From contig NZ_CP042467.1 in the NCBI RefSeq assembly GCF_007993755.1, positions 5,542,001-5,606,000 on the forward strand: 64,000 bases of DNA, given 5' to 3'. Shown here piece by piece: positions 1 through 64,000 of the stretch (positions within the stretch are counted from its first letter, which is position 1; each line of letters begins with the position of its first letter). The stretch comes from Microvenator marinus. GTDB taxonomy: Bacteria; Myxococcota_A; Bradymonadia; Bradymonadales; Bradymonadaceae. Under the pieces are notes generated by a model. The model did no database searches. It saw nothing but the letters and a program-made list of their open reading frames with translations, and had not been told where the DNA came from. Made by a program: the position numbers and the translations under genes.

Positions 1-343
1 CTTCTCCGTTCTGAACGCCATCGGTGCAGGTCGGTGCGGCCGTGCATGCGGCGCAGGGTCCACCGCAGTCAGGCCCTTCTTCCGCCATGTCCTTGATACC
101 GTTTTCACAGGAGGGCGTGAGGCAGACCTGAATCATTTCGTTGAACTCTTGACCCTCGTCGCATTCATCCGGGTTCATTTGTTCGACGCAGCTCCCTTCA
201 ACGCACGAGAAGCCGTCGGAGCAGGTTGGAACGCACCCTTGCGGTGTGTTGTTTGGATCGATGTTGGACTTTTTTGTTGGGCCCTCATCGCCACATCCCA
301 GGAACAAAAGGAAGAACGGCAATACAAACAGGTTTCTCTTCAC
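1..343 (-). CDS. Cys-rich lipoprotein, 3' part beyond the window
   Basis: The reading frame opens with GTG at 343 (MKRNLFVL...) and runs off the left edge without a stop. A short hydrophobic signal ends in the lipobox LGC (Cys16), followed by an acidic GDEG. The visible part then has regularly spaced cysteines, including the element D-C-G-G-P-C-x-x-C found in repeat-bearing secreted proteins of Myxococcota. It is probably a surface-exposed outer-membrane lipoprotein. Its function cannot be told. It is divergent from the pectate lyase at 472, with a 128-base shared upstream region. Confidence 0.75.
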   Translation of the reverse strand, partial: MKRNLFVLPFFLLFLGCGDEGPTKKSNIDPNNTPQGCVPTCSDGFSCVEGSCVEQMNPDECDEGQEFNEMIQVCLTPSCENGIKDMAEEGPDCGGPCAACTAAPTCTDGVQNGE

Positions 344-471
344 GGCATACCTCAAACGCGTTGTGCGACCCGTACTTAGTGAAGTCTGGATGAAGAGGCA
401 AGCTCAAGCGGTTGGCCATTCCGCTTACAATAGGCTAAAATGGACATCACAATCTAAGTTGGCGGTTCAAC

Positions 472-1647
472 ATGCGTTCTTCGCTTCATTTTGGTTCGAT
501 TTGTCTGGTCTTGATTCTGGGATTTCTTTCAAGTTGCGGGTCGTCCAGCACATCGGACCCCGAGGACCTCGGAGGCATAGAGGACATGGGAGGCGTCGAA
601 GATTTGCGTTCGGCAGACATGAGTGCCGACCTTGATCTCGTCAACAATCTCGTAGATTCAGGTGCTGCTGACGATTCGGGGCCTGACCTCGTCACGATGC
701 CGGACATGACTCAAAGGCCACCACACGAACAACTCTTGAGTGAGTTGGTAGGGTTCGGTCAGGAGACCACGGGCGGTGCAGGTGGCCCGGTTGTGACTGT
801 GACAACTCTTGCGGATTCGGGAGCCGGTTCTCTTCGCGAAGCCGCTACCAGCCAAGGCCCTGCTTGGATCAGGTTCCTCGTAAGTGGCGTTATTGAGTTG
901 GAGTCTGCGATCGAAGTCTTGAGCGACAAGACCATCGACGGGCGAGGGGCGGACATTACGATCACCGGAGAGGGGCTTTTTGTTCAGAACGGTGAGGGCA
1001 ATGTCATCATCAACAACATCAAGATTCGCGATACTTCGAATGATATGATTCGATTCTTTAACGGCGGCTCAAATATGTGGGTTCACAAATGTGACCTCTC
1101 GAATGGCGGAGATGGCGCATTTGATGCCACCGAAGGGGTTACTGGCGTCACCGTCTCCTACACACATATCTTCGACCATGACAAAGCGATGCTTGTGGGG
1201 GCCGGCTCGGACGATGGAGACGGCGTAAACATGCGTTGGACCGCACACCACAACTGGTACGAAAATGTCGTACAGCGGCTGCCAGCTATTCGTTTCGGTC
1301 AGGCCCATAGCTTCAACAATTTGATCGAATGGCGAAGTGGTACAGCAATGTCGACGCGCCTGAGTCCCAGCCAAATCTTAGTGGAGAACAATATCCTCGC
1401 GCCTCAAACCAACGTCGGGCACAAAGTAATCTCCCTTGCTGAGGACCGTGGCGCAGCAAAATTTGTTGGAAACTTGGAGCGTCCACTGCCTGGCGACACG
1501 ATTGAGTTCGAAGAGACCAACCCTGAATCTGTTTTCGATCCCTCGACTTCCTACTCTTACACAGCTGAGCCCGCTAATGGGGACCTCGACGCGTACATCC
1601 GTGCGAACGCTGGGTGGCAGGACGTTCCTTTTCCTGAAGTGCCCTAG
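472..1647 (+). CDS. Pectate lyase-like lipoprotein, polysaccharide lyase family 1
   Basis: A 391-residue lipoprotein: signal with lipobox LSSC (Cys22), an acidic linker rich in Asp/Met/Gly to about residue 85, then a right-handed beta-helix. Family 1 marks are visible: GDGAFD at 213-218 and HDK at 236-238 in the calcium-binding region, and the R-x-P-x-x-R motif as R269-L-P-A-I-R274, which carries the catalytic arginine in characterised PL1 enzymes. It should cleave polygalacturonate or a related polymer by beta-elimination at the cell surface. The 3' end overlaps the convergent HTTM gene by 74 bases. A second lyase-like lipoprotein (PL9 type) lies at 46916-48202. Confidence 0.88.
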   Translation: MRSSLHFGSICLVLILGFLSSCGSSSTSDPEDLGGIEDMGGVEDLRSADMSADLDLVNNLVDSGAADDSGPDLVTMPDMTQRPPHEQLLSELVGFGQETTGGAGGPVVTVTTLADSGAGSLREAATSQGPAWIRFLVSGVIELESAIEVLSDKTIDGRGADITITGEGLFVQNGEGNVIINNIKIRDTSNDMIRFFNGGSNMWVHKCDLSNGGDGAFDATEGVTGVTVSYTHIFDHDKAMLVGAGSDDGDGVNMRWTAHHNWYENVVQRLPAIRFGQAHSFNNLIEWRSGTAMSTRLSPSQILVENNILAPQTNVGHKVISLAEDRGAAKFVGNLERPLPGDTIEFEETNPESVFDPSTSYSYTAEPANGDLDAYIRANAGWQDVPFPEVP

Positions 1648-2464
1648 GCCTTGAAACCCAGCTTGGGTTGAAGGTAAGCGCGTGGATCATCAACATCCCA
1701 AGGCTCAAATCGGCGAAAGACACCGTGCAAATGATGCCGATGTGCAAACCCACTAGCGCTAGCCAGAGCCACGACCTAGCACGTGATATTAAGGCGATGG
1801 GAAGGGCTAAGAGCTCGATGCCGAGCGTTCCCCAGGTCAAGAACTTGAGGAGTGTCGGCAGCTCCAAGAGAAGGTCGCGCAGGGGCGAAAGGCGCGCGAG
1901 TGGACTCATCAAAACGTGTGTGATTGCCGTGCCGTCCAGCCATGAAGGGCTAATCAGCTTGGTGTAGCCGCTGTAGGTGTAACCTGCCGCCATGACCCAC
2001 CACGCACTGCCGTACATGGCGTCCGGTACGCGAAAAGCTTCATCTCTCTTAGGGAGAAACGCGTGAAAGAGGAGCATCCATCCCACAAAGGCAAGACTCG
2101 GATTGGAGATCAAAGGATTTCGTCCAAAAAGCGAAGCCCAGATGACCCAAATCAAAACGGCCATCCAGCGGTCTTTGACACCGAGTGTAAGAGCCAGACT
2201 GGCCAGGGCTCCCAGAGAGACCATACCGATAGCCATTTGAGGCGAATCAAAGAACGTGAGCACGTTCGGAAAGAGATAGGCAAACGGGCTCACGGAAGCG
2301 TCGGGAAGACTGCCTTGATTCGAAAAGAGCTCCGCGGCCCACGGCACGAGGTGCGCAAAATGAATCATCAAATAGACGCCGAGGATGATTCGAACCCAGC
2401 GGTACGAAGCTGAGGTCCAGCCGTTGCGAATCTCAAGCCATTTTGGAAACTGAATCGTAATCAT
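1574..2464 (-). CDS. HTTM-domain membrane protein (gamma-carboxylase-like)
   Basis: A polytopic membrane protein of about 296 residues with six or so hydrophobic segments, starting ITIQFPKWLEIRNGW. The pattern (short cytoplasmic lead, helix pairs, and a W-x-x-x-A-G-Y-T-Y-S-G-Y-x-K-L segment) resembles the HTTM domain of bacterial proteins related to vitamin K-dependent gamma-carboxylase. The ATG at 2464 overlaps the upstream stop as ATGA and is preferred to the TTG at 2470. It is the last gene of a three-gene coupled operon with a fatty acid hydroxylase. The C-terminal tail is basic and lies antisense to the end of the pectate lyase. The substrate is unknown. Confidence 0.72.
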   Translation of the reverse strand: MITIQFPKWLEIRNGWTSASYRWVRIILGVYLMIHFAHLVPWAAELFSNQGSLPDASVSPFAYLFPNVLTFFDSPQMAIGMVSLGALASLALTLGVKDRWMAVLIWVIWASLFGRNPLISNPSLAFVGWMLLFHAFLPKRDEAFRVPDAMYGSAWWVMAAGYTYSGYTKLISPSWLDGTAITHVLMSPLARLSPLRDLLLELPTLLKFLTWGTLGIELLALPIALISRARSWLWLALVGLHIGIICTVSFADLSLGMLMIHALTFNPSWVSRPRALQEKERPATQRSHGCTRRGPH

Positions 2465-2952
2465 GAGCAAGGTACCTCGATGGTCTGTGGTAAATCGCCC
2501 ATTCCGACCTCCTCCCTCGGCACGTAGCGCACTATGATTGGCCCAACGGCATCTTGTGCAAGACCGAGTTCCTTCAGAATCGGAGCTTCCTCACAGAGGG
2601 CGTACTCGGCGACCGCGTCGAACATGGGTCTTGCACGGGCATCGGTGTAGAGGACCGGGCCAAAGGCCAGGATTGCCCCGTAGACGTTTCGTCGATTGTA
2701 GGGGCCTTCGAGCCGCGCGTAGACCTCAGGCGTCACCTCCGCGGTATGTATCATGCCGGAGGAGTCCGACCATTCAAGGAAGAAACGAGTTGAATAGGTC
2801 TCAAGGCCCTTTGCCACGCTGAATACTTTTGGGGCTGGCGAGGCGAGCGTAGCAGCGGCTAAGCCTTGTAATGGGGCAAGACCGCTCAGTACTCCGACGA
2901 TTTGAAGGACGCCGAGTCCCAGCAGAAAGGTCGAACGTTTTGAGGCACTCAT
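2461..2952 (-). CDS. Hypothetical exported or membrane-anchored protein
   Basis: A 163-residue protein with one N-terminal hydrophobic stretch (residues 10-36) that could be a signal peptide or anchor, followed by a soluble domain with two Cys near the C-terminus. I do not recognise the family. It overlaps its neighbours on both sides by ATGA (2949-2952 and 2461-2464), so it is translated together with the hydroxylase before it and the HTTM protein after it and probably acts with one of them at the membrane. Confidence 0.7.
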   Translation of the reverse strand: MSASKRSTFLLGLGVLQIVGVLSGLAPLQGLAAATLASPAPKVFSVAKGLETYSTRFFLEWSDSSGMIHTAEVTPEVYARLEGPYNRRNVYGAILAFGPVLYTDARARPMFDAVAEYALCEEAPILKELGLAQDAVGPIIVRYVPREEVGMGDLPQTIEVPCS

Positions 2953-3692
2953 TCGGCCGCTCCTTCAGGGTATGCCTGTACATCCTTCCCCAGAAGCATG
3001 CCGAGCAGCTCGCCTTCCTGATGTGGCTCAAATCCGCACTCGCTCTCCCATTCACGTGGGTTGTAGAACGTTCCGAAAAGCATGTCCCAGAGCGGAAGGT
3101 CGCCGTAATTGAGCTGATGAATGCCGCGTTCGTGGTGGACACAATGGCTCTCGGGACGCTGAATGAAGTAGCCGATCCAGTGTGGAGTCTTGACGTTCCA
3201 GTGGTAGAAGAACTCGGCCAACGCGCTGAGGAGCATGGCATAGGCAGCAGCCTCCGGACCCACGCCGACCACGAAATAGACGACGACACTCGAGAGTATG
3301 GAGTTGGAGAAAATCTCCAGCGGATGCTTGTAGAATGAAGTCACAATCTCGAGTCGCTGAGGACTGTGATGAAGCTGGTGAAGCCATCTCCAGAGCACGG
3401 GGGATGCGTGCCGAAATCGATGCCACCAATAGTAGAAGAAAGTCAGAACAAAGTACGCCAATAGGCCGCCCCAGACAGGCCCTATTGAGTCCAGAGACCA
3501 GAAGCGATTTGCGATAAACCAGTTGTCCCAATAGAGACCCGCCGCGACGACCGCTGCGACTTGGATTCCATTGAAGAGTAGGGCACGGCCCCACCATCCG
3601 GCGACCTCGGGCCATTTGCGCGCGGGGCTGCGCAATTCGATGAGGATCATGGCCACACCAACGGCGACGATGATGGCGAGAAAGATGTTCAT
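2949..3692 (-). CDS. Fatty acid hydroxylase / sterol desaturase family membrane protein
   Basis: A 247-residue di-iron membrane oxygenase. The three histidine boxes of the superfamily are present: HRFRH at 91-95, HQLHH at 105-109 and HCVHH at 183-187, with an extra H164. Four or so transmembrane segments surround them. The family hydroxylates or desaturates lipids such as sterols, fatty acids or carotenoids using O2. The start at 3692 has a good ribosome site (AGGAG, 8 bases upstream); the open frame reaches further upstream without one. It is first in an operon with 2461-2952 and 1574-2464. The substrate cannot be told. Confidence 0.88.
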   Translation of the reverse strand: MNIFLAIIVAVGVAMILIELRSPARKWPEVAGWWGRALLFNGIQVAAVVAAGLYWDNWFIANRFWSLDSIGPVWGGLLAYFVLTFFYYWWHRFRHASPVLWRWLHQLHHSPQRLEIVTSFYKHPLEIFSNSILSSVVVYFVVGVGPEAAAYAMLLSALAEFFYHWNVKTPHWIGYFIQRPESHCVHHERGIHQLNYGDLPLWDMLFGTFYNPREWESECGFEPHQEGELLGMLLGKDVQAYPEGAAE

Positions 3693-3867
3693 AAGTTCAC
3701 TCCTTTGGGTGTCGGGGTGAACTATTCGCAAGGCTCGTGCCTGGTCTCAAGTTGGCTTAAGTTCTTGTTTAACGCGTGCTTTAGGGCTCTTTTTGGTGTG
3801 GCGGGTTCTGGGTGGCTGTACTACTTGTGTACGTCATTCCGTCATAAAATGTATTTTGAGGCAAGGA

Positions 3868-4203
3868 TCAGTCATAGCGAGCAACGACGTAGTATTTTGG
3901 CTCGTTGATCCCAGCTTGTGCCAAGACCTCGTCCAAGCGCGCATTCTCTTGCTCTGATAGCTCTATAGTCTCGCACGCTGAGGAGTCGTAGCTATCACCG
4001 GCCACCCAGACGCCCAATGCGCCGCCACATATGCATGGCTCTTGGCTCGAACCGTCTGTTCCGAAGTAGGTAGCCAGCCAACCGGCGCATCCGAGGTGTA
4101 GTCCTAGTTGGTACTTCTCCTTTTGAAGGTTTGCATTTCCATATGATATTCGCTTTTCGTGTACACCTGAAGGAGTCTGAAAACATGGCGCAAGACGATC
4201 CAA
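3868..4203 (-). pseudogene. Possible remnant of a small Cys-containing protein
   Basis: An open frame of up to 111 codons. The part after about residue 26 looks like protein (C-I-C-G-G-A, E-L-S-E-Q-E-N-A-R-L), but the only early start is a weak TTG at 4203 that lies inside the divergent gene starting at 4185. No other usual start precedes the conserved-looking part. It may be a 5'-truncated remnant or a gene with an unusual start. The rest of the gap 3693-3867 holds no gene I can support. Confidence 0.3.
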
Positions 4204-5051
4204 TCCATTTTCTTGAGGCTGGGCTAGAGCGACCGGATGGCACGCTACTTATGCCGGGCTACGATACTTCCGAAGACATGCTGGCAAACCCCCATACGCT
4301 GCTACTCAGTGGAAAGCCCGGAGAAATTGAAGAAATAGCGAATCTGAGTTGGCAAACCGTTGCAACGAGCTCACCTGCGCCAGAACGATTGGTCTTCGTG
4401 AGCGAGTGGGGGAACTACTTCGACTTCGCGAGCTTCGAAGATCACGCCTCCGGTGTGCTCGATGATGATGGTGAAATCGAGTACCGCTCCGTAGACAATG
4501 TGGGTGGAGAGCTCTACGCCTGCGGCGGGAGTCGGACTATCCGACGTTTGACCGATGAAGGCTGGGTCGATGAGAGCGAAGATTTAGAACCTGGCAATCT
4601 CATCGAGGCGGTGTCGGGATTCTCGGGTGACGAGCTCTATGGCTTTGGCTGGAATGGCGAGATCTGGTGGCGAGAAGGCGGATCGTGGCGGGCCGTTGAA
4701 TCACCAACCGAAAGGATCCTGCAGGCCGCCTGCATTGTCGATGGTCGAGTGTTCGTTGGTGGGCAGCTCGGTGTGATCTTGGAGGGGCGCCACGACGCTT
4801 GGGGCGTCATTGAAAACGACCATAAGTTAGATATCTGGTCGGTTTGCGAGTTTGAAGGAGTTCCCTATTTTTCAACGATCGATGGGATTCTTCGACTCCA
4901 CGATGGCAAGATCGAAAAAATGGATACCCGCGAATTGAAGTCGACTCATAAGCTTTTCGTAGGACCTAGCGGACTTTGGTCCGTCGGTGGTGGGACGCTG
5001 GGTCTTTATGATGGAACGGAGTGGCGCTGTGTTCAGCAGCTTGGCGACTAG
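4185..5051 (+). CDS. Beta-propeller-like hypothetical protein
   Basis: A 288-residue cytosolic protein without signal peptide. It consists of repeated short strands of the form G-D-E-L-Y-G-F-G-W-N-G-E-I-W and V-D-G-R-V-F-V-G-G-Q-L-G-V-I, each giving a 'look up element, show value' pattern seen in small beta-propellers. The start at 4185 (MAQDDP) is fixed by AAGGAG ten bases upstream; the frame extends 54 bases further without a site. The function is unknown. Confidence 0.75.
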   Translation: MAQDDPIHFLEAGLERPDGTLLMPGYDTSEDMLANPHTLLLSGKPGEIEEIANLSWQTVATSSPAPERLVFVSEWGNYFDFASFEDHASGVLDDDGEIEYRSVDNVGGELYACGGSRTIRRLTDEGWVDESEDLEPGNLIEAVSGFSGDELYGFGWNGEIWWREGGSWRAVESPTERILQAACIVDGRVFVGGQLGVILEGRHDAWGVIENDHKLDIWSVCEFEGVPYFSTIDGILRLHDGKIEKMDTRELKSTHKLFVGPSGLWSVGGGTLGLYDGTEWRCVQQLGD

Positions 5052-5174
5052 AAAATGAAGGTTCAGCCAAAATCTTTGAAGGTTGCCATTGACCTAAGGT
5101 AGCTGATAAAAGTCGCTCTCGTAGCTCAACAATCTATAAACGTTAGCATCTCAGCTAGCTTGGGAGAATTGTAT

Positions 5175-6509
5175 ATGGACGTCTTGGACCAAAAAATGAA
5201 TGGGTACTCGCTTGCCGATTGCGCAGAAATCATGCGTATGCACACCAAACTTAAGGTGGAACACGGTGAGCGCGATTATAAAGGCCCATGGCAAGAGTTC
5301 TTGCGCATGAAGGGACTTACTGAGGGCAATTGGGCGCAGGTCTGGAATGCCTGGCACCAAAAAATGGAGGCAGACCCCGGGTTGGCGGCGAAGTATCATA
5401 CGTATTTTGCCAATGCGAACGTTCGCGACATGACCGCAGGTCAGGCCAATGTGAGTCAGGATGCGCTCGAGGGCGTGACTCTTGAGCAATTCGCCAAGAT
5501 CAGCGCGAAGATTCAGGGTGGTGGGGATGCTGCTGCGTTGGTGGCCGCTGAAGGACTCTCGATGGACCAATGGCTTGCCGGTCAGGGAGCATGGGGTCAG
5601 AAGATGGGAACCATCAGTCCCACCGACCCGATTATGTTGCAGTACGGACAGCTCTATCAGAAGTACAATTCTACCATTCCACAGGTGGGTGGTGGTTCGG
5701 TTTCCATGGAACAAGCCGTTGAGCAGACGCTCGACAAGCACGCGCAAATTCAAGGTAATCGCAGTATCGAAGTCACGATTCAAAACGCTGAGTCGGAGTT
5801 CTTTTCTAGCAATATCGTGCGTCATAAGGCGCGTGGTGTGCGTGCAATTCTGAACCTTTGGGACCGCTCCTGGAGCGACCGAGCGAGCAATCCTGCACTG
5901 AAACAGGTCACTCGCCGCGCCTATGAAATCAGCATTGATTTGCTGGAGAACGGGCCAGGAAATGGTCCCGGTGCGGGTCCCGGTTACCAGGGTGTCAGTG
6001 GTGGCGTGGACGCGATGGACATCCACAAATGGAGCGACCTTCATACTGAAGAAGAAGCCTACGAAGACACAGTCTCTACCATCTTGAGCGAGTTCAAGGA
6101 CCTTGCGGCAGGCCAATTCATGACCCCGGCCGAGAGTGACCGTGCGCAGGCAGCGATCCGTAAGGCTATTCAGCGCCTTACACCTCGCAAGACAAAAGTC
6201 GAAGAGATCTGGAGCGGCACCACGGACATGACAAAAAAGGCGAGCCTCCGGTCATTGTTGGATTCCTATATTGAGGTCTTGGAGGAGATGCAGGAAGCGC
6301 TTGATGATTGGTCCTACGAAGGGCCAGAATCTGCAGATTCATCGGATTCTTCCGATGAGCACGACGCTCCGAGCCCCCAGAGTTTCCAATCGAATGCGCC
6401 GAGCCAGCCCTCAACGGCTATGGCGACCACCAATCAGGAATCACCGCTCATCGCGTTCCTGAAGGGCCTTCCGGTGATTGGCCAGATCCTCAAAGCTCTC
6501 GGGCTCTGA
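5175..6509 (+). CDS. Helical-repeat protein with Gly/Pro linker and amphipathic C-terminus
   Basis: A 444-residue soluble protein I cannot assign with certainty. The N-terminal 160 residues contain two copies of an approximately 75-residue helical unit, each with a W-x(6)-W or similar pair followed by K-M and an N near the end (G-L-T-E-G-N-W-A-Q-V-W and G-L-S-M-D-Q-W). A second helical domain follows, then a short GNGPGAGPG linker, another helical region, an Asp/Ser-rich stretch, and a hydrophobic, amphipathic last 20 residues that could bind a membrane. The ATG at 5175 (GGGAGA upstream) is chosen over the TTG at 5160. Confidence 0.75.
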   Translation: MDVLDQKMNGYSLADCAEIMRMHTKLKVEHGERDYKGPWQEFLRMKGLTEGNWAQVWNAWHQKMEADPGLAAKYHTYFANANVRDMTAGQANVSQDALEGVTLEQFAKISAKIQGGGDAAALVAAEGLSMDQWLAGQGAWGQKMGTISPTDPIMLQYGQLYQKYNSTIPQVGGGSVSMEQAVEQTLDKHAQIQGNRSIEVTIQNAESEFFSSNIVRHKARGVRAILNLWDRSWSDRASNPALKQVTRRAYEISIDLLENGPGNGPGAGPGYQGVSGGVDAMDIHKWSDLHTEEEAYEDTVSTILSEFKDLAAGQFMTPAESDRAQAAIRKAIQRLTPRKTKVEEIWSGTTDMTKKASLRSLLDSYIEVLEEMQEALDDWSYEGPESADSSDSSDEHDAPSPQSFQSNAPSQPSTAMATTNQESPLIAFLKGLPVIGQILKALGL

Positions 6510-6523
6510 GATGCCACTTGGGC

Positions 6524-7642
6524 TCATAGGCTAAGTAGATGGCGCTCAAGCTCCGCGCCGTCTCTTTTCAAGGCCTCTTTTATCTCTCTCCCGATGCCTC
6601 CATCCACACCCGTCAGGGGTTCGAAATCGAGAGACACCGCTCGTTTGGTCGCCTTGTGGGACCAGACGGCGACAAATTGTCCCTTGTAGAAGATTGTGGG
6701 TTTGACGACCGCAGACTTTGCCCAAACACGGGGTTGGTCGTCTGCGTTTTTAAGCAGTGGCTCTTTGTTCGCGTGAGTCATCATTTGGGTGTCGTAAGCA
6801 GGAAGCAAACGCGCCTGCCACGATTCTGGGGTGGCTTGCAAACATTCGGCGTCTTCCTTGAACATGAGATGGCCACCGAGTCCTTCGATCTCCAATTCGA
6901 CGAGCTGGTCGCGCATCGGTTCAACCCATCGGCGAGTATCGGTGATTCTTGCGCCTAAGAAGTGTGCGATGTCTTGAACTCGCGCCGGTCCCCAGGTTTT
7001 TAGATAGCGTCGCACCACTTCTATCGCAGCATCTTCGGGCGTGATGTCTGGCCATTTGGCGCCAGGCACCCACTTCTTCCGCGAAACATACCCTTGTTCG
7101 CGCCCAATATTCTCGGTGCTCGAGAGAAAGCCTTCTCGCCCAGCCACCCATATCAGGCGGGTGATAGCCATGCGTTCCGGTGGGTCGTTGTTTTGCGGCT
7201 CGTCCACAAATGCTTGCACCAGTCGAGGAGGAGCGGCCTCGAGGAGATGGCTCCGTGTGAACGGGCCGTCAAGGCCCTCAATCGTGCCGATGAAGTCTGC
7301 GAGCTCTTCATCGGTAGGCATGGCGCCGCGCCGCGCGCTTGCGGGCCAGAGCGATTGCGCCTTTGCGAATAGATGCCAGTCATCGGTCGCGTACATATGA
7401 ACGGTATCGCGCTGACCCCAGGCCCGGACGAGGGACTTTTCGACGAGAAGCTTGTCCTTGATTTCAGACGCCGTCGGGATGTTCTGCGTTCTGAGGGCCA
7501 ACGCCCAGCGAGCAGGTGCCTCGATTTGTGCCTGAGCGCCTAAAATGGCGCTCGCGGCTTCTTCTGGAGAAGGAAAACCTTCAATCAAACCGGATCTTTT
7601 TGCGCGAAAAAATGCGACATTGTCCCAGGTAGTCACGGTCAT
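6524..7642 (-). CDS. AlkZ-like winged-helix DNA glycosylase family protein
   Basis: A 372-residue member of the HTH_42 family (PF06224), which includes AlkZ/AlkX DNA glycosylases that excise bulky, crosslinked or alkylated bases. The Q-x-Q catalytic motif of the family is present as Q37-A-Q39, and W-G-Q-R-D-T-V-H-M matches the usual 'RGTLH' strand. Three winged-helix units are expected. It begins three bases after the stop of the AAA/DUF4143 gene, so both are probably transcribed together. Whether it repairs crosslinks or protects against a genotoxin cannot be told here. Confidence 0.8.
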   Translation of the reverse strand: MTVTTWDNVAFFRAKRSGLIEGFPSPEEAASAILGAQAQIEAPARWALALRTQNIPTASEIKDKLLVEKSLVRAWGQRDTVHMYATDDWHLFAKAQSLWPASARRGAMPTDEELADFIGTIEGLDGPFTRSHLLEAAPPRLVQAFVDEPQNNDPPERMAITRLIWVAGREGFLSSTENIGREQGYVSRKKWVPGAKWPDITPEDAAIEVVRRYLKTWGPARVQDIAHFLGARITDTRRWVEPMRDQLVELEIEGLGGHLMFKEDAECLQATPESWQARLLPAYDTQMMTHANKEPLLKNADDQPRVWAKSAVVKPTIFYKGQFVAVWSHKATKRAVSLDFEPLTGVDGGIGREIKEALKRDGAELERHLLSL

Positions 7643-7645
7643 TTC

Positions 7646-8902
7646 CTAATTGGAGGAAAAAAGAGCACGGAAAGGTACCGCCCAAAGCAGCATGCCATCC
7701 TGCTTAAAGGATAAGAGTCTTTCACCAGTGTATACGACAAAGCCAGCCGAAAACCTCTTTCCGGAAAACTCCGCAAGTTTCTTCAAACCCTTAAAGTCTT
7801 CGGAACTGACTGTAGCCGATGCCTTCGCTTCTACCCCGATGATGGCACCGTCATCTTGCTCTACGACAATATCGACTTCGTGTTGTCTCTTGTCTCGAAA
7901 GTGGAAGAGTTCGACGGGCTTCTCGGACCAAGAAGATTGTTTTTTTAGCTCTCCAAACACTAGTGATTCGTAGAGCGCTCCAAAGAATTGGCTGGTCAAG
8001 AGTTGGTTTGGCTCGCGAAGGCCGAGCAAATGGCAGGCTAGCCCTGTGTCTACAATATGAAGCTTGGGCATTCTACTGGTTTGACGTTTTGAGGTGTTCT
8101 TAGACCATGACGGAACGCGGTCAAAAATAAACATGAGTTCTAGGATTTCGATGTAGTTTCGAACGAGTCCATCGTTGAGGTCGAGGTCATTGGCCACACT
8201 GGCGTATTTCAGCAGGTTTCCCGTCCTCCCAGAGAGGTACGGAACCAATGCTTGGAGCTTAGAAACGTAGTCTCCGCGAGCGTTGTGGAGGGTCTCGAAG
8301 TCTTTGAGCAGGCGACCTTCTACATAGGACTGGTACCAGAGGCGTTTCGCTCGCTTGCTATGGAGTCGTGGCTCTGGATAACCACCCTCCAGAACGATTT
8401 GAGCGAGTTCCTTTCTGTGCATCGGGGGCGACGGAGCAATCTGTTCTGGCGAGTCGATCAAAAGGTCAACGGCGTTTCCGGTCGACTTGTTCAGTTCGCT
8501 CAGCGAGAGGGGATAGAGTTCCAGCCGTGCCATGTGGCCAGGTAGAGCCTCGCCCACTGCTGCTGTTTTGAAAATGTCAGCCGATCCTGTAAGTAGGAAT
8601 CTACCTCTATCGTTGGGGGCCAAGGTATCGGATACTTCCTTGATCGCCCGAACGAGGTCTGGAACATATTGAAATTCATCGATTACAACGGGTGTCTTAA
8701 ACGAGCGCACTAGGCCGTGTGGATCGACCCTTGCCGCTTCTCGAGTTGTGCGGTCATCCAGATTGATGAACTGCATGTTCCTCGAGGAGGCAATTTTTCG
8801 AGCTAATGTGGTCTTTCCACACTGACGTGGGCCTGTCAGGTAGACAACCCGAAATGCATCGAGCATCTCCATGACCACTGGTTCTAGGGATCTTTTGAAC
8901 AA
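7646..8902 (-). CDS. AAA family ATPase with DUF4143 domain
   Basis: A 418-residue protein with an N-terminal AAA_14 ATPase (Walker A GPRQCGKT at 24-31, Walker B V-V-I-D75-E76-F) and a C-terminal DUF4143 domain. The latter ends in a PD-(D/E)xK-like element (E-V-D-I-V-V-E ... G-V-E-A-K-A). Such proteins are common and often transferred between genomes; their role is not settled. The start is TTG at 8902, with AGAGG seven bases upstream. It sits beside the 22-bp repeat and upstream of the AlkZ-like gene. Confidence 0.88.
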   Translation of the reverse strand: MFKRSLEPVVMEMLDAFRVVYLTGPRQCGKTTLARKIASSRNMQFINLDDRTTREAARVDPHGLVRSFKTPVVIDEFQYVPDLVRAIKEVSDTLAPNDRGRFLLTGSADIFKTAAVGEALPGHMARLELYPLSLSELNKSTGNAVDLLIDSPEQIAPSPPMHRKELAQIVLEGGYPEPRLHSKRAKRLWYQSYVEGRLLKDFETLHNARGDYVSKLQALVPYLSGRTGNLLKYASVANDLDLNDGLVRNYIEILELMFIFDRVPSWSKNTSKRQTSRMPKLHIVDTGLACHLLGLREPNQLLTSQFFGALYESLVFGELKKQSSWSEKPVELFHFRDKRQHEVDIVVEQDDGAIIGVEAKASATVSSEDFKGLKKLAEFSGKRFSAGFVVYTGERLLSFKQDGMLLWAVPFRALFSSN

Positions 8903-8947
8903 GTTTTCACCTCTCTTTCTGCTTGCGCACGCTCACCATTATACATC

Positions 8948-9030
8948 TTATCGAGAGAAAAACACGTCCTTATCGAGAGAAAAACACGTCCGTATCGAGA
9001 GAAAAACACGTCCTTATCGAGAGAAAAACA
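8948..9030. repeat. 22-bp direct tandem repeat, 3.8 copies
   Basis: Four head-to-tail units of TTATCGAGAGAAAAACACGTCC at 8948-8969, 8970-8991, 8992-9013 (first base G) and a partial copy at 9014-9030. The array is perfect apart from one base. The last copy runs straight into the start codon of the next gene: where the other units have AAAAACACG, the last reads AAAAACATG. The array therefore looks like multiplication of a ribosome-binding/start region in which only the last copy keeps ATG. Confidence 0.93.
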
Positions 9031-9392
9031 TGCATTCAAAGCCCAAAACTGTAGACGACTACATCTCGAACTTCGAGCCCGAAGTTCAAACAAAACTCAA
9101 AGCCATCCGAGAAATTGTTCTGGAGGAAGCTCCGAAGGCTTCGGAGTGCATCAGCTATGAAATGCCTACGTATAAGCTGCGAGGAAATCTCGTCCATTTT
9201 GGAGCGTTTAAGAAGCATATCGGACTCTATCCCACGCCAGGTGGGATTTCTGAGTTCGCCCAAGAACTGGCGATGTACACCGGAGCAAAGGGTTCGGTTC
9301 AGTTTCCTCTGGACGAGGACTTACCGCTGGATCTGATTCGCCGCATCGTTAGGTTTCGAGTTGCGCAAGCAAATGACGATACAGGAGGTTGA
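9030..9392 (+). CDS. DUF1801 (YdhG/frataxin-like) family protein
   Basis: A 120-residue protein with the family signature: T-V-D-D-Y-I, F-E-P-E-V-Q, then E-x-I-S-Y-E-M-P-T-Y and V-H-F-G-A-F-K-K-H-I-G-L-Y-P. Members such as YdhG are described as frataxin-like iron-binding proteins; the actual role here is unknown. Its ribosome site (CGAGAG) is provided by the last copy of the tandem repeat. The HEAT-repeat gene follows three bases after its stop. Confidence 0.85.
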   Translation: MHSKPKTVDDYISNFEPEVQTKLKAIREIVLEEAPKASECISYEMPTYKLRGNLVHFGAFKKHIGLYPTPGGISEFAQELAMYTGAKGSVQFPLDEDLPLDLIRRIVRFRVAQANDDTGG

Positions 9393-9395
9393 CCC

Positions 9396-10496
9396 ATGGG
9401 AGTTTTGAAGGGAATCGAAGAACTTGATTGGGGACAATGGGAACACGCCTATGGGCCGGCTACGGATGTGCCAGGTCTGTTGCAGGAGCTGCTCGAAGAA
9501 GAGTCGGCCGAAGATGCGCAGTACGAGCTCTATGGGAACATCATCCACCAGGGCACCGTGTATCCGGCGACCAAGCACGCAATACCGTGGCTGATCAAAC
9601 TCTTAGTTCCGGAGTCGACGGCCGACCGTGTTTGGTTGCTTCAGTATTTGTTGGACCTTGCATGGGGCGATTCGTACATGCGGCTGCACGCGCATCTCGA
9701 TGACGACGGAAGCCCCGAATACGCAAGTCGTATGGCGCAGGAAGTCTCACATGTGGATGGGGTTCGGGCCGCCGTGGTCGACGGATTTGAAGTATATTTG
9801 GCACTCTTCGATTTTGAGAATGTCTCGGAGGTTGGTGCCGCGATCGACCTTATTGTTGGGGTCCCAGAGCTTCTAGAACGCCTCCAGAAGGATGCGTGGG
9901 CGAAGTTTGAGGCATTGCTCGCGCACTCGGACGCGAGGGTGCGTACGAAGGCGACAATGGGCCTTGGCTGGTTTCAAAGTTGGGAAGGGATGAGCGACTA
10001 CATTGACCGCGCTTCAACGGATGAATCAGAGGCCGTGCGTTGGGCCGCGGCGTGGGCTTCGGGCTACCATCGCCTACACACCCAGGAGGTCGTCGATCGT
10101 CTCGTCCATGCGATGCTCGAGCCCCAGGCACTAGATGATGAGTTAGAGGCGGTGCTGGAAAGAAGCGTTGGTCAGGCTTCGATTGCGCCTCTTTTGAGCG
10201 CGCCCGAAGAGTTTCACCCTCACATCCTGGAGGGAATGACGGTTCAACTGCAGCGTGCGAAAGCTATTGAAGCTACCGAGGCCGCGCGACTCATGTTGCT
10301 CATGGTTTTCGGTCAGGAGCGAGCACCTGAGTCCTTCGAAGAACTTAGCTCTCGTCAGGTGGAGGTGTTGCGGCTCGTATCTGAATGTGATGAAGCCTGG
10401 GTCTTCGATGGAAATATGTCCCAGTTGTTGTCATCGTGGGGATTGCCGTCGAGGCGTGACGCCCTGAAGACCTATGTGAATCAGAAGGACGACTAG
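9396..10496 (+). CDS. HEAT-repeat protein
   Basis: A 366-residue soluble protein of helical repeats. The beginning (E-L-D-W-G-Q-W-E-H-A-Y-G-P-A-x-D-V-P ... I-H-Q-G-T-V-Y-P-A-T-x-H-A-I-P-W-L) is typical of a bacterial HEAT-repeat family whose function is unknown. A good site, CAGGAGG, precedes the ATG. Its TAG stop shares four bases (CTAG, 10493-10496) with the stop of the convergent gene. Confidence 0.82.
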   Translation: MGVLKGIEELDWGQWEHAYGPATDVPGLLQELLEEESAEDAQYELYGNIIHQGTVYPATKHAIPWLIKLLVPESTADRVWLLQYLLDLAWGDSYMRLHAHLDDDGSPEYASRMAQEVSHVDGVRAAVVDGFEVYLALFDFENVSEVGAAIDLIVGVPELLERLQKDAWAKFEALLAHSDARVRTKATMGLGWFQSWEGMSDYIDRASTDESEAVRWAAAWASGYHRLHTQEVVDRLVHAMLEPQALDDELEAVLERSVGQASIAPLLSAPEEFHPHILEGMTVQLQRAKAIEATEAARLMLLMVFGQERAPESFEELSSRQVEVLRLVSECDEAWVFDGNMSQLLSSWGLPSRRDALKTYVNQKDD

Positions 10497-11020
10497 CCCT
10501 TGATTAGAATCTCGCGAATCTTTGCGAGGAAGTCATATTCCGTGCGTGGAATACTCCCGTAGTTCAGGTGGGTACGAGTGTGCGTCCATTCGCAGAGCAT
10601 TCCTTCGGTTGTGCTGAGCTGCCTTTCATCAGGGCTAGCCGGGACTTCGAGTGCGAAGTACCGAAGGCGGTTTGCCTTGATGATGAGCACCCAGATTGGC
10701 TCTGTCATTTCCGATGCCTGAGTGTTTTCGATGAGTATCGCCGGATACGCACCGAGCTTGATGATTCGGTAGGTCGGCGTCTCTCGCTCGATCCACTCAA
10801 GGTCGATTGGAGGGTTGGTGATGAAGTCTTTGGCCTCGGCCAGATGGTTTGGGTCCAGGTCAACAAGGTAGCCGCATTCATCGATTTGATAGGGAACAAA
10901 GCCCAAAGCGTTGTGAAGGTAGAGATGGCGGTCAAACTCGGATACAAGTGCGCGCCTCAATCCCACCTCACCACTCTCCAAAACCGCGCTTGGAAGACGA
11001 TCATGCCATTCGTAGTACAT
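10493..11020 (-). CDS. Hypothetical protein
   Basis: A 175-residue cytosolic protein, acidic to neutral, without recognised domains. The start at 11020 (MYYEWHD) follows GCAGGAGG; the frame is open 18 bases further. A strand pattern such as I-W-V-L-I-I-K-x-x-R-L-R-Y-F-A-L-E-V suggests an alpha/beta fold. It is convergent with the HEAT-repeat gene, sharing CTAG at the stops. Confidence 0.7.
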   Translation of the reverse strand: MYYEWHDRLPSAVLESGEVGLRRALVSEFDRHLYLHNALGFVPYQIDECGYLVDLDPNHLAEAKDFITNPPIDLEWIERETPTYRIIKLGAYPAILIENTQASEMTEPIWVLIIKANRLRYFALEVPASPDERQLSTTEGMLCEWTHTRTHLNYGSIPRTEYDFLAKIREILIKG

Positions 11021-11126
11021 AGATACCTCCTGCCCCATGTTCTCCGTGAACCCTGAAGCAGATGGTAACTTATCAGCTGGTTCGGCACGATTCGTACCGG
11101 AGACACATTAGAGCGAAACTTGTTGA

Positions 11127-12380
11127 TTGAACGTGATTTTTCGTCAGAACCAACTAAGATTCAACTTTAGGAGATCTGTTCAATGCGTTACGAAACGTCT
11201 CGTACCGCATTGGCTTGCCGCGTTGATTCGGTTGGAAGCAATAAAAGGGTTCGATTTGTTGTCGCGTGAGAATTCACAGTCTGTCTTCAGTACTCGCCTA
11301 GAAGGCGAGGTTCTAGTGCTAAGTATTGGCCCGCGATACGGCAAACTCTTGGGTTCCGCTCTCTTGCTTTTGGTATTGAGCGGAGCAATGGTCTGGTTCT
11401 GGACGCATCAAGATCCGAAGGGACCTAGCTCTTTCGGTATGATGGCGATCAACTTGGGGCTCTTTTTACTCTTCAGTTCGTCGCTCTACCAAGGGTGGCT
11501 TGCGACTAAGTCTGTCACGCTTGAGATCGGGCCGGACCACTGGCAAATGGAACGCAACGGGAAGAAAATTTGCCAGGGAACAAGGCGTCCTGAGCTTCTT
11601 TTCGAGTTCGGACTAACTAAGGGTTTCGTCCTAAAGTTAAGTGATGCCGAGACATTGAGTGCGTCATTTGGTCAATCCTTGAAGGCCCACGAGTTGGAAA
11701 GTGTTGCGGCGCTGATTCGCTCCTTTGTTGAAAAGAACTTCGCGAGTCAGAGCACCCAAGCCGACAGCTTCGGTGAGCTTGCCGTTCAGATGGGCGAGGT
11801 AAAGTTCCGGTCGACACGTTTTTCGTTGTTGAGGAGTCTCTCGTCGCTGTTTCAGACGTTCCAAGTTGTTAAATCACCGACGAAATTGATGACCGATATT
11901 ACACCCCTACAGACCTTTGAGTTCACGAGTGTGGGTTTTATGAGGGACGCCGTTCTCTGGGTTTTTGGTTCGTCGAAGGAGGTCTTTTTGAGCCACGATG
12001 GGACAATTGCCGTTGAGGTAAGTCCGGGTGGGCCAGGAGCAACCGAGACGAGGTACTCCTTTTCTACGCTTATGGACGATGGCAGATATCGACTGACTGG
12101 CACATCCGTAGCAACGGAGGGTTTGGTCTATTCAATGCCATCAAGCATGAATTTTGAACGGGACCTTCAATCGCATAGGGCGTGGATTTCAGAGCAAATC
12201 GAGGTTCACAACACGCGACCCGTTGCAATGAACTCAATGGGCGATCGAAAACGAGTTTGGCGCTATTATGTGCGGAACTTAGAGGCTCGTGTGACCTCGC
12301 TTACAGTGCTTGGTTTGGTGGGGTTGGTGTTTGTCCTTTTGGGGTTGGTCGTCTCCTTCATCATGGAGTCTCTACATTGA
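11127..12380 (+). CDS. Hypothetical membrane protein
   Basis: A membrane protein with two transmembrane segments near the N-terminus (around residues 72-92 and 106-124 of the longest form), a soluble middle of about 250 residues, and one transmembrane segment at the very C-terminus. I do not recognise it. The start is uncertain: the longest form begins with TTG at 11127, but TTG at 11256 has AAAAGGG a suitable distance upstream and would drop a basic, less protein-like lead. It is followed after 11 bases by a lipoprotein gene and is probably co-transcribed with it. Confidence 0.6.
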   Translation: MNVIFRQNQLRFNFRRSVQCVTKRLVPHWLAALIRLEAIKGFDLLSRENSQSVFSTRLEGEVLVLSIGPRYGKLLGSALLLLVLSGAMVWFWTHQDPKGPSSFGMMAINLGLFLLFSSSLYQGWLATKSVTLEIGPDHWQMERNGKKICQGTRRPELLFEFGLTKGFVLKLSDAETLSASFGQSLKAHELESVAALIRSFVEKNFASQSTQADSFGELAVQMGEVKFRSTRFSLLRSLSSLFQTFQVVKSPTKLMTDITPLQTFEFTSVGFMRDAVLWVFGSSKEVFLSHDGTIAVEVSPGGPGATETRYSFSTLMDDGRYRLTGTSVATEGLVYSMPSSMNFERDLQSHRAWISEQIEVHNTRPVAMNSMGDRKRVWRYYVRNLEARVTSLTVLGLVGLVFVLLGLVVSFIMESLH

Positions 12381-12391
12381 GAATCGAATTG

Positions 12392-13651
12392 ATGAAGAAT
12401 TTTGTATGCGTAGTGTTGGGTTTAGGATTGGTAGGCTGTGGACCTCGAGAGATTGTCCCGACCGCTACGGTGATGATTGAGAGGCAAGCACCGCAAGATG
12501 AGGGAGTTTGGTTGTTGGGCTTGGACAGTGACGTTGTGTCTCTTCCCGATGGCACCCAGATCGACCTGTTCCGCGAGGGCAGCGAGAAAGATGGCCTCCT
12601 GACCCATCCGGGCCTCAAAGTTGTTTCACCAAAGCATGGTGAGGTATTCACCGGCGGCCTCGGCCTCTTTGAGGTTCACGGGCGTCCGATGTTTGTAGAA
12701 AGGCTCGGTGGCGATTCAAAAACTCCGCCGCATCTAAAGGTTACCCTTGGCAGGCCTGACGAGAATTGGGCACTGATGTCGGTTGATGATGCGATTGCCC
12801 TGGGACGTAAAGAACTTCATGACGCGAACGTGGGGTATTCTCGCTTCGGCTGGCGGGTCTATGACTATCGACTGGAGCTGATGGCGCATTCGGACAGGGA
12901 CCCGAATGTGGCCGTGTTGGTGGTGGACAGATTTCGATACCGAGTCGAAGACCTCAAAAGATTAGATTTTACGCCACTTCCTTTTGCGCCGCCGTCTTCG
13001 TTCAAGTTAGAGACTTTCAACATGCGAAGCTGGGTAGAGGTTGAAGGTTCCACTCCAGCTTCTCAATTGGCGATTGTAGAGGGCAGGTTCGTAACATGCC
13101 GATTCTCAATGGAACGTGCTTTTCCGTCGTATGTTGATGTCTCATTTGGCGAGTCGGGATATAAGTTTGACTACCCGGAGAAGCACCCAACCATTCATGG
13201 TCGCGACACCAGTTTTCAAGAATGCCTTTCCGAGGTCTTGCGGGATGTATCCGATTTGCCTGCAAAATTTCGAATCAACTACGAGTACAAGGTCACCACG
13301 GTAGAAGAGAGCGCTTCAGGAGACGGGATCTTGGCGTTGGTGGAAGGTCGTCACCTCAATTTTCCGCCCGTAGATTTGAGCATTCAACGCGGCTCGGCGG
13401 ATACGAGAAACGGTCTTCGTAAGATCGTTCGCAAGAATTGGCTAGGCCTTATCAAGTGCGAACCAGAAGGGGTACAGGCGACCGGCATGGTCGAAATCGA
13501 GGGGACCTTGAACGTGGTGTTGGAGAGTCCGTGGGAAACGGAGGTTGGTTGTCTGACGCGTGCTATTTCGCGATGGAACCTGGGGCGGTTAGATAAGGCA
13601 TCTGAGGTCGAATTTTCAATCAGGTCAGGTGTCTGGAATGGCGGGAGCTAG
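12392..13651 (+). CDS. Lipoprotein with AgmX/PglI-like C-terminus, paralogue of 42429-43628
   Basis: A 419-residue lipoprotein (lipobox VGC, Cys16; start ATG 12392). The N-terminal half has G-L-L-T-H-P-G-L-K, G-G-L-G-L-F-E-V and F-V-E-R-L-G-G; the same order with close spacing appears in the lipoprotein at 42429-43628 (G-L-L-T-K-P-G-L-K, S-G-L-G-Y-F-E-L, L-V-E-R-V-A-G). The C-terminal half has F-Q-E-C-L-S-E-V-L and a last element V-G-C-L-T-R-A-I-S-R-W-N-L that recalls the AgmX/PglI C-terminal domain of myxobacterial gliding proteins; this last point is inference. It follows a membrane protein by 11 bases. Its 3' end overlaps the antitoxin remnant on the other strand. Confidence 0.78.
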   Translation: MKNFVCVVLGLGLVGCGPREIVPTATVMIERQAPQDEGVWLLGLDSDVVSLPDGTQIDLFREGSEKDGLLTHPGLKVVSPKHGEVFTGGLGLFEVHGRPMFVERLGGDSKTPPHLKVTLGRPDENWALMSVDDAIALGRKELHDANVGYSRFGWRVYDYRLELMAHSDRDPNVAVLVVDRFRYRVEDLKRLDFTPLPFAPPSSFKLETFNMRSWVEVEGSTPASQLAIVEGRFVTCRFSMERAFPSYVDVSFGESGYKFDYPEKHPTIHGRDTSFQECLSEVLRDVSDLPAKFRINYEYKVTTVEESASGDGILALVEGRHLNFPPVDLSIQRGSADTRNGLRKIVRKNWLGLIKCEPEGVQATGMVEIEGTLNVVLESPWETEVGCLTRAISRWNLGRLDKASEVEFSIRSGVWNGGS

Positions 13652-13826
13652 GCAGGCCATTTAGATCGTACGCCACGATGTCCTCATCGCTACCGTAATC
13701 ATGAACTGGAAGTTCGGCGCAACTCCGAGCAATCTCTTTGAGCCGCTGCTCCGTGGACTTCGTGTCGCGAAATCGCTTTTGTCGGGCCAGTCGTTCCACT
13801 TCTTCATTTTCGATATCCAGTGGCAT
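13620..13826 (-). CDS. Orphan VapB-like antitoxin, internally shortened
   Basis: A 68-residue protein. The beginning (MPLDIENEEVERLAR) and the end (EIARSCAELPVHDYGS, then D-E-D-I-V-A-Y-D-L-N-G-L-P) match the Rv0623-type/PSK VapB antitoxin family, which normally runs to 80-90 residues. The middle, which in the family holds the L-T-G-E-S-x-T-E-A-V and helix segment, is shortened, and only a remnant S-T-E-Q-R-L-K is left. No vapC follows: downstream on the same strand lies the end of the lipoprotein gene 12392-13651. The antitoxin may be a degraded orphan. Confidence 0.6.
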   Translation of the reverse strand: MPLDIENEEVERLARQKRFRDTKSTEQRLKEIARSCAELPVHDYGSDEDIVAYDLNGLPSSRHSRHLT

Positions 13827-13901
13827 TAGAGTCTCACGTTAACGCTAGGATAAACAATTACTCAGTTCTGGAGGATGCTTCAATGGTTTTGGATAAAGGG
13901 C

Positions 13902-13959
13902 TTGACACGTTTCGATACTTCGATATCTTTCGAAGTATGACGGTTCGATAGTTTTCGAA
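13902..13959 (+). promoter_or_regulatory. Promoter and TTCGA-box operator of the arsR-type gene
   Basis: A -35 hexamer TTGACA (13902-13907) lies 16 bases before TATCTT (13924-13929). Between and after them TTCGA occurs five times, and 13917-13936 forms an inverted repeat, ACTTCGA-N6-TCGAAGT, that covers the -10 element. Such placement is what an autorepressing ArsR-family protein, encoded next, would need. Confidence 0.6.
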
Positions 13960-13977
13960 ATGTCGAATGGAGACCTG

Positions 13978-14274
13978 ATGGACGAGAATCAATTGGTTAA
14001 GATGTTTAAGGCGCTTGGAAACCCGAATCGGTTTCGGCTTTTCGACGAGATTCGAAAGGCTGGTAGTTCTTCGATCGAAGAGGGTCATTGTTGCTTTCTC
14101 AACACCATCATCGACCAGCTCAACATTGGCGCCCCGACTGTTTCCCACCACCTCAAAGAGCTCGTGAATGCAGGTCTGGTGGAAACGGAAAAGGAAGGGA
14201 AATTCCTCCAATGTCGGCTGAATCAAAAGAATATCGAATCGCTTAGAGAATTTGTCAGATCGCTAGAAGAATAG
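13978..14274 (+). CDS. ArsR-family winged-helix transcription regulator
   Basis: A 98-residue ArsR/SmtB-type regulator: F-K-A-L-G-N-P-N-R-F-R-L-F-D-E-I at the start and the recognition region A-P-T-V-S-H-H-L-K-E-L-V-N-A-G-L-V. A Cys pair (H-C-C-F) lies just ahead of that, possibly a metal or thiol sensor site. The ATG at 13978 has GGAG six bases upstream; ATG 13960 has none. It precedes an oxidoreductase by 15 bases and its own promoter carries TTCGA palindromes. Confidence 0.88.
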   Translation: MDENQLVKMFKALGNPNRFRLFDEIRKAGSSSIEEGHCCFLNTIIDQLNIGAPTVSHHLKELVNAGLVETEKEGKFLQCRLNQKNIESLREFVRSLEE

Positions 14275-14289
14275 ACCAAGGAACGCCCA

Positions 14290-15378
14290 ATGAGTGCTGC
14301 ACTTCGAGAGATGATTGGTGAGCTAGATTTCTCGCCCAAGACTGAGATGCACAAGGTCGTAATCCCCAAAGCCGGGAGTTATGACCAGCTTCAAATCAAG
14401 GAGTTTGAGGTACCGGTACCAGGGCCCGGCCAAGTCTTGATCGAGACCCGCGCAGCCGGCGTAAATTACGCGGATGTTGTGGTTCGGATGGGGCTCTATA
14501 AGTCCGCCAAGGAATTCGTGGGTTGGCCCATCACGCCAGGGTTTGAAGTTTCCGGCGTCGTTACTGGGCTTGGCGAAGGTGTGGTGGACTTTCAGCTGGG
14601 TGATGAAGTGGTAGGGCTGACGCTATTTGGCGGGTATTCGAGTCATATCGTGACCGAAAGTCGATACGTCTATCACAAGCCACGAGGCTTGAGTTTTGCG
14701 GAAGCTGCCGCGATGCCGGCCGTGTTCATGACCGCTTGGTTTGCGCTCTTTGAGCTCGCTCATCCGCGTCCGGGCTCGAAGATCCTGGTTCATTCAGCGG
14801 CAGGTGGTGTGGGCGCAAGTCTTGTCCAGCTGGCTAAGATAGCTGGTTCTGAGGTGGTTGGTGTGGTGGGCGGAACGCACAAGGTCGAGGCCGCCAGAGC
14901 TGCTGGATGTGACCTCGTCATCGACAAGTCCACGCAGGACCTCTGGGCCGAGGCAAGATCCTTTGCTCCCGAGGGGTATGACGTCATTCTGGATGCAAAC
15001 GGAGTGGAGACTTTGGGTCAGTCCTACGCACATCTACGGCGCGCTGGAAAGCTCGTCATCTATGGCTTTGCGACCATGATGCCGAAGAAGGGTGGAAAAC
15101 CGAACTGGTTCAAACTGGTGTCTGGCTGGCTTCGCACTCCGCGCTACAACCCTCTGAACCTGACCACGGACTCGAAGAGCGTGCTCGCCTTCAACCTGAG
15201 CTTCCTCTTTGACCGGACTGACCTATTGGAGCTCTTTGTGGCGGACCTGCATCAGTGGCTCTCCGAGGGCTCAATCGTTGCGCCGTTAGTCACGGAGTAT
15301 CCGCTGGCTGAGGTGGCTCGGGCGCATGCTGATATTGAATCAGGACGAACCGTTGGAAAGCTGGTTTTGATTCCGTAA
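14290..15378 (+). CDS. Zinc-independent medium-chain dehydrogenase (quinone oxidoreductase/VAT1-like)
   Basis: A 362-residue MDR-superfamily protein: A-A-G-V-N-Y-A-D near residue 60 (where zinc enzymes carry Cys), G-F-E-V-S-G-V-V, and the NAD(P)-binding A-A-G-G-V-G. The lack of zinc ligands, and the region with N-P-L-N-L-T, points to the quinone oxidoreductase/VAT1 branch, which reduces quinones or enals with NADPH. It directly follows the ArsR gene and is probably its target. A role in electrophile stress is inferred. Confidence 0.85.
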   Translation: MSAALREMIGELDFSPKTEMHKVVIPKAGSYDQLQIKEFEVPVPGPGQVLIETRAAGVNYADVVVRMGLYKSAKEFVGWPITPGFEVSGVVTGLGEGVVDFQLGDEVVGLTLFGGYSSHIVTESRYVYHKPRGLSFAEAAAMPAVFMTAWFALFELAHPRPGSKILVHSAAGGVGASLVQLAKIAGSEVVGVVGGTHKVEAARAAGCDLVIDKSTQDLWAEARSFAPEGYDVILDANGVETLGQSYAHLRRAGKLVIYGFATMMPKKGGKPNWFKLVSGWLRTPRYNPLNLTTDSKSVLAFNLSFLFDRTDLLELFVADLHQWLSEGSIVAPLVTEYPLAEVARAHADIESGRTVGKLVLIP

Positions 15379-15385
15379 AGCCTAC

Positions 15386-16492
15386 CTAGATATCCATTTC
15401 ACAGGTTCCACCGCCGAAGGCATCGCACGTCAACTCGGGTGGAGCAGGGCAGGGGGTTGGAATACACCCGTCGAAGTCAAAACCCGCACAGACGATATTG
15501 ACCTGCTGGATGATGGCGCTGCATGCGTCATTTGTCATGGGTGTTCCGCACCCTTCACACACGCACTCAGAGGGGTCGGTTGGGGCTGATGCGAAAGGGC
15601 AATAGCCACAATCCCCATCGTTTACGCAAACATCCGAGCTTGCTTCACAATACCCGGAGTTTGCGCAGTTTGCAGGTTGCGTAGGTAGGCAGATCGCCAC
15701 CGGGCACGTCGCCAAAAAGTCGGCGTCACAATGTGTGTTGAATGCGGAGTTGCGGGCCTGACATTCGGTTTGAGTGGCCGGATGTGTGGGGCAGAGCGGG
15801 CATTCGCATTCGGAAGGACTTGTGGGGGCTGACGCGTGGTTGCAAAGGCCACATTCAGAATCGACGGTGCATGTGTTTGGTCCGGAGCATCTCGGGCAAC
15901 ATTCGCCTGGTTGTAGGATCTGCTCATTCAAGGGACAATTGAGGACTGGACATTCTGCTTGTGTGCACGCGTCGATACACGTGTCGTTGATGCACGCGAC
16001 CGGTTGTGGCGGGGTACACCGTGGGATTGGGCAGGCGCCGTTTGGCTCCCAGCTTGTGTCAGTACCACATACGGCATCCCAGGCGGCTTGATTTTCCTGA
16101 CAAGTTTCCGCGGGCAAGACTTCTGAGGCACAGCTCACGCAATAGCATTCGGAAAGCGTCGTGGGGGCGGTTGGAAACGCACATCTGCTGCAGTCGGAAT
16201 GGGCCTCGCAGGCCAGATTTGGCGGATTTTCCATGTCCGGCATATCGGCGTCTGTGTTCTCCATATCGGCCGTCATGTCTGGAGTCATGTCCAGAGCGAT
16301 GTCTGGCATCATGTCGGTCAAGTCAGGCGTGCCCTGGTCTGTATTGCCTTCGTCGTTCGCTAAATCCGTAGGCATGTCCACTGAAGGCATGTCATGCTCG
16401 GTACCCTGATCATTTACGGAAATCGTTGGGCTAGGTTTGTCTGAGCAAGCCATTGCGAGAGTGATGGAGAGAAAGAAAATAACGCGTTTCAT
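15386..16492 (-). CDS. Cys-rich repeat lipoprotein with Asp/Met linker
   Basis: A 368-residue lipoprotein (lipobox AMAC, Cys16, followed by SDK). Residues about 25-90 form a linker built from D-M-x-x-D-M-like units. Then come three Cys-rich repeats of about 80 residues, each with D-C-x-x-C-x-x-A-x-A-P-T-x-x-S-E-C-x-C-x-x-C. Between the first and second lies a stretch with G-E-C-C-P-R-C resembling a von Willebrand type C motif. It is probably a disulfide-bonded surface protein. The function is unknown. Confidence 0.82.
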   Translation of the reverse strand: MKRVIFFLSITLAMACSDKPSPTISVNDQGTEHDMPSVDMPTDLANDEGNTDQGTPDLTDMMPDIALDMTPDMTADMENTDADMPDMENPPNLACEAHSDCSRCAFPTAPTTLSECYCVSCASEVLPAETCQENQAAWDAVCGTDTSWEPNGACPIPRCTPPQPVACINDTCIDACTQAECPVLNCPLNEQILQPGECCPRCSGPNTCTVDSECGLCNHASAPTSPSECECPLCPTHPATQTECQARNSAFNTHCDADFLATCPVAICLPTQPANCANSGYCEASSDVCVNDGDCGYCPFASAPTDPSECVCEGCGTPMTNDACSAIIQQVNIVCAGFDFDGCIPTPCPAPPELTCDAFGGGTCEMDI

Positions 16493-16631
16493 CGGTTGCT
16501 CGAAGGATAGGTTGAACCAATCATTGTAGCGTGAGTGTGCACAAAGATCACTCTTGGCGAAAAAAAGCCTACTTTGAGAATAAAATTGTGCTTCACTCGT
16601 CTATGTATGGGCCTAAAGAATCGGATAGTGA

Positions 16632-17423
16632 ATGAAGATGAGATCGTTATGTATTGTTCTGGTTGGGTTGATGGTCGGTTGTGGATCCAGCCCTACCCAG
16701 ACGAAAGATGAGCAACCAGGGGCGACCGGGTTGGTTTCCGAGAACTTAGAACAGACCGAAAGCTCGGTCGTCAATGAAGTGGTTGAGGTAGCTGAGGAAG
16801 AGGTGGTGTGCCACGTTGGAGGCGAGGAGACGCGTCCAGACGCTCAAATTCAAGCAGGGCAATACATCAATCTGAATGTACGCAAAGTTTGCGACTACTT
16901 GACGGTGAATGCTGAACGAGCTCACACGATTCACCAAACCTTGCAGCTCTACGATGAGGCTCTGGAGGTTATGGGTGAGGCGAAGGTAGCTCTGGTCCTT
17001 GGTAGGGAGGCAAAGGTGTATCGGACGAAAGATGAGCTGATTGCGGACCCGGAAGCTGGAGTAGATGCCGCAGCCGTTTTGCCAAAGGATTTTGACTTTG
17101 AGTCGCACGCTTTGGCGAGGTATCAAGTGCTTCATTCGAGCCTTACCCAATGCCGAGATCAGCGGCTTGGGATGACGGGCGAGCAGGCGAAAGCCATGGA
17201 CAAGTACAATGAGAAGTGGCGAGAGAAAGCCAGTGAATTGCAGGGCGTGTGGCGCTTTGTGCCTGATGCCGTAGAGACCGTGCGCGATGTCCAGGTGATT
17301 GACCCGGTACTTCCAGCCGAACGCAACTACCCTGCCTCGGGTCCCTGCGAGGAGTTTTGGGTCGAACAACCCGCGCTAACTCCAGTCTCGCGCGAAGGTC
17401 GCGTGGGTGTTTACGGTCGCTAG
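16632..17423 (+). CDS. Hypothetical lipoprotein
   Basis: A 263-residue lipoprotein (lipobox VGC, Cys17), with a Ser/Thr/Glu-rich linker and then a helical domain bearing four or so Cys, including one near the C-terminus in G-P-C-E-E-F-W-V. I do not recognise the family. It ends one base before the convergent transglycosylase gene. Confidence 0.75.
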   Translation: MKMRSLCIVLVGLMVGCGSSPTQTKDEQPGATGLVSENLEQTESSVVNEVVEVAEEEVVCHVGGEETRPDAQIQAGQYINLNVRKVCDYLTVNAERAHTIHQTLQLYDEALEVMGEAKVALVLGREAKVYRTKDELIADPEAGVDAAAVLPKDFDFESHALARYQVLHSSLTQCRDQRLGMTGEQAKAMDKYNEKWREKASELQGVWRFVPDAVETVRDVQVIDPVLPAERNYPASGPCEEFWVEQPALTPVSREGRVGVYGR

Positions 17424-17424
17424 A

Positions 17425-18375
17425 TTATTCGTGGCGGCGAATTGTGCGGATGATGGTTTGAATCGTCGCGGCGAGACCGCTTTCTTCCAGATCGAGCTTT
17501 CCAGCTCGTACCAATTCACCTTGTAACGGCTGAGGTTTAATGGCCGCGAGGAAGGCGGCTTCGGTGATGGTTAGGTCGCGTGCGTCCTTGGCGAAGTAGT
17601 ATCTTGCCGCGGGCCCGATTCCCCAGATTCCCGATCCGAATTCGATACAGTTTAGATAGAGTTCGAGCACTCGTTCTTTGGAGACTTTTTGCCAGACTCG
17701 CGTGGCGATTACGACTTCTTGAAACTTGCGTTCTAGAGTCTTGTCTCGCGTTAGAAAGAGGTTTTTCACAAGCTGTTGGGTGATGGTGGAGCCGCCCGTG
17801 ACGATTTGTCCCTCGTTTTGATTGCGGGACATCGCGCGCGCGATGAGGTGGGCGCTGAAGCCCTGGTTTTCGTAGAATCCGTGTTCTTCGCTGTAGACCA
17901 TGGCGGCTGGGACGAACTTAGGGAGTTCTGAAATCGGCACAAAATCTGGCGTCCCGGGGCCTACCTTTACCTCGGTGCCTGGAGGAAGATATCTTGGGTC
18001 GACCTTCTTTGTGAAGTTGGTGTTGAGCCAGTCCACGTCCTTTGATTCCCACTCGAACTCTGCCACCTTGCAATGGTGTTCGGGCGAGTCAATGCCGTGG
18101 ATGCGGAACTCAAGGTCGGGGCTCTTCGGTGAGGTTAGTACCTCTAGCCTCGGCACGATGGTACCCTCGAGACGTAGTTTCCCAAAAGGTGCCGTCCACG
18201 CGGGAGGAACGAGCTCCAGAACTTCCTGACATTCAAGTGAGTCGGTAGTTGCGATTTTGGACAAAATTTTGGGGATATCGAGGTCGTGGTCCGGCAGACC
18301 GAAGTCTATGTTCGGAGGCTCAGCTGAGACGGAAAATGTGCAAAACATTGCGCCAATGAGCCACGAGTGCTTCAT
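17425..18375 (-). CDS. Stand-alone periplasmic GT51 peptidoglycan glycosyltransferase-like protein
   Basis: A 316-residue protein whose C-terminal 160 residues are a glycosyltransferase family 51 domain: E163-E-H-G-F-Y-E-N-Q-G (the usual motif is ED-x-x-F-x-x-H-x-G), GGSTITQQ at 194-201, R-K-x-x-E, and L-E-L-Y-L-N. The family polymerises lipid II. Departures are seen: Asp to Glu and His to Asn in the first motif, and a Trp where most members have Glu after the R-K-x-x-E segment. It has a cleavable-looking signal instead of the usual membrane anchor, plus an extra N-terminal domain of about 140 residues. It overlaps the upstream lipoprotein by ATGA. Confidence 0.82.
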   Translation of the reverse strand: MKHSWLIGAMFCTFSVSAEPPNIDFGLPDHDLDIPKILSKIATTDSLECQEVLELVPPAWTAPFGKLRLEGTIVPRLEVLTSPKSPDLEFRIHGIDSPEHHCKVAEFEWESKDVDWLNTNFTKKVDPRYLPPGTEVKVGPGTPDFVPISELPKFVPAAMVYSEEHGFYENQGFSAHLIARAMSRNQNEGQIVTGGSTITQQLVKNLFLTRDKTLERKFQEVVIATRVWQKVSKERVLELYLNCIEFGSGIWGIGPAARYYFAKDARDLTITEAAFLAAIKPQPLQGELVRAGKLDLEESGLAATIQTIIRTIRRHE

Positions 18376-19169
18376 AGTCCGCTCGCCTTGTCATCCGCTA
18401 CGCAATATCCGCCTTTCATCACGCAGAATCCGTCTGTCTTGCAGGCTTCGGACGCCTCGCAATGCGCGTGCAGGGTAGGGGCGCACCAGGAGCCGGATTC
18501 GACGACAAGTCCGCACTCTCCGGCGATTCTGCACCTCTCGGAGTTTTGACAATGGCTCTCATCTCTTGGTCGGCAAGTGCTACCCCAGTACATCTCCTGG
18601 ACTCCACAATTACCTCTTTCTACGCATTCCTTTGAGAACGAGCAGCCATCGGCGGTGACCATACAGACGTTCGTGACCCATTCGAAGCAATCTTCTTCGT
18701 TCTCGGACCCGCACTTGTTGTAGTAGGAGCGATAGGAACCCGCCTCGCAGAATCCGCCTTCTTTGCACGCCAAGGACCCAGTGCAGTCGGAGTCTTTCAC
18801 CGCTCCGCAGACCGCCTCTTGCCAGTCCGTGCATAGATATTCGCCGATTCTTTGATCCGCGTCAGCGGAGATGACCGAGCAGAGACCGTGTGTCTTGCAG
18901 CCCTCGGTTTGGGTGCAGTCGATTTCGCGTCGAGGGACGCAAGACTCTTCGGGATCACATCCGTCGGTGCGGCAGTCCAAGACTTCGAGTTCCTTGTTTC
19001 GAGTAAAATCCTCATCGGTCTCGTCTGTGGCAACAGGCGCAGGCTGCGGGACAACTGTGGTGAGCGGTAGAGCTTGGGGCTGCGGGTCCGCGGCGTCGTG
19101 AGTAGGCTGCGGCGTTTTGCATCCAGCACCCAATACAATAAAGGTTGTGATGACCAGCAATCGTGGCAT
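18372..19169 (-). CDS. Cys-rich repeat lipoprotein
   Basis: A 265-residue lipoprotein (lipobox GAGC, Cys17) with a Pro/Thr-rich linker and five or so copies of a unit like C-x-x-S-E-x-C-K-x-x-G-x-C, each separated by 20-30 residues. The repeats probably form small disulfide-bonded loops at the cell surface. It is coupled by ATGA to the transglycosylase gene that follows, so the pair may act together near the peptidoglycan; this is inferred from context only. Confidence 0.8.
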   Translation of the reverse strand: MPRLLVITTFIVLGAGCKTPQPTHDAADPQPQALPLTTVVPQPAPVATDETDEDFTRNKELEVLDCRTDGCDPEESCVPRREIDCTQTEGCKTHGLCSVISADADQRIGEYLCTDWQEAVCGAVKDSDCTGSLACKEGGFCEAGSYRSYYNKCGSENEEDCFEWVTNVCMVTADGCSFSKECVERGNCGVQEMYWGSTCRPRDESHCQNSERCRIAGECGLVVESGSWCAPTLHAHCEASEACKTDGFCVMKGGYCVADDKASGL

Positions 19170-19221
19170 TTCTATCTCGGTAGAGTTAAAGTGACAAAAA
19201 GCATCATTGGAAGGAAAGGAA

Positions 19222-19785
19222 ATGACCTATACCGAACGATTCGATCGCGCGCTACTCCTGGCGTCCGAAGTACACCGCCATCAAAAACGCAAGGGTACTC
19301 AAATCCCCTATATCACCCACGTTTTGGCCGTTGCGGCTTTGGTTGGCAATCATGGTGGTGATGAGGACCAGGTGATTGGGGGCCTTCTCCATGACGCGAT
19401 TGAAGACGGTATCAAAGCCTTTCCGGACATTCGGGAGAGGATTCGCGGCAGTTTTGGTGAGCGAGTTCTGGCGATCGTTGAGGCGTGTACGGATGCCGAT
19501 ACCGACCCGAAGCCGCCTTGGAAAGAGCGAAAGCTCGCCTATTTGGCGCATCTGCGTACGGATCCGGATACCGGTCATTTGTTGGTGTCTTTGAGTGACA
19601 AGGTACACAACGCCGGCGCCATCGTGATGGACTTAAGTGTTGTGGGGGACGAACTTTGGCAACGGTTTAATGTCCCCAAGGAAGAGACCCTTTGGTACTA
19701 CGGAAACTTGGTTGAGATTTTTGAGGAGAGGGTTCCCTCGGTGTTGACTAAAGAGCTCGGCCGTTTGGTGCGGCTGATGAGTTAG
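19222..19785 (+). CDS. HD-domain protein, small (p)ppGpp hydrolase-like
   Basis: A 187-residue single-domain HD protein. Metal and substrate motifs of the RelA/SpoT hydrolase type are visible: H33 in Y-I-T-H-V-L-A, H57-D58 followed by A-I-E-D, and S-L-S-D-K-V-H-N. There is no synthetase, TGS or ACT domain, so it fits small alarmone hydrolases (SAH/Mesh1-like). The ATG at 19222 (AAGGAAAGGA upstream) is preferred to TTG 19207. The stop shares four bases with the convergent gene. Confidence 0.82.
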   Translation: MTYTERFDRALLLASEVHRHQKRKGTQIPYITHVLAVAALVGNHGGDEDQVIGGLLHDAIEDGIKAFPDIRERIRGSFGERVLAIVEACTDADTDPKPPWKERKLAYLAHLRTDPDTGHLLVSLSDKVHNAGAIVMDLSVVGDELWQRFNVPKEETLWYYGNLVEIFEERVPSVLTKELGRLVRLMS

Positions 19786-20324
19786 AGGGCCCTCAGCCGC
19801 TCGATCCATTCCCTTGCTTCGAGAAGTGTTTTGGGCTGGTTGGCTTTCCAAGGTGAGCCCGCCCAAATCATGAAAGCGCCCATCAAGACCATGAAGCCTC
19901 CTATCCCGAGCGCGAAGTTTCCGCTGCTGTCTGCGTAGTTTGAGGCCGCAAAATAGATGCCCCATAGCGCGCAAAGTGTTCCGATGACGGCAAATCCCCA
20001 GGCCATAGTGCTGGTGCCGGTGGATGTGACCTTCAGGTCTGGGTTGTCGATTTCGATCGTGCTCAAGATTTCCGACACCATACCGAGGAACACGTCACGG
20101 TGAACGGTCTTAGGTTTACCAACGCAGTCCAGCGCAACCGTGCGTCCAGGTGTGACAATCGTGAGCTCTGAGCTCGTCATTCCCTTACCAAAGATGGTGT
20201 AGTTGAAGTTGCAAGAAGTCGCGTCCTTCAGGTCGAGCTCTTCCTTGGGGCCGACGAGGCGAGTGCCCGAGATTTGCCACGTCTCTTCGGGGCGAATTAG
20301 TGCGCGTTTAAAAACAAATTCCAT
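19782..20324 (-). CDS. Hypothetical protein with two C-terminal membrane segments
   Basis: A 180-residue protein: a soluble N-terminal part of about 105 residues, two transmembrane segments (M-A-W-G-F-A-V-I and I-G-G-F-M-V-L-M-G-A-F), and a short C-terminal tail with W-x-x-x-Q-P-K-T-L. The start at 20324 has GAGGTG upstream. I do not recognise the family. Confidence 0.7.
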   Translation of the reverse strand: MEFVFKRALIRPEETWQISGTRLVGPKEELDLKDATSCNFNYTIFGKGMTSSELTIVTPGRTVALDCVGKPKTVHRDVFLGMVSEILSTIEIDNPDLKVTSTGTSTMAWGFAVIGTLCALWGIYFAASNYADSSGNFALGIGGFMVLMGAFMIWAGSPWKANQPKTLLEAREWIERLRAL

Positions 20325-20359
20325 CTGACACCTCATTGAACTCATTGCATTAATTGGAC

Positions 20360-20378
20360 AAGCGGCTTGTAGCCGCTT
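20360..20378. repeat. Perfect inverted repeat between divergent genes
   Basis: AAGCGGCT-TGT-AGCCGCTT, eight-base perfect arms with a three-base loop. It lies 36 bases upstream of the minus-strand start at 20324 and 85 bases upstream of the plus-strand start at 20463. There is no T-run on either side, so it is not a typical terminator; it may be a hairpin in a leader or an operator. Confidence 0.6.
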
Positions 20379-20462
20379 GAGAAGGGTGCGGAAGCAAGGT
20401 AGCCTAACAATAGTTTGGGCACTTTGTAACTATGACACGTCCTTCCCACGCGGACATCCGAT

Positions 20463-21413
20463 ATGAAAAAATGGTCAATATTAGTGTTGGGTTTGGTCGC
20501 GTGTAATGGCGAGATCGAGACTCAACTAGAGCCCGATATGCCGGCAGAAGACACCGGGTCTTACGTGGACATGGAATCCACCGAGGACATGAGTGAGCCT
20601 GAGGCAGATGCGGATCCATTTGATGTGCCTTTGGACCTCTTACCTGATACCAGTGAAACCCGTAAGTGGAGCCGGGGCTGTGGATTGTTCGAGGGCCTTG
20701 CAGAAGGCGAGCATACGTTTGAGCTCGATGGAAGGACGCGACGCTACATCGTTCGGCTTCCTCAGAATTACGTCTCGGACGAAGGCTGGCCGCTGGTTTT
20801 TGCGCTGCACGGAAACGGCGGGAGTGCGGCCTACTGGGATGTCACGAGCGGTAATCGCAACATCCGTGAAGTCCTCAAAGATGAGGCAGTTCTGGTCATT
20901 GCGGAAGCTATCGAAGGGAATTGGCGCGACTATAACGCGCCGCAAGACACATGGCCGGACAGGATTGAGAGTGAGTTGCGCTACTTCGATGAAGTGCTGG
21001 AACAGGTCAAGTTGGGTCTTTGCATCGACACCGACGAAGTCTTCACGATGGGCTTTAGCGGTGGTGGCTCGTTCTCTGGCGTTTTGACCTGCCGACGCGA
21101 CGACTACAGGGCCATGGCCGTGGGCGGGTCCGTGATGTACTTCGAGCCCCAAGATTGCACCCGTGCGACCCCGGCTTGGATAACGATAGGTACTGAGGAA
21201 CTGGTGCCAGGACGAGAGGCCTTTAGGGACTTCTTCCGTGACCAAGCTGGATGTTCAGAGACATCAACCCCTGTGGACCCGGCTCCATGCGTCGCCTACG
21301 AGACGTGTGATGTTGGAACGCCCGTTCACTATTGCCAACATGCTGGAGACCACGTGTGGCCGGATATCGGCTCCCAAGCAATGTGGGAGTTCTTCAAACA
21401 ATTTGTAGATTGA
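20463..21413 (+). CDS. PHB depolymerase/feruloyl esterase-like lipoprotein
   Basis: A 316-residue lipoprotein (lipobox LVAC, Cys14, then NGE) with an Asp/Met/Glu linker to about residue 65. The rest is an alpha/beta hydrolase of the esterase-PHB depolymerase family (LpqC-like, CE1-type): F-A-L-H-G-N-G-G (oxyanion region), nucleophile G-F-S199-G-G-G, and a C-terminal H in A-G-D-H-V-W-P. It should hydrolyse polyesters or feruloylated sugars outside the cell. Confidence 0.85.
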   Translation: MKKWSILVLGLVACNGEIETQLEPDMPAEDTGSYVDMESTEDMSEPEADADPFDVPLDLLPDTSETRKWSRGCGLFEGLAEGEHTFELDGRTRRYIVRLPQNYVSDEGWPLVFALHGNGGSAAYWDVTSGNRNIREVLKDEAVLVIAEAIEGNWRDYNAPQDTWPDRIESELRYFDEVLEQVKLGLCIDTDEVFTMGFSGGGSFSGVLTCRRDDYRAMAVGGSVMYFEPQDCTRATPAWITIGTEELVPGREAFRDFFRDQAGCSETSTPVDPAPCVAYETCDVGTPVHYCQHAGDHVWPDIGSQAMWEFFKQFVD

Positions 21414-21432
21414 GCCGAGTCTTCGGGGAGTC

Positions 21433-23364
21433 ATGAAAATCCTGACATTGAAGAAAACTGGGTGTGTGCTCTCTTTACTGGGACTCGTTGTAGTTTCTAT
21501 CTCTTGCCGAACAACGACGTCTAGTCGAGGACATGGTAAATTATTGGAAACTAGGGAGGTGCAGCTGGATGCAGGGCGAGATTTCACGTGTTTGCTGCGC
21601 TCCGGTGCATTGAAATGTTGGGGCAGCGAGGCATGGGCTGAGGAGCAGTTGGGAGCAGGTATCACCAAAGTGGCAGTGGGAGAGTTTCATCACTGTGTCA
21701 TCCAGGAGTTTGGTCTCAAGTGTTGGGGTCGTAATGATCTGGGAGAGCTAGGTGATGGGACTCAGACTGGGAGAACTGAGCCGAAGTTCGTTCTTGGCCT
21801 TCAGGAAGGTGTCAGTGATGTCTCCGTTGGAGACCAACACACCTGTGCTATCCAAAACGGTGCAGTGTCTTGTTGGGGATCGAATGAAAAGGGTCAACTA
21901 GGTGATGGAACATTCGGAAGTCATCGTCCTACTCCTGTTGCTGTACTAGGACTGGAGCGGGGGGTGTCCCAAGTAGTTGCGGGTGAAGAGCATTCTTGTG
22001 CCCTCAAGCAAGGGGCCGTCTATTGTTGGGGCCAAAACTCCGAAGGGCAATTGGGTGATGGAACTTTTGATTCCAGAACTTTACCACGGTTGGTTGTTGG
22101 TTTGGAGTCGGACGTAACAGAGCTAGTCGCCGGAGGTTGGCATAATTGTGCAATCAAGAACTCCAAGGTCTATTGTTGGGGAGGAAACTCCTATGGCCAA
22201 CTGGGTGATAGGACTTATAGACCGAGTGCGCAGGCACGAGAGTTGATTGAAGCTGGATTCCCATTGAGGGCACTCGACGCGTCATTGACTCACACATGCG
22301 CGAATCGCAGCGGTGCGATGGTGTGCTGGGGCTTGAGTCATATGTCGCTGGATCGCAACGACCCTCAGATAGTGGACAAGATGGAAAGTGGCGTTGGTAT
22401 GATTGCGCTAGGGTGGGAACATGCTTGCGTGTTGAAAGATATGGAGGTGATCTGTTGGGGGCTAAAGAATCATCAGAACGAGCTTGGGGATCAGACGCGG
22501 TCTGTGTTTACAGTTCCCACCCTCGTGCGCGATTTGAAGTCAAACGTCACTAACTTTTCATCGGATGGCGCAGAAACCTGCGTAATTCAGTTTCAACGAG
22601 TTAAATGCTCGAAACGCAATAAGTCTAGGAGGGAACCAGCCAATCCGACTTTTCGAGGTGCGAGAGTTGAAGGACTGGGTGCAGGTGTCAGTGAAATCAG
22701 CGTCACGAACCGAAAGTGCGCCATTGCAGAAGGTGCACTCAAATGTTGGGGCCGGGGCGCGCCATCAGAGGATATTGCGAGTTTGGTTCCAGGTTTCGAG
22801 TCAGGTGTCACGCGTCTCTCCGATGGTGGGTGGTGTGTGTTACGAGACGGAGGTGTTTACTGTTTTCGGGACGGTGAATATACCGTCGAAAAAGGTTGGG
22901 AATCTGGTGTGACAGACATTGTTGGAGGGTATGCAATCAAGAATGGAGCTCTTCAAGTGAGAGGTAAGACCGGACAATTGCCCCAAACTGTTAAGGGTTT
23001 CGAAAGCGGTGTCTCGAAGATTTATAAGGACGGCAGGTGTGTTGTCAAAGATGGTGTGTTCGTATGCATTGGGGAGGATCTAGAATCGGTACGGATCTCT
23101 GAATTGAGAGTTGAGCACCCTCCGGATGATTATCTTCTGTCCAACAATTACTTCTTTGTTGTCACTGAGGGGAAGCTGATGATCTACAGCCGTGACGGCG
23201 AGATACTTCGCGGAGAGATATTTCAAGGCATCGATTCGGGGGTAACCAAAATCGAAAGAACTTCAATGGGCATATGCATCCTTCAAGATGATGGACTCAA
23301 GTGTTGGGAAACTCCGAAATCAAACTCCAGAAGTCAGGGACTCATCAAGGTGAAGGTTTGGTGA
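21433..23364 (+). CDS. RCC1-repeat beta-propeller lipoprotein
   Basis: A 643-residue lipoprotein (lipobox SISC, Cys25). Seven-bladed RCC1-type repeats are clear in the first 350 residues: V-A-x-G-x-x-H-x-C-A-I, then C-W-G-x-N-x-x-G-Q-L-G-D-G-T. The second half has more divergent repeats that keep the C-x-I ... C-W-G-x-G frame with V-x-x-x-S-x-G-V-T. Each blade carries a paired Cys, probably forming disulfides. Codon use appears less GC-rich than the neighbours; this is an impression. The function is unknown. Confidence 0.88.
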   Translation: MKILTLKKTGCVLSLLGLVVVSISCRTTTSSRGHGKLLETREVQLDAGRDFTCLLRSGALKCWGSEAWAEEQLGAGITKVAVGEFHHCVIQEFGLKCWGRNDLGELGDGTQTGRTEPKFVLGLQEGVSDVSVGDQHTCAIQNGAVSCWGSNEKGQLGDGTFGSHRPTPVAVLGLERGVSQVVAGEEHSCALKQGAVYCWGQNSEGQLGDGTFDSRTLPRLVVGLESDVTELVAGGWHNCAIKNSKVYCWGGNSYGQLGDRTYRPSAQARELIEAGFPLRALDASLTHTCANRSGAMVCWGLSHMSLDRNDPQIVDKMESGVGMIALGWEHACVLKDMEVICWGLKNHQNELGDQTRSVFTVPTLVRDLKSNVTNFSSDGAETCVIQFQRVKCSKRNKSRREPANPTFRGARVEGLGAGVSEISVTNRKCAIAEGALKCWGRGAPSEDIASLVPGFESGVTRLSDGGWCVLRDGGVYCFRDGEYTVEKGWESGVTDIVGGYAIKNGALQVRGKTGQLPQTVKGFESGVSKIYKDGRCVVKDGVFVCIGEDLESVRISELRVEHPPDDYLLSNNYFFVVTEGKLMIYSRDGEILRGEIFQGIDSGVTKIERTSMGICILQDDGLKCWETPKSNSRSQGLIKVKVW

Positions 23365-23365
23365 G

Positions 23366-25279
23366 TTACTGCGCGCCGGTCAGATTGCCGTCAATCCCCG
23401 TAATCTTGAGAGCGATTGACTTGGCATCCAGCGTGCCGTTGCCATCAGTATCAATGTCATTGGGCGCCAGAGTGCCGAGCAAGTTGATGAGCTGAGCGGG
23501 AGGCAATGGTAGCGAGTCCGGATCTAGCGAGTTGATGGCCGCATTGAGGTCGGTCTCGGTGACGGCACCGCCTAGGATACCGTTGAACGCGCTCACGTTG
23601 GTCCCAGACACCGTTACGGTCTTTTCGATCCTCGCCATATAGACGGTCACATCCAGCGTATTGGCGGCATCGAGAGGGATGGACACCGGAACCTGGGTGT
23701 TCGGCCCACCAGCGGTCACCAGATTGCCCGTGCGGGTCGCAGGGAGCTGAACCAGTCGGTCACACGACAAATTGTTCAAACTCGCTCTAGATGCGTAATA
23801 ATCGCACGTGGCGGCCACCAAATCGCACGATGGGTTGGTCGGGGCCAGTTCCCCGGTCAAGAGGGCTAGCGTGAATTGGCCAGGTTGGAAGCCAATATAC
23901 TCGAAGAGCAGAATCAAGCTTCCGTCGGCAACTGCATCTGCGAGCGGCTGATTCACAAATCCACCAAGCGCTGACAAGACGTTGTCACGGTCGCCGTCCC
24001 CATCCACATCTAGCGCCTCGCCCACACTCGTGTTCGCGCCGAGCGCCAGGGCGCTGAACTTCGAAGCATCCGCAAACGACGGCGTGCAGAAGCACTGACT
24101 GGTATCCGCGGAACAAATGCCAGCAGCGCAGACGTCACCTGTGGAACAACTCAGCCCGTCATCACAGGTGTTGCCAGTGAGCGGCGAGTGGATGCATCCC
24201 TGATTCACATTGCAGGAATCGGAGGTGCAATCGTTTCCGTCGTCGCAAGTCCTGGTGGTGCCTCCACACGAGCCCTCGAAACACGCGTCGCTCTCGGTAC
24301 AGGCGTTGCCGTCATCACAGGACAAGGTGTTAAACTCGTACGTACAGCCAGCAGTGTCGGGGTCGCAGAGGTCCGTGGTGCAAGGGTTTCCGTCGTCGCA
24401 AATGCTGACTTCGCCGGTGCAACACGGGCTGTTCGTGGGCAGGTATTGGCATCCGGCGACCGGATGGCAGATATCGATGGTACACGCGTTGTTGTCGTCA
24501 CAGGTCTCGGGTTCTCCGGCACCACAAACGCCTTCGGAGCAGGTGTCGCCGGTGGTGCAGGGGTCGCCGTCATCACACGCGGCGGTGTTATTGGTGTGTG
24601 TGCATCCTGTTTCTGGGTCGCAGACATCATCGGTGCACGGATTGCCGTCGTCGCACCCGACCTCGCCACCAACGCACGTGCCTCCAACGCACACGTCATC
24701 GGCCGTGCAAAGACTTGAATCGTCGCACGCTGTTCCGTCGGCAGCGGGCGTATTCATGCAGCCCGCAATCGGATCACACGAAGCCACGGTACACGAGTTT
24801 CCGTCGTCACAATCCACCTCTTCGCCTGTGCAAATGCCGGCCTGACACGTCGTGTCAAACGTACAGATATTTCCGTCATCGCAGGCCTCGCCGTCAGCAA
24901 CTCCGCTCCACGCGTCGGGCGTAGCCGGGTCGCAAATACCGCATCCTTTGGAGTCGGTATCGCCGGGTTCGTGGCAAACGCCCTGAATCAAACAGGTGTC
25001 TTCAACCAAGCTCCAGGCACAGATTTTCCCTTGCCCGGCCTGCTCCACACAGGTGTCTGTGGTGCACGACAAGCCGTCGTCACAATCGGAAGCTTCTTCG
25101 CATCGAACTACGCCCTCGAACACCGGGTCTGGTGTCTGAGCGTCTTCTGACATGTCTTCGTCTGCATTATTGGTGACGGTGGGGTTGTTATTTGGGGTCG
25201 GTTTTGGCGCCGGTGAATCATCACTGCAGCCGGCAAAACCAAAGAGTAGGGCGCTGAATAAGGTCAGGCGATTTTTCAT
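23366..25279 (-). CDS. Cys-rich repeat lipoprotein (CDDGNxCT type)
   Basis: A 637-residue lipoprotein (Cys18, then SDD). About residues 60-400 carry roughly ten repeats of the form C-D-D-G-N-x-C-T-x-D-x-C-x-P-x-x-G-C, sometimes alternating with T-C-x-x-G-x-C. A C-terminal domain of about 230 residues follows, with a possible calcium-binding element D-V-D-G-D-G-D-R-D and a second near the end D-I-D-T-D-G-N-G-T-L-D. It is joined to the 1024-residue protein by ATGA, so the pair are probably partners at the cell surface. Confidence 0.85.
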   Translation of the reverse strand: MKNRLTLFSALLFGFAGCSDDSPAPKPTPNNNPTVTNNADEDMSEDAQTPDPVFEGVVRCEEASDCDDGLSCTTDTCVEQAGQGKICAWSLVEDTCLIQGVCHEPGDTDSKGCGICDPATPDAWSGVADGEACDDGNICTFDTTCQAGICTGEEVDCDDGNSCTVASCDPIAGCMNTPAADGTACDDSSLCTADDVCVGGTCVGGEVGCDDGNPCTDDVCDPETGCTHTNNTAACDDGDPCTTGDTCSEGVCGAGEPETCDDNNACTIDICHPVAGCQYLPTNSPCCTGEVSICDDGNPCTTDLCDPDTAGCTYEFNTLSCDDGNACTESDACFEGSCGGTTRTCDDGNDCTSDSCNVNQGCIHSPLTGNTCDDGLSCSTGDVCAAGICSADTSQCFCTPSFADASKFSALALGANTSVGEALDVDGDGDRDNVLSALGGFVNQPLADAVADGSLILLFEYIGFQPGQFTLALLTGELAPTNPSCDLVAATCDYYASRASLNNLSCDRLVQLPATRTGNLVTAGGPNTQVPVSIPLDAANTLDVTVYMARIEKTVTVSGTNVSAFNGILGGAVTETDLNAAINSLDPDSLPLPPAQLINLLGTLAPNDIDTDGNGTLDAKSIALKITGIDGNLTGAQ

Positions 25280-28200
25280 TGAAGCCTCCCGTAGATTACG
25301 GTGTTGCCGCTTTGTCTCGAGCTTGGAAGTCCTGCGTCGTTGATAGGAACGATTCGTATGAGCGAAGTTCCTGGAGGTTGTCCGAGCGAGGCGGATAGGT
25401 CGATTTCAGGCAGTGGGAACGAGGCTAGCGGAGTGCCATTGCCAAGCAGTCCTCCGAGCGCCGGAACGAGCTGAGTCTCCAACAAGGACGCCAGCGCGGA
25501 CTCAACGCCGAGTGCAGGCTCGTTAGTCACATTGACCTCGAGCTTCACGTTTTCAATGGCCTGAATGATGATCTCGATATCGCCTGAGTTCGGGTTGGCG
25601 GCGAGCGTAATCGGGGCGTCAAAGGCCACGTAAACCTCGGCGTTTACGGGTTGTCCAAAAAGGTCCAGCGTGGCGTCAATCCTCAAATCCCCGATATAGA
25701 GCCTAAGCTCGCCGTTGACGCAGTCAGTGGCAACCGGAGGAAGATATCCACTGACGTCCATGTTCAAGTTGGTCACGCCGTACTGGGCCAAGTCCACGTT
25801 GCCCAAGAGCGCGGGGTCCACGGGGAATTGAAGAAGTCCTCCCCACCACGCGGCGCGCAAGATCTGGTTGATAGTATCGTCAGCAAAGACGATCTCCAAT
25901 GGGGCCGCCTTAGGGATCACCATTTGCTGCCCAGCTCCACAGCCAACGCGCATAGGCACGCCGAGGTTTGCGTTGAACGGGTCGGCATTTGGCGTGCCGC
26001 GTGTGGTCGAAGTTGCCCATGCTCGAAGTCCAAAAGCGCCGCCTTGAGGTCCAGGGGAAGCATCTTGGAAATCGCTAAAGCTGAAGTCGCTCTCGAGCGC
26101 GATATCGATTGGAGGAGGGTTACCGTCCAAGCGAGGTAGGCTGAAGACTTGGTTGAACGCTAGGGCTCCGAGGCCGTCCTCGAGGAGAGGGCCGAGGACC
26201 GTAGAGAGTTGTGTGTTGAGTTCTGTTTCGAGGTCGGAAACGAGTCCGCCTCGGATGAACGGCTCGATGATGCCGAGAAGGAAGTTCGTCCAGATATTAT
26301 TGGAGTAAATATCCAGACCGTTCACCGAGGTCGCAGGGTTGTTGACCGAGACGGCCAGCGTGTTGTCTGGATTTACTGTGATGATGAGATTTGCCGTGAT
26401 GACGATTGAGTCGATGTCGAGCCCACCATTGCTATCGCCACCGGCAAGCAAGCAACCAAACGCAGTGCAGTCGAAGTAGAGTCCACCTTCGATTTGGTTC
26501 AGGCTCGCCCTCACTCTTAGTCCGCCGTCGATCGCGTCTAATGTGACCGTCGAGCCAGCAAAGTCGAGGCTCGTCAAATAGATATCGTACCCTGAATTGC
26601 TGGCGATAGGCGTGTCTGAGTCGAAGAAGCTGCTCAGGTCAAAGCCGTCCAAAACACCTTTGAAAATCGCCGCCAAATCTGTGGGAGGCGGAGATTGTTT
26701 GTCGTCGATCGAGTCTTGGGCGAGGTAGATTCCAAGTCCCGGATTGACATTTCCTTGGCCACTTGTGGTGGGGTTCGTGAAGGCACTTGAGTAGTGGAAC
26801 GCCTGGACGCGGTACTCTTCGGTACCGAGCTCGTCCGACGCACTGAACTCGAGCGTATTCGCACCCGCATCCGGCACAAGAGTCAGCGAGAACGAGCCAT
26901 TCTGGTTGGGAGTAACGTCTTGGCCGTTGATCTGGAACGTGGTGATATCACCAGCACCGCTGTCCACCGTGCCCGTCACCGTAATGCCGTTGCCAATCGG
27001 ACCCAGAATCGTGGCTCCGCGAGGCGGGTATGTGATGTTGATGATGGGACGACACGTAAACGACTGAACCACCGTAAAGCCGCAGCCCGTGTCGGGATCG
27101 CAGAAGTTCACGGTACATGGGTTGTTGTCCTCGCAGGTGTCCGAAATGTCCTCGTTGAGGCATCCCGTGGCTGGGTCGCACGAATCTGAGGTGCAGAGGT
27201 TATTGTCGTCACAACTCAATGGTTGTGTGCCGGGCTGGCAGCCACCGTCCGCGCACGTATCGCCGACGGTGCACGCGTTGTTATCGTCGCACGCGAGCGT
27301 GTTGTTAACGTGAATCACGCCGACCGCTGGGTCGCATGTGTCGTCGGTGCATGGGTTACCGTCATCAGGGTTTACTGGGCTTCCGATGCATGCGCCATTT
27401 GTGCAGGTGTCCACTGTGGTGCAGAGATTATTGTCATCGCAAGGGTCGGTATTGAACGGGAAAACACAGCCGAGGGCCGGGTCACAAGCCTCGTCGGTAC
27501 AGGGGTTGGTGTCAGTACAGCGGTCTGAGATATCCTCGTGGTCACAGCCGTCCACCGCATCGCAGAAGTCGATGGTGCAGAGGTTATTGTCATCACACGA
27601 GACGACCTCCTGAACCACGCACTCGCCCGCCAAGCAGACACTCGCCTCGGTACACACAGAGTTGTCCGTGCAGGTGGCGCCGTCATCGGGGACGAAGGTA
27701 CAACCTAGGGCTGGGTCGCAAGAGTCAGCGGTACATGGATTTGAGTCGTCACAGCTTAAGCCAGGGCCGGGAACACACGCGCCTTCCACGCAAGTATCGC
27801 CGTCCGTGCACGCATCGCCGTCACTACAATCCGCGGTGTTATTGGCGAACATGCATCCGCCCGCGCCGTCGCACGTGTCGTCGGTGCAAGGGTTGCCGTC
27901 ATCGCATTGAAAGGACTGCCCAACACACACTCCGTCAACGCAGGTGTCGTTGCTGGTGCAGGCATTGCCATCATCACAGCCACCCGCATCAGCCTTAGGC
28001 GTCCATGCCGCGTCATCACTCACCACGAGGCATACTTCGCACGAGTTTTCTGGATTTGGCGCGCCGTTGTCCACGCACGCCCCGTCGATTTCGCACTGGT
28101 CGTCGGTGCAGCACGCGGCGGCGTCGTACGTGTGAACACACGCTCCTTCAACGCATTCGTCCTGTGTACACGCGTCCCCGTCATTACAGGCGTCCGGGCA

Positions 28201-28350
28201 CAACTCGCCTGAGTCTACGCCGGAGTCTGGGCTCATGTCCGACGTGTTATTATCGGGGGTCGGTACGGAGGTGGTGCTTTCGTCACCGCACGAAATGGCG
28301 AAGAGCGCAGCCACGCAAAGAATACGCTGAAGGCCTCTTGAGAAACCCAT
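25276..28350 (-). CDS. Large Cys-rich lipoprotein with Ig-like and BPI/TULIP-like C-terminal region
   Basis: A 1024-residue lipoprotein (lipobox AISC, Cys21, then GDE). Residues about 50-460 hold ten or more repeats of C-D-D-x-N-x-C-T-x-D-x-C. A glucodextranase-B-like Ig domain follows (I-T-Y-P-P-R-G-A ... V-T-G-T-V-D). The last about 480 residues have no Cys-repeats. They show two halves, each ending with a long amphipathic helix rich in Leu and Gly, and a pattern like that of lipid-binding BPI/LBP (TULIP) proteins; that resemblance is inference from the pattern only. The ATG at 28350 has AGGAG upstream. Confidence 0.85.
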   Translation of the reverse strand: MGFSRGLQRILCVAALFAISCGDESTTSVPTPDNNTSDMSPDSGVDSGELCPDACNDGDACTQDECVEGACVHTYDAAACCTDDQCEIDGACVDNGAPNPENSCEVCLVVSDDAAWTPKADAGGCDDGNACTSNDTCVDGVCVGQSFQCDDGNPCTDDTCDGAGGCMFANNTADCSDGDACTDGDTCVEGACVPGPGLSCDDSNPCTADSCDPALGCTFVPDDGATCTDNSVCTEASVCLAGECVVQEVVSCDDNNLCTIDFCDAVDGCDHEDISDRCTDTNPCTDEACDPALGCVFPFNTDPCDDNNLCTTVDTCTNGACIGSPVNPDDGNPCTDDTCDPAVGVIHVNNTLACDDNNACTVGDTCADGGCQPGTQPLSCDDNNLCTSDSCDPATGCLNEDISDTCEDNNPCTVNFCDPDTGCGFTVVQSFTCRPIINITYPPRGATILGPIGNGITVTGTVDSGAGDITTFQINGQDVTPNQNGSFSLTLVPDAGANTLEFSASDELGTEEYRVQAFHYSSAFTNPTTSGQGNVNPGLGIYLAQDSIDDKQSPPPTDLAAIFKGVLDGFDLSSFFDSDTPIASNSGYDIYLTSLDFAGSTVTLDAIDGGLRVRASLNQIEGGLYFDCTAFGCLLAGGDSNGGLDIDSIVITANLIITVNPDNTLAVSVNNPATSVNGLDIYSNNIWTNFLLGIIEPFIRGGLVSDLETELNTQLSTVLGPLLEDGLGALAFNQVFSLPRLDGNPPPIDIALESDFSFSDFQDASPGPQGGAFGLRAWATSTTRGTPNADPFNANLGVPMRVGCGAGQQMVIPKAAPLEIVFADDTINQILRAAWWGGLLQFPVDPALLGNVDLAQYGVTNLNMDVSGYLPPVATDCVNGELRLYIGDLRIDATLDLFGQPVNAEVYVAFDAPITLAANPNSGDIEIIIQAIENVKLEVNVTNEPALGVESALASLLETQLVPALGGLLGNGTPLASFPLPEIDLSASLGQPPGTSLIRIVPINDAGLPSSRQSGNTVIYGRLQ

Positions 28351-28362
28351 GGATTCTCCTTG

Positions 28363-28408
28363 GTAAGTGATTACTTACAAGATTGGGCTTTTCCTCCAAG
28401 AATGTCAA
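28363..28408 (-). promoter_or_regulatory. Possible promoter and palindromic operator for the Cys-rich lipoprotein pair
   Basis: Reading toward 28350: TTGACA (28408-28403), 17 bases, then CAATCT (28385-28380), a weak -10 match. A perfect palindrome GTAAGT-GATT-ACTTAC (28363-28378) covers the expected transcription start, 13 bases before the start codon. A regulator sitting there could block the promoter. Confidence 0.35.
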
Positions 28409-28420
28409 ATCGCCCTTCAC

Positions 28421-30328
28421 TTAGTGTGCGGACTCGAATCCCACACTCAGGCCGGCGTAGAAGGTTCGCGGAGCCAACGAGAGGTATGTCGGATCGCCCG
28501 CGTCGAGGGCGTTTCGAACGCCACCGAAAACCTTGAGATCCCACGGAAGACGCTGTGCGAGCCGAATGTCGAGAATCGCATGAGGGTCGGTCTGAATTTC
28601 GAGGTCTTCAGCGCCCGATTGCTCCTCGAAATAGACTCGTGGGCCGGTCAGAGCCAATGCCAATGTTCCTTCGAATCCGACAGAGGGTAGCCACGAGACA
28701 CTTGTGTTGCCTCGATGTGTAGCACGGCCTTCGAGCTCTCTCTCCTCCTCAAGGTCTTTCGCATCCGTAAACATGTAGCCGAGCCCAACTCTCAAAGTCG
28801 GATGAATTCTCGCGCTGATTGAAGTCTCTAGACCTTGAGTACGAGCCCGAGACACATTCTGGTATTCGAAATCTGTGGGAGTTTCAGGCAGCCCAGTGAG
28901 TACAGGCCTTACCAAGATGAGATTGTCGATCTCATTTCGAAAACCGTTCACGTTCCAAATTAGGTCGGCCACTTTCACCTCGAATCCCGCGTTGAAACCG
29001 TGGGACGTTTCGGCCTCAAGCTCGGCGTTTCCACGCACGACAATGGGCGAATTGGGCGTGTCAAACTCGAGGTAGAGTTCTTTGAAATCTGGCGCGCGAA
29101 AGCCCATTGCGTAGCTCGCCCGAAATGTGAGTTCGTCCATGGCATCAAATCTCGCTGCAACTTTGGGCGTGGGATGGACCCCGAACTGCGTGTCGAAGTC
29201 CACTCGAACCCCGCTCACGAGCTGAAGTGTGTCCACAATGCGCCATTCATCCTGGATGGCTGCGGCAGCTCTCATGCGCTCGGCACTGCTTCGGTTAAGC
29301 CGATCCGCCTCGTAGCTCTCGAGAATTCCGTCCCCTACAAAGGTCACATCGTGATTGTCCCAGAGGGGCATGGTGTAGACAGAGCTGACCTGAGCATATT
29401 GCTGAAGTGTCTCTTCGGTCGTGCTGGACGACTCCGGGTTGGAGATGGTGAGCGTGTTATCAAAAAGCGCGTAATGGCCCGTAACCTGTAGAGATGAGCC
29501 GTTGGAAAACTTAACCTTCGGACCAAGGGAAACGCTTCCTTCATGGGTCTGATTATCGCGGTTGAACACAGCCCCTCGGCTGAAGTCGACGTCTGAACGG
29601 TCGCGGGTATTGAACCTAAGGTTTGCGAGGAGGTCAACGTTGGTCTTGAGCGCATAGGATGTGCGGTTGACGAGGCTGAGCATTTGGTCTTCACCGCCTG
29701 TGGTCGAGGGATCGGACTCATCGAGGTCAAACGCGTCTCGCCTACGAAAGCCCACCGAATTCTTCACATTCCATTTTCCCGCTTGGAAGCTGAGCTTCCC
29801 GAAGGAGTCGACTTCGTTCAAAGAGCCATAGGAGGCTCCGACTTCACCACTAACCCTGGGGCCTGTGGTTTCATCGGTGATGATGTTGACCACCCCGCCC
29901 ATCGCATCGGAGCCATAGAGGGCTGAGCTTGGGCCTTTGATGATTTCGATACGGTCCACGCCCGCGAGTAGGAATCGGTCCATGTCGACCACGCCGCCGA
30001 ACCGTCCGACGACAGGCTGTCCGTCCACCAGAATTAGGACGTGTTTTGAGTCCATGCCTTGTAGTTGAACCCCGGCTCCCGCGCCCTTGAGCTCTCGGTC
30101 TATCGTGACGCCGGGGCTTTGTTGCAGAACCTCGGAGAGCTTAGTCGCGGGTGTGATTTCTAGCTCTTCTTTAGAGATTACCTCCGTTGCGATTGGTGCT
30201 TTCTCAGGGTCGCGCTCCGTGCGCGTTCCAGTTACCACGTAATCGTCGGTGAGATAGGGCACCTCTTGTGCCCATGCGGTGCTCGTCAGGAACGTCCAGA
30301 CGAGAAATGTGGCTACCTGTGTTCTCAT
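28421..30328 (-). CDS. TonB-dependent outer-membrane receptor
   Basis: A 635-residue receptor with a signal peptide ending A-W-A-Q, a TonB-box-like D-D-Y-V-V-T-G-T-R-T-E-R, a plug domain (L-S-E-V-L-Q-Q-S-P-G-V, then V-D-R-I-E-I-I-K-G-P-S-S-A-L-Y-G-S-D-A-M-G-G-V-V-N-I-I-T) and a barrel of about 500 residues. The end F-G-G-V-R-N-A-L-D and last Phe are normal for the family. It follows nirS by 40 bases and probably shares its promoter. It could bring in copper, heme, iron or cobalamin; none can be chosen from the sequence. BtuB is the closest general type, but no cobalamin riboswitch precedes it. Confidence 0.9.
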   Translation of the reverse strand: MRTQVATFLVWTFLTSTAWAQEVPYLTDDYVVTGTRTERDPEKAPIATEVISKEELEITPATKLSEVLQQSPGVTIDRELKGAGAGVQLQGMDSKHVLILVDGQPVVGRFGGVVDMDRFLLAGVDRIEIIKGPSSALYGSDAMGGVVNIITDETTGPRVSGEVGASYGSLNEVDSFGKLSFQAGKWNVKNSVGFRRRDAFDLDESDPSTTGGEDQMLSLVNRTSYALKTNVDLLANLRFNTRDRSDVDFSRGAVFNRDNQTHEGSVSLGPKVKFSNGSSLQVTGHYALFDNTLTISNPESSSTTEETLQQYAQVSSVYTMPLWDNHDVTFVGDGILESYEADRLNRSSAERMRAAAAIQDEWRIVDTLQLVSGVRVDFDTQFGVHPTPKVAARFDAMDELTFRASYAMGFRAPDFKELYLEFDTPNSPIVVRGNAELEAETSHGFNAGFEVKVADLIWNVNGFRNEIDNLILVRPVLTGLPETPTDFEYQNVSRARTQGLETSISARIHPTLRVGLGYMFTDAKDLEEERELEGRATHRGNTSVSWLPSVGFEGTLALALTGPRVYFEEQSGAEDLEIQTDPHAILDIRLAQRLPWDLKVFGGVRNALDAGDPTYLSLAPRTFYAGLSVGFESAH

Positions 30329-30368
30329 GGCGTCCTCCGTGAAGAAAAAATGGAGAGCCGAGGATGTT

Positions 30369-32039
30369 TCAATAGATGTCGTTCACGGTGTTGTAGACAT
30401 TGAACTTTCCTGTGGGGTTCTGAACCCAATCACCTTGAATGACCTTCTTCACTTCCAGGGTCGCGTCGTCGTAGACAACCAGGGCGCTCTTCTCGCCCAT
30501 GAAGTACGAGACCCATGCCTCGTCTCCATCCTGATTGAACTCGATATGAACCGCGCGTCCGTCCACTCCTTGAGGCGCTTCGAGCTTCTTCTTGAAGGTG
30601 AAGGTCTCGAGGTCAAAGACGTATATCGCGCTATTGAGTGACGCATCGGGGTTCATTGTCCGGTCTGCGTAGAAGTGCTTGGATTTAGGGTGAGTTTTCA
30701 CGAAGAGCGACCCGCCTCCTTCGCCCGGCATTTCCATCTTCTTGACCACCGTCCACTGGCCTTCGCCTGGGTCGGTCTTGATGAATTGGATCGTGTTGTC
30801 GCCAAGATGGCTCGTGGCCCAAAGGTTACCCAATTTGGGGTCTTTGACGTTGGCACCGCGGCCAGGGTGCGGCGTTCTGCCCACTTCAACAATCTTCTCG
30901 AGCCTCTGGTTCGGCACGTCGATGACCACGATCTTGTTGTTTGAGTTTGCGGCGACAAGGAAGTACTTACCACTCGCGTCCCAGCCGCCATCGTGGAGGA
31001 AGCGTTCGGTGGGTATCTGCGTGGATTTTGGGTTTCGCGGGTCGGTGTAGTCGACAAGCCAGACCATGCCGGTTTCCTTGACGTTCACTACCCAAATCGG
31101 GTCCGTGTGAGAGGCAACAATAGCGGCCACGCGTGCCTCCTTGACGAACTCCTTGTCCCCACAACACGCGTTTCCGGATGTCTTGGTAAGGCTGAGCGGT
31201 TCCAGCGTTTGTGCGTCGAAAATCACAAAATGGCTGGGATTGTAGCCGCCAGCAATCAAGTACTTGTCATAGAAATCACCTTTGTCTCCCTTGTATTTAC
31301 TTACGTCCACGGAACGTGCATCGAGCGACGCACGTACCTCAGCAACTACCTTGGGAACATCGTAGTAGGTGTCGATCATCGTGATTCGGCCATCGCGTCC
31401 AATCGAATAGATGTATCGGCTCGAAGCCGAAGGGCGCAGAATGTGGACTGCAAAACCGGTTTCGAGCACCACAATCTGTTCATGGGTGTCACCGTCGATG
31501 ATGGCAACCTTGCCAGCATCGCGCATGATCACGCCCATGTAGCCGTTGATGTTGCGATTGTGCTGGGGTTTGGTGGGGCGGTCCGCAACTGGGACCTTGA
31601 GCTCCCACGTGGCCTTGACGTCAGCCATTTCGAAGGGTGGTGGCTCAGGTGGGTCCACTTGAAGGAAGCGAGCCATGAGGTCGATTTCCTCCGGGGTCAG
31701 GATGCCTTTCCACTCCGGCATTCCTCCTGCGGTGCCGTTTTCAATGAAGACTTTCAAGCCCGCCATGCCCAGGGCCTTAGTGGCAGGCGCTTTTCCGTCT
31801 CCATCCGGCAAGAGGGATGGACCCGTTGCGCCGTGGCGCGTGGTACCGTGGCATCCTGCACATTTATCGAAGTAAATGGCGGAGGCCTGCTTCATCTCGG
31901 CATCGGAAACCGTGATTTCTACGGGCTCTTCGGCGGCAGGAGCTACCGCCGCTGGTTCTTCCTTTTGGGCTGGTCTTCGGTTGTCTTTACAACTGATGGC
32001 TAGTAGGCCGGCGAGTATGATTAGAACGTAAGGTCTCAT
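30369..32039 (-). CDS. nirS: Cytochrome cd1 nitrite reductase (NO-forming), as a lipoprotein
   Basis: A 556-residue protein with a cytochrome c domain (C60-A-G-C63-H64; likely Met ligand M107 in G-G-M-P-E-W) and a C-terminal eight-bladed heme d1 propeller. The conserved His residues are present: H199 in T-G-F-A-V-H-I, H311 in V-A-A-I-V-A-S-H, and H349 in L-H-D-G-G. It reduces nitrite to nitric oxide in the periplasm. Unusually, the signal is of lipoprotein type (L-A-I-S-C17, then KDN), so it is membrane-tethered. Start ATG 32039, preceded by GAGGAGG. No d1 biosynthesis genes (nirE, nirJ, nirD/L/G/H, nirF) are found in this window. A promoter with an FNR-like and a RegA-like site precedes it. 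Confidence 0.93.
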   Translation of the reverse strand: MRPYVLIILAGLLAISCKDNRRPAQKEEPAAVAPAAEEPVEITVSDAEMKQASAIYFDKCAGCHGTTRHGATGPSLLPDGDGKAPATKALGMAGLKVFIENGTAGGMPEWKGILTPEEIDLMARFLQVDPPEPPPFEMADVKATWELKVPVADRPTKPQHNRNINGYMGVIMRDAGKVAIIDGDTHEQIVVLETGFAVHILRPSASSRYIYSIGRDGRITMIDTYYDVPKVVAEVRASLDARSVDVSKYKGDKGDFYDKYLIAGGYNPSHFVIFDAQTLEPLSLTKTSGNACCGDKEFVKEARVAAIVASHTDPIWVVNVKETGMVWLVDYTDPRNPKSTQIPTERFLHDGGWDASGKYFLVAANSNNKIVVIDVPNQRLEKIVEVGRTPHPGRGANVKDPKLGNLWATSHLGDNTIQFIKTDPGEGQWTVVKKMEMPGEGGGSLFVKTHPKSKHFYADRTMNPDASLNSAIYVFDLETFTFKKKLEAPQGVDGRAVHIEFNQDGDEAWVSYFMGEKSALVVYDDATLEVKKVIQGDWVQNPTGKFNVYNTVNDIY

Positions 32040-32073
32040 GGAAGCCTCCTCGGTTAGTGAACTTTCCACACTT

Positions 32074-32137
32074 ACGAACTAGCGCTCTGAACCCCCCAAA
32101 GACATGCGGCAAAATGTCGCACCTGATTCAGATCATG
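32074..32137 (-). promoter_or_regulatory. nirS promoter: FNR/DNR-like box plus RegA/PrrA-type box
   Basis: Read on the minus strand toward nirS: TGATCTGAATCA (32135-32124; core TGAT-N4-ATCA of the FNR/DNR type), then GCGACATTTTGCCGC (32120-32106), a perfect fit to GCGNC-N5-GNCGC, the type described for RegA/PrrA/RegR. After a variable stretch comes GCGCTAGTTCGT (32085-32074), where TAGTTC may serve as -10. If so, the RegA-type box is centred near -43 and the FNR-like box near -60. The same three elements at the same spacing lie before the reg operon (55609-55672). Confidence 0.75.
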
Positions 32138-32162
32138 TCTGGTTACGCCTCAATCGAGTTCT

Positions 32163-32411
32163 TCAACCAAATCTAACCGAGTAGATCGGAGGAAGGTTGT
32201 TGCTAACCGTCTGCCAGGATTCGCCGCGGTCCTCACTGATGTAGAGGTTTCCGGTGGTGCTTCCGAACGCGATGGTGCCCTCGGAATTCGCCAGCGCATG
32301 CCGATAGATGACGTCGTGAGCGCAGTCTTGAGGAAGGCCTTCTCGAAACTGCTTCCACGTCTTTCCGCCGTCTGTGGTGCGGGCCACAAAGAGGCCGCCG
32401 TCGATTGTCAT
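32163..32411 (-). pseudogene. 3' fragment of a BNR-repeat (Asp-box) glycosyl-hydrolase-like gene
   Basis: Only 82 codons: R-T-T-D-G-G-K-T-W (an Asp-box), E-G-L-P-Q-D, F-G-S-T-T-G-N-L-Y-I-S-E-D-R-G-E-S-W (a second Asp-box) and L-P-P-I-Y-S-V-R at the end. This fits the C-terminal end of BNR-repeat proteins of roughly 350 residues. The rest is missing: the gene at 32424 upstream is unrelated. It is most likely the leftover of a deletion. Confidence 0.65.
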
Positions 32412-32423
32412 GGGAAGAATAGA

Positions 32424-33155
32424 TCAAATTCTTTGCCAGAGAAACCTCTTAGATCGAAAGTAGCCACCGCGAATTCCACGGCTTACTTTCGTGTACCCGT
32501 CCCATTCGGATCCCGTGGTGGCCAGAAGCCATTGAGGCAGTTCCCCGAAATCGGCGATGGTCTTTAGGACATCTTGATTCGTGTAGTTTGTGATCTCGTA
32601 GAGCTGATAGAATCGTTTCTCCAGCACCACCGCATACGGGGGCTTCGTGCCGCAATGGTAGAGTCGGATGTAGGTGTCGCACCGATCGATGTCGAGGGCA
32701 CAAACTGCGATCCTTTCTGGGCCGTTTTCGGGTCCTGAGGAGGCCTTGCGCTCGTAGATTCGAAGGCATTCCGAAGGAAGTAGAGTACTCACGGTCTGCA
32801 TTGGAGGAAACTCGGATCTCGGAATCTCCAGGTCCGGAAGGTCCGAGATAGGCTCCATTTCAGCGATCTTGGTGTAGTGCTGAGAGATTCCAAAGACGGG
32901 ATTCTGGAGGGCTTTCTCCGCAAACGAAACCCCGCCATTATGGTGGCAATAGATGAAACAATGCGCGGCTTCTGCGCGCGCAAAGAGTTTCAGCGCGTCG
33001 GTATCGATATTGGGAATGAGGACCGTGCGCGAGTTCATGAATGCCAAAAGGCTCAGCGAGTCTCCGGGCGCAAAGTCTCGCAACCACTCTGGCATAGGCT
33101 CGTGGTGGGTCTTGAGAATCTCGATTGGCGCTGTCTTTGAGTCAAACATGGTCAT
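32424..33155 (-). CDS. Hypothetical protein
   Basis: A 243-residue cytosolic protein without recognised domains. It has several Cys and His (C-H-H-N-G-G; C-A-L-D-I-D-R-C; Y-H-C-G-T) but no CxxC pairs that would fix a zinc site. The start ATG at 33155 has GGGA upstream. The gene ends 13 bases before the truncated BNR gene. Confidence 0.65.
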   Translation of the reverse strand: MTMFDSKTAPIEILKTHHEPMPEWLRDFAPGDSLSLLAFMNSRTVLIPNIDTDALKLFARAEAAHCFIYCHHNGGVSFAEKALQNPVFGISQHYTKIAEMEPISDLPDLEIPRSEFPPMQTVSTLLPSECLRIYERKASSGPENGPERIAVCALDIDRCDTYIRLYHCGTKPPYAVVLEKRFYQLYEITNYTNQDVLKTIADFGELPQWLLATTGSEWDGYTKVSRGIRGGYFRSKRFLWQRI

Positions 33156-33289
33156 TAGGGTCCCAAAGGGTTCGTACCACGTTCACTAGATACCACGGGG
33201 TGCGGCACGAATTGTGCCGTTTTTTGCGATTTCTTGACGTTTGACTTCCACGCAGGTGAGCGTCAAGCTTGCCACAGGAGGAGGGTGTG

Positions 33290-33787
33290 ATGACAAGCCG
33301 AGAGGAATTGATTGCCCTGATTGTTCGGGCCTTTGATGGCGTGGAACAGCCAGAAAAGCTGACGTTGCATGTTGCCGAAGCATACGACGACTACGACTAC
33401 GACCACGATGAAGAACATAGGGCCAAGGACTTTATTGGGCCTTGGCAAGACCTGCCTGACGAGCATATCCGCAAATGCCAGTGCGCCCTTAGCTACGTTG
33501 ATGCCGTAGGAATGCGCTATTATTTGCCGGCATACATGGTCTGGTACTTGAGGCAGCTGGAGAGCGGCGGGGCGTGGTCTGAACATGCACTCTATTCGCT
33601 CGACCCACACTTGGGACATCCCGTCTTAAGTACCTATCAGACCAAGCGCTTTTCGCTCTTCAATGCAGAACAACTTCGAGCATGTGCGCGTTTTTTGAAG
33701 TATTGCGCCGAGGAAGAGCCTGAGAAGACCGATGGCCATTTTGCAGCGAATAAGTATCGCAAATACTGGTACCAATTTGACGTCTAA
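33290..33787 (+). CDS. DUF6714-like protein
   Basis: A 165-residue soluble protein. The order R-E-E-L-I-A-L-I-x-R-A-F, L-T-L-H-V-A-E-A-Y-D-D-Y-D, W-Q-D-L-P-D-E-H-I, A-L-S-Y-V-D and Y-Y-L-P-A-Y-M-V-W matches what I remember of the DUF6714 family of unknown function. The ATG at 33290 is preceded by AGGAGGAGGG; the frame is open 21 bases further upstream. The stop shares four bases with the convergent phosphatase. Confidence 0.75.
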   Translation: MTSREELIALIVRAFDGVEQPEKLTLHVAEAYDDYDYDHDEEHRAKDFIGPWQDLPDEHIRKCQCALSYVDAVGMRYYLPAYMVWYLRQLESGGAWSEHALYSLDPHLGHPVLSTYQTKRFSLFNAEQLRACARFLKYCAEEEPEKTDGHFAANKYRKYWYQFDV

Positions 33788-34290
33788 GTGAGCAGAAGAC
33801 CAGCCCACTGACGCACAAAATCCCTTTGTTCTTCATTCTCGGGGGAGTTAGGAATGCGCCTAACTTTAGGAGTGGTTGCGTACAACGCTTGAACCGTGTC
33901 AAGGGCGCTTTCAGCAGGTTGGCCGAGTTGACAAAGCCAACACGCGGCAACCAGCCCTGTTCGCCCCACGCCGCCCCAACAATGCACGTAGGCGGTCCCA
34001 CCCTCGGACATCTCGTCGTTGATGGCATGCAGGATATCACTGACGATTTTGAAGTCCTTTGGAACGGATTGATCAACGATGGGAAAACGCCGATGTTTGG
34101 CTTGCGGGAACTCATTGAGGAACTCGGTGTAAGGTTTGAGTTCGCCAGGTTCCGTCAGGTCAACATAGAGAGTCACACCCAGTTGACTCAAGAATGCCAA
34201 CTTTGGATGCACCTCACTTTCATTGGGGCTTCCCGGGTACTCACCCGCGATCAAGCCCGGCCAAATCATGTAGTGGTTGAGCATTGTCAT
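33784..34290 (-). CDS. Dual-specificity/tyrosine phosphatase-like protein
   Basis: A 168-residue phosphatase of the cysteine-dependent class: signature H-C104-W-G-G-V-G-R-T-G with the nucleophile Cys and P-loop Arg, and a likely general acid D73 in P-I-V-D-Q. Probably cytosolic. It acts on phosphotyrosine, phosphoserine or another phosphate ester; the substrate is not clear. It overlaps the upstream lipoprotein hydrolase by ATGA and may counter the Ser/Thr kinase type found at 61756, though nothing links them. Confidence 0.87.
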   Translation of the reverse strand: MTMLNHYMIWPGLIAGEYPGSPNESEVHPKLAFLSQLGVTLYVDLTEPGELKPYTEFLNEFPQAKHRRFPIVDQSVPKDFKIVSDILHAINDEMSEGGTAYVHCWGGVGRTGLVAACWLCQLGQPAESALDTVQALYATTPKVRRIPNSPENEEQRDFVRQWAGLLLT

Positions 34291-35564
34291 TCTTTGAGTG
34301 TGATTTCAAAGCCTTCGGAGAATGCATCTCCTTCAATCAAACTGGCCCACTGAACTTCTTGAAGGACGTGCAGTCGTGCGAAGGCATGAAGATAGGCCGT
34401 CAGATTTGAGACGGCGAGTTGCGAGTCGATGAAGTCCTCTGAGCACCCATCGTCCGGCGCATCGGGTCTAAAGAGCGTCAAGATATCCTCAGATAAGTCT
34501 GTGCAGATTGAGATGAAGCTGAAGTGTCCGCCTAGCGGCATTTCAACCCAGATATCGTCGGGTCCGTCCAACGCCTCCCACGCTGGTATGGCGTGGACTT
34601 CATCGGGCAGAGTTTTGTCCATGCGTCCCGACTGCAGCATCACTGGAAGTTCAATAGAGGCGATTTCTCCTTCGGCGAAGAGCGGGATCAGGGCAGGGGC
34701 CTGCGGAACAATCGCATCGATTCTCGAGTCTCCAAGCCCTGCTCGAAATGCCGTCTGGACCTCTTCCTGGTTGATGAATTCGCAGCTGTCCTCGCCGTAG
34801 CCGGCGCAAGTCTCCACGAGGCGGTCTGTGTCCAAGTCAGCGCCACCTAGCGCGAGCGTGGTGTAGCCACCAAACGAATGCCCAAAGAGCACGACGTTGT
34901 TCAAATCCGCGATGCCGCTCACTGGGCTCTCGAACCCGGCTTCAATCGTGTCTAGGAGGGCACGAATATCGGTGACACGATGTAGGGTGGTGGCGAGGAA
35001 GGGCGCAAAACTCATTTGCACGCCATCGAGTGCTGTGTTGCCCACGTGATTGGGGGCGAAGACCACCCAGCCCCAAGACGCCAGATGCTCCCCATACGGG
35101 TAGGCGAGCAGGCCCTCGCCGCCGGAGCCGTGGGAGTAGATGACGGTTGGAAAGGGGCCTTCCGTGCTAGGCGCGGGCTCACGCAATGCGACGTCGGTGG
35201 GCACGTTTACGATGCCGCCCACGGCGTATCGTGCGGGGTCCGCACCGGTCGCAGGGTCTGCCGGATACCAAACCTTGACCGGAATTTCTCGGGGCTCCTC
35301 CTGACCAGGTGCATCGTACGAATAGCTGAACTCGAGATATCCGACTTTTTGTGGCCCAGTTCTAAACAGGTGGTCCAAGGTTTCGGGAGAATCAGGCAAA
35401 GGTTCGCCTTGGTCCGCTTCGGCATCCGGTTCCTGGTCCACATCGGCGTCCTGCCCGATGTCTGGGCTCGAGAAGTCAACGCCAGCATCCATCTCGGTTT
35501 GAGGTGAGTTGTCGTCACTACACGCGACGAAAAACAAGAATGGCAATATCAGTAGGGGTTTCAT
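34287..35564 (-). CDS. Alpha/beta hydrolase lipoprotein (PAF-acetylhydrolase/dienelactone hydrolase-like)
   Basis: A 425-residue lipoprotein (lipobox VAC, Cys15, then SDD) with an Asp/Glu linker to about 60. The hydrolase domain has V-I-Y-S-H-G-S-G-G (oxyanion), nucleophile G-H-S230-F-G-G and a probable His in L-G-G-H-F-S. The family fits PAF acetylhydrolase-like or polyester-hydrolysing lipoproteins. Start ATG 35564 with AAAGGACGG upstream. The phosphatase gene follows by ATGA. Confidence 0.85.
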   Translation of the reverse strand: MKPLLILPFLFFVACSDDNSPQTEMDAGVDFSSPDIGQDADVDQEPDAEADQGEPLPDSPETLDHLFRTGPQKVGYLEFSYSYDAPGQEEPREIPVKVWYPADPATGADPARYAVGGIVNVPTDVALREPAPSTEGPFPTVIYSHGSGGEGLLAYPYGEHLASWGWVVFAPNHVGNTALDGVQMSFAPFLATTLHRVTDIRALLDTIEAGFESPVSGIADLNNVVLFGHSFGGYTTLALGGADLDTDRLVETCAGYGEDSCEFINQEEVQTAFRAGLGDSRIDAIVPQAPALIPLFAEGEIASIELPVMLQSGRMDKTLPDEVHAIPAWEALDGPDDIWVEMPLGGHFSFISICTDLSEDILTLFRPDAPDDGCSEDFIDSQLAVSNLTAYLHAFARLHVLQEVQWASLIEGDAFSEGFEITLKE

Positions 35565-35665
35565 TTGCACCGTCCTTTGATTCTCTAGTCTCATTTAGTA
35601 CACTGCACCAAGGCACTCTACCTGATTTTTGCGACCAGTAAGTGTTTGTTTTAAGTGAGTAAGTC

Positions 35666-36457
35666 ATGGTGGCCCTGGTATTGATATTGGCGCTTGGCCT
35701 TTTGGGTGGATGCTCGGGTGCCGACCCTCAGAAAACAGAAGTTGGTGAAACCAATTCTCAAGAAGACTTGGGTCACGACGAGGATGCATCATTTGAACGT
35801 CCTGACAAAAATGACCTTGGCCGTGGAACACATTGCGAGACGTGGCGCACCGACCTTGCACCTCATTTTGAGCCGGCCCCGTGGGGACTGCCCGATACTG
35901 GGGAAGTGTCCGAAAATGTTCGAGGTTTTTTTGCAGCACAGTTTCCTGTTGAAGGAAAAGACTATATGGGGTGTGTGCTCCATGACATTTTCGGCGAGAT
36001 CGAACTCAATATCGATGAGATTAGCCGAGCCTATTTCGAAATGCCGCCAGAGGCACAACTAGCGCGCTCACAAGTTGGGACGTTTCTTTCATTTCTCTAC
36101 GAGGAGGAGTACGTGGTGGAATTGCTGGTAGATATCGCAGTTCAACCCACGCCAACTTTTGATTCTAGATATGTTGAGGAGTTCGGAGAGGCTTCAGTCA
36201 GGGAGTCGGAAGCTCAAGTACGCAATTCAGCTGTGAATGCAATTCAACGAACCGCTCCCTTTGATTCATCTCTTCGTCATCCTTGGACCGAAGGTCTATT
36301 CACCTTTGTGATTGAAGCTGAGGCGGAGTATCTGGCGGAGAAACTGGTGGCAATGTGGTTTCTTAGAAACTTTGGGGTCCCGAAAGATGCGTTTGTAAAC
36401 CGCGTTTCGGAACATTTAAGTGAAGACGATCTTGGGTTCTTGTTGGAACAATGGTAG
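35666..36457 (+). CDS. Hypothetical lipoprotein
   Basis: A 263-residue lipoprotein (lipobox LGGC, Cys16) with an acidic linker and a helical domain, mostly alpha, that I do not recognise. Two Cys at C-E-T-W and G-C-V-L may pair. It is followed after 43 bases by the ceramidase-like gene and may be co-transcribed. Confidence 0.72.
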   Translation: MVALVLILALGLLGGCSGADPQKTEVGETNSQEDLGHDEDASFERPDKNDLGRGTHCETWRTDLAPHFEPAPWGLPDTGEVSENVRGFFAAQFPVEGKDYMGCVLHDIFGEIELNIDEISRAYFEMPPEAQLARSQVGTFLSFLYEEEYVVELLVDIAVQPTPTFDSRYVEEFGEASVRESEAQVRNSAVNAIQRTAPFDSSLRHPWTEGLFTFVIEAEAEYLAEKLVAMWFLRNFGVPKDAFVNRVSEHLSEDDLGFLLEQW

Positions 36458-36500
36458 AGCCGCCAAGTTCCTGAATTCTATCTTCAAAGGCTCTCTCAGC

Positions 36501-37202
36501 ATGAATCCAAAACATCCGTGTCCGTGGGACAATTGGGACCCAGGTACCGTACAATTTTGCGAAGAACGGCTCTGTGCATGGATCGCGGAGCCCTCGAATA
36601 CCTGGTCGAGCCTGGCATATGTCATCATCGGCCTGATTACCCTTTGGGCGTGGCGCAAAGGCCCGTCCATTGGGGTGGCTGTTTCCGTGGCCAATATCAT
36701 GATCGGCATCGGCTCCTTCTTCTTTCACGCCTCGGGAACCTTTGCGGGCGAGGTCGTGGACCAGATTGGGATGTTCATGCTCTCGGTCTTGATTCTGGTG
36801 TCTTCGGCGGCGCAAGCTCAGGGTAGGAGCTCGAGCTGGGCCGTCAAAGCCTACGTAATAGGTGTGGTGGTTTCCACCGCGGCAATACTGGTTGTGAGGC
36901 CGCTGGGGATTCCAATTTTTGCCGTTCAACTTCTGATTGGTCTTGGCTGGCAGCTCAAACTCTGGAAGCAGGTCTCGGAGCCGGAAAAGGAGGCCTTCAA
37001 AATCTTCATTGCGGCTCTCGGGCTCTTCTTCTTCTCGCTCTTTATCTGGGCACTGGATATCACGGGCATTGTATGCGACCCGACCAACCACTTCATCACG
37101 GGTCACGCGATTTGGCACGTCTGTAACGCCGTGTGCATTTGGCGCATCGGCGTCTTCTATCGCGAACGGTTTCAGCCACGTTCAAGTTCGGATCTAGCTT
37201 GA
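36501..37202 (+). CDS. Ceramidase-like membrane protein
   Basis: A 233-residue membrane protein with about seven transmembrane segments. It has the marks of the alkaline ceramidase/CREST superfamily (PF05875): C-E-E-R-L-C-A-W-I-A-E-P-S-N-T near the N-terminus, I-G-S-F-F-F-H-A-S-G-T-F, E-V-V-D-Q-I-G-M, and G-H-A-I-W-H-V at the end, providing the zinc-binding His/Asp/Ser set. It may cleave a lipid amide. Start ATG 36501; the extended frame upstream overlaps the lipoprotein end and has no site. The 3' end overlaps the convergent ATP-grasp gene by 31 bases. Confidence 0.85.
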   Translation: MNPKHPCPWDNWDPGTVQFCEERLCAWIAEPSNTWSSLAYVIIGLITLWAWRKGPSIGVAVSVANIMIGIGSFFFHASGTFAGEVVDQIGMFMLSVLILVSSAAQAQGRSSSWAVKAYVIGVVVSTAAILVVRPLGIPIFAVQLLIGLGWQLKLWKQVSEPEKEAFKIFIAALGLFFFSLFIWALDITGIVCDPTNHFITGHAIWHVCNAVCIWRIGVFYRERFQPRSSSDLA

Positions 37203-38587
37203 TGCACGTCTTTGGCCGGCTCTAACGGCCCAATATTGAGCTTGAAACGCTCATCCAACCACGTGCAAATCTCACAGGTCCATGGAGCCACAGAACGCCC
37301 AATCGGAGTGTTTGGCGTAAAGTGGATGTTGATGAGTGTGCCTGCTTCTGCCGGGTCCAATAGTACACGGACATCAGCGAACTCCTCGTCGGATTCCGTC
37401 CAAACTCCTTTGTCTCTTTTCAGCCAAAGGTCAGTACTTTCGAGGCCTGGAGGCTTTTCGGGATGCATGAATCCCACGCGGCCCGAGCGAGTAGTATCCG
37501 CAAATTCCAAAATCTCTTCTTCTAAGCGGCCTGCGCTGAGCTTTAAGAGCGAGCCCTCAACGAGCAAATAGTTGAGAAAAACGAGTTCGTGCGCAATTCC
37601 CATTGGGCCAGTCATGACGGCGAGGGCCGCACCGTATCTCGGGTTGAGCTCGGTCGGGCGAAATCCATCTGCGGTCATGATTCCGTCAACGGTGAATACC
37701 CCACGGTAGTCATATCGTTCGCGCAGGAACTCGCCGAGTACTTTGGCGATTTTGCGCATGGACTCTCGTTCCTCGAACGGTGGGTCCCAGAACGACGCCG
37801 CCCGGGCATAGAGCAGCTTGGATGAGCTGGGGCGTCTCAGAACCACCATTTCCATTGGGCGAAAACTGATGGTTTGGTCTGGAAACACCATGCCGTGAAT
37901 GCTGCATGGGATGCCCTCCAAAAAGGGCATTACTCGCACTCTATCAGCAACGGGCGTAAAGAGTTCGAGGGCCTCGGATTGCTGCTCTGGTGTTTGAACC
38001 CATCGTAATAGCGACGCGCCACCGTGAAACCCCTCGCGACTATCTGCGGCCTGCACCGTGCCGAGCCCCTGGTCTATCTCGAGATGCGCGTGTTTCAAGC
38101 TTTCCTCAGAGACCACCACGACTTTGGAATCAGAACGAGGGATTCCCGCGAGGTCCCAGAGTTCATCAACGCTGGTCTTGTCTTCCAACGCCTGCCACGC
38201 CAAGGGTCTGCCGCCCAGATATGCTCGCCCGTCGATATCATGGGCCCGTGCGTAGAATGGGCCGAGCACGCGCGCGCTGCCTTCGGGGTCCCAATCCCGA
38301 ATCGCTTGAACCGCGTCTTGAGGTAGTTCCTCCAAAGCACGCTCAAACGCCTTGATGCCGTCCATGAATGTTTCGGGTGGCTCGAGATTCAGAAGATGTA
38401 CGTCCGCAACGTCGGGGCCAGGAGCAGGTCCTCCGCCTAGCCAGGCAGAAAGCACAAAGGGCTTTGGAGCGCCCCAAAAGTTTAGGAGCTTGACCCAGCC
38501 GGTGGCTGCTGCTGCATGGGCCAGCGCAATCAGCCACTTCTGGTCTTTCATCAACTCCCGAACTTCGTCGGCCCAATACTTTGGCAT
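37172..38587 (-). CDS. ATP-grasp-like protein
   Basis: A 471-residue cytosolic protein with the mark of the ATP-grasp fold at R-P-T-E-L-N-P-R-Y-G-A-A-L near residue 325, preceded by Y-D-Y-R-G-V-F-T-V-D-G. This is the metal- and ATP-binding strand as in carboxylate-amine ligases. The N-terminal part contains P-F-V-L-S-A-W-L-G-G-G. The product is not known. It is followed after 9 bases on the other side by the TraB fusion (upstream), so the two are probably one operon. Confidence 0.72.
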   Translation of the reverse strand: MPKYWADEVRELMKDQKWLIALAHAAAATGWVKLLNFWGAPKPFVLSAWLGGGPAPGPDVADVHLLNLEPPETFMDGIKAFERALEELPQDAVQAIRDWDPEGSARVLGPFYARAHDIDGRAYLGGRPLAWQALEDKTSVDELWDLAGIPRSDSKVVVVSEESLKHAHLEIDQGLGTVQAADSREGFHGGASLLRWVQTPEQQSEALELFTPVADRVRVMPFLEGIPCSIHGMVFPDQTISFRPMEMVVLRRPSSSKLLYARAASFWDPPFEERESMRKIAKVLGEFLRERYDYRGVFTVDGIMTADGFRPTELNPRYGAALAVMTGPMGIAHELVFLNYLLVEGSLLKLSAGRLEEEILEFADTTRSGRVGFMHPEKPPGLESTDLWLKRDKGVWTESDEEFADVRVLLDPAEAGTLINIHFTPNTPIGRSVAPWTCEICTWLDERFKLNIGPLEPAKDVHQARSELERG

Positions 38588-38596
38588 AGCGCAACC

Positions 38597-39961
38597 TTAG
38601 ACAATGAAGAGCCAGTAAATCACGAGAGCAAATCCGAATGCAATCACGGCCACATCGATTATGAACAACCCAATCAGAGTCAGAGGCGTTGGGTGCTTTA
38701 TCAGTCTTGAAGTCAGCAAACCAAAAAGGGCGCCGGGCCTGAGGTAGTACGGAATTGGCGGACTCGGTGAAATGGCTTCGGTGTTCGGCAGCTCCTCGCC
38801 GGACTTCAGCGCTTTACGAATGCCAGCTAGGTGCCCAAGGCCCACAACGGCTACCAACGAGTCGGTGTCTACCTCACGGATAGCTTGAGCCATATGAAGG
38901 TCGCGTTCGTCGATGAGTACTCGTTTTGCGGCCGGAAGTACTTGGGCGAAACGCTGAGTCACAGACTCAAGGTTTGCCTCTAGTTTCAGCGCCTCGATTG
39001 AGTTCTCGTCGGGGAGTTTTCGCCACCTGAGCGTCAAACTTGTTAGAAATAAGAGTGCTCTTTGCCAAAACGGAGAGGCCCACCAGATGCGGCTGAGCGT
39101 GATTTCGGGGTGTCTGTCGATGTGGACAACGTCAGCGCCCAACTCACCCGCCGTGTCTATAGCACTTTGCATATCTGCACCAAGCGGCGAGCCGACGTTT
39201 TGGGCCATTCGCTCCTGGTAGTTCGCGAAGTTGATTAGGGTGGCGAACATCACGGCAGAGCTCGATTTGACGGCATCGGCAAGGTTGACGTCGAGCTCGG
39301 TGCCTTCTGGTGGAAGCTCCACGCAAATGGTCTCGGGACTCAGCGCTTCCACCACAAACTTCACGGTCTTGGCGCTTTCTTTTGAGGCATGCGAGGTACC
39401 AACCACGGTGATTTCTTTCTCACCGAGACGTGTTTGAAAGGCTTCGACAGGCGTCTCCAAGAGGTCGATCACCACGCCATCCATGGCGGGGAAAGGCTTT
39501 TCGAGGTCAGCATTCTTGATTCGCACGATCAGTGGAATCCTGAGATTGGCAGTTGCCGCGATGAGCTCTTCTGCCTCCTCAACTTCGAAGAAAGGACCAC
39601 CACAAATATTTGAGAGAATGAGACCCGCTGCCTTTTTAGACTTGGCAATCTTTGCCTGGGCCATTGAAGATACCTCGACGAACACTTTGCGTTTTTTTTG
39701 TCGCAAAGACTTGAGGAGAGCCTCGGTGGCCTCGGTGTCCATCCATAGTTCTGCGGCCAATATCACCAGGTTTGACTCGGGATTGACCGAGTGTGTGACG
39801 ATGCGCACCGGCTCCTCGGGCAGCGGATCTGTAGAGACGACATGGATATCCGATTCGCGAGCGGTCTCGATCACGGAATTCCAACGCGATTTGTCTGAAA
39901 CGTAGAGAAAATTGATAGCCGCCTCCAACTTAGATTGTAAGGAGTCTTTTGCGGCGTGCAA
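38597..39961 (-). CDS. TraB-family membrane protein with an N-terminal barrel-like domain
   Basis: A 454-residue protein. Residues about 185-400 fit TraB/PrgY: V-V-G-T-S-H-A-S-K, E-L-P-P-E-G, D-E-R-D-L-H-M-A and V-V-G-L-G-H-L-A-G-I; two transmembrane segments end the protein. The first 180 residues (V-F-V-E-V-S-S-M-A-Q-A ... N-I-C-G-G-P-F-F ... I-P-L-I-V-R-I-K) look like part of a beta/alpha barrel of the nitronate-monooxygenase/PfaD type but without an evident FMN site. The start is uncertain; TTG at 39961 is the longest form and another TTG lies 33 bases further. Confidence 0.75.
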   Translation of the reverse strand: MHAAKDSLQSKLEAAINFLYVSDKSRWNSVIETARESDIHVVSTDPLPEEPVRIVTHSVNPESNLVILAAELWMDTEATEALLKSLRQKKRKVFVEVSSMAQAKIAKSKKAAGLILSNICGGPFFEVEEAEELIAATANLRIPLIVRIKNADLEKPFPAMDGVVIDLLETPVEAFQTRLGEKEITVVGTSHASKESAKTVKFVVEALSPETICVELPPEGTELDVNLADAVKSSSAVMFATLINFANYQERMAQNVGSPLGADMQSAIDTAGELGADVVHIDRHPEITLSRIWWASPFWQRALLFLTSLTLRWRKLPDENSIEALKLEANLESVTQRFAQVLPAAKRVLIDERDLHMAQAIREVDTDSLVAVVGLGHLAGIRKALKSGEELPNTEAISPSPPIPYYLRPGALFGLLTSRLIKHPTPLTLIGLFIIDVAVIAFGFALVIYWLFIV

Positions 39962-40015
39962 AGTGCGGTATAGAGCTGTTCGTGGTGAGCATCGGCCTTA
40001 GGCAAGGAGTTTGAA

Positions 40016-41347
40016 ATGAGGCAATGGGTGTTAGGTGTGATTTTGCTGACGGGCTGCACGTCAAGTACGGTTGTGGAGAAGGCCGAGCCTGTTCAGTTGG
40101 AGCCCACAAAAGTTGAGCCTGCAAAGCTGGCGGCAAAGGTTCCAAGCCCTGATGAGGTCGCAGAACTCGTTTGTGGACGGAAGAGCCCGTGCCACGTGAT
40201 GCTCGTTCAGCCAACGGACTTAGACGGCGTATCTATCGCTGAAGTCTCGTACCATCCGAACCCTCAAGATGACGGCAGATGGAAGGACCCTGACCACGAC
40301 GCGGAAGATTGGTGCCATCCGTGGGAGCTCTATCAGGTGACTGTCACCAAGGGTGATGCGCTCAATGCCAGGAAAATCGCGTACTTTTGCAATGATGGTT
40401 ACGGCTCAAGTGGGGTGGGCGAGAATTTTTGGGACGTTAAAAATGGTCAGATTGAAGTCTCCACGAACGGGGGCTCAAATTGGCGGTGGGGGCAGGGGAG
40501 CGCGATGGACCTGAGAGACTCCACGGTAACCAGAGTCTACGCCCAACACTACTTTGCGTCGGCGCCTGATGTGTTTACGTGGGACAATTGGGATTACGAG
40601 AGCTTTAGCGGTGTGTCTGGATGGTCCGTGATGAGTTGCGAAACTGAGCAGGTCCTCGAGTTCGAGCCGCGAGTCATCCCAACGGTCAACCTGCCGGCTG
40701 CGTTCTCAGAAGGAGGTTGGGCACAGACCGGGCTCGGCGAATGTGCCTCTGTTTTTGACGCGTCGGGCTCCAATGGGTTTGTGATTCATGGCGCGACTTC
40801 TTCCAAGGCGGATACACAGATGAAGGTCGTGGCGGGCAATGACGGCCAGCTTTTTGTAGAGGTTTTGGACGATGAACTGAAGAGCTCGCAGACGGGCAAT
40901 TGGATTCACGCTGACCATCTCGAGGTCTGGGTGTCCACCACTGAACAACCGCGACTGGCGATGGATTGTGTGGAGCCCCAAAAACCCGTGCTCTGGCAGT
41001 GGGGAATCGATGCGACCGATGGCCAAGTTCACCCTGCATACGGCAAGCCGGGGCCGCTCGAAGCTGAGGTAAAACGATTTGAAGGGGGCACCAGATTTAG
41101 AGTTGAGCTGCCGACTGAAACTAAGCACGTGACAGTGGTCTATAGCGACTCTGATGACGGCAAAACTCAAGAGCGTTTGCTCGCCACAAGTCCCCTGAAG
41201 TTTGGTGACTACTACACGCTTGGGAGCTTCAAACAACTCGACCAAAAGCGAGTCACGTGTGAAGTGGATGGTGAATCACTCAAACGCATCAATCACCCGT
41301 ACGACGGCCTTTTGGGTCCCGACTTCGAACAAGCTGGTGGCTTCTAG
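40016..41347 (+). CDS. Hypothetical lipoprotein
   Basis: A 443-residue lipoprotein (lipobox LTGC, Cys14) with a Pro/Glu/Lys linker and two parts: one with W-C-H-P-W-E-L-Y and a Trp-rich strand (N-W-D-Y-E-S-F-S-G-V-S-G-W), and one with H-A-D-H-L-E-V-W-V, which recalls carbohydrate-binding family 9-like domains (inference). It shares CTAG with the convergent gene at its stop. Divergent from the TraB gene. Confidence 0.75.
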   Translation: MRQWVLGVILLTGCTSSTVVEKAEPVQLEPTKVEPAKLAAKVPSPDEVAELVCGRKSPCHVMLVQPTDLDGVSIAEVSYHPNPQDDGRWKDPDHDAEDWCHPWELYQVTVTKGDALNARKIAYFCNDGYGSSGVGENFWDVKNGQIEVSTNGGSNWRWGQGSAMDLRDSTVTRVYAQHYFASAPDVFTWDNWDYESFSGVSGWSVMSCETEQVLEFEPRVIPTVNLPAAFSEGGWAQTGLGECASVFDASGSNGFVIHGATSSKADTQMKVVAGNDGQLFVEVLDDELKSSQTGNWIHADHLEVWVSTTEQPRLAMDCVEPQKPVLWQWGIDATDGQVHPAYGKPGPLEAEVKRFEGGTRFRVELPTETKHVTVVYSDSDDGKTQERLLATSPLKFGDYYTLGSFKQLDQKRVTCEVDGESLKRINHPYDGLLGPDFEQAGGF

Positions 41348-42432
41348 GACCGGGACCAAATCACTTTGCCAGACGATGTGAGCAGCGCCAGATTGCCGGC
41401 ATGATGGCCTGCGGTGGCAATGATGTTTCCGGCATCAAATCGAGCCTGGTTCAGAACCACATCAAAGTAGTGCTTGCTGCCAGGTCGTTGCCCAAAAAAC
41501 GCGTCACCTAGCGACGTGTGCGCTGTCGAGACCACCTCAGAACTTGAGTACAAGACCGCGCCTCGGCATCCCTCGACCACATGGTCCACCTTCTGGTCAG
41601 TCTCAACATTGAAACTCAGCAAAGCTCGCCCATCTCCAAGGGCTCGGATAGAGGGCGGTTTCGAATGCCAGAAGCCACTTAGGAGTTCTGGGATTTCAAA
41701 AAGCACCATCCGTTTTTCTTCGGTCACTAAGACGAATTCGCCGTTCTCCTGCACAACCCAACCACCGCATGGCGAAGGCGTGACAAGGCCGCTAAGGCCG
41801 TGTGATAACGTGCGTATGAGTCGAATTTCATATTCGTGTGAATCAATCTCGTATTGTATCTCATCCGGGCCCGAAACGATGCGCAGAAGGATTCCAGTCG
41901 ATGTTTCGGCAATCTGAGCGCCCTGAAAGTCCGCGGCATTGATTTGATGAGCGACGAGTTTGCCGTCATCAAAACCAAAACACGTTAGGGTCAAGTTATC
42001 ACCGGTACGGTAAAGCCTTACGAGCGTCTGATGCGCAATTCCGAGTGGAATTTGCTCTCCACGTACACCTTGGCTCTCAAACTGGAAAACTCGCTCAGAA
42101 TTTGCGTCCTCGATAGTGATGCGTTCGTAAGTGCGGCTCTTTCCGGGGGTGAAATACGAGGTGGGACCCGCCATGAAACGCTCTGTTCGAACTAGATATC
42201 CCGAAAGATTAAAGACCTCCACAGAACTTACACCGCTTTGCACGTCTGGAATCAGCGCACGCAATTCTTCTTTGGACGATAGCGCCGTGTTCGTGGTTCG
42301 AGCATCTTGGCTAAAGTTCGCGAGCAGAGGTTTGCGGCCCTCGATCACCTGGACAACATCCAGGGTTGGCGAGACACCAAGGCAGTTTCCAGAAGACCCT
42401 GAAACATCGGTAACGCGAATTATGGGAATCAT
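41344..42432 (-). CDS. Hypothetical beta-rich protein
   Basis: A 362-residue protein without a signal peptide, made mostly of short strands as in a beta-propeller; repeats are not clear. The start at 42432 (MIPIIRVTD) forms ATGA with the stop of the lipoprotein upstream, and the extended frame to 42504 lies within that gene. It is the last gene in an operon led by the TPR regulator at 45282. Its function is unknown. Confidence 0.72.
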   Translation of the reverse strand: MIPIIRVTDVSGSSGNCLGVSPTLDVVQVIEGRKPLLANFSQDARTTNTALSSKEELRALIPDVQSGVSSVEVFNLSGYLVRTERFMAGPTSYFTPGKSRTYERITIEDANSERVFQFESQGVRGEQIPLGIAHQTLVRLYRTGDNLTLTCFGFDDGKLVAHQINAADFQGAQIAETSTGILLRIVSGPDEIQYEIDSHEYEIRLIRTLSHGLSGLVTPSPCGGWVVQENGEFVLVTEEKRMVLFEIPELLSGFWHSKPPSIRALGDGRALLSFNVETDQKVDHVVEGCRGAVLYSSSEVVSTAHTSLGDAFFGQRPGSKHYFDVVLNQARFDAGNIIATAGHHAGNLALLTSSGKVIWSRS

Positions 42433-43628
42433 TTCACAACCAGTGTAAATTGCGCAGGTTCTTGTGAGGTCGTGACCCATTGGGCGAGCGTGCCTTTGAG
42501 GCAATCTGCCTCAGAGAGTGGGGAAAAACTAGCGCCCTCAGTCCTCTGGTACGTCGTTCGTCGAGTGCCACAACTCGCAATCTGGCTCCAATCTCGGCGT
42601 GCAAAACCTCGGACCTCATTTCGAGTTGTGGGGCTTCCGTTTTCGAAGATTATTGCGATTTCGACGTCTCGAGTCGGATTTATCGGGGTCACCAAAGACG
42701 GGGACTTGCCCGGACTTGAACTACGAACAAAAGTTGATTCATAGACAAAGTCCACTCGAAAGCTGATCTCAGAAAAGTCCTGCTCTGCCAGTACCTTGTC
42801 AACGCATTCCCGAAGAAACCGAATCTCGAAGGAGTTCTCAGCATAATCCCCAGCGTAATCAATCTCAGTGTTCGAGCGAGAGATTGAGACGTACGCGGAA
42901 GTCGGTGTTTCAAAAATGGCGCACTCGGAGAACGCCTTTTCAAGCATTTGTGCGCCTCCAATGTCCTCGGGACTTCCTTGAGCATCAAGCACCAGAGCGT
43001 CCTGAAAGTACAAGTTCTCAACAGTCTTTCGCGCGATGTCCCCGGTGGGTAGCATGGCCTGGAAACTACGCATGTGCAGAATCTTACCGGTGAGGCGGTC
43101 GAGAGAGGCCTGCAAAAGCCAAATGTCGTCTTCCTTGTAAACCACAACTTCAATCAAGTGGCCGCGCAACTGCCATGCGTAACCATCAAAACCAATGCCT
43201 TCGGATCGCAGCTTCTGAAGCACGAGTTCGGTAGACTCTTTGGTTGGTAGCAGCGCGCCATCCTTGGGCTGCATCAGGGAAACCTGGAGATGGGCAGGTG
43301 ACGTGCGTGTGCCTGCAACGCGCTCAACCAGGGCGGCGTGCTGACCGAGTTCGAAGTACCCAAGTCCCGAAGTGTAGTGGGAACTTGAGTCCGGCAACGT
43401 AAACTTCAATCCTGGTTTAGTAAGCAATCCGAAGGTCGAGTTTCCTTCGTAGAGAATCTCGACTCGAGTTCCGTCATCTAGTGCCAACTCGTTTGAGTGT
43501 TGGCCCACGCCCAACAAGAATTTTCCCTTGAGCGGGTTGATACCTTCTTGAGTGAGTGGCTCTTGGGACCGCGACGTGGTGCCACAGGCAAGACTCAGTG
43601 CTGCCAGAATCAAAATGAGTAGGTGCAT
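42429..43628 (-). CDS. Lipoprotein, paralogue of 12392-13651
   Basis: A 399-residue lipoprotein (lipobox SLAC, Cys15; start ATG 43628, one base after the stop of the regulator gene). It shares with the lipoprotein at 12392 the ordered motifs G-L-L-T-x-P-G-L-K, G-L-G-x-F-E, V-E-R-x-x-G, P-x-H-L-x-V-x-L and, in the second half, F-x-x-C-x-x-x-V-L ... F-R-x-x-x-x-Y and R-N-x-x-R-x-x-x-R-x-W ... C. It thus defines a two-member local family. Operon: TPR regulator, this lipoprotein, beta-rich protein. Confidence 0.8.
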   Translation of the reverse strand: MHLLILILAALSLACGTTSRSQEPLTQEGINPLKGKFLLGVGQHSNELALDDGTRVEILYEGNSTFGLLTKPGLKFTLPDSSSHYTSGLGYFELGQHAALVERVAGTRTSPAHLQVSLMQPKDGALLPTKESTELVLQKLRSEGIGFDGYAWQLRGHLIEVVVYKEDDIWLLQASLDRLTGKILHMRSFQAMLPTGDIARKTVENLYFQDALVLDAQGSPEDIGGAQMLEKAFSECAIFETPTSAYVSISRSNTEIDYAGDYAENSFEIRFLRECVDKVLAEQDFSEISFRVDFVYESTFVRSSSPGKSPSLVTPINPTRDVEIAIIFENGSPTTRNEVRGFARRDWSQIASCGTRRTTYQRTEGASFSPLSEADCLKGTLAQWVTTSQEPAQFTLVVK

Positions 43629-43629
43629 T

Positions 43630-45282
43630 TCAGTCTTGTCCCATTTCAAACGTCACGTCGAGTTCGTCACGAAGTCGATACCCTTCGTCGACCGTCTCAA
43701 TCCAGTCTTCGAGGCCGAGCTTACGAAGCCTTTTGATGGATGTGTAAACTCGCATCCGTGCGGCGTCATACGTTATGACCTCGTCCGGCCACGCGGCGCT
43801 AAGTAGGTCCGAAACGCCAAGATTTTTTGAGTGCTGCTTCGCGTGACACAACGCCAACAAGAGTAGTCTCAGTGGGCCGCGTCGGCTGAAATCCAGACTC
43901 GTGCCATCCGGTAGCGTCACTCGCCGTGCCTCGGCGTCCAATCTAAGGAGTGGCCGGTGTGTGGTGTTCGGGGTGTAGATGCGCGTCGGGTCATGCGGCA
44001 CCCACGAGCTTGGTCTGCGGGTTTCATCCGCGCAATGCTCTAGAGCGATGTTCGACCAGTACTCGGGCGATTCTGTGGCCGAAGGCAAGCGGCTGGAAAC
44101 CAACGCTCGGTAGCGTGCGATTGTGGCGAGCCAGACGCTCTCGTTGACGTGCAGAGCCACTCTCCATGCCTTTGATAGGGTGCGCTCCGCCTCGGCGAAT
44201 TCCTCTCGCCAAACTTGATGAACGGCGAGCTCTGCGAGCGCCCCGAGTCTCTCGACGTGCACGTCGATACCCTCGATAAGGTCGATAGCGTCCTTCAGCA
44301 GGTCAACCTGTGGCTCTCCTTGCATCAGCGAAATCACGGCTCGTCCGGTCATGGCCATAGCTTGTATCATGGCGTTCCCAGTGGTTTGCGCGTTTTTCTC
44401 CGCACGTTCGAATGCTGCCAAGGCCTCCTCGGGCTCATCCAGTAGTAATGCGATGTTTCCAAGATTGAGCTGCCCCATGGAGAGACACATCCAATCATCA
44501 AGTTCAATGTCGATGGCCTCGGCCGCCTTGAACTTTCTCTTTGCCCGCGCAAAATCCCCGCATCCCATCGCAATGGCGGCTTCGGTGGATAGGGCTCGTG
44601 CTTCCTGATAGCGGTCTGCCGCGCGTCTAGCCGAATCCAGTGCTTCGCGGGCGCGACGCTGCGGATTGGAGCCTTCTCGACCTTCTACGTAGTCGAGCAT
44701 CGCCAACTTTTGGAGCAACGCAGAGTGTACGTCCAAGAGCTCAGCCACGCCCACCACCGCATCCACTCCCGCCTCAAATTGTGCCCTGGCCTCGCCGAGC
44801 TTGCCGTTTTCTACGAGACATGAGCCGAGCACAAACGAGCTGTCTCCGATCAGGCCAAGGTCCTCAAACTCAGTGGCCACTTCCAGGCTCTCGCTCGCCT
44901 TCTCTATCGCTTCGGGAAGAAACCCTTCGGCGAGGTCGGCGAGTGACTCGCACCAGATGAGGTGCGCGGACTCCAAAGGGGAATGCTCAAAACCAAGACG
45001 TGTCTGGATGGCGAGCTCCCTCCAGCGGTCGAACCCAAAATGGAGGCGCGCCCCGAGTTCTGCAGCCCGGACGAGGCCGACCCTAAGTCTTGAATCTTGA
45101 ACCTGAGGTGCGAGAAGGTAGTTGAATTCCAGGTATTTGGCCGGGGGGCGGCCCCAGCGTCCTACCGAGTCTAGGGAGGAGAAGAATTCAGCTAGCGCGT
45201 GAACGTCCTCAACGCCGAGAAGAGAAAGGCGCGCGACAGCCTCTTGAAGGTGTTTTGGAAGGTCAGTGAACGACTCAGCCAT
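43630..45282 (-). CDS. TPR-repeat regulator with C-terminal winged helix
   Basis: A 550-residue cytosolic protein. About 400 residues are tetratricopeptide-like helices (A-L-A-A-F-E-R-A-E-K-N-A and similar). The last 110 residues are a winged-helix of the OmpR/BTAD kind: R-V-T-L-P-D-G-T-S-L-D-F, L-L-L-L-A-L-C-x-A, A-R-M-R-V-Y-T-S-I-K-R-L-R-K-L-G and D-E-G-Y-R-L. The order (TPR first, DNA-binding last) is the reverse of SARP-type regulators. Start ATG 45282 with AGGA upstream. It leads an operon with the lipoprotein and the beta-rich protein and probably controls it. Confidence 0.8.
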   Translation of the reverse strand: MAESFTDLPKHLQEAVARLSLLGVEDVHALAEFFSSLDSVGRWGRPPAKYLEFNYLLAPQVQDSRLRVGLVRAAELGARLHFGFDRWRELAIQTRLGFEHSPLESAHLIWCESLADLAEGFLPEAIEKASESLEVATEFEDLGLIGDSSFVLGSCLVENGKLGEARAQFEAGVDAVVGVAELLDVHSALLQKLAMLDYVEGREGSNPQRRAREALDSARRAADRYQEARALSTEAAIAMGCGDFARAKRKFKAAEAIDIELDDWMCLSMGQLNLGNIALLLDEPEEALAAFERAEKNAQTTGNAMIQAMAMTGRAVISLMQGEPQVDLLKDAIDLIEGIDVHVERLGALAELAVHQVWREEFAEAERTLSKAWRVALHVNESVWLATIARYRALVSSRLPSATESPEYWSNIALEHCADETRRPSSWVPHDPTRIYTPNTTHRPLLRLDAEARRVTLPDGTSLDFSRRGPLRLLLLALCHAKQHSKNLGVSDLLSAAWPDEVITYDAARMRVYTSIKRLRKLGLEDWIETVDEGYRLRDELDVTFEMGQD

Positions 45283-45403
45283 AGTTCCTGGGGGCGCAAA
45301 ACTAGTGAAACACAAGTCTAGACCTAGATTTAGAAAATGTCAGCCGATGTCAGCCGAATTCGAAAACTGAGTTGAGTATGGTGTTCCCAAGACGGAGGTA
45401 CTC

Positions 45404-46954
45404 ATGAAGAAGAGCATGTTTTTGGTGATCGCGAGTTTGGTTTGGACTGACGTGGTTCTTGCTGCTGATACATGGACGGACCCAGCGCCTGGGGTCCGGC
45501 GATTGGTCCGCACGGCGCCTGGGCCAATACGCATCAATGCGGCAATCGTCGATTTTTCAAGGCAGGACCTCTATATGCGCGTCACGCGGCCCGAGGAACG
45601 GGGCCGCACGGTGAGCAATTTTGCGAATCACGTGGGTGCGGTGGTTGCCATCAATGGTGACTGGTTCAGCTGGGGCAGCTACCAACCTGTGGGGCTCGCC
45701 GTGGGTGACGGCGTACACTGGGAAGGAACGGGCGATAACGGTTGGTCTTTCCTGGGTTGTACCATCGAAAAAGACTGCACGTTTGACGACCACACCCAGA
45801 ATACAGCGCGAAATCCGCGTTGGAACGATGTGGTGGGCGGCAACGGGTGGCGACTCTTGGTGGACGGCAATGTTCCCCAGTACCCGGCTGAGTCTTTCTA
45901 CAATGCACGCGAGCCGCGTTCGGGCGTGGGAATGAGCGCAGACGGCAATACCCTGATCTTTGTGGTGGTGGAAGGGCGCCGGAGTGATTCGATCGGCGTG
46001 TCCTTTCCACAGATGGGCCAGATCATGAAGGATTTAGGCGCTCACCAGGCCATGATGCTCGATGGCGGTGGTTCGAGTTCGCTTGTGATCAATGGGGGCA
46101 GGGTCTCGAACCTGCCGTCTGGGGCGAGTGAGCGGGTGGTGGCGAATCATCTGGCGATTCTGAGAGGGGCGGCCGACCCACGTTGCGCGAACACCCCGAA
46201 TGGGCGCTACTGCGATGGCTCGGTCATCCACACATGCCGTGGCGGGCAACATATGGGGCAGGGCGATTGCGGGGCGTTTGGCGCCGCGTGCGAAGTAACA
46301 GCCGATGGTGTGGGCACGTGCGTTCATCCCTACTGCAACGGTGGGGCGATGGGAGGCTATTGTGAAGATGAAACGAATATCGTCAGGTGTGAGTACGGCC
46401 AACCCGGGCCAGCCGGAGATTGTAGTTTTTTTGGTGCCACATGTGAGCAAATTGATGCAGGTGCTCAGTGTGTGCATTTCGAGTGTTCGGAAGGTGGCGA
46501 CGCCACGTGGTGTCAAGGTGACGTGCTGAGCGCCTGTGCGCAAGGTCAGCCGCAAGAGAATACAGATTGTGCGGCTTCCGGCCAAAAATGCCACGTTGGA
46601 CTCAAGGCCTGTGTTTCGCCGGAGTGCCTGGAGGCAACCGATGGGGAGTTCTGCCTCGGAGGGTTGGTTACGGTCTGTGAGGCGGGCGCAGCCACGCGTA
46701 CCGCTCAACCTTGCGGCGTTGATTCCGATGACCCTGACCAGCCAGACGTGCCGGTGGTTCCGGTTGACGAGGTGAATGATGGCGAAGAACCATTCCAAGC
46801 AGAGCAAGACGGCGGCATGGAGTCTATGACGGCAAGGGGGAACGCCTCATGCACCACAACGGGTGGGGCCGCAATAGTTTGGCTCCTTGGCTTCGTTTTG
46901 TTGTTCAGACGGCGGTCATTCGACCGTGCGCCCGGCATGGGCGCCCAGAGTTGA
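45404..46954 (+). CDS. Phosphodiester glycosidase-like exported protein with MYXO-CTERM-like tail
   Basis: A 516-residue exported protein. Signal peptide ends V-L-A-A; residues about 30-265 fit the phosphodiester glycosidase (NAGPA, PF09992) domain, with A-I-N-G-D-W-F and M-L-D-G-G-G-S-S-S-L-V-I-N-G-G. A Cys-rich region of four repeats (Y-C-D-G-x-V-I-x-x-C, Y-C-x-D-x-T-N-I-V-R-C) follows. The C-terminus has A-S-C-T-T-T-G, a transmembrane segment and R-R-R, the layout of the MYXO-CTERM sorting tail. It should cut sugar-phosphate linkages and be anchored at the surface. Overlaps the convergent lyase by 39 bases. Confidence 0.85.
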   Translation: MKKSMFLVIASLVWTDVVLAADTWTDPAPGVRRLVRTAPGPIRINAAIVDFSRQDLYMRVTRPEERGRTVSNFANHVGAVVAINGDWFSWGSYQPVGLAVGDGVHWEGTGDNGWSFLGCTIEKDCTFDDHTQNTARNPRWNDVVGGNGWRLLVDGNVPQYPAESFYNAREPRSGVGMSADGNTLIFVVVEGRRSDSIGVSFPQMGQIMKDLGAHQAMMLDGGGSSSLVINGGRVSNLPSGASERVVANHLAILRGAADPRCANTPNGRYCDGSVIHTCRGGQHMGQGDCGAFGAACEVTADGVGTCVHPYCNGGAMGGYCEDETNIVRCEYGQPGPAGDCSFFGATCEQIDAGAQCVHFECSEGGDATWCQGDVLSACAQGQPQENTDCAASGQKCHVGLKACVSPECLEATDGEFCLGGLVTVCEAGAATRTAQPCGVDSDDPDQPDVPVVPVDEVNDGEEPFQAEQDGGMESMTARGNASCTTTGGAAIVWLLGFVLLFRRRSFDRAPGMGAQS

Positions 46955-48202
46955 GAAGGCAGGCTCCGCAGGCAATAGGAAGTCGGAGGACGCTGGGTCT
47001 GTGTTCAGAGGTGTTGGCGTACCGTCGAGCTGCCACGAGTTTTGATTTTGCTGCCCCCCACCTCCATGAGTAGCGTCTTCGAAGGCGAGATTTAGCTCGC
47101 TTAGCGTGTCATCCCCGAACCAGAATCCACGGGAATTGCCCCAGGATGTGTTGTGCCTAAAGGTCACGCCGACTCCGGAATTGAAGTCAAAGCCGGCCGA
47201 TTTGTTGTTGTAGGAAATGTTGTGCTCAACGAAGGCCCTCGCGCTCGGCGGCGCCCCGCCTGCCTTAACGCCCTGTCCATTGCCTGAAGCGATTCCGCTA
47301 CTGTGAATTATTGAATAACCCACGTAGGCGTCGGTGCTTCTCCACACGTCGATCCCATCGTCCGAATTGCCATAGACCAGACAGTTTTCGACTCGATTTC
47401 CGATGCCGCTGGAGATTGAAATCCCGTCGGAGTTTCCGCCGTCTGCGTACTCTGCGGTCATGAGGCCGGCGCCCGAATTCCCCCAAATTACCGAGTCCCG
47501 GATGATATTTCGGTTGGATACAGGTGTTTCATAGGATTCGTGAATATGGATACCACTTAGGAGATTGTCGTGGATCTTGAGACCCTCAAGGAGGTTGTCG
47601 CTGGTTCGCACCGAGATTCCGCCTTTGGGCATGTTTCGAATCGTGAGCAGGCGAATCGCGACTGGATCTCCCAAGACTCGAATGTAGATGTCGTCCTCAG
47701 GACCGAGGGCGGAGCCGTCTAAGATGGCTTCTTCTCCCGGATAGCTCTCAAAAATAGCTCTAGGAGTTGCGCCGCGCCCCCGAAAGTTGAGATTCCGGTC
47801 TATGGCGTACTCACCGCCTCGAAGAAACACCACGTCACCGGCCTCGGCTTGCTCTAGCGCCTCCCAGACATCGCAGGGAGTGTCTTGGGTGCAGTCTTGG
47901 CCACTACCATCGGGTGCCGCGAAGATAGTGCCCTGGGCCAATGGTGTCGGGTCTACGGGTCTAGGGCCAATAGCTCTTGGTTGCGGCTCCTGGGGCATAT
48001 CTGCGGTCATATCCGTATCTTGCGAGCTGTCCGCCCCGGAATCTTCGACTTCAGTCATGTCGCCCTCTGTGGGCATATCAGCAGGTCCGACGTCCCCTTG
48101 GCTAGCGTCCGCGCCGGAGTCCGGCGAGTCAGGCGTTTGTGTGCTGACTTCAGACGTACACGCCCCAAGAAGAAAGAAGAGTATGAGTACGATGGGACGC
48201 AT
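46916..48202 (-). CDS. Pectate lyase-like lipoprotein, polysaccharide lyase family 9 type
   Basis: A 428-residue lipoprotein (lipobox LGAC, Cys15) with an Asp/Met/Pro linker to residue 85 and a right-handed beta-helix. Family 9 features are seen: N-S-D281-D-G-I-D285 (calcium site), G-N-G-Q-G-V-K313-A-G-G (the lysine that serves as base in the well-known Pel9A), then N-x-x-x-G-F-D-F-N. It should cleave pectate or a related uronan. It complements the PL1 lyase at 472-1647. Confidence 0.8.
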   Translation of the reverse strand: MRPIVLILFFLLGACTSEVSTQTPDSPDSGADASQGDVGPADMPTEGDMTEVEDSGADSSQDTDMTADMPQEPQPRAIGPRPVDPTPLAQGTIFAAPDGSGQDCTQDTPCDVWEALEQAEAGDVVFLRGGEYAIDRNLNFRGRGATPRAIFESYPGEEAILDGSALGPEDDIYIRVLGDPVAIRLLTIRNMPKGGISVRTSDNLLEGLKIHDNLLSGIHIHESYETPVSNRNIIRDSVIWGNSGAGLMTAEYADGGNSDGISISSGIGNRVENCLVYGNSDDGIDVWRSTDAYVGYSIIHSSGIASGNGQGVKAGGAPPSARAFVEHNISYNNKSAGFDFNSGVGVTFRHNTSWGNSRGFWFGDDTLSELNLAFEDATHGGGGQQNQNSWQLDGTPTPLNTDPASSDFLLPAEPAFSTLGAHAGRTVE

Positions 48203-48262
48203 AAAAGAGCTCCTGCAACAGAGTGTGAAGAGGTAGAGTTTAGACCGTTTGGCTCGTGATCT

Positions 48263-48763
48263 CTAGAGTGCGAATCCGACGGTTGTGTGGGCCGCTGGCG
48301 CTAGGCCGGAGGTGCCCAGACCATCTACCGTGTAATCGAGGTACTGCAGGCCGAGGCCTCCCGAGAGTACGAACCAGCCGTCAAAAATCGCAGTGTAGCC
48401 ACCAAGCGCGCTACCGTAGCCTCCAAGGTCTGTGACGTCGGAATCCGCGATGAGATACGCGCCGACACCACGGACTTGCGCCCACCAGCCTTCAGGTGCA
48501 CTACCAAAGAAGAAGTATCGCAAGCCAACCTCTGCGCCATAGCCTTGGAACGTCCTTTCGTCGTCCAGATTGAGCAGGCCGTTGAAGAGTCGGAGGGATG
48601 GCCCAGCGTAGATCGAGAAATGGTCGGATATCGTGGTCTCGAATTGCACGTGCACAAACCCCAAGGCCGTTGTCAGCGGGTCGACCTGAACGGTCATGGT
48701 TGGGCGCTCGGCCGAGGCCGCGGATGAGCTTAGAAGGAGGATTAAGAAGATTAGTTTTTTCAT
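48263..48763 (-). CDS. Small outer-membrane beta-barrel-like protein
   Basis: A 166-residue protein with a signal peptide (S-S-S-A-A-S-A-E) and alternating strands ending in aromatic residues (G-L-R-Y-F-F-F, G-Y-T-A-I-F-D-G-W-F-V-L-S-G-G-L-G-L-Q-Y-L-D-Y). This fits an eight-stranded barrel. The function is unknown. Divergent from the lipoprotein at 48852. Confidence 0.75.
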   Translation of the reverse strand: MKKLIFLILLLSSSAASAERPTMTVQVDPLTTALGFVHVQFETTISDHFSIYAGPSLRLFNGLLNLDDERTFQGYGAEVGLRYFFFGSAPEGWWAQVRGVGAYLIADSDVTDLGGYGSALGGYTAIFDGWFVLSGGLGLQYLDYTVDGLGTSGLAPAAHTTVGFAL

Positions 48764-48790
48764 GGTTTTATCATGTTTCAGGTTCTTTCA

Positions 48791-48838
48791 GTTTATGTCG
48801 GAGCATGTAGGTCCTAAGAGTACACCATCAACATAAAC
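48791..48838. repeat. Widely spaced inverted repeat in a divergent intergenic region
   Basis: GTTTATGT (48791-48798) and ACATAAAC (48831-48838) are perfect complements, with 32 bases between. They lie between the divergent barrel and lipoprotein genes. They could form two operator half-sites or a long stem; no more can be told. Confidence 0.4.
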
Positions 48839-48851
48839 CGTGAGGTATCTG

Positions 48852-50720
48852 ATGCGTACTAAAAATCTCTTCCCATTCTTCTTCGTCGCAAGTCTGCTCG
48901 GCGCATGTGCTGAGGCCACCGACGATAGCACAACTTGGCCCGACGCAGAGTTCGGCATTGAGGCCGATGGCAAAGATGACTCGTTTGCGATTCGTCCAGG
49001 CTCCAAAGAAGCTGAAGCCGTTTTGGCCTACGTGAACCAACCGCTCGCCAGCGATGCCGCCGGTGCGCAATTCTACGACGCGATCAACGCGCGCCTCGAC
49101 AGACGGGCTGCAGAAGGCATTCGCGACCACCGAAGCGGCGCCGATGGGCGATTCGGCACGGCAGATGACCAACGATTTGCGGACCTGAACGAGCTCGATT
49201 CGGTGCGCTGGGTTGGACGCACGGCGCTCATGCGACTCTTTGAACTGGCGGACGAGGCGGGCCTTTTCAATCGAGCTTCCGTGGAATGCAGCGAGTTCAT
49301 TCAGCCTTCTAGCGTGACGAGCCGCGGCCATATCTATCGGTTCCATACTCTTGCGTCGCTGCTGGAGGTCGAGAACTCCAAGTGCGAGATCATTCGAGGC
49401 ACCGTTGAAATTCGACTCCAGTCGACGGACCTTTTGCCTCCTTCGCGCCGGCACCTCAAGAACTTCGAGTTTATCAAGGTGATCGAGGGTGACCTTGTGG
49501 TGGACGCTACAACGAATATGGAGGGTGCGGATTTCGACCGGCTTGAGTCGATTTCGGGTCGTCTAATTCTTCGAGACGGTGAGCGCCGAGACTCGCATGT
49601 CTTTAGATTCCCAAGTTTGACGAAGGCAGACGTCATCGACATCCAGCGCGTGGGTCCAACGGAATTTGGAAGTCTCGAAGAGAGTCAGTCGATCGTCACC
49701 CAAACGCCCTTTGTGAACGGGTTTACCGCGCTAAAGAACGTAGACGGCCTGAGAGTTCAGGGCATCGGCAACAAGCCCAACGCTGTGGAATTCCCAGAGC
49801 TTGAGCGTGCTCAACGGCTAACTATCACGCGCCTTACCCAGTACGACAACTCCTGGAACCAGGTGTACGAGGGTGGGTTTCCTAAGCTCACTTCGGCAGG
49901 AGGACTGACCATCGAACATGGCTTGTTTGGAGGGCTGACATTCCCCGTTCTCAAAGAGGTCGATACGGACTTCACGCTCAGCTACACACAAGAGGCTCTC
50001 AAAGGATTCAGCGCTCTTGAGATTGTAGGCGGAAACTACGTTGTCGGCGGCTCGCAGCTCGGGACCGGCGTACACGAAGGTTTGAGCACGCTTAAACGCG
50101 TGGAAGGCACGCTTAGAATCACCGAAAACAAGGGAGTGCACGGCTACGATGCGCTTGAGTACCTAGGGGGCAGCGTAATCATCAACGTGAATAGCAACGA
50201 GCTTGTGGGCTTTGGAAAGGTTGAGCAACTTCTGGGCAACACGGAGATCACGGCGGCGAGTTTGAATGCTTTTGGAAACGTGGTGGACAGCAAGGATATT
50301 TATCTGAATCTGCGCAACGCTGCCTCCAACCCAGTTGTCTTCGCGAAACTCAAGGAGGTTGATGGTAGCCTTCAAATCGTTGGAGCTCGACTTTCGTTGC
50401 CCGTATTCGATTCGCTCGAAGCAATCTCCGGCGAGCTGAACATCGATTCCTACGTGGGTACTGACGCAAACTTCCCAGAGTTGGTCCTCATTCAGGGTTC
50501 GCTCACGATTCAGACTGGAGCCGACGTGGCGGGCTTTTCGAAGCTCCGAAACATCGAGTCCAACCTGAGCCTTTTGGGAAGCATTCGTGCGGTCAGCGGC
50601 ATGGCAAATCTTCGAGGTGTAGGTGCAGATATCTACATCACGCGCCAACTTCCGGTTGCTGAGCGCGACTCGCTGCTTGACCAACTCGAAGAATTCTCAG
50701 GTGGAATCTTCCTTCGTTAA
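48852..50720 (+). CDS. Receptor-L-domain-like (leucine-rich) lipoprotein
   Basis: A 622-residue lipoprotein (lipobox LGAC, Cys19; start ATG 48852 with GAGGT upstream). Residues about 50-140 include D-L-N-E-L-D-S-V-R-W-V-G-R-T-A-L, a helix-hairpin-helix-like segment also found in type II secretion-related proteins. The remainder consists of about 15 strand/turn repeats (F-x-x-L-x-x-V-x-G-x-L-x-I) of the kind seen in receptor L-domains and in bacterial leucine-rich surface proteins. Probably involved in surface binding. Confidence 0.78.
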   Translation: MRTKNLFPFFFVASLLGACAEATDDSTTWPDAEFGIEADGKDDSFAIRPGSKEAEAVLAYVNQPLASDAAGAQFYDAINARLDRRAAEGIRDHRSGADGRFGTADDQRFADLNELDSVRWVGRTALMRLFELADEAGLFNRASVECSEFIQPSSVTSRGHIYRFHTLASLLEVENSKCEIIRGTVEIRLQSTDLLPPSRRHLKNFEFIKVIEGDLVVDATTNMEGADFDRLESISGRLILRDGERRDSHVFRFPSLTKADVIDIQRVGPTEFGSLEESQSIVTQTPFVNGFTALKNVDGLRVQGIGNKPNAVEFPELERAQRLTITRLTQYDNSWNQVYEGGFPKLTSAGGLTIEHGLFGGLTFPVLKEVDTDFTLSYTQEALKGFSALEIVGGNYVVGGSQLGTGVHEGLSTLKRVEGTLRITENKGVHGYDALEYLGGSVIINVNSNELVGFGKVEQLLGNTEITAASLNAFGNVVDSKDIYLNLRNAASNPVVFAKLKEVDGSLQIVGARLSLPVFDSLEAISGELNIDSYVGTDANFPELVLIQGSLTIQTGADVAGFSKLRNIESNLSLLGSIRAVSGMANLRGVGADIYITRQLPVAERDSLLDQLEEFSGGIFLR

Positions 50721-51263
50721 GGCTTCGTCCACGAACACGACCCGGTGCGGGTAAAAGGCGACCACATTTCCCCAACCGAGGTCCCAGAGGCGCCGCGACA
50801 CGCAATAGATGAGCGTGCAGAGCTCGCCCGATTCAGCAAGCCCCACCAGACCGGTCTTCTCCAGATCCAGGGCACCCAGCTGATAGTCCGCGCTCAACCA
50901 ATCGAAGGTGCCATAGCCTTCGTTTTCATCAACGCAGATATCGTGAAGCGCCTCCGCACGAAGAACGCAATCCGGAGGGAAAACGCCCGGTATGAGCACG
51001 TCCAATGCTTGAAGAAGGGCCTCGTGAAACGTAGTAGGTTTGTGGCCATCAAAACCAAGGGCGGCTTCTCCGAGAGGCGTGACCTCGTAGATGCCGTGAA
51101 ACTCGCATTGGCAAACAAGTAAGCCTCTGCGAACAAGGCTTCTGAGCGTGGCGAGTTTAATACCGTGTCCGTCTTCGTGACTCGGTGGAACGTGGCCAAG
51201 GCTTGAGTAGATGATGATCAGCGCGCGTTTTTGTGCCGGGCTAAGCTTGGGGTGAGAATTCAT
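50697..51263 (-). CDS. Hypothetical winged-helix-like protein
   Basis: A 188-residue cytosolic protein. The N-terminal 75 residues look like a winged helix (I-K-L-A-T-L-R-S-L-V-R-R-G-L-L ... I-Y-E-V-T-P-L-G-E-A-A-L), the usual form of a transcription regulator. The C-terminal domain is not recognised and has three Cys. Start 51263 (AAAGGT upstream) preferred; the frame is open 63 bases more. Overlaps the convergent lipoprotein by 24 bases. Confidence 0.65.
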   Translation of the reverse strand: MNSHPKLSPAQKRALIIIYSSLGHVPPSHEDGHGIKLATLRSLVRRGLLVCQCEFHGIYEVTPLGEAALGFDGHKPTTFHEALLQALDVLIPGVFPPDCVLRAEALHDICVDENEGYGTFDWLSADYQLGALDLEKTGLVGLAESGELCTLIYCVSRRLWDLGWGNVVAFYPHRVVFVDEALTKEDST

Positions 51264-51342
51264 TGGATACCTTTGTTTAGGAGAGCGGGTCTCGTTTACA
51301 AAGTTGTGTACCCGTAGGTTTGGCACGATGCGTACCTAGAGC

Positions 51343-54300
51343 TCATTCAACAATTTTGTGTTGAACTTCGATGCCACCGAGGAAGCCGGATTCACGTCCA
51401 GTGTTGTGAACCTGATAGAAAGCTCGCCATTGGTCCTCATCAGCCATGAGGTAGCCGGGCCCGGCTTGATTTGAGTTTCGGTAGCGTTGAGCGTTTGACA
51501 AGATCGGGCAGGCGAGTGGCGCGCAGCCGAAACTTCCCAGGCCGGCATCGCACATGTTTGCGGGAACTGGTCCCACACAAACCTCTCCCGGCTCAACCAG
51601 AGAGGTGTTTCCGAACTTTTCCCCAAGGGTCCATTCGCCGGTGGTGCGACTCCACGTGGCGATCGATAGGCCTGGCTCTTGCGAACGGTCTGCAAGTAGA
51701 AGAGCCCAGCCATCGGGTGTCTTGGCGAGGTCGAGGATGCCATGTTCCAAGGAGTCCATGTCTAGCGTTGCGCCAGGCAGGGTGTTTGGAATGGCCGTCT
51801 GGAGGTCTCCGAAGCCGTTGCCTGGTGAAAACTCGTAAATCGAGAAGGAAGAGTTTTGCACTTCAACCCAGGCGAATCCGCCCTCAGTAGGGGCGCATGC
51901 AACTTTGGGGAATCCTTGGCCAGGGCTTTCTGCTTGCCCTGCACTCCAACTCCCAAACTCGTCTCGAGCCAGCGGCACGAATCTGGCCATATTGATGCCA
52001 GATGTTTGATAACAATCTGAGAGGTAGACCCCCTCTGGGCGAACCCAGGCGCCGTGGAAGTAGTTTTCACTTACGTTTTCCCATCCGAACGCAGCCCCAA
52101 GCTCTGAGATGAGTTCGGTCTCAAGAGTGTCTGTATTCAGACGTGAAATCGTCACGTTTTCAAAGGTTTTTACCACGAGAATAAGGTCGTCTTCGATATA
52201 TCCGGCGCCGGCCACAAACCCGTTTGCCCCAGGCCCCGAAACCTTCCCAACGAGTTGTAGATCCACCGGACTCTCGCCGGTTCCTTCTACGACACGAATC
52301 AGCGATATTCCTGAAGTGTCGTTTCCTAGGACGAAGGTGTCGGTGCCGTTGGTCACAACTTGAATCGTGGCGGCTCCGGCGATGCCAAGAATATCCTGAG
52401 AGAATGCGCCTTCCTCATTGACCCCGTAGAGAGCCGAGCGCTGAATGAACTGCATGTAAGAGCGTGCGCCACCTAGCCAGCCGAAGGGTGTTTCCACGGG
52501 TCTAGGAAGAAGCGGGGTGAGTGCGGTCGGAATCGTCGCTCGGGCAATGAGGACGTCAACAGAGCGTTCGAGAAGTGTGACGGTTCCTGTGGTTACGCCT
52601 TCCTCGACCACGATCTGAATCTCGTGTTCTCCAGGGGTAAGTCCTTGAGGCCAGTTTACGCGGAGGACGGGGTTACTCCATTCGACCACTTGGGCTTCAA
52701 AGCCACCGATCGTTACCGTGCCGGGAACATTTGGTAGGCCGATGACCCCCAGTTCGCAGATCTCGGTAGCCGAGGTCGCGCACGATGTCTTGATTTCGGG
52801 AAGGACCTCGATCAGTTGGGAGTAGTTGACGCCATTTAGCGGTATCGAGATAGCCATCGTCTGCGGGACAAGGAACTCAAGGACGACGTCGCTCGCTCTA
52901 CTCATCATAGCGTTGGAGGAGATTTGAAAGCCGTTTTGGAGGTTTGTGCCTCGGACTGCAATGGGGGTCGTTGGGGTGACGCTCTCGGGGACTTGGAAGC
53001 CGGTTATCGCACGTGGGGCAAGCCACGGAACTGGCCGGGTTGTGGCACCATCTTCTCGGGTGATTCGCACTAGCGCGTTGGTGGCAGGCAAGTCGTCGAG
53101 CTGCACACAGACGGAAGTATCGCTCCAGGTGGCCTCGACTTGTGCTCCGTTGACTTCAACGGTACCCGCGGCCCCGAAATTACGTCCGGGCACACAATTG
53201 ACTCCAGGGGCAAGGCCCTCAAAGCCCTCCCAAAGCACACAAGGCGTGTCCTCGCCTGCACATGAGAGATGACTGTGTCCAACCAGGTCTTGGCTCGATG
53301 AGCTGGAATTTTGGAACCCGCGTTTAGCAACTCGGCCTTCGGTAGGTGTGAACGCGAAGATGTCGCCATCATAGACGAGCACGACTTCTTTTCCTTCGCG
53401 ACTTGTGAGTTGAAGATCACTCGGTGAGAGAAATCCTTCGGCTACGGTTTCGAACGTCTCGGAGTCTGGCGCCAAATAAACCACCCGACCGTGCCGGAAA
53501 TCTACCGCGTAGAGGCCGCCTTCGTCGTTGACGCGCATGGCGACGAGGTCCGAGTCATCCAGATTGATGCAGAATTCGGGCTCGGGTTCTTCCTGGCATC
53601 GCCGGATGTCAGGGACACGTCCGTTGAGTACGTCGAACCTAGCCATCTGCACAGGTCGTGCTTGGCCTCGCACGCCACGCGCGTAGGTGTAGCCATCGTC
53701 CACCGTAAATGCGTGCTGTTTACCGAAGATAAGTCGTCGGCCCCACGCTCGCCGGTCGTCTGGGTCGGGGATGGTCATATCCTCCTCGAGAAATGTGCCT
53801 TCGTCGGTGGTCCAAAATTGCGTGCCGAAAGCCGTTTGCACGTCGTAGACCTGTTCATCGCCGAAGGCGAGGGCGGACCGAGACGAGTTCTGTGGGTTCG
53901 CGTAATCGATCTGAAGGCGCTGCGTCTTCGGTGGGTCGAGGAGGTTTGATGGCACATACATCGTTGTGACGAAGCCGGTATCCCAGTAGTCGAGCAAGGT
54001 GGCCGGCGTGTAGGCCTCAATAGTCGGCAGTTCTGAGGCAGCCGGAGCATCCAATACGACTCTAGGTTGGTCAGGTGGTCCGTTTCTGAGTTCTCCGTGA
54101 TATGTGGCCCATATCGTGCCAGCTGGCGTCATGCTAAACCGGTCAGATACGCTGGTTCCGGCGCCAATTCTGGCCACCCGAATGACCTCACCGGGTTCTG
54201 GTGCTTCGTAAAGATTCTTGGTTGCCATGGGTTCAATACCTTGTTCGACCCCGGGGCCAATCTCGCAGAACATGGTGCTTCCGAAATGGCGCGTACCCCG

Positions 54301-55452
54301 CCGAGCGCTATTTTCTTTGGTCCGGGCACTGAAGAGTACGCGACCATCTGGGCGTCCAAGGGCGTCTGGCACACCATCAAACGTGGCAGCCTCCCAGTTC
54401 AGATTTAGTCGAACTGGATCCTGGCCGGGAGCAACCATCACAATCCCAGGTTGGTCTTGCTCGAAAGAAGGGACCTCGGTCAAAACCCAAATCGTGCCGT
54501 CGCCGCTCGCAGCGAATTTTGCACGATTGGTCAAAAAACTAGGCCATGGCCAACGGTTGAGTTCGTTTGCTTCGAGGTCTTGAACCACGAGTGAGACAGC
54601 GCCAGATCCGTTTGAAAACCGCTTGCCTTCGAGGAGAATCACTCTCTCGTCAACCACCGCAATGCTCTCAGCAACTCTTGGGAACGCTATGGTCTTACCG
54701 ATGCCCATGGGTTGAGGCTGCTCGCCAGGGCGGATCAAGTAGAACCCGGAGTCTCCTCGGTCCTCCGCGATCACAGCGCTTGTATTGCCATCAATATTGA
54801 CTAATGAGAGCCCGCCATAGGCTTGGATATCGTCTGCGGCCTGTCTGAAGCCTACTGGTTCCCAGTTGGTTTCGTCGGTTGAGGCGTAGTACCACACACC
54901 CGTATCAGCCACAGCAATGCCGTCGTGACGCCATACTCGGATGGACGTGTCGGAGTTACCCATCGAGATGGCTTCAGTCGTCGCCAAGACGTCTGTGGCT
55001 TCTCGGTCGGTGTCCATGAAGAGCAACCAGTCGAAATCCGTGTAGGGGTCCTCAGGTCCTGGAAGCCTTGACACACCGGCGATACCGCGTTGGCTAATGG
55101 CGTAGCCGTTCGGCAGTTGAAACCACCCCGTTGATGCCTCGAGGGGGCCACGGTAGACCTCTCCGCTTGGTGGATTTTGAGTACCGAGAGGCCGTTCGAA
55201 GGTCTTCCCCTCGTCGGGGGTCAAGAGGGTCAGGAACGCCATCGATACATCGACATTGTCATGGCGGTTCGGTCGGTATGAAATGGCAATTTCTTCCCCA
55301 AGATCGTGCATTTGCCAAACATGTGCCGACGTCCAACAATGAAGGGGTTTGGACTCTAAAGGATAGTCGAACCCAGGGACCGGTACCGGTTCATCTTCGC
55401 CGGGGCACCCTAGTGCAATCAGGGAGATCAAAATCAGGAGAACAATACGCAT
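51343..55452 (-). CDS. Giant lipoprotein with beta-propeller parts and a TIG-like domain
   Basis: A 1369-residue lipoprotein (lipobox ALGC, Cys16, then PGEDE). The first 700 or so residues contain many short strands with Trp and Asp-Gly turns, as in beta-propellers. A TIG/IPT-like domain with G-F-Q-V-P-E-S-V-T-P-T-T-P-I-A-V-R-G-T-N-L lies near residue 840. More beta-rich sequence follows. Paired Cys (C-A-T-S-A-T-E-I-C; C-D-A-G-L-G-S-F-G-C) are seen. It probably forms a large surface structure. The gap from its start to 55609 holds no gene. Confidence 0.82.
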   Translation of the reverse strand: MRIVLLILISLIALGCPGEDEPVPVPGFDYPLESKPLHCWTSAHVWQMHDLGEEIAISYRPNRHDNVDVSMAFLTLLTPDEGKTFERPLGTQNPPSGEVYRGPLEASTGWFQLPNGYAISQRGIAGVSRLPGPEDPYTDFDWLLFMDTDREATDVLATTEAISMGNSDTSIRVWRHDGIAVADTGVWYYASTDETNWEPVGFRQAADDIQAYGGLSLVNIDGNTSAVIAEDRGDSGFYLIRPGEQPQPMGIGKTIAFPRVAESIAVVDERVILLEGKRFSNGSGAVSLVVQDLEANELNRWPWPSFLTNRAKFAASGDGTIWVLTEVPSFEQDQPGIVMVAPGQDPVRLNLNWEAATFDGVPDALGRPDGRVLFSARTKENSARRGTRHFGSTMFCEIGPGVEQGIEPMATKNLYEAPEPGEVIRVARIGAGTSVSDRFSMTPAGTIWATYHGELRNGPPDQPRVVLDAPAASELPTIEAYTPATLLDYWDTGFVTTMYVPSNLLDPPKTQRLQIDYANPQNSSRSALAFGDEQVYDVQTAFGTQFWTTDEGTFLEEDMTIPDPDDRRAWGRRLIFGKQHAFTVDDGYTYARGVRGQARPVQMARFDVLNGRVPDIRRCQEEPEPEFCINLDDSDLVAMRVNDEGGLYAVDFRHGRVVYLAPDSETFETVAEGFLSPSDLQLTSREGKEVVLVYDGDIFAFTPTEGRVAKRGFQNSSSSSQDLVGHSHLSCAGEDTPCVLWEGFEGLAPGVNCVPGRNFGAAGTVEVNGAQVEATWSDTSVCVQLDDLPATNALVRITREDGATTRPVPWLAPRAITGFQVPESVTPTTPIAVRGTNLQNGFQISSNAMMSRASDVVLEFLVPQTMAISIPLNGVNYSQLIEVLPEIKTSCATSATEICELGVIGLPNVPGTVTIGGFEAQVVEWSNPVLRVNWPQGLTPGEHEIQIVVEEGVTTGTVTLLERSVDVLIARATIPTALTPLLPRPVETPFGWLGGARSYMQFIQRSALYGVNEEGAFSQDILGIAGAATIQVVTNGTDTFVLGNDTSGISLIRVVEGTGESPVDLQLVGKVSGPGANGFVAGAGYIEDDLILVVKTFENVTISRLNTDTLETELISELGAAFGWENVSENYFHGAWVRPEGVYLSDCYQTSGINMARFVPLARDEFGSWSAGQAESPGQGFPKVACAPTEGGFAWVEVQNSSFSIYEFSPGNGFGDLQTAIPNTLPGATLDMDSLEHGILDLAKTPDGWALLLADRSQEPGLSIATWSRTTGEWTLGEKFGNTSLVEPGEVCVGPVPANMCDAGLGSFGCAPLACPILSNAQRYRNSNQAGPGYLMADEDQWRAFYQVHNTGRESGFLGGIEVQHKIVE

Positions 55453-55608
55453 CTGGCCCTCAAAAAAGGTGGTCTAGACTCAATTAGTGCAGTATTTTCA
55501 TGAGGATTCAACGACATTTATCTGACGCATTTGGCTGTCAAAAACGGACACTTCTGTTTGCGCAATAAATTCGCAGGTTTAGATATGGGTGTCTTTAGAC
55601 CGAAAAAT

Positions 55609-55672
55609 CATGATCTAGGTCAGGTGCGACGAATTGCCACATGGATAGTCGCAAGGGCGTGCGCTAGTTCGT
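55609..55672 (+). promoter_or_regulatory. reg operon promoter: FNR-like box plus RegA/PrrA-type box
   Basis: TGATCTAGGTCA (55611-55622; one mismatch from TGAT-N4-ATCA), GCGACGAATTGCCAC (55626-55640; one mismatch from GCGNC-N5-GNCGC) and GCGCTAGTTCGT (55661-55672). It is collinear with the nirS promoter: 28 of 35 bases match in the first block and 12 of 12 in the last, with no gap across 64 positions. The start codon of the first gene is 47 bases further on. Autoregulation by RegA is inferred. Confidence 0.7.
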
Positions 55673-55719
55673 TATTGCAGGTAAAAGGAACCTGATTGGT
55701 CCTCAAAAAGGGAGTCACC

Positions 55720-56145
55720 ATGACAAAGTTTATCATCGCAATCATCGCCTCCGTTTTCGTCGTCTCGTGTGGAGAGCACTCTGACCACTCAGACCATGGG
55801 GACCATCACAACCACTCGACCACGAACAATCACGTAGTCGAACTCGTGCAGACCGTGGATGGATGGACATTGGAAATGATCCCGCCGGACGCGGATTACG
55901 TGGTGGGCGCCAACGAGTTTCAGTTCAAACTCATTGATCCGGATGGCCCAGTCGACGCCACCGAGTTCGATGTCGAAGGCTGGATGCCCGCTCATGGTCA
56001 TGGGACGGCCGTACCGACCACCGTTGAGACAACCGGAGAGGGCGAATACACCGCTACCGTGACGTTCAACATGGGAGGGGCTTGGGAAGTGCAGGTAAAT
56101 GCGGATGGCAAGGAGTTTGTCTTCAACGTGATGGTACCCATGTAA
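55720..56145 (+). CDS. His-rich lipoprotein with YtkA/CopC-like domain
   Basis: A 141-residue lipoprotein (lipobox VVSC, Cys17). After it comes a His-rich stretch (H-S-D-H-S-D-H-G-D-H-H-N-H-S), then a YtkA/FixH-like beta-sandwich with W-M-P-A-H-G-H-G-T and M-G-G-A-W-E-V-Q-V. The conserved H-x-H is the copper-type ligand pair of such domains. It probably binds copper or another metal in the periplasm. Start ATG 55720 with GGGAG upstream. Its stop overlaps the next start as TAATG, so it is translated with regB. Confidence 0.85.
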   Translation: MTKFIIAIIASVFVVSCGEHSDHSDHGDHHNHSTTNNHVVELVQTVDGWTLEMIPPDADYVVGANEFQFKLIDPDGPVDATEFDVEGWMPAHGHGTAVPTTVETTGEGEYTATVTFNMGGAWEVQVNADGKEFVFNVMVPM

Positions 56146-57407
56146 TGCAAAGATTCTCCCCACCTGCTGAGGCTGAAGGGCTCGGGAAATGGCTGATTTG
56201 GCTGCGTTGGTGCGCTATTGCCGCCCAAGTTGTGGTGTTGGGGATCGTCGTGTTTTGGCTTGGGCTGAGCGTCTCTCTGCCTGTCATAGCAAGTCTTTTC
56301 GCCTTTGAGGTTCTATCGAACGCGGTGTTGTCTTGGTGGGTCAAGAGCAAGCCGATGCCGGAGAGCACGCTTGCGTGGATTATGGCCATCGATGTGATTC
56401 TGCTCAGTGTTCTGCTCCAGGCGACCGGAGGCCCGTTCAATCCCTTCACCTTGATGTATCTGGTTCATGTCACCATTGCGGCGCTCACTCTGAGTTTTCG
56501 TTGGGTAGCAGCGCTTAGTGTGGTGAGCCTAGGGGCCTATGGGGCTCTATTCAGTCCGTGGCTTTGGGATCCTCATGCCCATCATATGCACCACGGAGCA
56601 GCGTTGACCCTTCACTTGGAGGGGATGTGGTGGGCCCTAGCGGTCACTGCCATCCTAATCATTCTCTTTGTGATGGGGTTGAGACGACACCTGGCAGAGC
56701 AGGAGGATGCCTTGAGGCGAGTGCGTGAGCTCCAAGAACAGGAATCGCGGCTCACCGCTCTGGCAACGCTGGCCGCTGGCGCAGCCCACGAACTGGCCAC
56801 GCCGCTCTCAACGATTGCAGTTGTAGCAAAGGAGCTCGAGCTGGCGCTGCAATCTGAGCGTCCGGAACTTGGCGAGGATGCCCGTTTGGTGAATTTTGAG
56901 GTGGCGCGATGCCGCCGCGTACTTTCACAGCTCTCACTGGATGCCGGAGCCATGATGGGGGAGGCGTCGGAACCTATCTCGGTTGTCGAGTTGAGCACGG
57001 CCATCATGGAGGATCTCTCGGATGGTGAACGACTACGAGTTGAAATCGACGACGATGCGTCTAGCTGCTGGATTTATGCGCCACGAGCGGGGCTTGCGCA
57101 GATTGTACGTGGGGTGGTTCGAAACGGCCTGCAAGCGGGCGAATCAGAAGTTCTGCTTCGGTTTTCCAAGGGTGAGGAAGGAGTGGTGGTCTTGGTGAAG
57201 GACGAGGGCAAGGGAATGGATGCTGAGACAAAAGCACGCATTTTTGAGCCCTTCTTTACCACTCGCGAGCATGGGCAAGGAATGGGCCTCGGGCTCTTCC
57301 TCGCCTACCGAATGATTCGAGACCTCGGAGGGCAAATCCACGTGGAGTCTGACTTAGATTCGGGAACCACTGTGCGGATCGAGATTCCATGTGAGAGGCG
57401 AAAATGA
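56145..57407 (+). CDS. regB: RegB/PrrB-family redox sensor histidine kinase
   Basis: A 420-residue kinase with six N-terminal transmembrane segments, the quinone-site motif G-G-P-F-N-P-F at 95-101, a His cluster (D-P-H-A-H-H-M-H-H) between the last two segments, the H-box H215 in A-A-H-E-L-A-T-P-L-S, the redox Cys C256 in A-R-C-R-R-V-L, and the ATP-binding region (G-K-G-M-D, G-Q-G-M-G-L-G-L-F). RegB senses respiratory redox state through quinone and cysteine oxidation and phosphorylates RegA. It is coupled to the lipoprotein before it and the RegA gene after it. Confidence 0.92.
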   Translation: MQRFSPPAEAEGLGKWLIWLRWCAIAAQVVVLGIVVFWLGLSVSLPVIASLFAFEVLSNAVLSWWVKSKPMPESTLAWIMAIDVILLSVLLQATGGPFNPFTLMYLVHVTIAALTLSFRWVAALSVVSLGAYGALFSPWLWDPHAHHMHHGAALTLHLEGMWWALAVTAILIILFVMGLRRHLAEQEDALRRVRELQEQESRLTALATLAAGAAHELATPLSTIAVVAKELELALQSERPELGEDARLVNFEVARCRRVLSQLSLDAGAMMGEASEPISVVELSTAIMEDLSDGERLRVEIDDDASSCWIYAPRAGLAQIVRGVVRNGLQAGESEVLLRFSKGEEGVVVLVKDEGKGMDAETKARIFEPFFTTREHGQGMGLGLFLAYRMIRDLGGQIHVESDLDSGTTVRIEIPCERRK

Positions 57408-57967
57408 GTCAAGGTGCCGAGTCGGAACACAAGCTTACATTGCTCATTGTGGATGATGACGAAGTCTTTAGGCCTCGCCTTGCTCGCGCCTTCGAGACCC
57501 GAGGGTTTGAAGTTTGGCATACGGCCGATGCCAGGTCTGCGGCCGATATCGTTCGTGAACACGACCCCGAGTTTGGAGTCATCGACTTGAGAATAAGCAC
57601 CGAGTCCAACGGTCTACAGGTTCTGAAGGAGCTCTTGGAGCTCTCGCCGCATCTGCGCGCGATCATCTTGACTGGATACGGCAGTATCGCCACGGCTGTG
57701 GACGCTGTGAAGTTGGGCGCGGTCTCCTACCTCACTAAACCCGCGGACGCAGACGAAATTCTTCATGCCCTCACCCAGAAAGAGCCGGCATTAACCTCCG
57801 GCGAAGTCTCGTACGAAGAGGCGCCCTCGTTGGCCCGTGCCGAGTGGGAGCATATCAACCGAGTGCTCTCGGATTGCGGAGGCAATATATCCCAGGCTGC
57901 CCGAATTCTAGGGATTCATCGCCGCTCGCTCCAACGCAAACTCGCCAAACATCCTCCTCAGAAATGA
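57404..57967 (+). CDS. regA: RegA/PrrA/ActR-family response regulator
   Basis: A 187-residue response regulator: acidic pocket D17-D18-D19, phospho-acceptor D61 in V-I-D-L-R, T90 and K112, and a Fis-type helix-turn-helix at about 145-180 with the strongly conserved W-E-H-I-N-R-V-L-x-D-C-G-G-N-I and R-R-S-L-Q-R-K-L-A-K. The link after D61 (I-S-T-E-S-N-G) has an extra residue compared with the usual G-D-G-S-G. Overlaps regB by ATGA. The likely targets are its own promoter and nirS, both bearing GCGNC-N5-GNCGC-type sites. Confidence 0.93.
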   Translation: MSQGAESEHKLTLLIVDDDEVFRPRLARAFETRGFEVWHTADARSAADIVREHDPEFGVIDLRISTESNGLQVLKELLELSPHLRAIILTGYGSIATAVDAVKLGAVSYLTKPADADEILHALTQKEPALTSGEVSYEEAPSLARAEWEHINRVLSDCGGNISQAARILGIHRRSLQRKLAKHPPQK

Positions 57968-58059
57968 AGGCGGGCGGTGTGGACTTTTTCCGCACTCTAC
58001 GCTAGCTTGCGCGCCCCGCGGAGCGCGATGGTCGTCGCTAGTTTGGGAAGGAGACGCCG

Positions 58060-59982
58060 ATGGCAAGTGTCTTGGATGAAGGGATCGAAGAGCAGGACGT
58101 TTGGACGGTGGAAAAAAGCCGTGACCTTTACCATATTCAAGGTTGGGGAAGCCCCTATTTTACAGTGAATGCCGAGGGTAATGTTGAGGTCAGGCCTACG
58201 CCTAAGGAGGATCGTGGAATCGACCTTTATAGGCTGACTGAGCAGCTCCAAATGCGCGGACTCGCGCTGCCTCTTTTGATTCGTTTTCCGGATATTCTTC
58301 ACCATCGTATTCAGCTTCTCAATGAATGTTTCCGCCGAGCCATCCAAGAGTACGGATATCAGGGCGTCTATCGCGGCGTGTTTCCGATCAAGGTGAACCA
58401 ACAACGCCACCTTGTGGACGAGATCGTTAAGGCAGGAAGACCGTGGAAATACGGCCTCGAAGCGGGCTCCAAACCGGAGCTCCTGATTGCGCTTTCCGCA
58501 ATGGACGAGCCAGACGGGTTCATCGTTTGTAATGGCTATAAAGACAGCGCCTTCATCGAGACCGCTCTCATCGCTCAACGTTTTGATAACACTGTGGTGA
58601 TCGTCATCGAGCGACCTGACGAAATCGAACTCGTTCTGGAGGCGAGTGAGCGACTCGGTATCAGGCCGATGCTTGGCGTGCGCTCTAAATTGGCGAGTAA
58701 AGGCATGGGGCGCTGGGCGGACTCGGCCGGCGACCGCGCAAAATTCGGGTTAACGACGGCTCAGATTGTTCATGTGGTCGACGAACTCAAGAAGCGCGAT
58801 ATGCTCGATTGTCTGCAGCTCCTACACTTCCATATTGGCTCGCAGGTTTCTTCGATCACGCCTTGGAAGAACGCATTGCGCGAAGCTGGGCATATCTACG
58901 TGGAGCTCGTGCGCATGGGCTGCAAGATGGGCTACCTCGACGTGGGCGGTGGCTTGGCCGTGGATTATGACGGCTCCAAGACCGACTTCTACGCCTCCAT
59001 GAACTACGGCGTTCAAGAGTACGCGAACGATGTCGTCGGTGGCATCCAAGACGCGTGTGACAAGCATGAGGTCCCGCATCCAACCATCGTCAGCGAGAGT
59101 GGGCGCGCCGTTTCGTCCTACCAATCGGTGCTGATTTTTGATGCCGTTGGCGAGTCGAGCTCCAATTCTGAGGCCACGAAGCCGTCAGAGGATGCGCCGC
59201 GCGTGCTGCACGACCTTTGGGAAACCTATGAGAACATCATGCCCAAAAATGTGCAGGAATCCTGGCACGATGCGAACCAGGCGCTTGAGGAATCTCGCTC
59301 TCTTTTTCGATTCGGATTCCTGGGGATGCGAGACTTGGCGGCGACCGAAACCCTCTTCAGGGCTTGCTGTGTCAAGATTCGCGACCGACTAAAAGACCGT
59401 CAAAGAATTCCCGAGGAGCTGGCCAATTTGGACGAGCTTCTGGGCCATATCTACTATTGCAACTTCTCGCTTTTCCAAAGCGCACCCGATATCTGGGCCA
59501 TGGACCAACTCTTCCCCATCATGCCTATTCACAGGCTTGATGAAGAGCCTGAACTCAAGGCCAGACTTGCCGATTTGACGTGCGATAGCGATGGCATGAT
59601 CAAGAAGTTCATCGACGTTGAGGACATTAAGTCATCGCTTGACGTCCACGAGGTCAAACCGGGCGAGCCATACTTGCTCGGGATGTTCCTGATTGGTTCG
59701 TACCAGGAGATTCTTGGCGATTTGCACAACCTCTTCGGGGACACCAATACCGTACACGTCCGCCTCGAAGATAATGGCTATAGCGTCTCGGACGTTATCA
59801 AGGGCGACACCATCGCTGAGGTCTTGTCTTACGTTCAATACAATGCCGAGAAGATGGTTGAGCGCGTGAGACGGCAGGCCGAGAGGACTCATAATGAGGG
59901 CCGTATGACGCTTGAGCAACTTCGTATGTTCATGAAACATTACGAAGATGCGATGGGCAGTTATACGTATCTCAACGAGTAG
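58060..59982 (+). CDS. speA: Biosynthetic arginine decarboxylase
   Basis: A 640-residue PLP-dependent fold-III enzyme, close to the usual 630-660 of SpeA. It has the PLP lysine K111 in Y-R-G-V-F-P-I-K-V-N-Q, H-F-H-I-G-S-Q, D-V-G-G-G-L-A-V-D-Y-D-G and the carboxy part L-T-C-D-S-D-G. It turns L-arginine into agmatine, the first step of putrescine/spermidine synthesis. AAGGAG precedes the ATG. A hairpin GTGTGGA-CTTTT-TCCGCAC at 57977-57995 lies upstream of the gene, without a T-run. The next gene starts 19 bases after the stop. Confidence 0.95.
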   Translation: MASVLDEGIEEQDVWTVEKSRDLYHIQGWGSPYFTVNAEGNVEVRPTPKEDRGIDLYRLTEQLQMRGLALPLLIRFPDILHHRIQLLNECFRRAIQEYGYQGVYRGVFPIKVNQQRHLVDEIVKAGRPWKYGLEAGSKPELLIALSAMDEPDGFIVCNGYKDSAFIETALIAQRFDNTVVIVIERPDEIELVLEASERLGIRPMLGVRSKLASKGMGRWADSAGDRAKFGLTTAQIVHVVDELKKRDMLDCLQLLHFHIGSQVSSITPWKNALREAGHIYVELVRMGCKMGYLDVGGGLAVDYDGSKTDFYASMNYGVQEYANDVVGGIQDACDKHEVPHPTIVSESGRAVSSYQSVLIFDAVGESSSNSEATKPSEDAPRVLHDLWETYENIMPKNVQESWHDANQALEESRSLFRFGFLGMRDLAATETLFRACCVKIRDRLKDRQRIPEELANLDELLGHIYYCNFSLFQSAPDIWAMDQLFPIMPIHRLDEEPELKARLADLTCDSDGMIKKFIDVEDIKSSLDVHEVKPGEPYLLGMFLIGSYQEILGDLHNLFGDTNTVHVRLEDNGYSVSDVIKGDTIAEVLSYVQYNAEKMVERVRRQAERTHNEGRMTLEQLRMFMKHYEDAMGSYTYLNE

Positions 59983-60001
59983 AGCCGAACTTGGAGCGAT
60001 G

Positions 60002-60856
60002 ATGAAATCAAAGGCATTACTGAATCTAGTGCTTCTTGGTGTAGCGGGTCTTTTGGCTGGCTCGTGCGCATCTCCGGCATCTACGCTGCAAACAGCCAAG
60101 TCACTTGAGCCTGGTGACTTTGAAATCAACGCCAACGTGGGCGTCCACGTTGCCCCGTCTGCTATTTCGGCGATTTACGACCAGGGCAAAGTTGCCGCGA
60201 ACCGAGCCAAAGACGATTTGGCTGAGGGCATGGAGCCTTCGCTTACAAACGAAGACGTGGATGCCATCATCGGGGCTGCATTTTCGGCGCTGATCGTTGG
60301 CCCGACGCCTATTCCTGAATTTGGTGTTCGGGTAGGCATTTTCAAGGGCCTCGAAGTAGGCGGCGCCTACACCACAGCGGGGTACAGGCTCGAGACGAAA
60401 TATCAATTTCTGCGGCACGATGCAGGCCATTTTGCAGACATGAGCCTCGGGTTTCAATTCTTCCGCCAGACCACGGAGCCTCCGGTCCCGAGCTTTTTGG
60501 TCGATATCTTTGAACTCGAAGATATCGTCCGAAATGATTTCTGGGTGCCTCTGCTCATTTCCAAAGACATGAGTCAGTTTTTCACGGCCTATGGTGGTCT
60601 GAAGTTTGGCTATTCCACCATTGATGCGTCGATTCTCCAGCGCATTTCAGACGCGAGCGGAGAGGAGCTTTCCACCAACGATTCCATCATCCAGATGGGA
60701 GGTGTGGTGGGCGGCTCTGCTGGCTATAAGTGGGTTAGGCTGCTCTTTGAGCTGAACGTTCTCTACTACGATTTCGGCGTCAGTGCGCTCGGTCGTGATA
60801 TCGACGTCTCCGGACTGACGCTCTACCCAGCGTTGGGCTTGCGGCTCGAATTCTAG
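60002..60856 (+). CDS. Outer-membrane barrel-like lipoprotein
   Basis: A 284-residue protein with a lipobox (A-G-S-C, Cys22) and a later part made of amphipathic strands ending in a C-terminal Phe (L-G-L-R-L-E-F), like an outer-membrane barrel. I do not recognise a family. ATG 60002 has GGAG five bases upstream; ATG 59999 is an alternative. It follows speA but is probably unrelated. Confidence 0.72.
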   Translation: MKSKALLNLVLLGVAGLLAGSCASPASTLQTAKSLEPGDFEINANVGVHVAPSAISAIYDQGKVAANRAKDDLAEGMEPSLTNEDVDAIIGAAFSALIVGPTPIPEFGVRVGIFKGLEVGGAYTTAGYRLETKYQFLRHDAGHFADMSLGFQFFRQTTEPPVPSFLVDIFELEDIVRNDFWVPLLISKDMSQFFTAYGGLKFGYSTIDASILQRISDASGEELSTNDSIIQMGGVVGGSAGYKWVRLLFELNVLYYDFGVSALGRDIDVSGLTLYPALGLRLEF

Positions 60857-60868
60857 ACTCTGAGCCGT

Positions 60869-61759
60869 CTAGAATTTGTAGGTGAATGAGACTTGGTCAG
60901 GACGTACGCTGAGAGACGCGCTTTCTTGGCTATCGGTCATCTCCCAGATAAGGATGCCTGCTCCTGCAGCTCCAAGCACCGCACCGCCAATGTAGAGCGC
61001 GGTGATAGCTGTCCTTCTGGATTCCGCATCTGAGTTGACCTGGTCAACGGCGCCGACCTCAACCGAATCAACGCCAGACGTGGCGTCTAGAACAAGGCCG
61101 GCGACCAATGCACCCGCCCCAACACCAACGAGCGTCCAGCCCGTGACGGGGCGCCAATCCGAGGAGTCTTGAGGTACCACGACTTCCTCAACGGTGGCGA
61201 TTTCGGCCGGAGCGAGCTTTGTTTGCAGTGAGATATCGTCGCTAAAAGCATTGATATTGACGCTGTAGACACTTGGCAAAAAGCCATCCGCGCTAGCCTC
61301 AACGCTGTAGCTTCCTTCCGTGAGCTCCGTAGGAGTCGCACACGCCAGAGGTGTTTCGCCGTTGAGGAGGAGCGTGGTGTTCGCGGGATCGCATTCTACC
61401 GTCAGGAGCCGTTTCTCGACACAATCTTTGAGGGATTCGAGCCGTTCTGTGGCCGCACTCCGGTCCTTCTTTGGGACATCATCGCGTTTGACGTAGATTG
61501 AAAACGTCTCTCGAGCGCGATTGCACCAGCTCATGGCCTCATACGAACGCCCGATATTGTACGAGAGGTCCGGGTGGTCATGAATAACGCGCGCCTCGCT
61601 CAGGAGCTCGATGGTTTTTCGGAAGTCGCCTTCTTCAAAGGTCTGAGCTGCCTCGGTAGTCAGAGATTTGTACTTCTCGACATCTGCATCAGAGGGTTGC
61701 GCCCACGCTGCAGAACTCATGAAGACGATTGCAAGGCTGAATGGAAGTGCGGTTTTCAA
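60869..61759 (-). CDS. TPR/PEGA-domain exported protein
   Basis: A 296-residue exported protein (signal A-W-A-Q). A TPR-like helical part (residues 25-115), then a PEGA-like domain (L-T-V-E-C-D-P-A-N-T-T-L-L-L-N-G ... G-S-Y-S-V-E-A-S-A-D-G-F), then two hydrophobic segments near the C-terminus. The start is TTG at 61759, overlapping the kinase stop as TTGA. It is typical of Myxococcota kinase-linked proteins. The PEGA part may bind the cell wall or polysaccharide. Confidence 0.82.
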   Translation of the reverse strand: MKTALPFSLAIVFMSSAAWAQPSDADVEKYKSLTTEAAQTFEEGDFRKTIELLSEARVIHDHPDLSYNIGRSYEAMSWCNRARETFSIYVKRDDVPKKDRSAATERLESLKDCVEKRLLTVECDPANTTLLLNGETPLACATPTELTEGSYSVEASADGFLPSVYSVNINAFSDDISLQTKLAPAEIATVEEVVVPQDSSDWRPVTGWTLVGVGAGALVAGLVLDATSGVDSVEVGAVDQVNSDAESRRTAITALYIGGAVLGAAGAGILIWEMTDSQESASLSVRPDQVSFTYKF

Positions 61760-63411
61760 AACTTTCCTACACTGAAAGGGTCGTCTTTCTTCTCTTGACG
61801 CTCTTTGTCTTGACGTCTCTGAGTATCCCTATTTGCAGGTTTTTTTGAAGTAGAATCGTTTTGAGCTTTGACGGGGTCTTCGTCAAACGGTGAGAGCACC
61901 GCGCGTTTCGCCGTCTTTGGCTCTTCTTTTTTCTCGATTCTCGCTGGTTTTTCTTCAACGACGGTTTCCTCTGCCACAACAGGTGCTGAGTCAGTCGGGA
62001 CCATCTCCTCATCTTCATCAAACGCCATCTCGGGCTCCGTCGGGGCCGCAAGAGGTGGTGATTCAATCACACTGGGTTCTGGCTCAATCTTGGGTTCGGG
62101 CAGTTGTGGTGGGATTTCAGAGGCAGCGAGTCCTGGTTCTTCCGTTGGTTCGGTCTCAGGGGTGCCATTGAAGGCGAAGATGAGGCCTCCAACTAAGACG
62201 AGGGCTACAATCCCAATTCCTACGGCCATCTTCTTCGAGGAGCTTTCTTTTGATGGCAAAGAGCTAGTCTGAGCGGCTGGCGTGAAGACTGGGATAGGCT
62301 CAGGTTTGGACTGCGTGAAGGTCCCGCTAGACGATTCCGCGCGACGTTCCGCAATCATCTGCTCCGAAATCCGTGGCATGGGCAGGGTAGGGCGCTCTAC
62401 AACCTCCGCGGTGCCTGTGCGGTCGCGAGGGGTCAAAAGAGTGGGCGGAGCTTCAAAACCACCCGAATGCGACGGGGTTGCCGTAGTCGGAGCCTCGTCA
62501 ATATTGGAGAAGGCCGAATAAGGGTCTTCAACTTGCGCCACAATCTGCGCCTCGCAAACCAGGTTCTGGTCCACCGAGTCGAAGGCCGCCTCAAGCTCGT
62601 CGTACATGGCCATGGCGTGCGGGAATCTTTCGGCCGGATTACGTGAGCACGCGCGGCGCAAAAAAGCGGCGAGCAAGGTACCTTCGATTTCGTCGGGGAT
62701 GGTGACGTCTTTGGTGAGGTGTTGGGCTACGATCTGGGCCGTGTTCGGACCCTGGCGCACGCGCGAGCCGGTGAGCATTTCCAGAATGATGAGCCCTATT
62801 GCGTAAACATCCACACCGTACGTGATCCCCTCACCGCGCAGCCCTTCTGGCGCGAGATAGGGTATCGAGCCCAGGACCTCGCCGGACATCGTAAGTTCCG
62901 TCTGCTCGCCCACTGATTTGGCGATGCCGAAGTCCAAGATCTTCGGAAGCTCGCGGCCTCGGCCAACCTTGGTGAGCATGATGTTTGAGGGCTTGAGGTC
63001 GCGGTGAATGACGCGATTTTCGTGGGCGGCACAGAGGGCGTCTAGGACCTGTTCGATGATTGTGCGTGTTCGCCCCACCGAAAACGCACCAGTCTTGTTG
63101 ACCAGCGCCTTCAAATCCTCGCCTTCAATAAACTCCATGACGATGAAGTTCATGCCGTCATGGGTTTGTCCAAAATCGTAAATCTCAACGATGCTCGGGT
63201 GTTTGAGACGCATGGCGATATTGACTTCGCGCCTGAATCTCTCAAGGTGGCGGTCGTTGTCCTGGTTTTCAGCCAGCACCATCTTCACAGCAACTTCGCG
63301 TCCCACGGCCAGCTGCGTGGCGCGGTAGACCACCCCCATTCCACCCCGAGCCAATACCGCATCGATTCGGTATCGCTCATTTACGGTTTCACCAACTGTG
63401 GGTAAGAGCAT
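61756..63411 (-). CDS. Transmembrane Ser/Thr protein kinase
   Basis: A 551-residue kinase of the bacterial PknB type: glycine loop A-R-G-G-M-G-V-V-Y, V-A-V-K, catalytic H-R-D-L-K-P-S-N, D-F-G, A-P-E. After about residue 300 comes a Pro/Thr/Glu linker, one transmembrane segment (V-G-I-G-I-V-A-L-V-L-V-G-G-L) and an acidic/basic low-complexity periplasmic tail. The ATG at 63411 is preferred over TTG 63417. It is coupled to the PEGA protein. Confidence 0.92.
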   Translation of the reverse strand: MLLPTVGETVNERYRIDAVLARGGMGVVYRATQLAVGREVAVKMVLAENQDNDRHLERFRREVNIAMRLKHPSIVEIYDFGQTHDGMNFIVMEFIEGEDLKALVNKTGAFSVGRTRTIIEQVLDALCAAHENRVIHRDLKPSNIMLTKVGRGRELPKILDFGIAKSVGEQTELTMSGEVLGSIPYLAPEGLRGEGITYGVDVYAIGLIILEMLTGSRVRQGPNTAQIVAQHLTKDVTIPDEIEGTLLAAFLRRACSRNPAERFPHAMAMYDELEAAFDSVDQNLVCEAQIVAQVEDPYSAFSNIDEAPTTATPSHSGGFEAPPTLLTPRDRTGTAEVVERPTLPMPRISEQMIAERRAESSSGTFTQSKPEPIPVFTPAAQTSSLPSKESSSKKMAVGIGIVALVLVGGLIFAFNGTPETEPTEEPGLAASEIPPQLPEPKIEPEPSVIESPPLAAPTEPEMAFDEDEEMVPTDSAPVVAEETVVEEKPARIEKKEEPKTAKRAVLSPFDEDPVKAQNDSTSKKPANRDTQRRQDKERQEKKDDPFSVGKF

Positions 63412-63499
63412 GTCCAAGCTTCATTGTGCGGAGTCCCTGAGCGTTGCGAGGATACATGAAGTTGATGGTTGTGTACAAGCGGGCACGTCCGCTTCGCCT

Positions 63500-64000
63500 C
63501 TACTCCGCACACCGGGCTTGAATTCGAGCCCTGACGGTTTCATCATCATCATAGATGCGGGCTTCGTCGCAAGCAGCGCCATGCAAAATGATTTTCTGCC
63601 CTGATTGCGTATATCCGTTTTGCGGGTCGAGAGGCACGCGACTGCCCAATACTTCGACCCAGAAATCGGTGTAGTTTCCAGCTGGTAAGGTAATCTCGCA
63701 CTTGAAGTCATACGAGAGCGCGAGTTCTTCTGCGTAGATCCCGTCAAGGGCGGCTCGAAGGTTTGTGACATTAGTCACCAAGTGTGGTTGGTCGTTGGAG
63801 AATGTCCCCCCCGTACCGCCTTCGGCCGCAAGACTCTCCGGAAGATTGGGAGATGCAAGCGCGTATTGATACCCAATGATGTGTGAGCGCACGTTTTGCA
63901 GCAACATGGTTCTAATCTCTTCAACCTCGTCGATCGTAAACATGCACCCAGTAGCGTCACCTCCATCAAAGATCAGAATGTGATTTCTACGCCCGGAACC
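63500..64000 (-). CDS. vWA-domain protein, 5' part beyond the window
   Basis: The frame is open to the right edge: the end of the window codes for N-H-I-L-I-F-D-G-G-D-A-T-G-C, then a helix, H-I-I-G-Y-Q, and L-A-A-E-G-G-T-G-G. This is the second half of a von Willebrand A domain (I-L-I-x-D-G, G-Y, A-E-G-G-T). The remaining 80 residues include a C-x(n)-C pair. By analogy with the rest of this genome, it is probably a lipoprotein; its beginning is not seen. Confidence 0.75.
   Translation of the reverse strand, partial: GSGRRNHILIFDGGDATGCMFTIDEVEEIRTMLLQNVRSHIIGYQYALASPNLPESLAAEGGTGGTFSNDQPHLVTNVTNLRAALDGIYAEELALSYDFKCEITLPAGNYTDFWVEVLGSRVPLDPQNGYTQSGQKIILHGAACDEARIYDDDETVRARIQARCAE

Follow-up and report, generated by a model that had tools for sequence, protein, structure and literature searches.

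Two 64-bp stretches of the window (the whole 64,000 nucleotides analysed), one in front of nirS and the other in front of ytkA-regB-regA, are probably dual-activator promoters of the sigma-70 type, predicted to switch both operons together with feedback by RegA. Read toward its gene, positions 32137-32074 (minus strand) align without a gap to 55609-55672 (plus strand), with 43 of the 64 positions identical overall, comprising 28/35 in the first block, 3/17 in the middle and 12/12 in the last block. The next best ungapped match to either 64-mer within the window reaches 34/64, and about 0.008 pairs at the level of 43/64 are expected in the whole window under a simple binomial model. Both copies sit just upstream of operons, and the core of the first block, TCAGGTGCGACNNNNTGCC, has exact matches genome-wide at these two places only (single contig of 5,847,748 bp). 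The coordinates, orientation, gap-free alignment and all counts given by the first-pass annotation were reproduced, as were its motifs TGAT-N4-RTCA and GCGAC-N5-GCCRC, and its reading of a three-part promoter has gained independent support for each part, namely the CRP/FNR-type site, the predicted RegA box and the -10 block.

The two operons and their promoters

The features of the two regions are as follows, in order of position.

30369-32039, minus strand: nirS, cytochrome cd1 nitrite reductase with a lipoprotein-type signal (PF02239, 373 bits)
32074-32085, minus strand: -10 block in front of nirS, GCGCTAGTTCGT, with TAGTTC as its hexamer (32081-32076); 12/12 in both promoters
32106-32120, minus strand: predicted RegA box in front of nirS, GCGACATTTTGCCGC, centred near -44 (consensus match; box type found at regBA loci of relatives)
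32124-32135, minus strand: CRP/FNR-type site in front of nirS, TGATCTGAATCA, centred near -60.5 relative to the inferred start (assigned by sequence; site type recurs)
55611-55622, plus strand: CRP/FNR-type site in front of ytkA-regBA, TGATCTAGGTCA, centred near -60.5 (assigned by sequence; TGATCTAGATCA stands before ytkA of genome G010)
55626-55640, plus strand: predicted RegA box in front of ytkA-regBA, GCGACGAATTGCCAC, centred near -44 (consensus match; boxes before ytkA elsewhere)
55661-55672, plus strand: -10 block in front of ytkA-regBA, GCGCTAGTTCGT, with TAGTTC as its hexamer (55665-55670); 12/12 in both promoters
55720-56145, plus strand: ytkA-like gene for a lipoprotein, at the head of the operon (PF13115, 55.9 bits)
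56145-57407, plus strand: regB, redox sensor kinase (NF033792, 229 bits, cut-off 350)
57404-57967, plus strand: regA, response regulator with Fis-type HTH (NF033791, 188.5 bits over the full length, cut-off 250)

The NirS protein (556 aa) carries a cytochrome c domain together with PF02239 and thus both the cytochrome c and heme d1 domains, and it lies near the solved NirS chains, with 498 bits over the full length to 5guw and 493 bits to 1gq1; 6rtd_A, listed only as 'Cytochrome c', gave 129 bits. For heme d1 assembly, a whole-genome search with two families gave no match to PF17805 (NirD/L/G/H type) and a best NirJ-family match of 98 bits (cut-off 515), and no nir cluster was evident at a radical-SAM locus (5434 kb) inspected for heme d1 genes. 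Downstream of nirS and a TonB receptor, two large proteins with cysteine-rich Dicty_CTDC repeats are encoded at 25276-28350 and 23366-25279.

In the second operon, the ATG of regB overlaps the stop of ytkA and the start of regA likewise overlaps the stop of regB. The promoter had been assigned to a regBA operon; it does precede regB-regA, but the first gene of that operon is ytkA-like and not regB. The claim that RegA is encoded in the window holds, as the best NCBIfam matches of the two proteins are the RegA and RegB families, and by sequence the pair is a divergent member of the family because the scores miss the curated equivalog cut-offs. RegA combines a receiver with the HTH of the family, which could be aligned with 3rqi and matches the PrrA domain 1umq. 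The RegB translation exhibits, by reading, GGPFNPF and RCRRVL, which we take to be the quinone-binding motif of RegB (GGXXNPF type) and its redox cysteine motif, respectively.

A possible but less probable origin of the likeness is that one promoter is a duplicated and moved copy of the other, in which case the spacing would be inherited and the pair would not be independent witnesses, and the copy may still function. The identical last block and a common GGT between the two sites surpass what these promoters share with the other promoters of the genome and agree with copying, but the flanks are without homology and the spacer retains only 3/17 identities, so that any copying would be old and the blocks would have been kept by selection; G010 furthermore has a composite with a different gap before ytkA. 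A mobile repeat was considered and rejected, the flanks being without homology and no further exact copy of the first-block core occurring in the genome. A sigma-54 promoter was likewise rejected by reading: such promoters need GG-N10-GC, and GG-N11-GC is present.

The CRP/FNR-type site and its recurrence with the RegA box

The first element is a TGA-N6-TCA palindrome that recurs at a defined distance from a -10 near respiratory genes, as is typical of a CRP/FNR-type site. All pattern searches in this study were refined after the sites had been seen and their counts are not blind tests; with this reading, TGATCNNNATCA followed by 22 nt and TANNNT gave 31 matches in the genome at up to one mismatch, against 2 for the reversed pattern. 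Four of the five exact matches lie between 5,662,432 and 5,674,707, about 12 kb around a CRP/FNR regulator gene and nnrS that form a cluster related to NO and respiration; two exact sites precede COX1-like and TlpA-like genes adjoining nnrS, another lies in the leader of a nirK-like gene, and a one-mismatch site precedes a small gene upstream of the regulator gene, an arrangement which suggests that this regulator gene may be autoregulated. At these clustered sites the dyad lies near -40.5, whereas in the window promoters its centre lies 48.5 nt before the -10 and thus near -60.5 (taking the -10 to span -12 to -7), two helical turns higher. Activators at -40.5 occupy the class II position and those at -60.5 the class I position.

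The candidate regulator (genome 5668462-5669211) comprises cNMP-binding and Crp-HTH domains, its translated sequence contains no FNR-type cysteine motif, and among its best matches to solved chains is DNR with 60.8 bits, compared with 31 bits for the FNR type. It is predicted to be DNR-like rather than an FNR sensu stricto, and it would be the protein that binds the window sites. The description 'FNR-like' therefore needs to be taken in a wider sense: the site is of the CRP/FNR superfamily type and recurs at class II spacing, but FNR proper is not indicated, since the regulator lacks the cysteine cluster and resembles DNR. The gene preceding that of the regulator, with the CRP/FNR site upstream, is a small hemerythrin-like gene (named by reading).

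The composite of CRP/FNR site and RegA box, searched with gaps of 0-30 in 284 genomes of the phylum, was detected at three places only (about 0.02 expected; control pattern 0), which together with the two genomic copies of the core disposes of the concern in the first-pass annotation that the pattern might occur at many unrelated places. These are the two window sites and one in G010, a second genus of the same family, where the order is regB-regA, TGATCTAGATCA-GGGGGGT-GCGACAACTTGCCAC, ytkA; the composite thus again precedes a ytkA relative adjoining regBA, with a gap between the sites of 7 bp against 3 bp in the window promoters. Relatives of ytkA were found in 36/190 genomes and stand near regBA in G007, G010, G080, G103 and G115. 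A box (up to two mismatches, within 260 nt upstream) was present at 8 of the 27 ytkA loci with a readable start, compared with 36/1350 (2.7%) of random pieces drawn from the same loci (binomial 4e-7). The CRP/FNR site and the RegA box seem to have been gained or lost separately, because ytkA of G007 is preceded by an exact box but by no CRP/FNR site, and G008 has TGATCTCGATCA without a box. For nirS, which is present in 8 of the 116 genomes searched (own included), the whole composite is not kept at the loci of relatives: it is absent from most, several are without both sites, a RegA-type box alone precedes nirS of G057 and one nirS of G115, and a CRP/FNR site alone precedes one nirS of G002.

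The single occurrence of each site before other ytkA genes would also agree with negative or separate action, in which RegA at -44 would be a repressor or each factor would act under conditions of its own, and RegA of R. capsulatus is known to both activate and repress its targets (PMC5359404). This we regard as unlikely, since by reading no -35 is evident in either promoter and its place is taken by the box, as in an activator-dependent promoter.

The predicted RegA box and its distance to the -10 block

The second element was proposed to match the RegA/PrrA/RegR consensus, and this assignment as a predicted RegA box is well supported. The nirS box shows 0 mismatches to the published consensus sequences of RegR and of R. 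capsulatus RegA, and the ytkA box shows 1 mismatch to that of R. capsulatus RegA and 1 to that of RegR on the other strand; the two boxes are the imperfect palindromes TGCGACATTTTGCCGCA and TGCGACGAATTGCCACA. At the regBA loci of relatives (40 loci, 175 kb), GCGACNNNTTGYCRCAT was found 6 times exactly and 19 times with up to one mismatch, while the reversed pattern and 12 shuffled patterns gave 0 exact and 0-1 near sites at the same 40 loci.

In the window promoters the hexamer begins 25 nt past the end of the box, and the same distance was observed at two further candidate RegA promoters, those of the nirK-like gene and mbnP. When the box, the fixed distance and TANNNT were searched together in this genome, nirS, ytkA and the nirK-like gene ranked first with 1 mismatch each, and four sites followed with two mismatches, mbnP among them and two of the other three inside open reading frames. 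Boxes at the regBA loci of relatives are likewise followed by -10-like hexamers, such as TATTAT (L060), TATAAT (L062) and TATGAT (L070), which start about 23-25 nt past the box, these offsets being partly counted by hand. The proposed -10 block is thus supported by its spacing at four promoters here and at several regBA boxes of relatives. The match of the nirK-like protein to TIGR02376 reaches 129 bits (under the cut-off of 296), that of MbnP, a copper protein, lies above its cut-off, and the functions of nirS, ytkA, the nirK-like gene and mbnP fit control by RegBA. In the pattern searches the distance from box to -10 recurs at the nirK-like gene and mbnP, but neither promoter has a CRP/FNR site at -60. 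The nirK-like multicopper protein (genome 5674719-5676515) carries a cupredoxin domain at its C terminus as well as a MYXO-CTERM tail, and its gene presents a RegA box with -10 followed downstream by a class II-spaced CRP/FNR site in the leader, like tandem promoters.

Genome-wide, one-mismatch boxes number 8 against about 6-7 expected by chance, so that the two extra targets, the nirK-like gene and mbnP, are proposed from spacing and function. A large RegA regulon in this genome was considered but is not supported, since two-mismatch boxes (140 versus 100 in the control) scarcely exceed the control and the remaining one-mismatch boxes lie within or overlap open reading frames. Close in sequence to the third block, GCTAGTTTGG occurs at 58037-58046, directly before speA (58060), and -10 elements of the form TAGNNT may be common in this genome.

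That some other protein linked to regBA, whether of the Fis type or unrelated, binds the palindromic second element instead of RegA is rather improbable. RegA-family sites are degenerate in the literature and binding by RegA is here a prediction, which leaves some room for such a protein, but the boxes cluster at regBA loci across many families of the phylum, the published RegA/RegR consensus is matched and the RegA helix is typical of the family. Chance resemblance of two upstream regions is hardly credible: -10 type sequences are common to promoters and the pair was chosen after reading, but the identity stands well clear of the next best match, with far less than one such pair expected, the composite appears again beside regBA in G010, and boxes are enriched at regBA loci and before ytkA.

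Proposed mechanism and known systems

In the favoured reading of a dual-activator promoter, a CRP/FNR-superfamily activator would sit on the TGATC..TCA site near -60.5 (class I position), RegA would occupy the adjoining box TGCGAC-N4-TGCCRCA near -44, where a -35 element would otherwise lie, and the -10 TAGTTC would serve RNA polymerase. The CRP/FNR protein would contact RNA polymerase from upstream or aid RegA, and nirS and ytkA-regB-regA would be turned on jointly by low oxygen or reduced quinone together with the CRP/FNR signal (possibly NO), with RegA boosting its own synthesis through positive feedback on regBA. The sequence itself gives the sites with the spacing, rarity and recurrence described above, the last both at functionally related genes and in front of ytkA of a second genus; from this we infer the binding proteins, the position of the transcript start, a positive rather than a negative effect, and the signals. 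A wider proposal, which we consider evenly balanced, is that in Bradymonadia and other Myxococcota RegA acts through one sharp box of about TGCGACAATTTGCCRCAT at a near-fixed distance from the -10, and that here the abutting CRP/FNR site would turn it into a co-dependent switch joining nitrite reduction, copper-protein genes and RegBA feedback.

Dual control of denitrification genes by CRP/FNR and RegA-type regulators is already known in alphaproteobacteria. The norC promoter of Bradyrhizobium japonicum similarly combines a CRP/FNR-family site (FixK2 box) with RegA-family (RegR) boxes upstream of a denitrification gene, and has two transcript starts for the two regulators (PMC4064962). There the RegR half-sites are variably spaced, whereas here one -10 and one box stand at a near-fixed distance, the target is nirS with a copy on the regBA operon, and the phylum is Myxococcota. 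Control of nitrite reductase by the RegA family is also represented in that paper by citations of nirK under PrrBA/ActR in R. sphaeroides and A. tumefaciens (PMC4064962); those are copper NirK enzymes of alphaproteobacteria, in contrast to the cd1-type NirS found here, with the nirK-like gene as a likely second target. The RegA regulon of R. capsulatus has been mapped by ChIP-seq, and its sites GCGACCGTTCGTCGC (ccoN) and GTGACAATTTGTCCC (cydA) resemble the present box, but the motif there is degenerate (SSGNVRDNHYSNCSS), whereas at the regBA loci of Myxococcota the boxes vary less around a single sequence (PMC5359404).

No report of RegBA targets for this phylum was found in the literature searches. 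Several features appear to be new: the occurrence in this phylum, nirS as a target, the order of the abutting sites, and feedback that acts on ytkA-regB-regA. RegA-family sites have been described as hard to predict from sequence (PMC4263372, PMC5506826); comparative genomics provides a sharp RegA-type site at a near-fixed position in this phylum, which would link RegBA to cd1 nitrite reductase, copper-protein genes and its own synthesis. The two short promoters would allow direct tests of how RegA and the CRP/FNR activator are ordered and spaced and whether they depend on each other.

Among named GTDB genomes, 24 exact composites with gaps of 0-30 were found against 2-7 expected, many of them with other gaps before genes that look respiratory or copper-related, and one before a nosZ-like gene, all gene names here being read from translations only. 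As in the window, Rhodocyclaceae, Nitrosomonas and other proteobacteria have a CRP/FNR site and a RegA box in one upstream region, but with gaps of 1-30 bp and none of 3 bp. Three of these, in Azonexus/Dechloromonas (L168, L173 and L178), are flanked by a cytochrome c-like gene and by a regB-like gene that is divergent, with a gap of 21 bp in all, which suggests that the pairing of CRP/FNR site and putative RegA box also exists in betaproteobacteria, with other spacing.
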